This document shows, piece by piece, positions 1 to 64,000 of a DNA stretch of 64,000 nucleotides; within the stretch, counting starts at the first letter, position 1; each line of letters starts with the position of its first letter. Under the pieces are notes generated by a model that saw nothing but the letters and a program-made list of their open reading frames with translations, did no database searches and was not told the origin of the DNA. This DNA comes from Nymphaea colorata (Eukaryota > Streptophyta > Magnoliopsida > Nymphaeales > Nymphaeaceae), in NCBI RefSeq assembly GCF_008831285.2, contig NC_045140.1, positions 17,420,370 to 17,484,369 of the forward strand. The letters are read 5' to 3'. The position numbers and the translations under genes are program-made.

Positions 1-3000
1 TTTTCACAAAACATCTCAAAGCATTCCGATCCTTTACAGCCTGAAGGCCATTGTTATTTAGGCATAGGGCATCTAGACACTGTGGGATGCAAGATATTGC
101 TTCTGCAGAGCAAAGTACACCACCCATAATAGCATCCAGAAAAGCACAAGGCAGATCAGCAGAATCTAGGACAGAAAAATAGGTGGGATCCTTGTGAATG
201 AGATCACTCATGACAGTGGCAGCAAGAGAAAATACACCACCACCAAAATCTTTTGCTCTTCTGAAAATAATGCACAGACATTCTGGTAGTAAACTCTCCT
301 CTGAGCCATAAATACGAGCAGTGCTACCAGGAGCATAAGTGCCAAGGGATATTGCACGAAGTAATGCCTTCATAAGCAGTCGGCGGTGGTAGGACACCAA
401 TGACTCTGAGTAAAGAGGCCGAACTTCAAGCTCACTAGAAGTGTCAACAACAGCTTTACCTTTCATATTACTGCCATGGTCATCCTCATTTTTCTTTGAA
501 CCCTTCTCCACATAGGACACTTCTATTTTCAGCCGTGCAATCGTGTCACCCAAGCCCCCTAAGTCCCTGAATAGTGTCGCAGCAGGATTGCTGTAGTCCA
601 TAAATGCCTCCAGAATATGAACTGCTGTGCTCACTAAATGTAAATGCTGAGGATTGATGTCTTTAAGCAATGGAAGAAGAGTGGGTATAAAACCAGCTTC
701 ACGTAGAGCAGAGCAACCTGAGGATGATGATACCAAAACAGTGACAAGAGACAAGAGGGCTTCGGCAAAAACAACAGACCATTTTGAAGACCCAGTCGTA
801 ATGGAATCAACAGCCTTTTGCATAAGACTTGGTAAGATTCCTCGATGCCCCCCAGATGTCACAACACTTAAAACTGTTGGCTGGCGAGACCTGTCCTGGC
901 AAAGAGCCACCAAAGACAAAATAGCCAGAATACGAATTTTTTCAGGAACTAGGTCTTCATAACTCAGTAAAGTGACTAGTTCATTAACAAATTCAGGCTC
1001 ATTGCTAAAGAATGCAGTTAGGTCATCAGCATCATTGCTAGCTTGAACAAGCACCACAAACGCATATAGACGAATGCAGATGTACTGCTGACGAGAAGCC
1101 AATGAACCAAATGACCTTGCAAAACGCAATCTCGTCAAGAGCGAAAATCGTAACCGTGGTGGTACTTTATATTCCATGACTAGCTTGTTTAGAAGATCCA
1201 GATCACTCACATGGTGGGAGCCAATGTCTGGCAAGTGAATCACCTGCAGACCTTCTCTCCTCTCTTCTTTACCACCAGTCTCATCAAGTGAGCCACTCGA
1301 TTCATAAAACTCAAAATGAAGAGTAGAGCCTAACTGGTGAGCCACAGAGTCGAATCCATTCTCAGTGGCACATGCAATCAACCCAAGGCCTTCTTCCTTA
1401 CTACCCCATCCTTGTGAGAATGCAAAAAGTCTTGAATTCAAGGTAGGGTCTCTGATAGAACACTTTCCAATTGTTTTCTTTAAAAATGCAGCAAATGTCT
1501 GCAAGCTGGCTTCCACAATATCTGCATCCGTGCAAGCGAGAAGAGAAGAAAGATGTTGCTGCGATTGAGATATAGTGAAACCATAAGAAGATAGCTCAAT
1601 ACATGTAAATTCCCAAACAGCAGCAAAAAAGAGGATGTGCCGATAACATGATGTTGTCCACCTCCAAATAACCTTAGTTTTAAACGAATGAGGAATTAAA
1701 CTACATCACCCCATAAAGATAGCAGGTACCACTGCGATCAGGAAAAGTCCCAGCATAAATTGTTTACAGTCAAGCTCAAACAAACATTCTTGGCTTGAAA
1801 ATGGTTCATGCATATCTACTTCCAGTTGCTAACACTACAAACACGGGATCACCAAAGTTGCAATCTCAATGCTATTCAAGAGAAAATCTAAAACCTCATA
1901 ACATCATTTTTACTCAGATTATTTATCATATTTTTTCATTTGCTTAAACCCATACTTCATAGTTCATACTCATTAAAACCCACACTTCAGTGTGACCACA
2001 AACTAGAGTTTCAGCGACAACATATCTAGCAGTTCTTACTTCACCAATTCAACTCAGAGCATCTTGGCAGCAAAGTGATCAAGAAGACCAGCTTCAATTA
2101 GCAAGGTAGGTTGCTTTTCCATTAACTGCCCAAACTTATCTAACCAATGATTTCTTCACCATCCAAACTCGCAATACACTTAATAATTTCTTGTTCTCCT
2201 TTAATAGGGCCAAAAATTTCAGCTGAGCTTCCAAATTCGGAAGTAAACAAGGTTAGCAACACAGTCAGCCCTGCTTGTTTTCTATATGAATTTGACTACT
2301 TTTCTTTTGTTTTGTATTATCCTAAACAGATGCAAGCATTATGATAAAAGATTTCCTTGGGGAATCTCATGAAGCATTATTCAGCTGAAACATGGCAAAA
2401 AAGTGCATAGAAAAGGTTCCTCGTGTACCTCTAGAAGATTGCCTATTATTCACCTGATGTAAAGGAAAACAGTCACCCCAGGCACCTCTAAAAAGCTGCA
2501 AAAGCTATGCAATAGTAGAGAAAAAAAAATCATGAAATCAGAGAAAGAAAATGAAACCAAAAAAAATAACCCACTAGAAAAGGAACTATCTCAAAAGAAG
2601 GTTTTCTGGCATTTCAGACCTAGATAACCTTAGTCTACAACCTGAGATAATTTCTCCATGACTTCCCAAGATAGTGTTGAACAGGCAGACCAGCAGTTAG
2701 GTGGAGCCACATATATCATTTTGACACACTCATAGGCCATAGCATTCAACGAAGTATGTTCACTTTAGTTCAAGGGTATCAATGATGCCCTCAACAGCAT
2801 AAGGTCTAGGTACAAGCCTTCTTTTATCATGTGCTAGAAAGGAAAAAAATTGCCAAAATGAAGAGAACAAATAAGTTAGCTGACAAAATCTTTGCAGGCA
2901 ATAGAACTTGCAGCTTTTAATTATGTGCAGTTCTTGTTAAGTACTGAAACAAATTTCTAGGGGCACTGGAGAACTGGTTCAAGAACAGGATAAGCACTTT

Positions 3001-3119
3001 GGCTAATATCTAATTTGATTATGTCTATGTCACATAGGTACAGGTGCGGGTGCCGGTGCGGGTACGGACCATTTTTTTAAAAAACTTGGGTGTGGGGGTA
3101 CGGCCGTACACACACACGC

Positions 3120-3162
<43 letters not shown>

Positions 3163-3979
3163 AAAAAATTTCAAACAGAATAACACATTCAGTATTCACA
3201 CATATATATTCAGCATAGAAGATAGAACAAGGATTAAGAACTAAGAATCACCAAGCAATCAAACAAAAGAGGAAAAAAATGAAGAAAGAATCAGGAAAGA
3301 AGTCAAACAAAGAATCGGGAGAAAATGAAGAGACGTCAAATTGCAACTCCGAATGGAGGGAGATGTCCTCTCTATTCACACTTCTTAAGAATGCATTAAA
3401 CAGAAGTATAGATTTTATGAGAATAACAACTGCATTTAAGATGGACTGATAATCAGAGCTAGACGGGGTCACAAAAGAATCACCAAGCAATCAAACAAAA
3501 GAAGAAAAAAGTGAAGAAAGAATCGGGAAAGAAGTCAAACAAAGAATCGGGAGAAAATGAAGAGACGTCAAATTGCAACTCCGAATGGAGGGAGATGTCC
3601 TCTCTATTCACACTTCTTGAGAATGCATTAAACAGAAGTATAGATTTTATGAGAATAACAAATGCACGTAAGATGGACTGATAATCAGAGCTAGACGGGG
3701 TCTACGCTGCATGTCGCAAATTCTCATATTGTTTCATAATTCACTCAGAAAGGAAAACAGAGGACAAACGAAAGAGCGGAAACATTAAGCCATATCAAGT
3801 ACTACCATTCTTCCTCAGCTACGTGATTCAACAGATGCAAAATAGCCAAAAGTTCCGATGGTACCTGAAACTACATAGGGCAAAACCAATCAGTGCCATT
3901 TTGGGTGACCCATTTGGGCATTCCAAAAAGTGTCGAAGAGCGGCAGAGCGTAAGACAGAGAGAAGGATAATCGCAGGCA

Positions 3980-4026
<47 letters not shown>

Positions 4027-7000
4027 AAGAGAGAGTCTTTGTTCCATGCCCGAGGAGAGGGTGAAGAAGACGGTGCGCTGCTGAGAAGAGAATCATGCAG
4101 TCGCGATGGAAAAAGGAAGAAGCTGAGAAGAGGACAAAGTCACAATCTCGCTTTCGAGTACACCGCCTGCCGTTGCCGTTCGCCGCCTGCCCTCGTCGGT
4201 CTTCGGTGAAGCGTCGTGGGTCTTCCATGAAGTGTGAAGAGGAAGAAGGGTAGTCGACAAAAGTCACAAAACGAAAATAGGGTTTCGAAGATTTTAACGT
4301 GAAAATTGTTAAAAACGATAAAATTTAAAACAGACAAATTTGAACTTGGTCAAAGTTGACCGAGTCCGAAAATGGTCAGAAATGGCCCCAGGAACGTTGA
4401 TCATACCCGGTGTTGTGTTGACCGCACCGGTACCGGTACCCGTGTGACAGAGGATTATGTGCAGTTCTTGTTAAGTACTGAAACAAATTTCTAGGGCACT
4501 GGAGAACTGGTTCAATAACAGTAATAAGCACTTTGGCTAATATCTAATTTGATGCTATTTAGTTCTCATGCTGAGGAAAAAAAAAAACAAAACAAAACAG
4601 TGAATTCAGTTCAGTGAGTCACTCACACAAGCACATAGATCGGGAGTCAATATTGGACTGTTCTGTGGGCATAACTCATCAAGAAGGCACAGATTTGGTG
4701 CTTCATGCAGTAGTAAAGCTCTTGGAAAATGTATAATAATGCCAACTTTATATTAAACTACAAATACATACATAGTCAACAACTCAAGATAGTACATGCA
4801 TAAAGATAATCCCTTAGCAAGTTTATCCCAATTACATGACAAACCTTTTATGAATTCTAGCCCTGTCACCAAAATCCTCTCACACGATCACACCACTATG
4901 ATCTTAATTCACACTTCATATAGCTCCATTCCTTATACCAGTGTTGTATGTAACATACTGTATCATAAGGTGTGTAGCATAAATATGGAAAAAGGTCAAA
5001 AAGCTTTGTAACTAGTTACAAATATGTCATTTAAGTGTATCAATGGTACTGTACAATAGATGTAACCTCGTATCATACAATGTATGCATTACAGCAGATC
5101 ATATCATATAATACAAACCCAGCAGAAAAGAAAAGGGGTATGCATAGTTCTAAACCCCTCTTTTTAGAACTTAGGGTCTTTTTTAAATTTAGGTTTAGAA
5201 ACCCCATTGCATAACTTCCACACCCTTAGGAGTTGTGTCTGAGGGAGCGTTGGCATCTCTGGGGAAAAAAGTGTCAATTTAAGGCTTAATTCAGCCTCCA
5301 AATATGCTTAAGCTGGTAACTCCAGAAGCAACAGACGAATCTGCAAGGTTTAGGGTCTTTAGGCAAGGTTTTCAATTCATTGCAAACATTTTATGTGGTA
5401 GTTTTATGTGTATGACAGAATGACAAATAAATAACCTAAAGAACATACTAAACAGAAAACAGCAGTTAAAATTAAAAGTGCATTATACTGGACTAAAAGT
5501 CAGTAGACATACCAAACAACAAAAAATAGTTCATAAAACACTATTTATTAGAGAGAACATAAACCAGGCCAGGTTTCACATACTTCATAAGAACTGTAGA
5601 AGTGCTTATTCGTGCAGTTCTCCAATACAATCCTTACTACATGAAGAATTTGAAGCACTGCCTCCCTAGGAAAAGGAGGATCTTCACCCATAAAATTATC
5701 CTCCAACTGCAAATCTTTCCTTGTTTTTACATGCTTCTCAAAAAACGAGTCAAAATGATTGAAGAGGTCGACCCAGTGGTGAAAATCCCCCTGCAGGGTT
5801 TTAACAAATAAGACAAATCAAGTCAAAGTCTACAGCAGAATGTGAATAAAGACTGTAGCATACCAAATACATACCTTATCGAACTCCCAATTAAATCCTC
5901 TCAAAGGCTGCTCAATATCCTCAAGGGGAACAGAAATAACATTATTGATAAAGGCTCTGATTTTAGGCGGCTGAATGGCAAACAATTATATGTATGTTAG
6001 ACAAAACTGGTAAATAGTAAAAATCTACATATATAAAAATCTTCTTCTGCCAAATATTTATGTAATTTTCTAAACAAGCAAAGTTGAAGCAATTTAGAGC
6101 AATGGAAAACACAGGGAGATAAAACATAATGGGCTAGAAAGTTTGTACTCCTAGGAAATCTCCCCAAAAAATTGTAAAGCACATCAGTGACATGATATTT
6201 CCAAAACAAGCAATAAATTAAATGACAAAAATGGACAAAAGAAGGTTGCATTTCTAAGAAATATACAACCAGAAAGAAACCGTACGGACATAAATATGTA
6301 CCATGTAAGTATAAATGCTACAAATAATACGAAGGCCTAGCACCAAATAAACTTCTTCTATCATCTCCTCCAATGAACACAACTGATAAGTGCAAGCTAC
6401 TAGTTCATCTAGCAGTTAAGACTTAAGAGTTGCTTTCAGACCCAACATGTTAGACAAAATAGGATAGATGATCACATATGTTAGGATTAGAAATACAAGA
6501 ACAGAAGAGAACATAGAATTATTGTAGTCAATAGTCGGCTAGCTGCTTTGTGGGCCTTGCTAAAGAATGTGAATGTCAGAAGCAGCTTGTTCAACAGGAC
6601 ATCATCAGAATCGGGTACCAAGGCCAGTGGTCATTCACCTATGCCAGGTTATGAGAACATGAGCTTTAACATGCTCACATTGGGTTGGGGGGAAAAACCA
6701 TGTGTGCGTTTCTAATCAAACCTAAAGACTTTAAAATTTAAATAACAGGTGGTATGGACCGGGTTATAGACAATATTTGTTAAACCATCATCCTCCTTGA
6801 ACTTATTAATGGGGGAAAAAGCAAAACTTTCTGAAGGATTTATACTTTTGGAAAAGTGATCACGAGGGCATGCAGGATTCACAATCGAGACACAGAATTA
6901 GAAATGATAACATTATTATCGTGGTGGTAACTCTTTGCAATTTGTAAATGTTCCTCAAACTGAGTCCATCAACTTCTCAAATATGGTTGCCATTCTCAAG

Positions 7001-9452
7001 GCCTCTTTGAGTACAATTACACCGGCGCAATAAGCAAAATTAACAGGTGAGATAAGATTAGCCAATTAAGAATGTGCCAAGCCAAACTCTAACAAATATT
7101 AGAGAAAAATGCAATATATTATCTTCATATCACCACATGTGTGTGCGTGTGTATTACATACAACTTTTGTTCACAAGAAGCAGAAAAGTGAAAGAGTAAC
7201 AATTTCATGAGGCTGCAATTAAAGCTCATAGATATGCATACAACAAGACATCTCTGTGCTAGAACTACCTAGTCAAAACAAGAGCTTCCCTTCATATCCT
7301 TTAAATCAAAACAGCATTGCAGAATATATTACAACATGCAAGCATCTCATAGGCTAATCCAAACAAATCCAGTAACTCAATAGCAAAAATTGTTTACCAT
7401 ACTAAACAGAACAACAATATCCCTTTCGTTTCAGTGCAACCAGCATGGCAACTAAGAAGATTGTGATTTACAGAAAAGGAGCAAGAAAAGGGCATCTTAA
7501 TGCCAAAATAAACCAGAGTAAGCTATCATCACAAGGACAAGAAGGTGAGGTTAACAAGATGAGGAACGTATGGTAACTTTTCCAGTGAAATGTGCAATTG
7601 CAAAAAGCTGAAGGAAGCATATCATGTCTGATGTTAATATCGAGCATGAGAGCAAAGAAACTACCACCAAAATTGAACTCATTAAACTGTACAAATCACA
7701 GTCACAAAAAAACGTTCTTTTTTTCAAAAAAAAATGCGTAAAAACGTGAAAATTAAGTCAGCTAAAAAATGGCAAAAAGCACTGTTTTTTTTAACACCAA
7801 AACAAAACAAAAAAAAACACAAAAACACATGTTTTTTCATTTTTTCTTATTTTAGGCATTTTTCATGTTTTGTAATGTCAGACTGCTTGTTTCCATTTTC
7901 TAATTTTTATTTGTACCTTATCTACTTATTTTTTTATATGGTCTAATTGGTTTCTCATTTATTTTATTTTTCACTCATTTTAGGATTTTTTAAATTTTCT
8001 AAAAATTTCACATATATTTTACGTGTATTATACCTGAGAAAAATTCACCACTTAAAACCCGAAAACGACATTTTTTACTATAGTACAGATAACTAGTTCT
8101 AAACTACTACTTACATCATCATCTATAGTTTTCAGCCTAGCAAGGAAAACATAACTGCAGCTGGCAGGTGAAGGTACAACCCTATTTGCAAAAGGTCCAA
8201 TACAAAAGAAACTTGAAAACATTGTCTAGGAACTACCATGCAACTGGTCCTTCCTTATATAATTACTTCTACATCAACCAATGAGATAATGACATCATCC
8301 AAATACAGAAGAAGACCAGAGAGACATCAAATAGCAAGAAGAGATCAAACCCCTGGCAAAACCTCCTTCCATGTTGTTATCCTTTCATTAAGCAGTATAA
8401 AAACAACAAAGAATAGGGTAGTTTGTATTCGGAACGAGTTATGGATTGAATTTCTATATAAACTTCCACCGAGAGAATTTGCATTTTCATATGCAAAACC
8501 TCCTTCCATGTTGTTATCCTTTCATTAAGCAGTATAAAAACAACAAAGAATAGGGTAGTTTGTATTCGGAACGAGTTATGGATTGAATTTCTATATAAAC
8601 TTCCACCCAGAGAATTTGCATTTTCATATTTAATGTAATAATTCTTTCAAATCAAATGACCAAGGCAAGTGTAAAGAATGAAAATGCACGGACATTGCCC
8701 GCTAGCCGATGCACGTCCACAGCATCAGTTTTCAACTTTCAAGTAAGAACACCATGATCCCCTCAATCCCCAACTGGTACTTTTATCAATAATAACAGGC
8801 AATAGTTGATCGCGCTGTGCTCTACTGCGCCTTTGATCCACTTGCAAATTCGATTGTTCAAACCGGTTTAGGAGCAGTACTAAATTTTAGTAAAAGAAAA
8901 AAATCATAAAAGCCATTAGATATTCTACCAAAGGATCCAATATGGTAGCTTACATATGAAATAAACAGACTAATATTTCACCTCGTTATCGACAGAAAGA
9001 TTGGATGAGCAACGTCCCCGAAAAATGTAATTGACAAAAAGAATAGCGACGGTGGACTTTTCGGGCTCCACCAGGGAAGCCCAAATCATTACACTCCCAC
9101 ACAGAGATCAACACTTGTTACCATTAACCACCTTCTGCATGATCGACGACCCATGCAACTCAATAACAAAGGTAGTGGTACCGGGGTTCTTCACTGTGAT
9201 ATCATAAGCAAACGAATCAATCCGCCAAATAGATGATTGCCGCCCTAATAATCGGCTCGATAAACCAAAACTCAACCGATTATAATCGAAGGAACACCGA
9301 ATTTCAATCGTCAATCGGTCCAAACCCCGCGAAAGAAAATGAACAACGTCAATAGCTAAGATAGAAAAATGCGCAAACCCAACATTAACAATTTAGGGTT
9401 TTCGGGATTCTCGGCGTACCACTTCAAGAACCCTCCTCCGTTTCAGCTTCAT
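1..9452 (-). CDS. UPL1: UPL1/UPL2-type HECT E3 ubiquitin ligase, N-terminal part (runs off left edge)
   Basis: Very large plant E3 ligase; the catalytic HECT domain would lie beyond position 1. Coding exons on the minus strand: 9452-9420 (starts MKLKRRRVLEV), 5970-5875 (PPKIRAFINNVISVPLE), 5790-5584 (GDFHHWVDLFNHFDSFFEKH, ends TNKHFYSSYE) and 1558 to the edge. Donors and acceptors are canonical, all junctions are phase 0, and I checked codon phase at positions 925, 538 and 4 in the last exon. About 631 residues are encoded in the window without a stop. The order matches the DUF908/DUF913 armadillo-like N-terminus of Arabidopsis UPL1/2. Introns are about 3.4 kb, 84 bp and 4.0 kb. The family marks nuclear and cytosolic proteins for degradation. 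UPL1 and UPL2 cannot be told apart from this half. Confidence 0.93.
3025..4452. mobile_element. hAT-like non-autonomous DNA transposon in UPL1 intron 3
   Basis: A 1,428-bp insertion flanked by the perfect 8-bp duplication gattatgt (3017-3024 and 4453-4460). Its ends are imperfect inverted repeats: CTATGTCACATAGGTAC at the left, and CTCTGTCACACGGGTAC reading inward from the right. The pseudogene copy at about 16.65 kb has the uninterrupted site, so both boundaries are exact. An 8-bp duplication is typical of hAT elements. Inside are a 227-bp tandem repeat, an AT microsatellite (about 3120-3160) and a CA/GA microsatellite (about 3981-4034). No transposase is visible, so it is non-autonomous. 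Confidence 0.85.
3244..3702. repeat. 227-bp tandem duplication inside the hAT-like element
   Basis: Units 3244-3470 and 3476-3702 have a period of 232 bp and differ at only a few positions. This looks like a recent internal amplification in the element. Short minus-strand ORFs across it are not conserved proteins. Confidence 0.85.
7703..8085. mobile_element. AT-rich MITE-like element, copy 1 (UPL1 intron 1)
   Basis: An AT-rich block starting with AGTCACAAAAAAACGTTC whose right end reads inward as TATAGTAAAAAATGTCG. Its middle part (around 7850-7900) is the reverse complement of the stretch near 20285-20340 in the thiolase gene. The two are therefore dispersed members of one short inverted-terminal-repeat family. 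No coding capacity. Exact ends are uncertain. Confidence 0.6.
8356..8629. repeat. 137-bp tandem duplication in UPL1 intron 1
   Basis: Two adjacent 137-bp units (8356-8492, 8493-8629) are almost identical, with one visible difference near the end of the unit. Non-coding. Confidence 0.9.
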
Positions 9453-10141
9453 ATTGAATTACCGGCCCGTTCGGATCACCGGCCACGCCCACGAACGCAA
9501 CTACGCATCCGACCGATTTCCGGCCAGACAACGAGAGGCCTCTCGAAAAACAACCTATTCTGGGCGGATGACGGATCGGAAATCCCTCCGGCGATCGAAA
9601 ACTAAAGGAAACGCAGAGGACGTAGTCAAGAAGAGTTCTTTCCTTCGCCAGAACGAACCGTAAGATGAGAGAGAGAGAGAGAGATGGGGAGTGGCTCTTC
9701 CTCTCGCCCGGACACACACAAATAAAAAAGAGGAAGAAGAATCCTTTTTTTCCTTGGAAGGAAATGAGTGAAATCTTTTGCCTTCAACACTTCTTTATAA
9801 CCAGAGAGAGCGAGAGAGGCTCAGAGTAAAAGAGCGTCAGTGCTCCTCACATATTCTCTAATACTTTATTAGTAAATGTTTTCTTTTCATTATCAAAATT
9901 AAATTTTGTAACAGAAACAGAGATAAGGATGCTAACAAATACTGACTCAATTCCTAAAACAATCCAACTTTTTCTTTTTTTAATTTTACATATTTTGGTG
10001 TTGCTTTCAAATTTTATTTAAATTTCATTGCATTTTCACCATGCAATATTGCTTCTATAAGGAAAAATAATATCAAAAAATTACTACAAATTATGACACA
10101 GTGAATCTGACATTTCTCCCATTAGTTCGCTGATATTTCAT
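9453..10141 (-). promoter_or_regulatory. UPL1 5' leader and core promoter
   Basis: Upstream of the UPL1 start codon on the minus strand is a GC-richer leader with a CT-rich tract (plus-strand GA run 9668-9684). A TATA-like TATAAAG lies at 9799-9793, which would place initiation near 9765. The same block occurs three times in the window: here, inverted at 11568-12041, and in the pseudogene copy at 17437-18128. Promoter function is inferred from position and the TATA motif. Confidence 0.6.
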
Positions 10142-10705
10142 TTCAATTAACATGTTTTGATTGGAATAATGTTAATAAAAATGTCGTGTTTTCTTTATTG
10201 GAATCTTAGTCGATTGTGGACATTCGAATGTGAAGCTCCCCCCGTATTATTATTTATTACTTCTCCAGCAAGCAAAGCTTCTTCGTTTTTTTGGAAAAAT
10301 ACTGACGTGTATATACGCTTAAGTTTTTGAATATTGCAATTCCCTGTTACTTTAATAACTGTTTGCCCAAAATAGCACCTGCACTCAAGTTTGTTCCTTA
10401 TATTGAATAAAATTAGTATCATTATTAATGGTCAAGAGTATAGTGGAATACTTCGGTTTGCAATTTTCCCATTTTTATTCAACAATCAAATGGTGCATGA
10501 AAGTTCTATAGATATAACAAAAAAAAAAATGTTTTGTTAATCGAAAAGTTTTAGGATATTATGGACTTCCCAGTGTAAAACTTGGTCCGATCCGATACAT
10601 GCGTATTAGATCTGAGATACATGTGGTTTGGACCATAATCCATTAGATTAGAAGAGAAGGGAACCAAAGCAGAAAGGGAAACACAAAGTCATTCAATCTA
10701 TAAAT
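9668..10705. repeat. Left arm of a ~1-kb inverted repeat (UPL1 promoter)
   Basis: This arm is the reverse complement of 11004-12041. Coordinates of paired bases sum to 21709 over most of the length. Both arms contain a 75-codon ORF (10195-10422 minus; 11287-11514 plus) differing at about three residues. I regard that ORF as a by-product of the repeat and not a gene. Identity is high, with small indels such as a missing 18-bp stretch in the right arm near 11270. Confidence 0.93.
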
Positions 10706-11003
10706 ACCAATGTGAACTCAAAAGCTGATATTTATTAAAATACCAATGTGAAATTGTGAATTTTTTTTGATAAATCAGCCCTCGTCCATTAAAAGATGCA
10801 TTGCCTGAACTGGAGTAGGAAAAGCACCCCATTATGAGACTTGTGACCAGTGGCTTCACAAGTTAAAGAGGAAGCAATGTGGCCTTTTACTATAAGATCG
10901 ATAGCTAAAGTACTTTCGTAACAAGACTCAGACCTAACTTTAGCCATTAGAAAGGAAAACCAGCAAAAAGAAGGAACCAAAAAACTAGCATCGGTTGGTT
11001 CCT
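10706..11003. other. Spacer of the inverted repeat
   Basis: About 300 bp between the two arms. The minus strand of 10980-10789 holds an unrecognised 63-codon ORF. There is no match to the UPL1 locus elsewhere in the window, so the spacer may be foreign filler. It would form the loop of any hairpin transcript. Confidence 0.6.
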
Positions 11004-12041
11004 TTTATAGATTGAATGACTTTGTGTTTCCCTTTTGAAACAACCCTTTTCTGCTTTGGTTCCCTTCTCTTCTAATCTAATGGATTATGGTCCAAACCAC
11101 ATGTATCTCAGATCTAATACGCATGTATCGGATCGGACCAAGTTTTACACTGGGAAGTCCATAATATCCTAAAACTTTTCGATTAACAAAACATTTTATT
11201 TTTGTTATATCTATAGAACTTTCATGCACCGTTTGATTGTTGAATAAAAATGGGAAAATTGCAAACCGTACTCTTGACCATTAATAATGATACTAATTTT
11301 ATTCAATATAAGGAACAAACTTGAGTGCAGGTGCTATTTTGGGCAAACAGTTATTAAAGTAACAGGGAATTGCAATATTCAAAAACTTAAGTGTATATAC
11401 ACGTCAGTATTTTTCCAAAAAAACGAAGAAGCTTTGCTTGCTGGAGAAGTAATAAATAATAATAGGGGGGCAGCTTCACATTCGAATGTCCACAATCGAC
11501 TAAGATTCCAATAAAGAAAACATGACATTTTTTCTTAACATCATTCCAATCAAAACATGTTAATTGAAATGAAATATCAGCGAAGTAATAGGACAAATGT
11601 CAGATTCACTGTGTCATAATTTGTAGTAATTTTTTGATATTATTTTTCCTTATAGAAGCAATATTGCATGGTGAAAATGCAATGAAATTTAAATAAAATT
11701 TGAAAGCAACACCAAAATATGTAAAATTAAAAAAAGAAAAAGTTGGATTGTTTTAGGAATTGAGTCAGTATTTGTTAGCATCCTTATCTCTGTTTCTGTT
11801 ACAAAATTTAATTTTGATAATGAAAAGAAAACATTTACTAATAAAGTATTAGAGAATATGTGAGGAGCACTGACGCTCTTTTACTCTGAGCCTCTCTCGC
11901 TCTCTCTGGTTATAAAGAAGTGTTGAAGGCAAAAGATTTCACTCATTTCCTTCCAAGGAAAAAAAGGATTCTTCTTCCTCTTTTTTATTGTGTGTGTCCG
12001 GGCGAGAAGAAGAGCCACTCCCCATCTCTCTCTCTCTCATA
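11004..12041. repeat. Right arm of the inverted repeat, with plus-facing UPL1 promoter copy
   Basis: Inverted copy of 9668-10705. It preserves the TATA motif (TATAAAG at 11911-11917) and the CT-rich leader up to the junction near 12041, so the duplicated core promoter faces right. Transcription from it would enter the UPL pseudogene in antisense. Activity is inference; the sequence only shows the intact motif. Confidence 0.9.
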
Positions 12042-12206
12042 AAAATGACAATTAGTTAAATTGACATGTGGCACTACTGAATCGACCACCCAATTGGAGA
12101 TCCGAGTTAAATATAAAATAACATTAGATAAGTTTAATTATTAGTTATAAAACATGTTTGAATTAATTTTTTATTCCATGTCGTACCCACTTTTTTGGGA
12201 GCTTTA

Positions 12207-12402
12207 CATTGGGAAGTCCATAATATTCTAAAACTTTTCGATTAACAAAACATTTTATTTTTGTTATATCTATAGAACTTTCATGCACCATTTGATTGTT
12301 GAATAAAAATGGGAAAATTGCAAAACGAAGTATTCCACTATACTCTAGACCATTAATAATGATACTAATTTTATTCAATATAAGGAACAAACTTGAGTGC
12401 AG
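12207..12402. repeat. Third, partial copy of the promoter-arm sequence
   Basis: A direct repeat of about 11143-11332 in the right arm. It retains an 18-bp stretch (about 12325-12342) found in the left arm but lost from the right arm, so it is not a simple copy of the right arm. Confidence 0.8.
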
Positions 12403-12403
12403 C

Positions 12404-12655
12404 TATGAACATGGCATCTTCAGGCTTCCCGTTTTCCACTGTTCCTCCTGCAACACAGAGACAGGACAACTATGTTTCCACTATTTTGATGTGAAAAGTA
12501 AAGAGTGCAAGATTATGATGATATCTAGACCATTTATGAACATGGCATCTTCAGGCTTCCTGTTTTCCACTGTTCCTCCTGCAACACAGAGACAGGACAA
12601 CTATGTTTCCACTATTTTGATGTGAAAAGTAAAGAGTGCAAGATTATGATGACAT
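12404..12655. repeat. 131-bp tandem duplication beside the pseudogene
   Basis: Two units with period 131 bp (12404-12534 and 12535 to about 12655). On the minus strand each has a pyrimidine-poor but AG-ending stretch followed by a short open frame reading GTVENGKPEDAMF. This resembles an exon start of an unrecognised gene. Origin unknown. Confidence 0.8.
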
Positions 12656-12712
12656 CAGTATGTTGGTAAATCAATGCAAATACAAGTTTAGTATAATTCA
12701 GATATGTGAGTA

Positions 12713-15700
12713 AATTGAAGAGTGTCTACTCGGTCAAGTTTGAGCATGCAGACAAAGCTTTCACAAGTTCAGCTATCACTCGCCTTCGTCCTTCACTAGA
12801 ACGACCACACAGCACAACTAAAAACCATGAAGCTTTTTCTGAGAGCTTGAACTTCCATTCATCTATAGTTCCAGAAGTCTTGTCAGAAGACAATGGAAGT
12901 AGCTCATGCAGTACGTGATGCATCAATCCACCATGCACTGAGCCATCAACTTGACTTGATCCACCCCAACGTGATGCAGAACTGCTCCTGATTGAGACAG
13001 GATTGACATATCTGACGAACGAAACAAGATCCTCATCATTTTCTCTGCCAGAAATATTTGATGTCAACGAATCCGCAGACCCACCTTCCTGTTCAGCATC
13101 CTCCTTCTCATCCATTTTTGAATCACTCAACAAAGAAAGTTGCCAAAGTATTTCCTTGAAAATCTTCCCCAGATCCTTCAAAGCATCAGCATCCGCAGAA
13201 CCCAATTAAGGCACCATAGTAGATCCCTCAATTATTTGATCAGAATTTTCTATCTTGGATGGTGCACCATCATTGGAGGCAATCAATGCCCTCTCTTCTA
13301 CATCTGTTTCCATTGGCACTGGAGATGGTGAGGTCACAGATTCCAAAGAAAGCAATGTAGATTCACTTCCTGATCCTATCTTTGATATTGTACGTAATAT
13401 CTCAATCAACATATCCATCCCAGAACCACGAAGAGAAGATGCATGGCGCATCCACTCATCCAACCCTGTAGACAAGGACCCTGGAGTATCACCAGAAAGG
13501 GCACGCAAATAAATCCTTGAAGTAAATATTTTCACAAAACATCTCAAAGCATTCCGATCCTTTACAGCCTGAAGGCCATTGTTATTTAGGCATAGGGCAT
13601 CTAGACACTGTAGGATGCAAGATATTGCTTCTGCAGAGCAAAGTACACCACCCATAATAGCATCCAGAAAAGCACAAGGCAGATCAGCAGCATCCAGGAC
13701 AGAAAAATAGGTGGGGTCCTTGTGAATGAGATCACTCATGACAGTGGCAGCAAGAGAAAATACACCACCACCAAAATCTTTCGCTCTTCTGAAAATAATG
13801 CACAAACATTCTGGTAGTAAACTCTCCTCTGAGCCATAAATGCGAGCAGTGCTACCAGGAGCATAAGTGCCAAGGGATATTGCACGAAGTAATGCCTTCA
13901 TGAGCAGTCGGCGGTGGTAGGACACCAATGACTCTGAGTAAAGAGGCCGAACTTCAAGGTCACTAGAAGTGTCAACAACAGCTTTACATTTTATATTACT
14001 GCCATGGTCATCCTCATTTTTCTTTGAACCCTTCTCCACATAGGACACCTATTTTTAGTCATGCAATCGTGTCACCCAAGCCCCCTAAGTCCCTGAATAG
14101 TGTCGCAGCAGGATTGCTGTAGAACATATATGTCTCCAGAATATGAACTGCTGTGCTCACTAAATGTAAATGCTGAGGATTGATCAAGCAGAGGAAGAAG
14201 AGTGGGCATAAAACCAGCTTCACGTAGAGCAGAGTAACCTGAGGATGATGATACCAAAACAGTGACACGAGACAAGAGGGCTTCAGCAAAAACAATAGAC
14301 CATTTTGAAGACCCAGTCGTAATGGAAACAACAGCCTTTTGCGTAAGACTTGGTAAGATTCCTCGATGCCCCCCAGATGTCACAACACTTAAAACTGTTG
14401 GCTGGAGAGACCTGTCCTAGCAAAGAGCCACCAAAGACAAAATAGCCAGAATACGAATCTTTTCAGGAACTAGCTCTTCATAACTCAGTAAAGTGACTAG
14501 TTCATTAACAAATTCAGGCTCATTGCTAAAGAATGCAGTTAGGTCATCAGCATCATTGCTAGCTTGAACAAGCACCACAAACGCATATAGACGAATGCAG
14601 ATGTACTGCTGACGAGAAGCCAATGAACCAAATGACCTTGCAAAACGCAACCTCGTCAAGAGTGAAAATCGTAACCGTGTTGGTACTTTATATTCCATGA
14701 CTAGCTTGTTTAGAAGATCCAGATCACTCACATGGTGGGAGCCAATGTCTGGCAAGTGAATCACCTGCAGACCTTCTCTCCTCTCTTCTTTACCACCAGT
14801 CTCATCAAGTGAGCCACTCGATTCATAAAACTCAAAATGAAGAGTAGAGCCTAACTGGTGAGCCACAGAGTCGAATCCATTCTCAGTGGCACATGCAATC
14901 AACCCAAGGCCTTCTTCCTTACTACCCCATCCTTGTGAGAATGCAAAAAGTCTTGAATTCACGGTAGGTCTCTGATAGAACACTTTCCAATTGTTTTCTT
15001 TAAAAATGCAGCAAATGTCTGCAAGCTGGCTTCCACAATATCTGCATCCGTGCAAGCGAAAAGAGAAGAAAGATGTTGCTGCGATTGAGATACAGTGAAA
15101 CCATAAGAAGATAGCTCAATACATGTAAATTCCCAAACAGCAGCAAAAAAGAGGATGTGCCGATAACATGATGTTGTCCACCTCCAAATAACCTTAGTTT
15201 TAAACGAATGAGGAATTAAACTACATCACCCCATAAAGATAGCAGGTACCACTGCGATCAGGAAAAGTCCCAGCATAAATTGTTTACAGTCAAGCTCAAA
15301 CAAACATTCTTGGCTTGAAAATGGTTCATGCATATCTACTTCCAGTTGCTAACACTACAAACACGGGATCACCAAAGTTGCAATCTCAATGCTATTCAAG
15401 AGAAAATCTAAAACCTCATAACATCATTTTTACTCAGATTATTTATCATATTTTTTCATTTGCTTAAACCCATACTTCATACTTCATACTCATTAAAACC
15501 CACACTTCAGTGTGACCACAAATTAGAGTTTCAGCGACAACATATCTAGCAGTTCTTACTTCACCAATTCAACTCAGAGCATCTTGGCAGCAAAGTGACC
15601 AAGAAGACCAGCTTCAATTAGCAAGGTAGGTTTCTTTTCGATTAACTGCGCAAACATAACTAACCAATGATTTCTTCACCATCCAAACTCGCAATACACT

Positions 15701-17439
15701 TAATAATTTCTTGTTCTCCTTTAATAAGGCCAAAAAATTCAGCCAAGCTTCCAAATTCGGAAGTAAACAACAACACAGTCTGCCCTGCTTGTTTTCTATA
15801 TGAATTTGCACTACTTTTGTTTTGTATTATCCAAAACAGATGCAAGCATTATGATAAAAGATTTCCTTGAGGAATCTCATGAAGCATTATTCAGCTGAGA
15901 CATGGCACAAAAGTGCATAAAAAAGATTCCTCTTGTACCTCTATAAGATTGCCTATTATTCACCTGATGTAAAGGAAAACAGTCACCCCAGGCACCTCTA
16001 AAAAGCTGCCAAAAGCTCTGCAATAGTAGAGCAAAAAAAATCATGAAATCAGAGAAAGAAAATGAAACAAAAAAAATAACCCACTAGAAAAGGAACTATC
16101 TCAAAAGAAGGTTTTCTGGCATTTCAGACCTAGATAACCTTAGTCTACAACCTGATATAATTTCTCCATGACTTCCCAAGATAGTGTTGAACAGGCAGAC
16201 CAGCAGTTAGGTGGGGCCACATATATCATATTGACACACTCATAGCATTCAATGCAGTATGTTCACTTTAGTTCAAGGGTATCAATGATGCCTTCAACAG
16301 CATAAGGTCTAGGTACAAGGGTTCTTTTATCATGTGCTAGAATGGAAAAAAAATTCAAAAATATTCTGCAGCAATGTATACAAAAATGATATAGCATTTA
16401 AATGAATTCAATGATCTCGAGACAGTGTAAGCTTTATGAGTTACTGCCATAAACAAGAGAAATTTGGCGATCTGCAGGTACACATGAAGGAGAACAAAAT
16501 AAGTTAGCTGACAAAATCTTTTGCAGGCAATAGAACTTGCAGCTTTTACTTATGTGCAGTTCTTGTTAAGTGCTGAAACAAATTTCTAGGGGCACTGGAG
16601 AACTGGTTCAAGAACAGTATAAGGCTATGAGCACTTCGGCTAATATCTAATTTGATTATGTGCAGTTCTTGTTAAGTACTGAAACAAATTTCTAGGGCAC
16701 TGCAGAACTGGTTCAAGAACAGTATAAGCACTTTGGCTAATATCTAATTTGATGCTGTTTAGTTCTCATGCTGAGGAAAAAAAAACAGTGAATTCAGTTC
16801 AGTGAGTCACTCACACAGGCACATAGATCGGGAGTCAATATTGGACTGTTCTGTTGGGCATAACTCCTCAAGAAGGCACAGATTTGGTGCTTCATGCAGT
16901 GGTAAAGCTCTTGGGAAATGTATAATAATGCCAACTTTATATTAAACTACAAATACATGCATAGTCAACAACTCAATATAGCTGTACATGCATAAAGATA
17001 ATCCCTTAGCAAGTTTATGCCTTCATGAGCAGTCGACGGTGGACTTTTCGGGCTCCACCATGGAAGCCCAAATCATTACAATCCCACACAGAGATCAACA
17101 CTTGTTACCATTAACCACCTTCTGCATGATCGATGACCCATGCAACTCAATAACAAAGGTAGTGGTACCGGGGTTCTTCACTGTGATAGCATAAGCTAAC
17201 GCATCAATCCGCCAAATAGATGATTGCCGGCCCAATAATCAGCTGGATAAACCAAAACTCAACCGATTATAATCGAAGGAGCACCGAATTTCAATCGTCA
17301 ATACGTCCAAAGCCCGCGAAAGAAAATGAACAACGTCAATCACTAAGATAGAAAAATGCGTAAACCCAACATTAACAATTTAGGGTTTTCGGGATTCTCG
17401 GCATAGCACTTCAAGAACCCTCCTCCGTTTCAGCTTCAT
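12713..17439 (-). pseudogene. UPL1 duplicate, multiply broken pseudogene
   Basis: Second copy of the UPL1 5' region. Position 13529 corresponds to position 1 of the window and 15078 to the start of intact exon 4. Compared with the intact copy it has a 1-bp loss near 14968, a 5-bp loss near 14185, a 2-bp loss near 14050, CAG changed to TAG at 14419-14417, and TAA at 13208-13206. Exon 1 (17439-17407) has lost its donor (GT to CT at 17406-17405), and exons 2-3 are absent. Left of 13529 it carries further UPL1 coding relics (DALKDLGKIFKEILWQ, ASWFLVVLCGRSSEGRRRV) joined by internal deletions near 13222 and 12950. It cannot encode a ligase. Apparent identity to the intact copy is high, so the duplication is recent. 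Confidence 0.93.
17017..17035. other. 19-bp filler at the pseudogene deletion junction
   Basis: The pseudogene lacks the equivalent of about 4830-9045. At the join sits atgccttcatgagcagtcg, identical to 13892-13910 in its own exon 4. The intact copy differs by one base at this place (catAag), so the template was probably the pseudogene copy itself. Confidence 0.8.
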
Positions 17440-18128
17440 ATTGAATTACCGGCCCGTTCGGATCACCGGCCACGCCCACGAACGCAACTACGCATCCGAC
17501 CGATTTCCGGCCAGACAACGAGAAGCCTCTCAAAAAACAACCTATTCTGGGCAGATGACGGATCGGAAATCCCTCGGGCGATCGAAAACTAAAGGAAACG
17601 GAGAGTACGTAGTCAAGAAGAGTTCTTTCCTTCGCCAGAACGAATCGTAAGATGAGAGAGAGAGAGAGATGGGGGGTGGTTCTTCCTCTCGCCCGGACGA
17701 ACACAATAAAAAGGAGGAGGAAGAATCCTTTTTTTCCTTGGAAGGAAATGAGTGAAATCTTTTGCCTTCAACAACTTCCTTATAACCAGAGAGAGCGAGA
17801 GAGGCTCGGAGTAAAAGAGCGTCAGTGCTCCTCACATTTTCACTAATACTTTATTAGTAAACGTTTTCTTTTCATTATTAATTTTATATTTTGTAACAGA
17901 AACACAGATAAGGATGCTAATAAATACTGACTCAATTCCTAAAACAATCCAACTTTTTCTTTTTTCGATTTTACATATTTTTGGTGATGCTTTCAATTTT
18001 TATTTAAATTTCATTGCATTTTCACCATGCAATATTGCTTCTATAAGGAAAAATAATATCAGAAAATTACTAAAAATTATGACCCCGTGAATCTGACATT
18101 TCTCCTATTACTTCGCTGATATTTCAAA
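17440..18128 (-). repeat. Duplicated UPL1 promoter in front of the pseudogene
   Basis: Direct copy of 9453-10141 with scattered substitutions. The TATA motif is TATAAGG (17784-17778) instead of TATAAAG. Similarity stops near 18128, which marks the right end of the duplication. Confidence 0.85.
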
Positions 18129-19832
18129 TCCGAATACAAATAAAAATGCTCATAAGCAATGCTAAGATATCTTAAGGTTATCACAATCTCTTGGAAGTTA
18201 TTATTGCTAAATTTTCCATCAGGGGGGTCTCCGTGCACGTTCCCGAAGGGGATGCGGTATTATAACATCATAAGCTTGTTTCTAAAATAAAGGGAGATTT
18301 TTTAATAAGGGTCATTTTGCATGTTTCTGAACGGGGATGGCTGGGTCATAACATTATGAGCTTATACATAAAAGTGTATACAAGCCAGTTACTTTGACGC
18401 TAATGACCATCACCAACGTGAAGGACTTGAGAACATCCTTTTTGAGCGGCCGGAACTTTCGCCGGTGTCCTCGCTAAGCTATCACGTCAGAAAAGAAAAC
18501 GTTGACTTCACAGACAATTGCTTCACCATGACAAAGACAAAGTTGGGCTATGCAGAGAAAAGGATGCAGATCAAAGCAATGCACGCTTCAGTGCCACCCC
18601 ATGCCTGCAACACCACAAAGACAGTTAGACAATGACTTGATAACGCCAAAAGAAAAAAACCAAAAGCGGTTGTCCAATTTAGAAAAATTTCTAAAAGACG
18701 CAATTTCCATCTTGATTTTTTTCATTCGCATGATTTTCAACATTTTCTTCGTTATCAGCAAAAATAAGAAAAACTGAATACATAACGAACGAATAGAGAA
18801 CGAAAACCACCTTTTAATAGAAAGAAGCACTTTTACTAAAGTCAAGCAGCTTCAGAATTTTTTGGAACCAAACCAAATTTACAGAACAAATTTATTATCA
18901 TATTATCCTCACAATATGTAATACAAGTTGCAGTTCAAGTTGTATTATTTCAAGGCAAGCAAGAAACGGATACGCATACAAGGTGGTTGGCTCGAAACCT
19001 CCAAGTTTACTTTATTAAAAAAAACATTGAATACCAGATAGCCAAAACGAATCAGGAGAATTTTCCAGTGATTAGAGACCAAGGCATCGCAAACACGGGG
19101 GCATCCAAGCGAAGACAATAGAACAGGAGATGACAATCATCCGCTCCCTCAGTTGAAAGGTTATTCTTGTTTCCGAATGGAAGAATGTGTAGTGTCCAGA
19201 GACTTTATCACTTGTCTCGCAGAGTTAGACCCTAGCTAAGCTAGTAACCTCAACCCTAGGGCCTATGCCTGCTTTGGCTCAGAAATTTGACGGCCATGGG
19301 AATCATCGGCAGCCGCATTTCTGCTACAGATTGGCCCAACCAGCTATGCCAAAACTATTGGGGCCAGCTGAAAGGTCGTTCGTTCTCGTTAAAGAAAAAA
19401 AAAATCCCTTTTTTCCCAAGTAAGTTGCCTACAATTCTTCCAAAGTTTTTATCATTGCTTTTCACATACAGTAGAAATTCACTCAGAAGAGTTGGAGCAA
19501 ACTAGATGCACGCCTGCACCCAGACGTCATGATGTTCGATAAAATAATACGTGGAACCTCAACCAGCTGTTAGTGAATTGGCAAAACTAGGCCATTGTGA
19601 ATGGACTAAAACAAAATTTCACTCCAGAAAACAAAATTTTCAATGTTATTACCTTGAACTGCATTGACTGCTATGCTTCAAACAAGCTAACATGCTCACG
19701 CAGTGAAAATTTTCCAGTTCATGAAAAGAAGGGAAGGAAAGATTCGAGAACCGGACAGAATCGGATACTTTGAAATCGCTGCACGATGAGGAGAGAAGGA
19801 CACGAATGCAAGTGTTACCAAGCGAAACAAAC
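18129..19832. other. Intergenic, UPL pseudogene to thiolase
   Basis: Holds a degenerate tandem pair around 18230-18295 and 18305-18375 (variants of gtgcacgttcccgaagggga). Short ORFs show no recognisable protein. The part next to 19832 is probably the thiolase 3' UTR. Confidence 0.5.
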
Positions 19833-26247
<6,415 letters not shown>

Positions 26248-27930
26248 AAATAATCCAACAAGGACTACAAAAAAACCCTCGAATCTGAAAAATATATGAC
26301 TTGTTATCAAACAATACCAAGAGGGATAGAGAGAGAGAGAAGTTCAGGTGGAAAATGAAGAAGCCAAACTGGCGAGAGAGATTAATGCAGAAGAAACTTC
26401 GTCAAGTTCATAATCGAGTAATTCTTTGCATATTTTTCCTACGTTTGGCCACACGAAAGTTGAAGTAAGATCTCGTCTGAGGAACAAATAAATGCAGATT
26501 ATCAATCACAGACAAGGGCGTGTTTTTCTTTTCTGACATTTACTATTATAAAGACCATGAATGATGAATGAAAGGAAAAGCTTTCATAAACAAATATATG
26601 ACGCACAATAAAACATCTCACACAGAAGAATTCTGAGAATTCATAGAAAGCAGGCGAGTCATCTCGGTGAACCATTTTGAGTTTGACATTCACGTCGAAC
26701 AATTTTAAAATAGAACGACGTATGACCAAGTTTTAATTGGACTCAAAATACACTAGCTTAACTAGAGCAGGGTAAGCTTTGATACGTGGAACCAGACACT
26801 AGCTTGAAGATGTATGAGCTGGATAACAAAAGCAAATCAAATAATTCCTTGATTCACCTTTTTTTCATCGAAAATGCCGCAAAAAGGTTTTGACAATCAC
26901 TGTGAACTGATGATCCTCCAAGTTTAGGTCAGGTTCACGATCTAAAACTTCAGTGAACTTACTTTCCAAATTCTCAATAAAATAAAAGAAAAAACCTGAA
27001 GAGACCTGTTACTCGCAGTAATCAAATCAAGAGATAATAGTTTCGTAAGAAGATTTTTTATCCGCTAGCATGCTGAGAAAAAATAATTGTTTTGCATTAT
27101 TATGCTTCTTTCATTGTCCTGCTAAGTTAATTTGATTCATATATTCTGCATGATGAGAGAAGAAAAACGAACTTGAAGCATTGTACACATTTTTTTTTTT
27201 TTTTTCAAAAAATAGCAAGAATAGGAGCTCAACACTAGAGGCTGCGATTTTAAGGAAAAATTTATATATACATTGCTTGCACCATGTTCTATTGCGGAGA
27301 AAATTTATTCCTTGGAAAACAAAAAAGAAAGAGAAAATAATAGATACTAAATTCAACCTGACGAATTAAGCAACAGAGACGTTGTTCACTTCGAGGACAA
27401 CTGGAAATCCAAGTAACTAATGCTAGGCTGAGATTTGAAAAGAGAGCGAAAGGAATACATACACCGAGTTCATTTTAAAGGATTAAAAAGGAAAGAGTCA
27501 TTCCAGCAAAAAATGAAAAAATAAGAGAAAATAAACAAAAAAGGTCCTCCGAAGAAGAAAAAGTTATGAGAAAAAAAAACACACCAAAGTAACGAGTCAA
27601 GTTATTTACCACGCTGCTCACTTCCAGATAAACCAGAAATCCACCGGAATTCTCCGCGGAGCGAGTAGAAAAACAGCACAAAATTCCCAGAGTTTCTGTC
27701 GGGATCAAAAGAATTAACGCCCGCGGATTCGGAAATCGATCCACAACAAGCTCCTACTGAAGAAATAACAAATGCATGAAACAGAGGAAAAATACGGAGA
27801 GAATAAGCTGCGGAGGCGGGAAGCAGAGCGATGGCATTACCGCAGAGTCGTAGACGGAACAAACACGTCAGGCCTTCGACAGACACGCTAAATAGCAAGC
27901 TGAAATTTTCGGAATTTCCATTCACAGTCT
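26248..27930 (-). other. Thiolase 5' leader, probable UTR intron and promoter
   Basis: Just upstream of the ATG a TTTTTTTGTAG acceptor-like site is followed by a short leader. A donor-like G|GTAAAT near 27610 ends a GC-richer block (about 27610-27930) that looks like a 5' UTR exon. The ORFs there (27602-27925) do not resemble known proteins. The 1.3-kb gap between them would be a leader intron. Model inferred. Confidence 0.45.
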
Positions 27931-28121
27931 TGCTTCAGGCCTTGTTTTAAAAACACGACTTACTTTTGTGCTACTAGAACTAAACTAAGGCGGTCGGGAA
28001 GAAAATGTTTTCAGAGTACATGCAAAAAGAATGACGTTTAACAATAATGTCAAGAAAAATAGTTTAATTGTGTCTAACACCAAATTAAAAAAGCAAGGTC
28101 ATTTTTATGAAATATCTGGAA

Positions 28122-28164
<43 letters not shown>

Positions 28165-30954
28165 GAAGTCGTTTCCAAAATAATAGTAACGAAAAAAATG
28201 GGATTTAAAGAAGTTAAATTGCATTCAAAAATCGGATTTAGCTAAATTTGAGAACCAAAACTAAATTTACAAGCAATTCAGATCTACACGATCAACAAAT
28301 ATTGAAATTCAGATTCAATCGAATCCGGTATGAGTAAAAACGTCTTAAGGGAGTGACTATTATAGACTGACCTGGTAGAAGCCCAGGCTTTCGTTCGATT
28401 TCCTAGAGCGTCACTCCAGCATAAACCTAGACCTTGATTCGATTCTCATGGGCGTCAGTCCTTTTTATACAGAAAACACGATAATATTAGATCCTTATGC
28501 AATTTATCTGGCGAAGCGACCGAAGGATTTCAGTAAAGCCTGTATGTTTTAACTTTTATGTGTTAGTAAAACCTGTATTTTTTTTTGTAGTGGATGATGG
28601 AAGTATCAATGGATGAGGAACATGAAAAGCTAAGTGATGTTTTCTTTGAACTGCAAGGAAGCAAATTCTGCCTTTACCACCAAGGCACCAACTATTCAAT
28701 GACAATTGTTACGGGGCTTAGTTTAAGTTGTCGTCGTGTACAATTCTGATATCGGTACATGTGCTAGCCAAAATGAACCATTACTTAACGTTTTCCTCTA
28801 CATGCCCGTGTGCAGAAACTGAGGAAGGGTATTTTAGTAATTTGTTAAATATATTTTCATAATTTTATTTATTTTTAATTTTTTTTAAATAATATGAACT
28901 AATTATATTTTAGTCATTAACCATACTGACACCAAAAATCATGCATTAATATGATCAAGTTTGCTTGTTAGCTGATTGTACTGGACTGATAATTCAAGAC
29001 AAGTCATCAGAAAAACTAGCCTTTAGAATGTGTTTGAGAGAGAATAATGAGATGCCTCACCCTAAGGGGCAGTTTGTATGCAAGGAAATGGGGTGCAAAA
29101 GAAATTAATATAAAAAAAGATGAGTTTGTTTGGTTGGGATGAAAAAAAAAAGCGCGTGCAAATGTGTGTTTAGATATGAGGAGAAAAAAAGGAAAAAAAT
29201 GAAATGAAAAGGAGGGGAAGGTAGGGATTTTCAATCCAAAAAAAAAGGAGAGTTTTGGATGAAAATGAGATTGACCCGTATGATAATATTACAGACCTTA
29301 TAAAACCAGCAACTGACATAGTTTGCATTGTGAAAGTTAAATATGGTATGCATTAGTAGATAGGTTTCAAAATTTTTCAGTGAACAAAAAAAAAAAAATC
29401 ACAACACTGCTGCAATAAATTCAATAGGGGAACAGCTAAAAAATAAACACGACGGCCCAAAAGTATAAATAATCATTCAATATAATCACCTCAAATCTTG
29501 GAAGCAGTTAAAATGAAGGGTAGTGGGGACATTGTCATAAACAAAATAAATTATATTCTTTTCATTCATTTACACATAAAAAAAAACATTGTTTTTGACA
29601 TTTCTCTTCCTTTCCATTCATCCAAACAAAACTTAAAGACAACCGCCACAATAAATAACAAGCAAGGATGCGTGAAAAATTGATTGAAAGACACTCATTA
29701 AAGACAAAAAAGAGGTAGGGTTTGATCCATAATCATGTTTCCAAGACGAATTCCATGAATGATTCGAATCATGGCATGAAACACTGATAGTTAAGGATAC
29801 ACAAGTTCATTGAGCTTGCAGCACTATACAGACATTTTAACAAATATGATACGGTTGTTGAAATTAGATAAAAGTTTTGACCCTCAATCAAAGTTTTTTT
29901 CCTTTACCATTTGAAGGCTTGCATTGGTGGGACCCAGCTTTGGTGGGAATGGATCTATTCACATGCCGGACTCCGTCCGATCCATTTCAAGGTTAGGATC
30001 CAATAAAGTAAGATGACAAATTTGTTATATCTTGAAGGGTGATTAATATTTTGAAAATTTTACAAGAAGGTGCTGAACTTTTGGGCGGTTCAAAGATGTT
30101 TGCCTAACTTTTCATAAATAAACAAAGAGGTGCCATGAGAATGATTGAGCTTTGGTTATCAATCACTTAGCTATCTAACCAGAGTCGTACATCAGAATGG
30201 TTGAGAGAAAGAAAAAAAAATATAAAATAATAATAGATGATGAAAATGTTCATCATTTTTTTTGTTTTTCTTTTAATCACCGTGTTAATCACACGGTTCT
30301 GGTTTAGATGGTTGGGTGGTTCTAAAAATCCAGTGACACCATTTAAGTTTTCAAGTTAATGGTTCTTTTCAAACTCAAAAACCACACACACACGAGTCCC
30401 GACCTGACTCAAACACATTTTTTTCCTTTTCATTATTTTTAAGTTGCGATTTAATCTTTATTTATGTAATATTAAATGTAAGTGTGGGGTACAATGTACA
30501 TAGTTTAACTACATTATTAAGCATATATATGTTTGTATGTACACACGTGCAGGATTTTAAATCGATCCGATGTCAAGGTGCTGATACTTGGAAGCAGCTC
30601 GGAAGTGAAAGACGAGCACAAATAAATATCACAAAAATAAAGAATATATATATCTATAATATTCTCCTTTTTCAAGTATAATTATCAAATATCAATGATT
30701 TTGTGGTTTTAAACTATGCATCAAATTATGGCATCCGAGAATCTAATGCACTATCAAACTTACGGAACCACAAAAGCTTAATGCGGGGGAGCACAACATT
30801 GCATAAAGTTATGTGTGGTGTCATTAATATTTGATAATTAATCTGTAGCGTGTGTACACATCATATAGTAAATGAACTATGAAATGGTCTCTTCTGTATA
30901 AAAGGTTGCATCTTCATTCTATTACAAAATATATAAACTTGATTTTTTTAATAC

Positions 30955-30996
<42 letters not shown>

Positions 30997-31440
30997 GTAT
31001 GTGCAATTAAAAAATCAGAATTTGAGTAAGTTTTTGCGATTTTGTCAAAACTCGAGCATGTTTGTGCAAAATTTTGTTGCCCATGTTTTAAGTTTAAGCT
31101 AATTCAATTTTAGAAAAATGTAGCTCTGATTTAAAATAATAATTTGCATGAAAATAAAATTCAGGAAGAAGGTCGTTGTGGGAGAGATAATGGCGGGTCG
31201 TTTTAAGAAGTGGTGAAAAATATATTACTTATTAAAAAAATAAAAATAGCGAGATTTTAGGGAGAGAGAGAGTGAGGTGGGAAGATGACTCCAACGACCA
31301 ACGTAGATGAGTGAGGAGACCCTGATTTCAGACTAAAGTCCCTTGTTCTCCCTTCATAAAGGAGATTCAAAACCGCTAGGTTCTAAAGATCCGACGGTCT
31401 AAAACAAAAGGAGAGTAAGGCGGCCATGATCGACGGCGCT
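27931..31440. other. Intergenic, thiolase to TRM1
   Basis: AT-rich DNA with AT microsatellites at about 28126-28161 and 30960-30991. Near 28380-28470 two GTTCGATT-like motifs suggest old SINE remnants (weak). No ORF here resembles a protein. Confidence 0.5.
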
Positions 31441-31861
31441 GATTGAAAGATGAAAACGTCCTCTATTATTATTTTTTTCAAACTTTCAGGACATTATTTT
31501 TCTGGTGCAAAAGCAGGGAGGAGGGAGGGATCCAAGCAAGCAGGCGACGAAAAACCCTAAAAACCCTTCAGCACCTTGACTTCTTTCCTTCGCCCTCCAT
31601 CTCCTTGCTTTTTCCAGACAAGAACCCTAAACCCTAGTCCGATATCTTTCTCTCGCTGGAGAGAGAGCGAGAGATTTATCGCCTGCTTGGTAACGATTGA
31701 AGCGTGAAGGTTGAATCGATAACCGTCGGATTTATTTGTTTATTTATTTATTTTTCGGTTGTTTTGAGAGCTTGAGAGGAATACGTGGTGGGAGGTGAGG
31801 GGAAGAGGGTTTTTTTGTTTAAACTTTCTGTGTGGTTCCTTTCCTGGATTCCGTGCCCAAG
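31441..31861 (+). promoter_or_regulatory. TRM1 leader with telo-box motifs
   Basis: Contains AAACCCTAA-type motifs at about 31551-31560 and 31623-31635 followed by a CT/GA-rich leader. Telo-boxes are common in plant genes for translation and ribosome biogenesis, which fits a tRNA-modifying enzyme. Confidence 0.5.
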
Positions 31862-34800
31862 ATGGGCGATGAAGGAGTCAAGAAGAACGCGAACGCGAAG
31901 ACGCTCCCGAGCGATCCCAACGAATATAGGATTCTTAAAGAAGGGGAGGCCGAGATTCTGATGCACGGGAACGATGTGTTCTACAACAAAACACAGGTGA
32001 ATTTTCGAGAAAAAGGGCTTCGTCTATTCTGATAGTGGGGAAATTGTAAAAAATGGAACATTTTTTTTATTTTTTTGTGGGTGCATTTGAACGCCCCCCT
32101 TGGCATGGTCCACTTTTTATAGGAAAAGTGGATTTGTAGTTGGAAATTGAGCGTTTGATCCTTTCCTGTGAATGTGCTTATTGTACCGACTTAGTGGGTC
32201 GCAAACAATTCCCAGCTTTTGCTTTCTGCACTGCAAAATTCAACCCTTCTGTTTATGTCATTCGCTTTAGTGCTGTCTAGAAAAAGTAGGATTACTCCTT
32301 TTTCCTACAAAAGATTGATTACCTACTAGATCGATTAATGCGTTTTCTTCCCCTCTTTATTGTTTTTAGTGGCTTCGATCTCTGATCCGTGTATTAACTA
32401 TAGTATAATCTTCCCATAAACAAACATTAACAATCCCAAGTAGTGGTCTCTGAGATTCAGTTGAGGTTATCAGGGATTCTAATTGGGAAGCTCGGGAATG
32501 CATGATCTCAATTGAAACTGATGCAAAACTATCAAAACATTCTTATATTCATGCTTCTTGGTACAATTTATTCTTCATCAGATTGACCGGGAACACCATC
32601 CATAACCAGGTAGTTAACAGGGACTTGTCAATAGCGGTTCTTAGAACATTCATATCTAAACGAAAGGAAGAGCAGACAGCAAAGTGGAACAAAAAGGTCG
32701 AAGCTAGACAGACTGTATCTGAAGTTGCCAAGTCCGAACCGGTGCCCGAGCGTGAAGGTTCACATCGTAATGAAGAAGCAAATGGCCAGGAACATGAAGT
32801 TGCTGCAGATTCATCAAAAGATGAACCAGGCGATGGTTCCGTTACAACCAATTCTATTAGTAACGGTCCTAACGGAGATCCAAAGGAAGTTAAGCCACCC
32901 AAGATTCTCGAGGTTAAGAAAATTTTCCGTCTTCTTAGTAAAAATCTTGTTGTCCTGGGCAGGTTTATCACCATATCTACTCCTTTTTTCAGCTTTTCTC
33001 CTGATATTGCCTTCTTGCTTCGTTTTTCATTATTAATGCCCTTGCCATGTCAATGAACTGTAGGCTTTGGCTGCTTCTGGACTAAGGGCATTGCGTTATG
33101 CACGTGAAGTTGAAGGAATAGGGTCTGTTATAGCTGTTGATAATGACAAAAGTATTCTACTTCTTCTTTTTCTAAGATATTATTGATTGATTATTTACTT
33201 GATTAATGTCACCTTAAGTGAAGTCTGGTTTTAAATTTTCTTCTGATGCAGTGGCTTTTGAAGCTTGCAAGCGAAATATAAAGCTTAATGGTTCTCTTGC
33301 TTGCTCAAAGGTTGAGGCACAGCTTGCTGACGCTAGAGTCTATATGCTCACTCACCAAAAGGAGTTTGATGTGGTAACTGTCTTTGCTGTTCTGTTATTT
33401 ATTTTCTTGTAGTATCAATGTGCATCAGTTGAAAAAGGAAAAACTGGAAGCACATACGCGTGCGCTCTCTCTCTTCTTTCTTTTTATAGTTTCGTATTGC
33501 TTTTCCTTCTAACCTTGGACTGAAGATTTTTTGTGTTTACTGCCTGGTTCTAGGTTGATCTAGATCCATATGGGTCACCTTCGGTGTTCCTGGATTCAGC
33601 AGTTCAGTCAGTTGTGGATGGTGGCATGCTAATGTGCACAGCTACTGATATGGCAGTTTTGTGTGGGAACAATGGGGAGGTCTGCTATTCCAAGTAAAGC
33701 AAACAGCCTTAATTAATTTAGGCATGTGTTTACGAATTACACACAAACTAATTTGCTGTCTAATTAATACTGCAGATATGGTTCATACCCTTCAAGAGGA
33801 AAGTATTGCCATGAGATGGCTTTGAGAATCCTCCTTGCTTGTATAGAGGTAGCCTATTGTTTTCAGAGAGGATTTTATGTTTTAATATTTATTTCATTGT
33901 TTTCATATTGACATCTCTTGACATGCAGAGCCATGCAAACCGCTACAAGCGTTACATCGTTCCTGTTCTTTCAGTGTCAGTGGATTTCTATGTACGGGTT
34001 TTTGTTCGCATATACACGTGCGTAATATATTCCTTTGACAGCATTTTAGACAATAGTTTTTTGTTTGGTGGTTTGACTAGTTTTTATATAATTCCTTTTT
34101 TGACACAACATATTGTTCATGAGTGACACCATTTCTTAGGCTAGAGCCATGAAGCTTACAGCTCATCCATTTTTGTTTACATTGTGCAGTTCTGCTAGTG
34201 CAATGAAAAATACTCCACTTAAGCTATCATACATCTACCAGTGTGTTGGATGTGATTCATTCCACCTGCAACCACTTGCTAGGACTGTTAGTAAGGTATC
34301 CTTCTATCCTTTGTTTTCCTATAGTATTTCTTGGGTTAAGCTTAAGTTTTCATGGGTTTGACCATGTCCATACCATTGGTTTCGTTTATTTCTCTTTCTA
34401 TGATATTGATTATTTTTCTTATATTTGTGCTTTCTCATTAGCTAAAGCTATTGCAGTTTCATTTTTGAATAAGTTCAACATATCATAGTCTTAATCTTCT
34501 TATTATAACTTAGTCTTATTCATAGGACCTAGAACTGTTTATGAAGATTTTTTTCTTGTGATGTTATTGATGCTTTATTTTTGTGTTCCAGCCTTTTGTA
34601 TATGCTACTTGGGGAATTTCTAGCTCATGTAATTATAAAATAGATTTTGTTGATGAAAATTTTACAGGCTTTGCTTGAGTTGGTAGAAATTCTAAGTTCC
34701 AAGTCCTTATGGTTCTTGGATTATGATTTGGTTTGTCTAGTGTATTTTGCTCAAAAAGTACATCTATATGAAAGTTGATTTTTTTTCTATTCCCACTTTT

Positions 34801-36486
34801 GTTTGGATTGAGACTAAGTAACCTTGTTGATGCCTCTTTTCCCTTTCCAAGAACAACAGTGTCAAATATGCCCCAGGTTATGGTCCTGTTGTACCTCAAG
34901 AGTGCACTGATTGTGGGAAAAGGTTCAACTTGGCTGGGCCTATATGGTCAGCTCCAATACATGAGCAAGAATGGATTTCGTCTATCTTAACAAATATCAC
35001 TTCATCCAAGGAACGATACCCAGCATATGAAAGGATATCTGCTGTTTTAACCACAGTATCTGAGGTACTAATGCTTCCAAACTGGAGGATTTTCTTTGCC
35101 ACTTTATTGGCTCCATTGAATACCATGTCGGGATTTATTTTGTTTGAAATGCTTCTTTTTCGTTCATAATTCTTGGCATTCCATGGTGATGTCTTAACAA
35201 TTTTCAAAATCATATGGCGATGTTTATGTGACAAGACAACAACTTCTCCATGTTGACTAGATTGAGAAACACTAGTGGATTGGGTTTCAGGCCATCGGGG
35301 AACTGATTGTGAACCTCAGAATTTGACAGTCCCAATTAGGTCATATGTGCATTAAATTCCAGATGTATTTTCAGAATGCAAAGGGCCGGTGTTGTCTTGT
35401 TGACATTGGTTAGGGATGCAAATGATAAATGGAAGATACTGTTACGGTATAGACAGTTTTTAGAGGAAAACGTTGCTTCTCTTATCCCACCATAAACAAT
35501 GCTGTCTGACGTTGTTTTTTTTTTTTTATTTAAATTATGTTTGTCCTCTTCCCCTAGTTTGTGTTGATTTTGTTGAAGTTGTGGTCTGCAGGAGTTGCTT
35601 GATGTACCTCTGTATGTCAGTCTACACAATCTGTGTGCCACCCTCAAGTGTACTTCTCCTTCAGCTGTTATGTTCCGTTCTGCTGTAATAAACACAGGGT
35701 ACCGCATATCTGGAACTCATGCTAACCCATTGGGACTGAAGTCAGATGCACCGATGAGTGTCATTTGGGATATCATGCGATGTTGGGTAATAAATTAATA
35801 AGCAATTTGCTTTGTGTCTGTATGTCTAAAAGGTGTTTTTGTGTGTGTGTGTTGGGGTTGGGGGACCGGGGGGGTGGGGGGTGGGGGTGCAAACCTTCAT
35901 CTCATTTTTGCCTTTTTTGCAGGTAAAGCTTCACCCGGTAAAAGCACAGCCATCTGACCAATCGGGGAGTGTCATTCTGTCTAAGGAACCAACCATTCAG
36001 GTGTCTTTCCCATCTATATCTTCCACCTTCGTTAAATTCGTTACTTTTTACTTGGATGTCTTTGCCTGGCATGTTGGCAACATCTGTTTGTGTAACATTT
36101 CACTGCAAATTATATGACTCGTCCATCACTTATCGTGCATTCCATTAACTGTCCATAATTTTAACGGTGGCAGCTGTTGGGCTTATTGTGATTCTTATCT
36201 ATGTCATTGTGCAATGCTGCAGGCGAACTTTGCTCGCGCACAATCCTCGCTAAGCAAAGCACAGGCAAAGAAGATTGCACGCTTCCTCCCGAACCCCGAA
36301 AACCACTGGGGCCCGAAGCCGAGGGCAGGAAGACAGATAACAAGCAAGCATGCCTCCCTGCTGGGGCCGGGAAAGGTCAACGGCCTCAATGGGCATGACA
36401 ATCAAACGAATGAACTTTGTGATCAAGCAAATGAACCTGAGGCAAAGCGTCAGAAATTAGACACTGCCGCTGATTCAGAATCGTGA
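31862..36486 (+). CDS. TRM1: tRNA (guanine26-N2)-dimethyltransferase TRM1, 601 aa
   Basis: SAM-dependent dimethylation of G26 in tRNA. Twelve exons: 31862-31996, 32610-32912, 33064-33151, 33252-33373, 33554-33693, 33776-33848, 33929-34017, 34190-34295, 34852-35064, 35592-35786, 35923-36000, 36223-36486; sum 1,806 bp with phases intact. Visible motifs: SAM-binding [13 protein letters not shown] (about residue 147), catalytic DLDPYGSP (about 218), cysteine pairs CVGC (335/338) and CTDC (370/373) that probably bind zinc, and the family block [21 protein letters not shown]. The C-terminus has a basic KRQK stretch that could be a nuclear signal. Exon 2 includes a hydrophilic insert (about residues 75-135) usual in plant TRM1. 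Length matches plant homologues. Confidence 0.95.
35854..35887 (+). other. G-quadruplex-prone tract in TRM1 intron 10
   Basis: Five runs of four to seven G separated by 1-3 bases lie on the transcribed sense strand, 36-69 bp before the acceptor of exon 11 (35923). A GT repeat (35841-35852) precedes it. Confidence 0.75.
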
Positions 36487-38002
36487 CAAATTGGTATGAC
36501 TGAACTGCAAGCAGCCATGCACCACGCAAGAGAGCCTTTTCCTTCGGAGGAGATGCCAAGAAGTTTTGATCGCATTATTGTGATGCTTTTTTTGAAACTA
36601 TAGACAAGTATGTGTAATAATATTATTCTATAGTTCAATCTTAATTTTTGATTTTCCAGAAAAAGTCATTATTTTTATTCTTATAAAAGAATTTTGTATA
36701 AAATACATTTTGCCTTCGTTCGCTATACATTTTTGCAGTCCGCCTCGTTCTCTCTCCCACACACTTCCGTGATTCGTGAACACCTTCTGCGCGTAAGTGG
36801 ATACTTTATAATGTATTATTCAGTAGGTGATCCCAATTCCCAGATGAGTTAAACACGTCCAGCACACAACAGCGACAATATCTCGGTTTTTCTTTGTTGA
36901 ACCACGTGGGTCTGATTTTTTTCAGGTTAAAAACGGAAGTCTTTTTGATTGTTCTCCGAATCTCCACTTACGTTCTAAAGCCTTGGACGCCATCAATTCA
37001 ACTCTTCCTCAATTTCTCTCATATTCAGCATTTGAACCCAAAATAGGGATATTTTGGGTTGAATCCATAGTTCTATTTAATCGTTCCCATACGGTTCGAT
37101 TCAGATTCAAACTCTATATCTAAAACTAAATCTAGATAAAACTGACACTTATTTTAATAATAATGTTGGACCTTTTTATATGAATGAGAGATTAACAACC
37201 CACTGCTAGAAAAAATGGCATTAAGGCTCTTTCTTTGCCTTCCCTTTGCTTTAGGAGTCTTAGATTGTATCGGCACCAGCAATGACAATAGTGTTCTTTT
37301 CAACATAGGTATCGCTCTCCACCATTTTACACAAAGGCGTGGCTGTCACACGCATCTAACTAGAGACACCTGTATATATTCCGAATCATGTTTGTCTGAA
37401 TCTGAATGCTATATTCGATCTGTATCTAATCATGTTCGACCTTGCTTGAATCTGAATGCATTTCTAATCTGTAGCTAAGTAATTGCATCTACGTTTCTTT
37501 GTCATATTGGTCAAAATGAATTCGGAATTGGATCAGAATCAAAATCTCCCGGCGCGATTAAGAAGATTTTGATAATTTCACTGGTCATTCAAAAACCAGA
37601 CTTGTGAGTAACATCCAAACAGGCCCTTGGCTTAGAAGACGTGGTTCGTTAGAGAGGGAAACCGAGGGGCACAAGTCTGCATCATATCATATTTCTCCAG
37701 AATGCCCTCCAGTTGAAGGCGCTATTCTGCGGTTCACTCCTCCTTCCAGGGGCTCGACCCAAGTCCATTTTGGTCTCATAAAAAAGATTTCAGTTATTTC
37801 CCCACGAGGCCCACGTTCTCATACAAACTACAATAGAGGTGCGCTAACTAAAAGCCCATCGTAACCGTCCTCCCTTCTCTTTGTTGTCGCGCTCTACCCT
37901 TCTCTTCTCTCTGCGGTTGGCTTCATCACTCTTCTTCTTTCTTCCCGCTTCCTGGCACTCGTTTGTTCTCTTCAAGCCAATCTCTCTCTCCGAGGAAGAA
38001 CA
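36487..38002. other. TRM1 3' UTR, intergenic and ENODL upstream region
   Basis: Short TRM1 3' region, then AT-rich spacer without recognisable coding sequence. A CT-rich stretch at about 37870-37990 is the likely 5' leader of the next gene. ORFs 37215-37478 and 37604-37864 show no family features. Confidence 0.5.
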
Positions 38003-39293
38003 ATGGCGTCCTTTTCACCGGCCGTCGCTGGGCTTCTGCTGCGCTCCATCGTCATCGTCATCGTCATGGTGGGCGTCCTCACTCTCTCCGCCAATGGACT
38101 GGAGTTCCGGGTGGGTGGCCCCAGAGGGTGGGTGGAGCCCACCGGCAACGACACGGATAAGTACAACGAATGGGCCTCCGAAAACCGATTCCATATCGGC
38201 GACTCCCTCTGTAAGTTCGGTTCTTATGATCCCACATTCCAATTCTTGCTTCCTGTTCTTCTGATTTGTTTTCTGCTTTTCTGTGGTCTTCTGCTCGTGA
38301 AATTTTAGAAAGACATGATGTTGGCTAGTTTGAAGGCTCTTAACATTCAACAGGCCTTTGCTATCGGGAGTTTAACCTATGAAGAGAGAGGGACTTATTT
38401 GTGGTTTGCCTCACACGTCTTCCGTTGAACCTTGTGTTCATTATTGACGAAAAGAACAGAGTTTTGTAAATGCTGTTGGTGGTGTTTTTTGTCTTCTGAA
38501 ATCGAAGTAGTAGGCTGAGGGGAAGGATTTACATGGGGTCTAATCCTTTTCTTTCTAGTGGGAGAAAATCCATTTTTTACTCGATTATCTGTCTTTTAGA
38601 TTAGATAAGAAGTTCTACTTGGATTTTAAATTGACATTTTTACGTCATTGTGATTGCTGAAGTGAAGGACAGATAAGACCTGAAAATGGTACAGAAGTTC
38701 ACTATTTATTTGAATTCATTCCTTCGTTTATTGATTTAATGTCTTACAAGTGAATCAGATTGGATTCATAGTCAGTTTTCAAGATTTTGAGGAACTAGAT
38801 GGGGCAGGGAGGATCTCTCTCGCTGTGTCTCTCTCAAACAAATGGCAACTTTCATGTGTGTCACTTAAACGCCAATTTCTTATTATGTTATCTCACTCAC
38901 TCTCCCTCTCTGCGAAAAGATTTCAAGTACGAGAACGACTCGGTGCTGGTAGTGAACGGCCAAGAGTACAGTCGCTGCAACAACTCCTTCCCCATCCACA
39001 AGTTCAAGGACGGAAACACCAGCTTCACGCTCGACCGCTTCGGCTACTTCTACTTCATCAGCGGCACCTACTCCCACTGCCGCAACGGCCAGCGCCTCAT
39101 CATCCGCGTCATGGGCCAGCCCGCCGCCCCTGCCCCAGAGCCAACCGGCCCCGGTGGCGACGACGAGCCCGCCACCCACAACCCGCCGCCCGAAGACAAG
39201 CCCAACTCCGCCGCCACTGTAACCGCTAGCGGTCTTCTCCTGGTGGTCGCGCTGGGTTTCATGTTCCTCGTTCCTGGACACCTCCTCCCGTAG
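38003..39293 (+). CDS. Early nodulin-like (phytocyanin) GPI-anchored protein, 193 aa
   Basis: Extracellular membrane-attached cupredoxin-fold protein. Two exons, 38003-38210 and 38920-39293, joined in frame (SL|Y|FKYENDSVLVV); a single intron here is typical of the family. N-terminal signal peptide (hydrophobic run IVIVIVMVGVLTL), then LEFRVGGPRGWVEP, the disulfide cysteines in RCNNSF and SHCRNG, a Pro/Ala-rich arabinogalactan-type linker (AAPAPEPTGP), and a hydrophobic C-terminal tail fitting GPI attachment. The first copper ligand position reads END, and the Cys ligand is Ser (FISG). The protein therefore probably binds no copper, as in other ENODLs. The specific role is not predictable. 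Confidence 0.93.
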
Positions 39294-39900
39294 GGGACTG
39301 CCTGCTGCACCATGTCTTTCTCTTTGCTTCCTTTTCCTCATAATTAAGAAAATCTTTGGGCTCTTATTCATTATTCATATGCCAAAGATTTCCATAGACT
39401 TTACTTGTGTTGTTCTTTTACTTACCGTCCTTGGGACCTAGATTGCTTATTACTTGTAATTTGCAATTCATTCTATGCATTTATATTTTAGTGAATATTG
39501 CTTTAACGTTTTTCTTAGTTTGTATGCGTATTTTTCTTGTTTAAGGAAATTATTTCGGCTTTTACCTTGGTAAATGGAAAATATTATTAAAATTTCAACC
39601 TACCAACTACTCACCCAATCAATTGTATGCTTTAGCTTAGGAGTGACTCAGGTTCATTAAGACGGCGATGCCATTTGGAACCCTGAACTAGCCGTCTCGA
39701 ACCTAGGTGCGACTGCTTATATTTTCAGATACGGGTCTCGATAAAATTTACCTAGAACCGGTCTCAACTCGATCCATTCACGAGGTCCGGGTTCCGGAAG
39801 GCTCTGGAGCGACTCCTCTTACAAAACAGTGCGGGCCTACTTGAGTAATTATCAATCTCAATCTGGCCCATTTTGGTAAAAATGGCACCCTCCATTGCCG
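39294..39900. other. ENODL 3' UTR and intergenic
   Basis: AT-rich 3' flank, then about 250 bp of mixed sequence. No gene seen. Confidence 0.5.
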
Positions 39901-40396
39901 TTATATACGCCTCTTCGCCTCGTTTCCAAACCCTAAATACTTTGTGTCTTTAGTTTTTTTGGCTGAAGCAGCTTTCTTTGGAAGCCCGAAACCCTACCTA
40001 AGGACGACACCGTTTCTCTCGTGTTCGTTCACCACGAGGGGCATCTCGTCTCTCCCCTAGTGTTCTGGCTTTGATTCTGTATTTTGAAGCCAAAAGATAG
40101 GGCTACTGGTTTCCGTTTTTTGGTTGTCCTTTTTTTGAATGTCGTCGCAATCTCAGAATCGCGGATGCCCTTGTTCCGGAATCGAATTAACTTTCTTGGC
40201 TGATTATAAAAACCCTCAGTTCTCTACTTATTCTGTTGTTTGATTGACTACGTTTCTGCTTTTGCTTTCTCTGTTTCCTTTCTCTTGCCTGGGTTGGTAC
40301 TTGCGCATTGGTTTTCCTTTTATCTGTTTTTCGGGGTTTTCTGGAGATCGTTGTTTAATCATCGATTGTGAAACAATACGTATCTATCAGCAGCTT

Positions 40397-40484
40397 GTAT
40401 CGGTGATGAGAATGTATGAAACGTCATCCTTGCACTTTGATTTCCCATGAAGAAAATCCACGGGGAGAATTGAAACTGAGATGC
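40397..40484 (+). ncRNA. C/D-box snoRNA candidate
   Basis: C box GTGATGA (40403-40409) and D box CTGA (40476-40479) are brought together by a terminal stem (GTATC with GATGC, extended by AGCAGC with GCTGCT outside). Length is about 85 nt. The stretch before the D box gives no rRNA match I recognise, so the target is unknown. Confidence 0.6.
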
Positions 40485-40662
40485 TTCTGCTGCTTCTTTT
40501 GCTTTCTGTAGTCCTTTTACGGCCTCCTTCTTGTTATGTGGAGAAGAGAGAGTAAATAGTAAGTTACTCTGTCTCTCTGTGCCCCTACCTCCTTTTTTCA
40601 GTTTTTGTTTTTTTTGGAGCGGACTTTTATTGGACTTTGGAGTATATCCTTCAAACGGGAAT

Positions 40663-40761
40663 CCTGATCGATGATGCCTTTCAGATAAAAAACTGCGTTA
40701 TCTTTCTGAAATTGCCTTAATAAACTGGCTTGATGCCTTCCTCTGACTATCTGAGATCAGG
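40663..40761 (+). ncRNA. C/D-box snoRNA, probable 25S rRNA methylation guide
   Basis: Perfect 7-bp terminal stem CCTGATC/GATCAGG encloses a C box (ATGATGC, last base unusual) and D box CTGA (40751-40754). The internal D' box CTGA (40706-40709) is preceded by ctgcgttatcttt, complementary to the conserved large-subunit rRNA motif AAAGATAACGCAG. By the five-nucleotide rule the A of GATAAC would be methylated. The rRNA match is from memory. Confidence 0.65.
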
Positions 40762-41219
40762 AAATTTCTTCCTTTCTGAGTTTTTTTGTATATTCCTCAT
40801 GGAATTGGTTTATGTTCCTTCAAATTTGTTCCTTTCTCTTTTTCATTTTGCTTGTTCTGGATGAAAAACTGAAAATGTTGGCCTGATTTATGTTTGGCAT
40901 CTTTCCAAGTATTACCCTTTGACTTCAGTTTGTTTTTTGTAATTTTTTTCGAACGTGTTGAAGGGAGAACCGTCTTTGTCCCTCGTTAGACGAGCGGGAA
41001 AACTTCGGGTAGATTTTTTTTGTTCTTACTTCAATTTCAGTGCAAGTTTCGATCTTGTGTTTTGGTGATGGGGCGTGTCATATTAAGGCGTCGTTGTATT
41101 TATAAAAAAGAGAGATGGTCAATAGAACCATGGGGTTCTGGGCTCTCATTTTTGGCTTAAAAACTAAAGTTCTAATTGGGCTGACCGCTAGTTTTTCTTA
41201 CTGTATTGTATTTGTTTGT

Positions 41220-41342
41220 TCTCTATGATGACTATTCCAAAGGCTTGTTTCTCAAAACATTCGCAGTGGCCGCCTAAGAGCTTTCGCCTTCGCCGGGCTT
41301 GAGAGCTAGTGCTGCTAATTCTTCCTTGGATGTCTGAGACTT
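41220..41342 (+). ncRNA. U14: U14 snoRNA, copy 1
   Basis: C box ATGATGA (41225-41231) and D box CTGA (41334-41337), about 120 nt. Both U14 hallmark elements are present. Domain A ACATTCGCAGT (41258-41268 region) pairs with 18S ACTGCGAATG. The D-box guide CTTCCTTGGATGT pairs with 18S ACATCCAAGGAAG to direct methylation of the conserved C. A plant-type internal hairpin (AGAGCT...) lies between them. Required for 18S processing. Confidence 0.88.
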
Positions 41343-41534
41343 TGTTGCAAACGTAACTTGTGATTCTTTTATTTTTGTTTTAACGATTTCAAAATTATGA
41401 GACTCTTCAATCTTTTCCATGGACTGTGTGTACTGGTATGTATCTATTTCAACATCCTTTCGGCACTCAAAATCTCCGGCAGACGGTTGATCATCTTTGG
41501 TACTAGTCTTTGTTACATCTTTAGGTGAAATTCA

Positions 41535-41656
41535 TGTCTATGATGACAACTCCAAAGGCTTGTTTCTCAAAACATTCGCAGTGGCCGCCTAAGAGCTTTC
41601 GCCTTCGCGGGGCTTGAGAGCTAGTGCTGTTAACTCTTCCTTGGATGTCTGAGACA
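41535..41656 (+). ncRNA. U14: U14 snoRNA, copy 2
   Basis: Near-identical tandem copy 315 bp downstream: C box 41540-41546, domain A 41572-41582, guide 41636-41648, D box 41649-41652, and terminal stem TGTC/GACA. Differences from copy 1 fall mainly after the C box and in the variable hairpin, sparing both rRNA-pairing segments. Confidence 0.88.
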
Positions 41657-42250
41657 AACAATATGCCATCCTTCTGTAATCCTTCTCTAGTATTTTATAG
41701 CTGCCAGGGATAATCTGTTTTAATTTTTTTATCTGCCGAGGATTTTGGAAGTCTGTTTTTGTTTGTCATGTCGTCTTTGTTTAGTCCGCTGACCACACTG
41801 CTTTAGTCTTTTTGAAATCTAACATCGAGTCTGCCTGTCTCACTGGGTTCATAAGTCTTCAATTTGGACCATTTTGGCCTGGTTGTTGGCTAGGCCATCC
41901 CTTATGGCTGGCTATATTACCCTGTTTATCTTGTTGGGTTTCCAGGCTTCCAGCAGCGGATGGCACGCGTGAGCCCTTCAACCCTAGTGGAGTCCAGATT
42001 TGTCGTGCATCGAATAGCATATGTTCTCCGACATCAGCAAGAAGAGAGAGAGGGGGAGATAGAGAGAGAAAAGAAAAGTAATGTGTATGATTTTTGCTTT
42101 GCTTGTATGAGGCCACGACTAGGGTAATCGGATGATCAACCCTAAAAAAACAGAAGTTGCTGAACAATGTATAGCGAACCTTATAGGATTTTTGTACGCC
42201 CAGGAAACTGTTTTGTAAATCCAATATCTTGAATGAAATTACTTTTTTTG

Positions 42251-44107
42251 AAATACACTGACAATGGTTATCGTAACTGGCCGGCCCTTTCATAGTTACA
42301 TGTAAAAAAGGATAGGAAGATGAACGTGGCCTCAACTCTTCATAAAAAAAGGAAATAAGGTATTCTCTAAGGTATGTCTAAAGATTGTACTTGACCCACT
42401 GATGTTGAAAAAAATACACCAAAATCTTTTATTCCAGAACAAAAGGGCGTTCAAAAGATTATTCAGTTGTTAACCTGTTTAAATTCAGCAATCAGATGAG
42501 TAAGCTAAAATAATGCTTTCCTTGAAAATCTCTGTAAAATTAAGAAAAAATAACATTAACTTTTTAATTGATTGCAGGGAAAACTTAACTGTATTTATTT
42601 TGGTGACATTTTAGTATGTGTATGTGAAGCTGGCCGCATTGGTTTGATTAACTTTCAACAGAATAAATACTTTAGTTGGAATCGAGTTGTTTCAATGCCT
42701 CATCGTCAACTTCAACACTCAAACCTGCAAACGCCAAAGAATATGCTTATTGAAGAAGGCATAACAGCAGAAGTATGCAATAGAGTATTTTAAAATAATT
42801 CTATGTTAAAGATTTTTGAAAATCATCAAGTGCTAATATACTTGAGCGTGCTATTCTCATTAATTTGTCTTCGCTTTTAGCTTTTATATATGCAAACAGA
42901 CATTATGTGATGATGTAATAAGTAGGACCAAGCACTTTGCCAATTTAAATAGAACTGGAATCAGGGTTGGAGCCCCAATTTTTTTAACGAGACAGTTTAG
43001 GAACCTATGTGCAAAGACTTTCTATGAAAAAAATATGAAACAGGCTAGAAGCGAAACTTTTGAAAATTTTTCATTTAATTCATTTTTCTCAAAATTTCTA
43101 CCACGGCCAAGATGAACATTTTCAAAACATTAACATGAAAGTATATTTTTAAGAAGTACATAATTTTATCACTACCTTGAGGACACATTTGATTATCGAG
43201 GATATCAGAATCAGCAGTTTTCAAGTCCGACACCCGACACCCGCTCCCCTCTTTTCCTCAATCTGATCTCAAATTCATGTCTTTCAGCCATCAGCTTCTG
43301 CCTGACGTTTATGAAGTTCGGAGGCACAAAAGTTCTTTCGGCCAACCCGTCTTTCGGCTGGATGACTGAGCATGACTGTCCTCCAAATCCTTCGTCGTGT
43401 ACCAGCTGTGTGTTCCTATCACCTACATGCTGGAAAAAAGAAGTCAGAAGCGAGTGCTTCCCCTCAGCTGTTATCAAAAGACCATCCTGATTGTTTCCTT
43501 AAAATCACTGTTGGGATTGTCAAACTGTATGGAACCCGAGATGACCATCTCATTAGAACACCTGTTGCAGATGATTTACGGACGATCTTGCTGACCCTCA
43601 TCAGAATGAAAACTGAATCAGCCGATTCAAACATGGTTTAAGCAAATTTGTGCAGCTTTTTCCACTGCAACCAGCCTTCCAAGACATGTTTGATGTGCCA
43701 GCCACTCTTGGTTTATTTAAGGGTGATAAAAGATGAAGATAACTCTCTTGCCCGGGCTTCCAAGATTTACCTGGGCAAGCACTTGAAAACAGTTCATAAC
43801 GTTCAAATTGCAGAAGCAAGCACCAGTGGCTTGCAGATTTATATACACGTTCCGTTGCCAATTCAGTTTACAGCTTCCGGGGCTTGCATCCAGAGAGATG
43901 TAGATATATATACTTATCCGAGTAAAGGTCTTCATGATTAATCAATTAATTATCGGATCCGCACATAGCAATATTAACATAAGCCTTTGATTTCTTTCTC
44001 GATCATATTGAATTACAACATTGGCTGGGCATTGAAAAATTAAACCTACATAGGGAAAGAAAAATAATCATGGATATAACTGCCCAGAAAGAAAAACCAA
44101 CGGCATA
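42251..44107. other. Intergenic, snoRNA locus to PARN-like gene
   Basis: 42250-43190 is AT-rich without a recognisable gene. 43200-43960 is GC-richer, with overlapping ORFs on both strands (43211-43477 minus; 43372-43641 plus) that I cannot assign. Part may be PARN-like 3' UTR. Confidence 0.4.
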
Positions 44108-47100
44108 TCAGAAGTTCAGTTTCTTCCTGAGTGAAGAACTTGAAGCAAGCAATGCATCCAGAACTTTCTCACCGGACAAGCCAGCATCCTTTTTTACATT
44201 ATCTTGAATTGAAACCAGCTCAAGTTCTTCTCCAGTTTTCTCAATGCCGTTTGTCTGCTTTTCTGTTCCTACTGCATCCTCCATCTCTAACTTCGTCTTC
44301 CATGTGAATCCCAATGTCTCTGCCTGCTCTGCAAACAGCAGTCTGGCTGACGAAGAGCTACATATCTCTCTGTATACATCATATCTTGCTGCTCGTGTCT
44401 TACCACCTTCCAACAATTTTGCCAATGGATGCAGAACCGACAGGAGATCACCACTCTTCTCTAGAGAATCTTTTAAGACGAGGAAGTCAGAGACAAGTTG
44501 TCCATTGCTAAACTGGATCAGCGCAGCTGATTTGTCCACAAAGAAGACCGAAGTTATGGCAGTAGAACCAAAAATCTTTATCATGGAATCCTTCAGCTCC
44601 CTGGGCTTCATACCTTTCTGAAATCCCCAGAGGAGGATGATGTTTGGAAAGATAATTGTAGGATATCTCTGATTAACAGCAGGATGAGAGAACTTCATAA
44701 CTTTCCCATCACCTAGATGTACCATGATTCGACGGTCCAAGCCCAGATACAGTAGGTTGGCATGCTTTTGAAGAGTCTGATGTTCGAACAAATCCATCAC
44801 CATCTGGGCTTTAAATTTGATGCCCAAATGCTTACAGGCCTGAGCGAAAATGCAACCCGTCATAAATGCATCATAACCAGCTTCATGCTTAGCTCCAGAG
44901 TTCGAGCCAGCTGATCTGCAGAACCAATTTGCTTTCATCACCATGTAAAACTATTCAACGTAATCTATCAAAAACAAGACTAGAGGACAGAAGACAAGAC
45001 CGATGCTTCACTACCAGGAGAACAGACTTGCAGACCTTGTTTCATCCGTTTGAACTTCAACTTTAATGCCAATATCTGAAGACAAGTGTGAGTCATTTGA
45101 ACCAAAAGCTATTTGTGGACAGAGGCGCGCAAATGCTGAAGATAACGATGTGCTACTTTTCCTCAATAGTCTCTGAAGTGTAAGTTCGGCCCTGAGAAGG
45201 TGCTTGGTATCCATGATGCAGGGGAAGGACTTATGGATGCCTGAGGCAAATTCTTCTACTGTTGGAGGAAGCGCACCGATGAACTTGTGGTACACATGTG
45301 CAAAGTCTAAATGCAATAAAAAAAGTCATATTTTAGGTTATAAGAACGGTGGACAGAATATAGTACATCTAATGAGTGAATAAAACAAACAAGCAAGAAC
45401 CTAATAAACAATTGTGGCCAACAATCAACTTTTTCTCTGCACTGAGCAGGTCAATAACATGACGAAAGCCAACTGCAGCCTCAAGCTCTGATTCTCTTTC
45501 TCTGATCAAATCCTTGCTGATTTCTTCCTGCATGAAAAGTGTCAACCATGAAAAATAAATAAAGTTCTATCATGAGAAACAAAAGTAGAGCAGGTTTTTC
45601 CGCCTGTTTCCATTCAATTTCATACCATAAGCAACGCCTTGTCGTCCTCAGAATGTGTATACATAACTATGGTTTTCCTATCAGAGCTTTTACCACTCCA
45701 CCGCACATATAGAAGGTCTTTAAAGTTGCTTCTTATAACCTATATTCGAGTGATCTGTCAGAAATAAATGACAGTTGCAGATGTAAATACTACTGACCCA
45801 AAAAAACATTGATAAGGAACATTTAAACTTTCAAAAAATATGTGCAAATAGTGGTAAACATGTAAGATAAAATTTGCATTGGCAGCAAACAGAGTGAATA
45901 GCAACATGAAAGCTTTAAGAAATAAAAGAAAACAAATGCCCCCAGAAAAGGTGACATTATCGTCCATCCAAAAGATGTTAAGCTTATTAATCCACAACCA
46001 GGTTTGTTCAGTGTAAGCGTCCAGCTAACAAGGTTGGGTACAAGAGAGACAGCACACCAATAAGCCCCAAAACTCACCCACTCAAACCCTAATCCCTGAT
46101 CAAGGTCCCGTCCTCCCAGAGGAACTATCTTCCTATTGTCGTGATATCCTCAAATACACCAACTGACCCTCTTTTATTGGTCTTATCGGATCAGTCCCAT
46201 GGACTCGACCCGACCCAACACCTAAGAGGCTAAGACCCAGTAACTAACAATACTCCCCCCTTAAAAAGCACCTTGTCTTCAAGGTGTGAGAATTTGGGAA
46301 GGAACCATCGGTGAAGTAGTTTCCCCCACTATATATGTTGTGATTGCTTGATCTGGTGTGGCGAGTCCAACTCGACCCTTGCAACTCTCAGTCTCACCCT
46401 CCACCTGGCCTGTTCTTATTATCATACGTAGTAAAATGCAGGCCTCGGTCTTGATGTAGTTTCACACCTCCACAAAATCAAGAATGTGTTCTGCAATATG
46501 AGCTGCCGCCATTTCGACCTCATGTTCCTTAACCTCCTCTAGTTTGGAAAGGAATTGCCAATTCAACCGTGAGACTTCCATCCTGTCCATATCTAGAACC
46601 TTAAGGCTTTGAGTGCAGTTCTTCGATCTGAAATCTTGAAATACTCTTTCGCACCTCGGTCTGCCTCCAAGGAAATCCTTGCCATGATCAGCATTGAGCA
46701 GTCTATCACTCGATCTTGTGCAGACAAGGAACAAGCCTATTTCTCAATACAAATGGTCAATATGGGAATGGTTTCCCATTACCCTGGAAGATAATATATC
46801 CTATAGTCATGGAGGTGGTGTGGCCTGCCTTTAATGTTGGTGGCTGTAACAAGCTTCTCTGTACATAAGAAGCGATTTTGGTGCCACCATAGTGTTCAAT
46901 AATCCGGCTGCCATGATTATCGATGCTTGAAGATTCACTTGCAGAGGCAATTACCTTGTTGCTACTTTTATCGATTTTTATCCTGCCATCGGAGATGCTC
47001 CAAGGTTGTACTACCCTAGGGATAGTAGCTAACGTAGTAAAGCATGCAATCATCCTTGAGGAGTGAAGCTGACATTCTCTAGAAATTTACCCCTGCAACT

Positions 47101-50100
47101 CCTCTGGCACTTCTAACACATGCTTGCCTTTTTCCATGGTGACATAACCATCTGAATGATCTCCAAGTAATTTGTGTTGTTCCTCCCAGCATCCCAGTAA
47201 GTGCGTCTCAATTTCAGCAGCTGCCAACACATCCAAACAAATTCACTGGCCAGGACGCCTCCACCAATCAACAATTGTTTTGGGGTAACTGAGGGCAATC
47301 GTCAAGGATGTCGCTAATTAAAGCACATGTCAGAACCATCACTTGGCCAACTCATAGACCCCTAATTAAGTCATTGAGCTGTCTTCTGGAAGCATCTTCA
47401 CTAAGGATAACTCTATTAGTGTTCTGCCACTAGCCTCATTGTTGGTAAAGAGACGAGCAAACCCACACTCCTCCTTTAAGGAGCCTCCATTATTCTAAAA
47501 AATCACAAGATGATTCCAAGTGTAGGAACCGAATGGCATGTACGGCTCCTTAGGTGTATCCACCCTTGAACATGGGAGATACTCGAATTCCAGGGATTGA
47601 GGCGACGATGTTTTCCAACTGCTTCTTCTTAGTGGCAGAGACAACCACTGAGTAGGAAGAGAATTTTGGCGACCTTCCACTGCATCTTCCCATTCAATCA
47701 AGATATCTGTACATAAACATATGTGCTTGCCGACTACATCAAGATTATTGGAGATGTCGGTCATATTTGCACCCCAGGTTCTAGACGTGTTTGTAAACCC
47801 TCTAGCCACAATTTTAATGCAGTAGGCACCCCAAACTTTTACATCCAATTCTGTTTTGGTTTCGCAACTAGGCACCTAAAAAGGTTTAGTCAGTGCGACA
47901 TGTCTCAACTCTGTAGGCATCGGCCACAAAATAGGACATCCTTCGCAACTCTCTCTCTGCGAGGCTGTATGACCTGCCTTAGAAATGGGGTCTTCCTACT
48001 CGAGTAACCCACAACCCTTGAAGCATCTGGTAATACTGGTAAGGAACTAAACTCCTCAATGAGATTCCCTATCCAACTCTTTCATCATCGACGGTCAATA
48101 ATGCTTGCTGAGTTGGGGATGGTGAACAACATGAGTGACGATACTTTTCATTTTCTTATGTTGCTTACAGCTGATCCACTTTTGTGGACTTCAACACAAA
48201 ATCCAACTTGGTAAGGGCTGCCATGGTTTTATTCCAAGGGGGTTTTCTCTAGCTGCCTCAATGGCCTCTTGCCCCAATCTGTGCCATCCCCTCTACCACT
48301 ATGTGCTAGCGATAGGTTGGTTACACACCCTTGGTGTTGAGCTTTGCAAGGAATGACATGCTTGGCAGAAATGGTGGTGGAATGAAACCCTTTCTATGAA
48401 CTCCTCAACATCATTCTCCTCATTATAGGCTTTATTTTCACCATCTTCACACCCATCATCATTCTTCTCATTATAGGCTTTATTTTCATCATCTTCATAC
48501 ACATCAACTACAAACTCTGGTGCATCTCTAGGTTTTGCCCATTTTCTACTATTCATAGTTTGCTTGAATTACGAGGTCCCTGCTCTTTGGGAACAGCAAC
48601 ATTGGCTATCTTCTTGGCGAGAGACTCCTCTAGCATCAATCTCATCAACCGGTATTCTGCGATCATCGCCTCTTCATTGGTGAGTTCCTTCCCAACGTAG
48701 GTCCCCACACGGTACGGCTCGGCAGCAGGGGAGAAGCCGTTGTGCTCCTTGTCGATGGCATAGGAATTTTCTTTCCCATCAGCATCTACCTCTCTTGGGT
48801 ATCGCTCCTGCTCCCGATTCTTAATACACCCATATTTCCCTCCATCAAATAGGTGTAAGGTCTCTCTAACTTCAGACATCTAATTGTTGTTGTGCTGATC
48901 TTACCACTTTCAAGCGGTGGTAGCAGGCCTGCCTAGGCCAGTAAGGTCCAGGGAATTGCAGTCGGCTTTCGACGCTCCTTGGCACTACACCGAACCACCA
49001 ATGGCCATGGTCCAACCTGTGGAACTCTTCAGCCAACTCTAATAATAAGGGCTCCTTTCAAGGCCATGCTGGACATCCAGTAACTCCCTCTGGGCAGCAC
49101 ACTTTCTAATAATGTTCTTTGCCCAAGAAGAGGAAGAACTGCTACCGAAGCCATAGCCCAAAACTTGTGAGGTTGCCGATGTAGTCATCATAGTCCTTAG
49201 GCTGATGAGGGATCCACAATTCAAAACTAGGCACTAGGCACGCCCTAGACCCGTCCCTAGTTGCAGTAGCAAATAGCCATTAGGAATTTCGTTTGATGGA
49301 TGAAGCGGCCCGTAGATGATCTTCAAATGTGTCATCCTGTTGATTTATGGCTGGAATCGGTGAACGCTCGCTTTGATACTAGTTGTTAGTGTCCAGCTAA
49401 TAAGGTTGGGTACAAGAGAGACAACACATCAATAAGCCTCAAAACTCACCCACTCAAACCCAAATCCCTAATTAAGGTCCTGTTCTCCCAGAGGAACTAT
49501 CTTCCTATTGTCAGGATAATCCTCAAATACACCGACTGACCCTCTTTTATAGTTCTTATCGGGTCAGTCCCATGGACCTGACCTGACATCTAAGAGGCTA
49601 AGACCCAGTAGCTAACACTCAGCACGGGTGAAGGTAAAAAGGGTTTTCCTCGGATTTAAGTACAAGACAGAATACACAATAGTCACTAGAAAGAACAAAA
49701 AAACCATATACATTGAAAGTTGAAGAGAAATCAATATAGTTCTCATCAAGGTTCACCAAAGACCCTTTTTTTCCATTTTGGTTTTTCTCGAGAATTCATA
49801 GAGATTTTTACAAATGGAAACACAAAAAAATTAATAAAAAAAATTATGAACTACTAGATCAGAAATATCTCCACAATATTTTAAAAAATTTTGACATACC
49901 AATCATGTTCAGAATGCATTTAAACAGGAATCACACAATATAACATATTCATGTAGCCTGACAATTAGCAAGATTGAGAAGATGTACCTGTTGAATCAAC
50001 CTCAGTTGATGAGAAGTAAAGCCAGTCAATAAGAGTGATGGACGCATCTTATAAAAAATAGTTTGCACTTGTGTCGAGCAGTCACCAGATTTTTCTTCAA

Positions 50101-52463
50101 ACTGGTGCAACTGCACCTGTGAACCTAGCAAATCATCCCGCCATTCCCTAAATCTAAGCTTCATTCTCTCGGTGAAAAGAAGATCTGCAGTTCTTGTTAG
50201 CCACATATTCTTGTCTTCTTTGTAATAATCTACAGACTGACGATCATCATTGGATCTAAAATACTGCACAACTTCAATCTCTTGCTCTCTTGATATGTAT
50301 GATATTCCTGTTCAGTTAAAAATTTAAACCATTTCAAAAGGACTTTTGTGAAACACACTGTGAAGACTGTGCAACAGGGGAGAGATAAAACTTCACCTAT
50401 ATTTTATACTAAACCAAAACTCAAACTGAAGATCAAATTTCAGTCTACAGCACTGAGGTCATGAAGACAAGCATATAGAAATTTTGGCAACAAAAGTCCT
50501 CTATAAAATGGCTCACAGAAAGTGACTGGAACACGTCATTATTAGGGAAAGGAAAGACGAGAAGAGGGGGCTTCCTGAAGTTTACGACTTTCTTTCCACT
50601 ACTAGTTTACCATACTTCTTTCTCGACAGCTTACAAGTTGCAAGATGATGCCTTGACCCATAAGGCTACAATTACTGTATTAAATTATAGCCTGCATCAG
50701 GATCATTGTCAAAAGGATCTATTTTTTTTTAACAAAAAACACGTTCCACAGAAGAACATAATCAACATAAGTAACTACTAAGACAGTTGAATCTACGTTC
50801 CAAACCACTTCAACAAAACATGGTTGAAGATACCTAGCCTAAACCTCTAAAGGTGTTGACCGCTGGTTCATTTAATAAAAATTAAAAATCTGATTGGTAC
50901 TATGAAATCAATTTAACCATGATATTATTTTTCCAATTATAGAATGATTCCATTATCAATTAAAAATATTCAATAGGATAAGTCCTCCAATTCGTGCATT
51001 TTCATTAAGCTGTTAGAGTATAATCTTCCAAATACAAACCAACCACCACATAACGCCGCCGGGCACTGGCAGCTGACTCAAGTGCCCCCGAACTGCGTGA
51101 AATGGTCGCATCTTCTTTCCTCTCCTAGCCGTGGAACTAAAAGGCTGCCCCCTATTTTTTTGCTAGAAAGATGGCAATATGAGTCCTTAAGCTGCTTCTC
51201 GAGTCTTAGAAGACAATGTTATATACATGTATGCATACCCTCATACAAATCTTGTAAAGAGAGAAATGTTGCACATATAAATTGATACCTAAAACTGAAA
51301 TGAAAAGAAAGCAACATTCATATTATGTCACAATTGCGAATGCTCAAAAAATATGGTCTTCCACATAGCCAGTTCAGTTCTCAAGCAATGGTTAACATGG
51401 TGAAGATATTAATCTGGTTTAGCATTTTATCTACAGTTGGCAAAAAACGAACATATAAATACCAAACTGCAACAGTTCTTTTACTGTATATTACCTTCAT
51501 GTATGCAAGTATTGAAATTAAATTGGTGCTTTGCCAAGAAACCTATCGAAGTCGTCTGGCAAAGGAACTCGTGCGAAGGCAAATCAAAAGAAAGCTCTTT
51601 CCGCGGAAATATATAAAAATTGTGCCTGAAGAGGAAATACATATTAGTGTAGCCTAAAAACAAACAAGTACCTGTCCAAGAAAAACATAAGAACTAATGT
51701 TTGTTGACCTCCCTTGAAAGGAATATGGATGCTGTGGGAGGGACAAGTATATCTAAATTTGATTGAAGAAGGTGAATGTGTCAAGGAGCCCCTAAAATTG
51801 TAAGCATGGAGCAAGTGAAAAGGGAAGAAGAAAGAATGACGTCGTTGACCATCAAGTCCAAGACATAAAATTTCATTTCTCCATAGACATGGGCCGTCAT
51901 GTCTATATGTTAGTCTCTTCAGGTAGCATTCAGTCATTATATGGGAGGTACGAAACTAGGAAAGGTGACAAACAACGATTTGGCTCCAATATGCACAGAA
52001 GCTAAAATTCTCGCAGAGTGGATTCCCAAAACGCAAAAAAAAAAAAAAGCTGCCAAAGGAGAAAAACCTACGGGTAAGCAATGAGAGTTTGGCTGGAATC
52101 TTCCCATCGAAAAGGACAAACTCCGAACTGAACCACCGCGAACTTCTCCGCGGAGTCTTTGACCTTGAGGTACCGAACGTCGGGGCGGTCGAACTCGAAA
52201 GACTCCCGCCACGGCGCGCTCACAACGCCTGTCATCTCGACGTCCAGCGCCACGAAGTCGGCATCCCTCAGGGTGGCCCGCAGTGTCTCGAGCGCTGATG
52301 CAAAGTTCTTCCTGGTAACGTTTTTCATAGCAAAAGCCGGCTGTGAGGGAGAAGACGACGGGGAAGAGGAGGAGGAGGAGATGGTCGTCGTAGTGGTGCT
52401 TAGGGTTCGGGTGAGGGCTTTGGGGAGGGAGACCCTAACCCCCGTCGGCCATTTCCTCAGCAT
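44108..52463 (-). CDS. AHG2: PARN-like poly(A)-specific ribonuclease, 720 aa
   Basis: DEDDh 3'-exonuclease that removes poly(A) tails; the Arabidopsis counterpart AHG2 acts on mitochondrial mRNAs. Seven exons: 52463-52072, 51625-51495, 50307-49988, 45739-45626, 45527-45401, 45306-45036, 44915-44108; sum 2,163 bp, frame kept. Catalytic residues are all visible: Asp74 and Glu76 (VALDVEMTG), Asp362 (HNCLLDFAH), His462 and Asp467 (KHEAGYDA). The first 45 residues are rich in Ser/Thr with spaced Arg/Lys and no acids, fitting a mitochondrial presequence. Met46 (MKNVTRKNF) could start a form without it. Intron 3 (about 4.2 kb) contains an LTR retrotransposon. Confidence 0.94.
46012..49617 (-). mobile_element. 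Non-autonomous LTR retrotransposon in PARN-like intron 3
   Basis: LTRs 46012-46249 and 49384-49617 (about 235 bp, TGTTAG...CTAACA) are flanked by ttcag and ctcag, a near-perfect 5-bp duplication. A primer site like tRNA-Met (TAGTATCAAAGCG, reverse complement at about 49369-49381) and a polypurine tract AAGGGGGGAGT (reverse complement near 46251-46261) give minus-strand orientation. Just before the tract the frame reads SHLEDKVLFKGG, the tail of Ty3/Gypsy polyproteins. No protease, RT or integrase is seen, so it depends on helpers. LTR divergence indicates it is not very young. Confidence 0.88.
48299..48879 (-). CDS. Two overlapping ORFs of unknown function in the retrotransposon
   Basis: A 108-codon ORF (48879-48553) is followed by an 85-codon ORF (48556-48299) with a 4-nt ATGA overlap. 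The second is acidic and has an internal repeat (ENKAYNE twice) and a Cys/His-rich end. They sit where gag would be but show no CCHC knuckle. They may be one frameshifted gene or a captured host fragment. Expression is unknown. Confidence 0.35.
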
Positions 52464-53300
52464 CGTTCCTCCCCAGAGCCGCCCTCCGCCAAATTTTTGA
52501 CGGCGTGGAGGGAACTTGAGAACGAGGATTCTTACAGGGCTACACGGCGTCCTAACGGGTCGGGTTGCTCATCCAACAACGCACCCAACACAATTAAGTA
52601 CCAATATAGTGGATCTAACCCGCTACCAACAAATCTATCGGCGGATTCGAGTCAATGAAGACCTCATTTCTTCAGTAAACTAACTCGAACAGGTTTCTAA
52701 TTGTTTTAGTGTAGTTAAACATTCATAAGTTAAAAATGAAAACCTTAATGGTCAGGCATGACAATCCGATTCGGAATTGATTTAATCGGATCTGGTAAAG
52801 AAATATGAAACTAGTTACGAATCAAATTCAGATTCGCCAAGCCTATGCCTATGATCCAAAATTTGATTATTATGATATCTGATTAGGATCTCATAAAGAT
52901 GCGATTCAATTAGACATAAATTATAAATATCAATCCTGTGTTGGTTGGATTTTAATTCATTTATAAAAACTCTGAATTTGAGTTTAAATGTAAATCCAAT
53001 TACATATTCAATAAAAGCTAGATGACAAACTTGTATTTGAGTCTTGATAACTTATCGGCATACCTTGCAACAAAGACATCCAACAGCAGCCCTCAAGAGT
53101 GTGAGAATTTTAGTTATTATTACTTCAAATATGGTGTTAGTAAGATGAAATGGGGAGTATGTGGAATCTTCGCAATTTGGAATTTTTCCAATGCTGCATA
53201 TAGGAATGTAAACTCTGTAGTAATCTAGATGCACTTGAAATGGATTTTAGTTAAACTCAATGCAACTGAAACAACAGCCTTGCATTAGTGTTGCTACTAA
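52464..53300. other. PARN-like upstream region and intergenic
   Basis: The first 100 bp is GC-richer leader/promoter; the rest is AT-rich spacer without a recognisable gene. Confidence 0.45.
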
Positions 53301-53309
53301 TGGGCAGTT

Positions 53310-54760
53310 TTGGCAGCTACCTCTGACAGCACGAATGGGTTTCTCAATCTCAATGTGTTTTATCAGCAGCATTGGGAAGTGGTGAAGGAAGAGGTTGGCG
53401 AAAAAATCAGAGATTTCTTCTTGAAAGGCAAAATGATGAAAAAAAATTGGTAGGAATTACCAAATTTTCATCCCCAAAAAGGGGATTCAAAGCATATTTC
53501 TTGTTTTATATCTAATGTGATAGTTTACAGAATGTAAGAGATCTTAAATAGAAGCATGAGGATACCAAAGGAGCGTTTCTTGCTGAAAGCAGCCATCATG
53601 ATAGTTATTCAGTAGCACGTGAAATGTTACAAGATGTTCAGGAGTAGGGCAGCAAGTCTTTGCATTAAGATCGATCGATCAAAGTTGTATGGTAGAGGTC
53701 AATTGAGATTTTCTTGAGGCTGCCATGATTTTCCTTCAATTAAGAGTATCTAGGCAGTGTAGAACTGCGAATTGGGAGCAATATGCTTCCTCTATGGAAA
53801 GATATTGTAAGATGTTGAAACAGAGTTTGAAATGACATAAGTTGGCAAGTAAAAGATGGTCGTCTGGCAAGATTTTGGTTGGCCCGTGGTTCAGGAATGC
53901 TTTGATTAATGCAGTTGTTGGAGAAGATGGATGACCTCCATTTAGTTGCACCAGACATGGGTTATCTGTTGGTGAAGACATTGTTAAATGCAGAGATAAT
54001 CTAGGCCTTCAGGGGTTGGTTTGGTAACACATTGTTACTGCCCCATGAATCTATCCCATGAATCAGGAGCAGATTCATGGAACACTTGTAACAATGTTCT
54101 ATGAATCTACCCATTTTCTAGAGCAGGTTCATGGGAGAGTAACAGAATGTTACTGCTGTCAAACAACATCTCAATGTCAGTTAGTGGGCATTCAGAACAA
54201 ATGCAGATCTCAACTGTCTCAGGGCATGGATAGGTTGAGATAGAAATCTAATGTCTAGGCTGTTGTCTCCCCAAATTCAGTTGTGGTAAAAAATGAGGAC
54301 CAGAGGTACTATGGCTAGATGGTATAATAAGCTCTAGGACTCTTATTCAATCTCAACAGAGTGTGGGTTCTCCTTTATTGGGAGTTTTAATAGAATTCCA
54401 ATGGAAGCTTGATCTTAATGAGATGGCTTATCTGGGAAGGCTCTTGAGAGTCAACGGCATCTTCTGTTTACATGTTCCTTCTCTGATGACATCTGGACAT
54501 GTATTACTAACTGGTTTGGTGGGTATAGAACACCTTCTAGAGATTCTTGTTCAGAGTTTTTGAGATGGCACAGGAGAAAATTGCAGGGTAAGGAATTTAA
54601 GAGATGTTGGTCTTTCTGTTTAACATTGTAGTATGGAAACTTTCTTTGTTTCATAACCAAGCTATCCAATAAAGGGGTGAGAAGATCGACCAAAGCTACT
54701 AAAAGCAAAGTTTGGCACTGCAATTCTGATGTTTTCATGGGTAGGAGGAGTTCTTATATA
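53310..54760 (+). mobile_element. Decayed LINE (non-LTR retrotransposon) remnant
   Basis: Broken frames on the plus strand resemble plant LINE reverse transcriptase: HWEVVKEEVGEKIRDFFLKG near 53370, RMRIP.ERFLL and ASLCIKID.SK near 53550-53690, then a C-terminal zinc-binding-type segment HLLFTCSFSDDIWTCITNWF near 54450-54520. Many stops and frameshifts; inactive. The 5' part is missing. Confidence 0.7.
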
Positions 54761-55044
54761 GTGAAACATGGTTGCTGAATAATATTTTGTCAACCATTCC
54801 ATTATCTGATCTTCCAATTAGACCAAACAATAGGAAATGGAAGAACTGGTTGCTTCGCTGTATGGAGGGTCTGCAGTTTTGGGTGAGGAAGAACGTTGCA
54901 TTGTTAGAATATACATCATCAAACACGTTCCAAAAACATCATGTTTTTGTTCTACATGACATACTGGGATTGCGTCTAGAATCTTATTGTTGAATTGAAT
55001 CACGAGATGCATAATCACAACATATTTTTAAAAATATGAAAAGC

Positions 55045-55210
55045 CTTAAGGGGTTTGGCATAGCTGGTTGACCAATGACTGGCAGAAGGCCAATCATTTG
55101 TTTCTATTTTTGTGGGTATTAACTCCTTACAGAAGCCAACACAACCCGAAACCTTCAAAATGTGGGAAAGGGAGGGCCTTGGGCTTCTTTTTCATCATCA
55201 AACATAGTGT
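55045..55210 (+). mobile_element. Degenerate SINE, relative of the 20.5-kb copy
   Basis: Shares AAGGGGTTTGGCATAGCTGGT including the A box (55055-55066). The B box is degraded (GTTTCTATTTT). The 3' end is uncertain. Confidence 0.5.
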
Positions 55211-56183
55211 TTATGAATCATGTGTTTTAAAAATATAGTGTTTTACCCATCAAATGTCTTCCAATGGTCCATTTATTTGACCTACTTTGCAGTGGAAACA
55301 GAAAACTTGGTAACAAATCCAAATTATATTTACTTGGAAACAAGATTTCATGAGGTTAACTTGGATTTGAGAATGAAATATATATGTTTCAATGCCGGAT
55401 TCAATAAAAGAAAAGAGAAAACCAAAATTCAAGCTTTTTCTATGATCTTGAGTACAATGCGACCTAATGACAAGGTTGAAACTCGTTCAGAGTCTTCATT
55501 TTTTTTTTTTCAAATAATTGAGGTAGGTAACAACTATGTTTTCATGTTCACAACTTGTTTAAGGTTTTTTTCTTACAGAAAATATGTGTTTAAAAGGAAA
55601 AACAATGTACCTTAACTAAGATTAGTTATAATTAAAGTGGACTGAGGTGTTTCTTTTTTCTTTTTTCTTTTGGACGAGAGTGTATAAGTTTAAATATAAA
55701 AATTTAAATGAGCCGTGTTCATGCTCCACCAACATGGCAACATGGAGAATCGAAATCCACCGTTTACCTCAAAAAATATGAAAAAACGTCCAAAAATTCA
55801 TTGCTGAACCATGTTTTGGTCATCTGACAACATCAGACAGCCGGCATATTTTAATTGCCCTAACAATAATATCCATCCAAAAACTTCTGAACCTCATAAA
55901 CGCCTAAACAAAACATAAAAAAATGTACCACAAGCAGCCGTCAAAGCTAAATTTGCAATACCAAAGAAAAGTAAAAGAAAGAATATATCAAACTCACGAA
56001 GTAAGGAAAGTAGATTGTTTAATTAAAAAGGGATGATAGACAAAGGTGTTGATTTATTTTTTCTCCAACTCGATCCAAAATCCAAGATCATGGAAGGCCA
56101 CAGAAGGACAAGAGACAGCAGGCTTCCCGCAGGTCAGGCGAGACCCACCCGCGCATCGTCTCCGTAGAGGGCGCGTCGGCTGA
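55211..56183. other. Intergenic and PSB27 3' UTR
   Basis: AT-rich spacer; the ORF at 55220-55615 has no recognisable features. The roughly 100 bp next to 56184 is the likely PSB27 3' UTR. Confidence 0.45.
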
Positions 56184-56729
56184 TCACCTGCCCCTGAGGA
56201 GGGCCTTCTCGGCGCTGTCCACCTCCTCGAGGATGCGGGCCTTGCGCTTGGCCGGAATGGGCGCAGTGGGGCCGAAGCTGATGTAGTGGCCGGAGACGGC
56301 GTTCAGCGCCGAGTACATGTCCCTGAACGACGACCTCCCGAGGAGCTCCTTCTCCCTCCTGTACTTGGCCACCCACGTGGTGGACGCCTCCCGCAGCTCC
56401 GCCACCGCAGACGCCACGTTCGGATCTGACCTGTCCAGCCCCAGTGTCGTCCTCAGCTTCCCGATCACCTCCGACGTCTCCTTCTTGTACTCATCGTCCG
56501 ACGCCGCATGCGCCGGCGGCGGCTCCCGCAGCACCAGCAGCAGTGACGCCGCTGCCGCCGCCGTGCTTGTCGTCAGGAGGGTTCGGCGGGTGGACCGGGA
56601 AGAGGAGGCGGGCGTCGGGCGAAGGTGGTTGGGGGAAGCACTTGTGGTCGACGCGGTGGTGACGCTTGTGGTCGGTGGGAGGAGCTTCAGGTGGGAGGTC
56701 GGGGTGAAGAGGGATTGGGTGGTCGACAT
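56184..56729 (-). CDS. PSB27: Photosystem II assembly/repair protein PSB27, 181 aa
   Basis: Thylakoid lumen protein that binds CP43-containing PSII intermediates and helps manganese-cluster assembly and repair. Single exon. N-terminus is a Ser/Thr-rich chloroplast peptide, followed by a twin-arginine lumen signal (RR at 48-49, Ala-rich core, AHA at 73-75). The mature part is about 106 residues with the family blocks DPNVASAVAELREAS, WVAKYRREKELLGR and SALNAVSGHYISFGPTAPIP, ending ARILEEVDSAEKALLRGR. Length and end match PSB27-H1. GC-rich codon use sets it apart from the flanks but suits a nuclear plastid gene. Confidence 0.96.
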   Translation of the reverse strand: MSTTQSLFTPTSHLKLLPPTTSVTTASTTSASPNHLRPTPASSSRSTRRTLLTTSTAAAAASLLLVLREPPPAHAASDDEYKKETSEVIGKLRTTLGLDRSDPNVASAVAELREASTTWVAKYRREKELLGRSSFRDMYSALNAVSGHYISFGPTAPIPAKRKARILEEVDSAEKALLRGR

Positions 56730-56867
56730 TGTCCTCTCAGAAAGGAAGAGGGAGTAGCAGAGGAAAGGATCCCTTCAGAGAGAGAATGTCTCACGGTGTC
56801 GCTTTAAGAAAGAGAACGAGAGACGCCCACCTTGATTTTTCTTTGTATGGCTACCGGAAATGGCAGT

Positions 56868-56869
<2 letters not shown>

Positions 56870-56918
<49 letters not shown>

Positions 56919-56940
56919 TGAGAGTGAGAATGAGAGAGAG
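56870..56940. repeat. GA microsatellite in the PSB27 upstream region
   Basis: Run of (GA) units with a few interruptions, 140-210 bp before the PSB27 ATG. Reads as a CT tract in the transcribed direction. Confidence 0.9.
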
Positions 56941-56987
56941 ATTTGGTTGCAGATGAGGAAGACGAATGGGGATGAAGCTCTCGCTCT

Positions 56988-57008
56988 ACGTGGCTTATCT
57001 GCTTATCC
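56988..57008 (-). promoter_or_regulatory. I-box pair plus G-box-like motif upstream of PSB27
   Basis: Reading toward PSB27: GGATAAG (57008-57002), AGATAAG (57000-56994) and CCACGTAG (about 56995-56988), roughly 260-280 bp upstream of the ATG. I-boxes next to a G-box typify light-regulated photosynthesis genes. Function is inferred. Confidence 0.55.
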
Positions 57009-58797
<1,789 letters not shown>

Positions 58798-60721
58798 CTA
58801 TTGCTGGACGCTTTGTGGAAAGGATGGGTTCGCAGGACTGCTGACATCAATCCACTTCAATTTGAGTTCCAGCTCTCCTGACTCAACATCACACAGCCTC
58901 AGCCAAACATCCTGAACAATTTCCCCCTCTACACAACACACAAAACTGTCCCTCACCAAACAGTTGTCCTTCCCAGGGACTACTTTGCGCATCCTGGTCT
59001 CTCCATCTCCAGCCGAGCTATGAAGGACGCGACACAGCCTTGACGCAGATATAATAGGACGTAATTCTAGGTGCGCATGCCCCATCTTGTCATCTGCCTT
59101 GAACCGATCCTTGTCCATTACTTCCTGTTCATCAAGCACAATAATGATGGGTACAGTCAACCAACCTCAGAACCAAGACAGGATTAAGCTCCTCTATGGA
59201 CCAAGGCCATGCTCATTGTGCTTCATCCGACAATTCTGCTTTCCTAATTATAAATGAACAAACAAATGCATTCAACAGAACGGAAATTCTATGTCATATG
59301 TTGGCAACAACAACAGACGCTCATCTGCAGTTGAGATCTTGCAAAAATCTGATCTTCAGATCAAACCTTGCCCATGTAGATATGAACTACATGGCATTTT
59401 GATAAAAATAAACCTCTGAATTGTGTTTTTCTAATGGAAAAGTATGTATTCCCGGTCATCAAATTGAGAAGCTTTTTGACTGTTGAATACTTGACTTTGA
59501 CTGTTATAGAAAAATACCACAAGAAATCGGTTGTTTCGTGATTTTCACTTCAACACAAAAGCAACAATCCAGCGTTTTTGACTGAAAATAGTGGCAGCGT
59601 CTCCCAACTGCAAACCAGCAGATATGATGCCCACAACAACTTGAAAGTGATGAAATTGCGGTGTGCCAATAGTTTATGCACAAATGACAGAGGATGAAGA
59701 TTCACAGGGAAGCTTGGAAATATTGGAGTAGGCCTTGCAGATACTTGGTGTAGGAATGACCAAGGATGGATAAACTCATTAAGCATGACTGACAGGGTAA
59801 CTTAAACAATAGAATGATGGCGTACAAAAATTTACAAGGAAATGAGAGAGGATGAAGCTCACAATGAATCATACGCAGAAAATGGAAAAGGTTTAATCAG
59901 AATAATACCAGCTAAGTATCCAACTGACAATAAACAGGACTTCCAAATAATGGAGAGAAAATTTCAACTAGTATAAAACCAAGGACAACCTAAACGTCCT
60001 AAACAGCCTACAAATCCCAGATTACAGAAAAAGAGAACTTTTCTTTTTCTATAGATAGTCAAACAGCAGCTAGGCAGACAGTAAATAGATTACACAAGTA
60101 TTAAACGCTGACCTCCTGCAACCTAAAAGTTCACAAATAAATAAGACAATGACCACCTTCCACATTAATTTAATTGTTTCCATATGCAACCAATTCAGGA
60201 CTGAAAGTGAGATTAATAACCTTACCTACAATGCCAATGAATATATGAACTGAAATTCATCAACTAATGGCAGGATCATAGAAGTAGAAGTACAAGAATG
60301 ACCTCCCAATTTGGATAATACAGAAAGAGAATGACAAAAACTCTAACTATCAAGAGAGAAACATTTACCAATTTTAGGGTTGCAAAGGAATCAGTAACAG
60401 AGAAAGTGAATTCCTCATTCCAGACTGGATTAAGGCAAGAGTTTATGACCTTTGTCTTGAAAGTCTGAAACAATATCGGAAATCACAATTAATGAAAAAC
60501 ACATATAAGATGCCAATAAAAATCATACTTCCAAAAAATAGCATTAGATCATGACACTGATTTCAGGAGAACAAAAAAACTTAGTAGCTGATGAAGATGA
60601 CAAAGTTTACCTGATTATCCAGTTTCAGAATTACATAAGGATCACTGCTTGTAAAATCTCTGATCACCAGCCTTTTTCCTTGCACGACTATGACTTTGAG
60701 AATGCCAATCGTCTCCCCCAT
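58798..60721 (-). CDS. CAR-type single C2-domain protein, 177 aa
   Basis: Small Ca2+-dependent phospholipid-binding protein; the CAR family recruits ABA receptors to the plasma membrane. Three coding exons: 60721-60611, 60464-60369, 59124-58798 (534 bp, phase 0 joins). Starts MGETIGILKVIVVQGKRL; Ca2+-loop acids in RDFTSSDPY (Asp22, Asp27) and VMDKDRFKADDKMG (from about 71). C2 core TKVINSCLNPVWNEEFTFSV, C-terminal block EIVQDVWLRLCDVESGELELKLKWID characteristic of CAR and ARF-GAP C2 domains. No ARF-GAP zinc finger is encoded upstream within the short leader, and the first exon begins with the C2 strand, so it is the single-domain class. Length fits CARs. Confidence 0.9.
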
Positions 60722-63700
60722 GGGGCTGATCCTGGGTATTCCTCAGTCACTGTCTATAGACCTGTTTTAGGATCAAGTCATAAGGCAAACATTTCAAATT
60801 GAAAATAAGTATGCCCTTGTAAAACATAGTATTTAAGCAGTAGACAAAGATAGAATGGGCATCAACACCTTAATGTCCATATGTGAGCTTGTACGATGGA
60901 GAAGAACTGACTAGAAGTTCAAACAAATGAAAAGACAAAGCATTCAAAATGGCATTAAATCCTTTGACATGACTAGGACCTGAACACAACGTTCTGAAAT
61001 CTTCAAAAGACACCAACTGCATATAACCAAACGAAAAAGGGAAAAAAAAAAGAAGAAGAAAAAGAAAGCTGCAAAATTGGTTGGAAACTACGCTGTCCTT
61101 TGTTAAGGTATAGCATTGCAATTCTACCCTCAAACAACTTGAATGCACTCCTGGTAACATGTCAATCTGAATGCAGAATTATCAGTAGGTCATTAACTTG
61201 CATATACCCTCAAATTTTCATTTATTTGTTATTTTTTTACTTCTTAAACTTTAAAGTTTAGACAATATTTAGGTAGTCATCATCCCAGCAGCATATTAAA
61301 CTGTTCAACTAAAAGATAACAAATAATAAAGTTTGAAAGGGAAAAGAAGAAATCTATTGCTAAATCTTTCACTATCATATTGGGGTCTTGATAAACATCA
61401 AAGCAGTCTTGAAGCTTTTAACAAATGACAAAGCTTAACTATACTTTTCAAAAATATAAAAACATGTGCAAGTTTATTTAGTTATGCTGAAAACTTTGTG
61501 CCAAGCGGCAGGTATGCTAATCTAAAAATCACAACATGGAAAACACTTCAAAGCAAGATTTAAAGCCACAGCCCTTAGAAGAAGTAATGACCTGATCTTG
61601 TCCATGTTCTTGTTTTTTATCGGCTAATGTATGATAGGCAATAGCCCCTCCTAGTATTAATCCAACATCTTATGCAACTTTAATAATCCATATATCATGG
61701 TTAGCAGTGAATCAGATATCTAGAGAGAAATTAACTTTTACAAGGAAAAAAAGTCTCAAATTTCCAAAAACTCAGAATAGCAAGTTTTATCAACAGAATT
61801 TCTTAGTTTTTTGGCAATGGAAGATAGGTAAATGGTTTAAAAGCTTCATATCGAGTACTTAAAAGATTGACAATAATGAATAAACTGCATGCATCTACCC
61901 AAGCAAGCCCTAAGTATCATCAATATAGCCATCCTTGACCAGCCTTAGGATCAAAACCAGCATCAATATGCACAAAACAACATATATGCATGTGCACTCA
62001 CACTTTAGAAGAAAATGATACTTAGGCACACGTATAGAATGGAGAAGAATGTGAAATACTCAACATCAGGAATGAACTCGTTTTCGCATTTTCTGAAGGC
62101 ATGGAAAACAATTAGATCTGGCACAATGACAAGCTCACTATAGATACTAAAATTTCTACAACACCCTTTTCTACAGTCATTTTTGTTTGGCGCAGACATC
62201 CCTAACATTTTGACGTTACCTCTAAGAGTGCACATAACAGTGTAATGATTGGTCCAATAAGTGCAACCACAATATGCAGAAGAAACAAATGTGCACATAG
62301 AGGTAAATAACTATGAGGGACTGACTCCAAATATGGTCCATACAGCCTGCACCATCTTCGTAACAAAAAATGGACAGAAATTTCAAAAGATGAGACATTT
62401 CTGAGTTCACAGTCCCACACCCATGTGCTTCTTGTATGTGATTTCCATTTTAATGAAGCACATGCAATGAGGCCATATATCAATATAAGTCGACATAAAC
62501 TTCTGACCATCAATTCAATCAGAGCAACCTACACCACAACGACCTCCCATCTCAAAAAACAAGTTTGCTTCACAATTTCCAGTTTACAGTTAGATGCAAC
62601 AAAAACACGAAAATAAGAAAACATAAACACAGAAGACTGCACATACTTCCCCAGCCACACATAATATGGAGGAAAAGGAAAAAAAAAACTTATCCACTCA
62701 TGGATACTACAATCAAACATAGAGTGATAGTCACCCATTTCTCATCCACATAACAGACAAAGAACACAAAATATGCAGGTGAAAACTGCAAATAGTCCCT
62801 GAATATCTTGATGATAAACCCTAACCCAACCAGAACCAACCATCTTAGCCTCTTCCATTTGACAAAAACAAACAAGAAAACTACCTGATAGTCTTTCTAT
62901 ATCAAGGGAAAAGCCACTAATTATGAACATCAGTAACTAATTTCCACCACCAGTGGGTCGATGCCTTTCTGCTGAAAGAAACAGAAGACACCAATTCCTC
63001 ACTTAGCAGATTGAAAACGTCATTATCTCCTGTTAATAGAAGAAGAAACACAAACGTGGAAAGGAGAAAAGCAATTATGAAATAAATTCACCATCCGCCA
63101 GAATAATCAACAAGTAGCAACTCAAAAAGCTGGCTCTCGACTTAAGACCAAGAATTTACTTTTTTCCAGAATCAGGTCTAAGATTCTTGATAGAAACCAG
63201 AAAAAGATGATAAATTCTCAAATTTCAATTATCAGAAAAAGGAAAGTGCAAATTCTTTCTCAGCCAAAGGGAAGAAAAGTTGCATAGACTTAACTTCTTC
63301 AACCTATACGTTTCAAATGAAAACAGAAATTAAAACAACAGAAAAAGGCAAGGAAACCGCCATTAGTCCTTAAATTCAAGTCCAAAGAGAGACATGCAGC
63401 GGTCCGCAGCTCTAAAATCTTAGTTCTCGAGCCAGATCTACTTCCTTTTAGTGAATAAGCCAGAAACTTAACAGAAACCGCCAATTTTCTTTCTCTTATA
63501 GGAATTAAAAAAACCACGAAATCTCGCTTAGGCTCTCCTAGCTAAGAACGAAAAACTCAAAGTAGACAAAAAAAAAAAAGAATCTGCAGAAGCAAGAAGC
63601 AACAATTAGAACCTCAGAAATCGTACTTACATCCTAACATACAGATGTTTGGAATTAAAAAATAGGAAATTCCATGGACAGGCAGCAAGCAGCCATGGAG

Positions 63701-64000
63701 CACTTTAACATTCCACAAGCAGAAATCCTATGCCTTTGACACGTTTAAGGACCAAAATACGCCATCCCTACTCCGAGATCTGTCGGAAACTACGATTCCA
63801 AGAGTAATTCACCGTCCCACGCCACGAAAGCGACACGACTATGTCCAAGAGGAAGCAGAACCCTAACACGGCCGATCATCCCCATGCTTCCTCGGCGACG
63901 CACAAAAGAGAGGACGGAAGTAAAAGCGCTTACCTAAAGAGACCGTCAGCAGCTGTGCCTGTCCGCCTCACCGGAGCCCTGTCGGCTGTCGAGTTGCCGC
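60722..64000 (-). other. Probable 5' leader and long first intron of the C2 gene
   Basis: An acceptor-like AAAACAG lies about 40 bp upstream of the ATG. A donor CTTTAG|GTAAGC lies near 63936-63929, after a GC-rich block that runs to the window edge. A 3.1-kb leader intron between them is the simplest reading. No recognisable coding sequence or transposon was found in 60.8-63.9 kb. The GC-rich block could instead belong to another gene beyond the edge. Confidence 0.4.

Follow-up and report, generated by a model that had tools for sequence, protein, structure and literature searches.

An inverted copy of the UPL1 promoter faces the antisense strand of a UPL1 pseudogene in Nymphaea colorata, probably as an accident of local rearrangement

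The window analysed here, a stretch of 64,000 nucleotides from Nymphaea colorata (contig NC_045140.1, positions 17,420,370 to 17,484,369), is crossed at its left edge by an intact minus-strand gene that is understood as a HUWE1-type HECT ligase of the UPL1 class. Exon 4 of this gene maintains an open frame from window position 1558 to about −6541. Its 5′ part at 1–1558 (acceptor at 1559/1558) encodes DUF908 and DUF913, the exon as a whole holds DUF908, DUF913, UBA and UBM, and the HECT exon lies farther on. All of these Pfam assignments are above the curated cut-offs, and the order DUF908, DUF913, UBA, UBM and HECT is that of the plant UPL1/HUWE1-type HECT ligases. HUWE1 chains were the top match among solved structures for the parent's HECT exon, the one HECT exon that was searched. 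Domain order and structure matches together justify the label UPL1, used in an earlier note on this DNA, as a designation of the plant HUWE1-type class; UPL1 is also what we take to be the parent's exact gene name. To the left of the gene, at about 17371000–17397000 of the contig, there is a plus-strand cluster of similar genes with direct repeats of 86–92% identity, presumably related to cellulose-synthase-like genes.

The 5′ end of UPL1 is relevant for deciding whose promoter the arrangement has duplicated. Ownership of the left arm of the inverted repeat (9671–10704, minus strand), which holds a TATAAAG at 9799–9793, had been questioned, as the expected N-terminal sequences of UPL proteins found no counterpart ahead of exon 2 anywhere in the 114 kb examined; a Pfam search of the leader open frames returned no domain. 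A predicted coding start of 11 codons only, running from the ATG to the donor GT (exon 1, 9452–9420), joins exon 2 (5970–5875), exon 3 (5790–5584) and exon 4, all on the minus strand, with the frame open over all three joins. The intact gene is therefore the owner of this promoter, comprising the TATA box and the region above it, as the earlier note had assumed, and assignment of the left arm to another gene is ruled out by the same in-frame exon. In the parent, intron 1 has a 137-bp tandem duplication in perfect register (8356–8629, 99% identity). Within intron 3, the segment 2916–4569 contains two copies of a repeat of ~110 bp, located ~1.4 kb apart, with a 232-bp tandem repeat (3243–3702) between them. 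The pseudogene counterparts of the ~110-bp copies sit adjacent to each other (16550–16769), hence the intervening insertion was probably gained by the parent.

Besides the live promoter, blastn reveals three further copies of promoter sequence: a distal one (17034–18126), an inverted one (11004–12038) and a partial one (12200–12402). The inverted copy is the right arm, lying on the plus strand and separated from the left arm by a 299-bp spacer (10705–11003). It comprises the promoter together with ~100 bp of the 5′ leader, and lacks both the ATG and the exon-1 splice donor. Its alignment with the left arm shows 12 substitutions in 1019 columns and 5 indels, so that the two form near-perfect arms of 1.03 kb. 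The TATAAAG of the right arm (11911–11917) is on the plus strand and faces right, exactly as had been proposed, and its spacing would place a start site near 11941. No substitution occurs in the right arm across 413 columns encompassing the TATA box, where one 1-nt indel is present; given 12 uniformly placed substitutions, a run of this length has P 0.022, for a stretch chosen after looking. Conversion could explain this core, and constraint on both copies could do so equally. When the 114 kb were compared with themselves by blastn, two inverted pairs with a length of ≥300 bp and ≥85% identity were listed, the longer being the two arms (1010 bp, 97%) and the second the same promoter paired with the distal copy. 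As the longer of only two listed pairs, the arm match is not due to chance.

Window positions 12200–12656, between the right arm and the pseudogene, have the appearance of junction filler. They consist of the partial promoter copy, which derives from 10582–10379, has the direction of the right arm and 96.6% identity, and is without the right arm's 13-nt deletion, followed by a 131-bp repeat present in two direct copies (12404–12656). The genome search listed no other match for this repeat, and the search covering the spacer gave no other genomic match for it. Genome searches with 9040–12420 and with 11004–15078 listed 6 matches each, all at this locus, with the proviso that such searches score the best candidates only and rarer matches may escape. 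Rfam placed no family at gathering score over 9000–18200.

The pseudogene is a degenerate tandem copy of the parent, in the same minus-strand orientation and extending from the distal promoter down to 12735. As is characteristic of a duplicated pseudogene, it has kept intron 3 (15079–17021), lacks exons 2 and 3 through deletion, and has its reading frame destroyed. Alignments with the parent identify 12735–15078 as the exon-4 remnant, which stops at 15078 with the splice acceptor retained. Compared with the parent, this exon has suffered two large deletions, one of ~2.8 kb and one of ~0.4 kb, each with a 5-bp overlap at its junction, and what is left is interrupted by 3 premature stops and by frameshifting indels of 1, 5 and 2 nt. 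Reading the two gaps as spliced-out introns of a processed copy was rejected, both falling inside one continuous parent frame. Over 782 codons the pseudogene and the parent differ with dN/dS 0.62 (dS 0.039, dN 0.024), obtained by simple counting, with 4 multi-hit codons divided arbitrarily, by rule of thumb. Together with the three stops, this value matches what a comparison between a neutrally evolving copy and a constrained parent should give. Losses are even between pseudogene and parent, at 10 and 7, respectively, for CG and at 5 and 6 for CHG. They thus leave no mutational trace of long dense methylation, and dense methylation, named beforehand as speaking against an active antisense unit, gains no support from them.

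At the upstream end of the pseudogene, the distal promoter and exon-1 copy (17034–18126, minus strand) faces in the sense direction and differs from 9047–10140 at 53 of 1091 columns. It has kept the ATG (17439), whereas its TATAAAG is changed to TATAAGG (17784) and the exon-1 donor GT to CT. Because this promoter, which the earlier note does not mention, opposes the right arm, transcription from the two would converge. Its match to the parent ends at 18126/10140, and the left-arm part 10141–10704 has no counterpart upstream of it, suggesting that sequence has been replaced on one side, in the left copy or in the distal flank.

Within the pseudogene, the tract 14475–15598, likewise absent from the earlier note, is nearly identical to parent positions 954–2078. 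It shows 8 substitutions in 1124 bp compared to 80 in 2020 outside, and none of 2000 shuffles equalled its score, the outside counts being taken from the same block. The tract spans exon 4 (5/604 substitutions) and intron 3 (3/520), and coding constraint is no explanation given that it includes the intron. Non-allelic gene conversion with the parent is the probable origin on this pattern of substitutions; alternatively, the tract could come from a chimeric assembly. It falls largely within the part that antisense RNA would cover. When it is left out, divergence is 106/2877 in the pseudogene body and 53/1091 in the distal promoter (P 0.10), which fits one age for both. The apparent difference in age between the promoter block and the body (4.9% vs 2.8%) mostly vanishes in this way and was discarded.

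Divergence also provides an order of events. The arms (12/1019) are closer to each other than the distal promoter is to the parent's (53/1091; Fisher P 5e-7), and in a three-way alignment of the shared stretch 25 columns single out the distal copy, 2 the left arm and 2 the right arm, with 440 columns alike and 3 gapped. The inverted copy accordingly derives from the parent promoter and postdates the tandem duplication, provided that conversion has not reset it. The proposed history would begin with tandem duplication of the 5′ part of UPL1 with its promoter. The second copy would then have decayed, losing exons 2 and 3, suffering internal deletions at 5-bp microhomology and acquiring stops and frameshifts. 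At a later time, an inverted copy of a segment of the live promoter would have been inserted where the two copies meet, accompanied by filler fragments.

With its whole core promoter, we infer, the inverted copy is most likely able to fire where UPL1 is on, the product being a non-coding RNA that would run to the right. The TATAAAG points at the antisense strand of the pseudogene, as the earlier note had recognized, with the pseudogene beginning at 12735, 818 bp past the TATA box and not the ~700 bp given there. A plus-strand RNA reaching 15078 would hold 2354 nt complementary to UPL1 exon 4, exceeding the 1.5 kb that had been claimed, with 65 mismatches (2.8%), 3 small indels and the deletions of ~2.8 kb and ~0.4 kb; to speak of a difference of few bases was generous. 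The long complementarity to the parent mRNA is of the kind that marks a pseudogene trans-NAT. From the antisense strand of 11942–15078, 1346 of 3117 21-mers match parent exon 4 perfectly. The longest perfect run is 281 nt (14681–14961), more than uniform placement of differences leads one to expect (P 0.011), and it sits in the near-identical tract, which itself extends into the intron. The complementarity would be ample for pairing and siRNAs, if such RNA is made. Outside the tract, it is no better preserved than other parts of the duplication, thus giving no sign of selection. AATAAA occurs at 12302 and 13508, two instances in 3137 nt for 2.98 expected from composition, and the one at 12302 could serve as a poly(A) signal ending the predicted RNA ahead of the pseudogene. 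The longest ATG-started frame in a plus-strand RNA of 11941–15078 is 88 codons, at 12359 in the filler. Since the distal promoter, for all its altered TATA box, faces the right arm, RNA may arise from both strands; the antisense RNA would then find its most available partners in UPL1 mRNA and in sense RNA of the pseudogene itself.

Based on the collective evidence, we interpret the arrangement as an evolutionary accident of local rearrangement that has at most a weak effect on UPL1 and involves no selected regulator, with a probability of about 0.6. The filler-like pieces at the junction between the copies count toward such a chain of rearrangements, whereas the 413-column core and the 281-nt perfect run in the antisense-covered part count against pure accident. 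The sequence shows the structure, the order of events by divergence and the state of the pseudogene; that the right arm is transcribed, how far its RNA would reach and that no important effect on UPL1 follows is what we infer. The earlier note raised a functional reading, an antisense regulator acting in trans on its parent. Spelled out, this would make the right arm a working promoter, and its RNA, antisense to exon 4, would lower UPL1 via dsRNA and 21–22-nt siRNAs; the promoter being the parent's own, antisense output would follow the parent's and constitute a built-in brake. Preservation of the core promoter without substitution agrees with it, as do the 2354 complementary nucleotides with their 1346 of 3117 perfect 21-mers and 281-nt longest run, and precedents exist in the soybean subtilisin promoter driving anti-CHS1 (PMC6418295) and in the antisense small RNAs of rice pseudogenes (PMC2708354). 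We nonetheless regard it as unlikely, considering that divergence outside the conversion tract resembles that of other parts of the duplication (106/2877 compared to 53/1091 for the promoter, P 0.10), that an AATAAA, though in no excess over expectation, precedes the pseudogene at 12302, and that selection would probably disfavour silencing of a large housekeeping ligase. The indirect tests do not favour function; the core and the near-identical tract lean the opposite way, and both can be explained by conversion. Antisense regulation of UPL1 is, from the DNA, possible but unsupported. Decidedly doubtful is the more elaborate proposal of a self-matched brake, in which the gene's own inverted promoter, under the same factors, would transcribe the opposite strand of the pseudogene, the RNA would scale with the parent, and conversion would keep 14475–15598 matched to its target.

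RNA from the locus might also act through the arms instead of the exon antisense. Methylation directed to promoters by inverted-repeat RNA is established in plants, and a hairpin with a ~1-kb stem could be the active product, its siRNAs methylating the UPL1 promoter copies. Minus-strand RNA crossing both arms would come from the distal promoter or from upstream read-through, and the layout, with arms of ~1.03 kb, a 299-bp spacer and a sense-facing distal promoter upstream of them, is suited for it. Several kb of read-through would however be required, and neither the promoter nor the gene blocks display a CG/CHG decay bias, a weak test; we judge the proposal very improbable. Equally slight is the chance that misassembly created part of the structure, with near-identical copies or two haplotypes wrongly joined so as to produce either the inverted arm or the tract of near-identity. 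Assembly of inverted and tandem repeats is difficult, and the tract has sharp edges, such as a chimera could show. Against this stand the zero N across the 114 kb examined, the 12 substitutions and 5 indels scattered along the arms, and the junction fillers, which are typical of real breakpoints. Rearrangement by accident remains our preferred reading.

Lastly, the locus is of interest for what it would imply if transcribed and for its comparison with known systems. Transcription would make it an illustration of how one short inverted duplication can convert a decaying gene copy into an antisense regulator with an output that follows its target automatically, going beyond the soybean I locus, whose promoter was contributed by a different gene. 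Without transcription, the locus would be an ordinary rearranged pseudogene. It offers in addition a clean, datable series at a single-locus ubiquitin ligase, from tandem duplication and decay to a later inverted duplication of the promoter and likely gene conversion. A literature search on UPL1/HECT plant pseudogenes and on pseudogene antisense feedback gave, by title, no description of this locus. Closest among known cases is the I locus of soybean, in which a subtilisin promoter and exons were brought beside CHS genes by inversion. Strand-specific amplification yielded a subtilisin-anti-CHS1 transcript, seed-coat colour goes along with the inversion, and pairing of the antisense RNA with mRNA of the intact CHS family members is presumed (PMC6418295). 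In both species, inversion and duplication have set a promoter fragment before the antisense strand of a gene copy. They differ in that the soybean promoter belongs to an unrelated gene and its RNA was detected, whereas the Nymphaea promoter is the target's own and the arrangement is known from DNA. Work on human pseudogene trans-NATs (PMC2984423), which assembled 87 EST-based cases, proposed regulation of parents and cited the Lymnaea nNOS pseudogene, raises antisense control elements generally, and the sections of it considered here hold no case of an inverted parent promoter. The rice study (PMC2708354) provides 38 pseudogenes with antisense small RNAs and possible action on the parent. It resembles the present locus in involving duplicated plant pseudogenes and a possible siRNA action on the parent, and differs in that its cases were identified from small RNA reads. 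The likeness to the soybean, human and rice systems would hold only if the Nymphaea locus is transcribed, and what would then distinguish it from them is the use of the target gene's own promoter.
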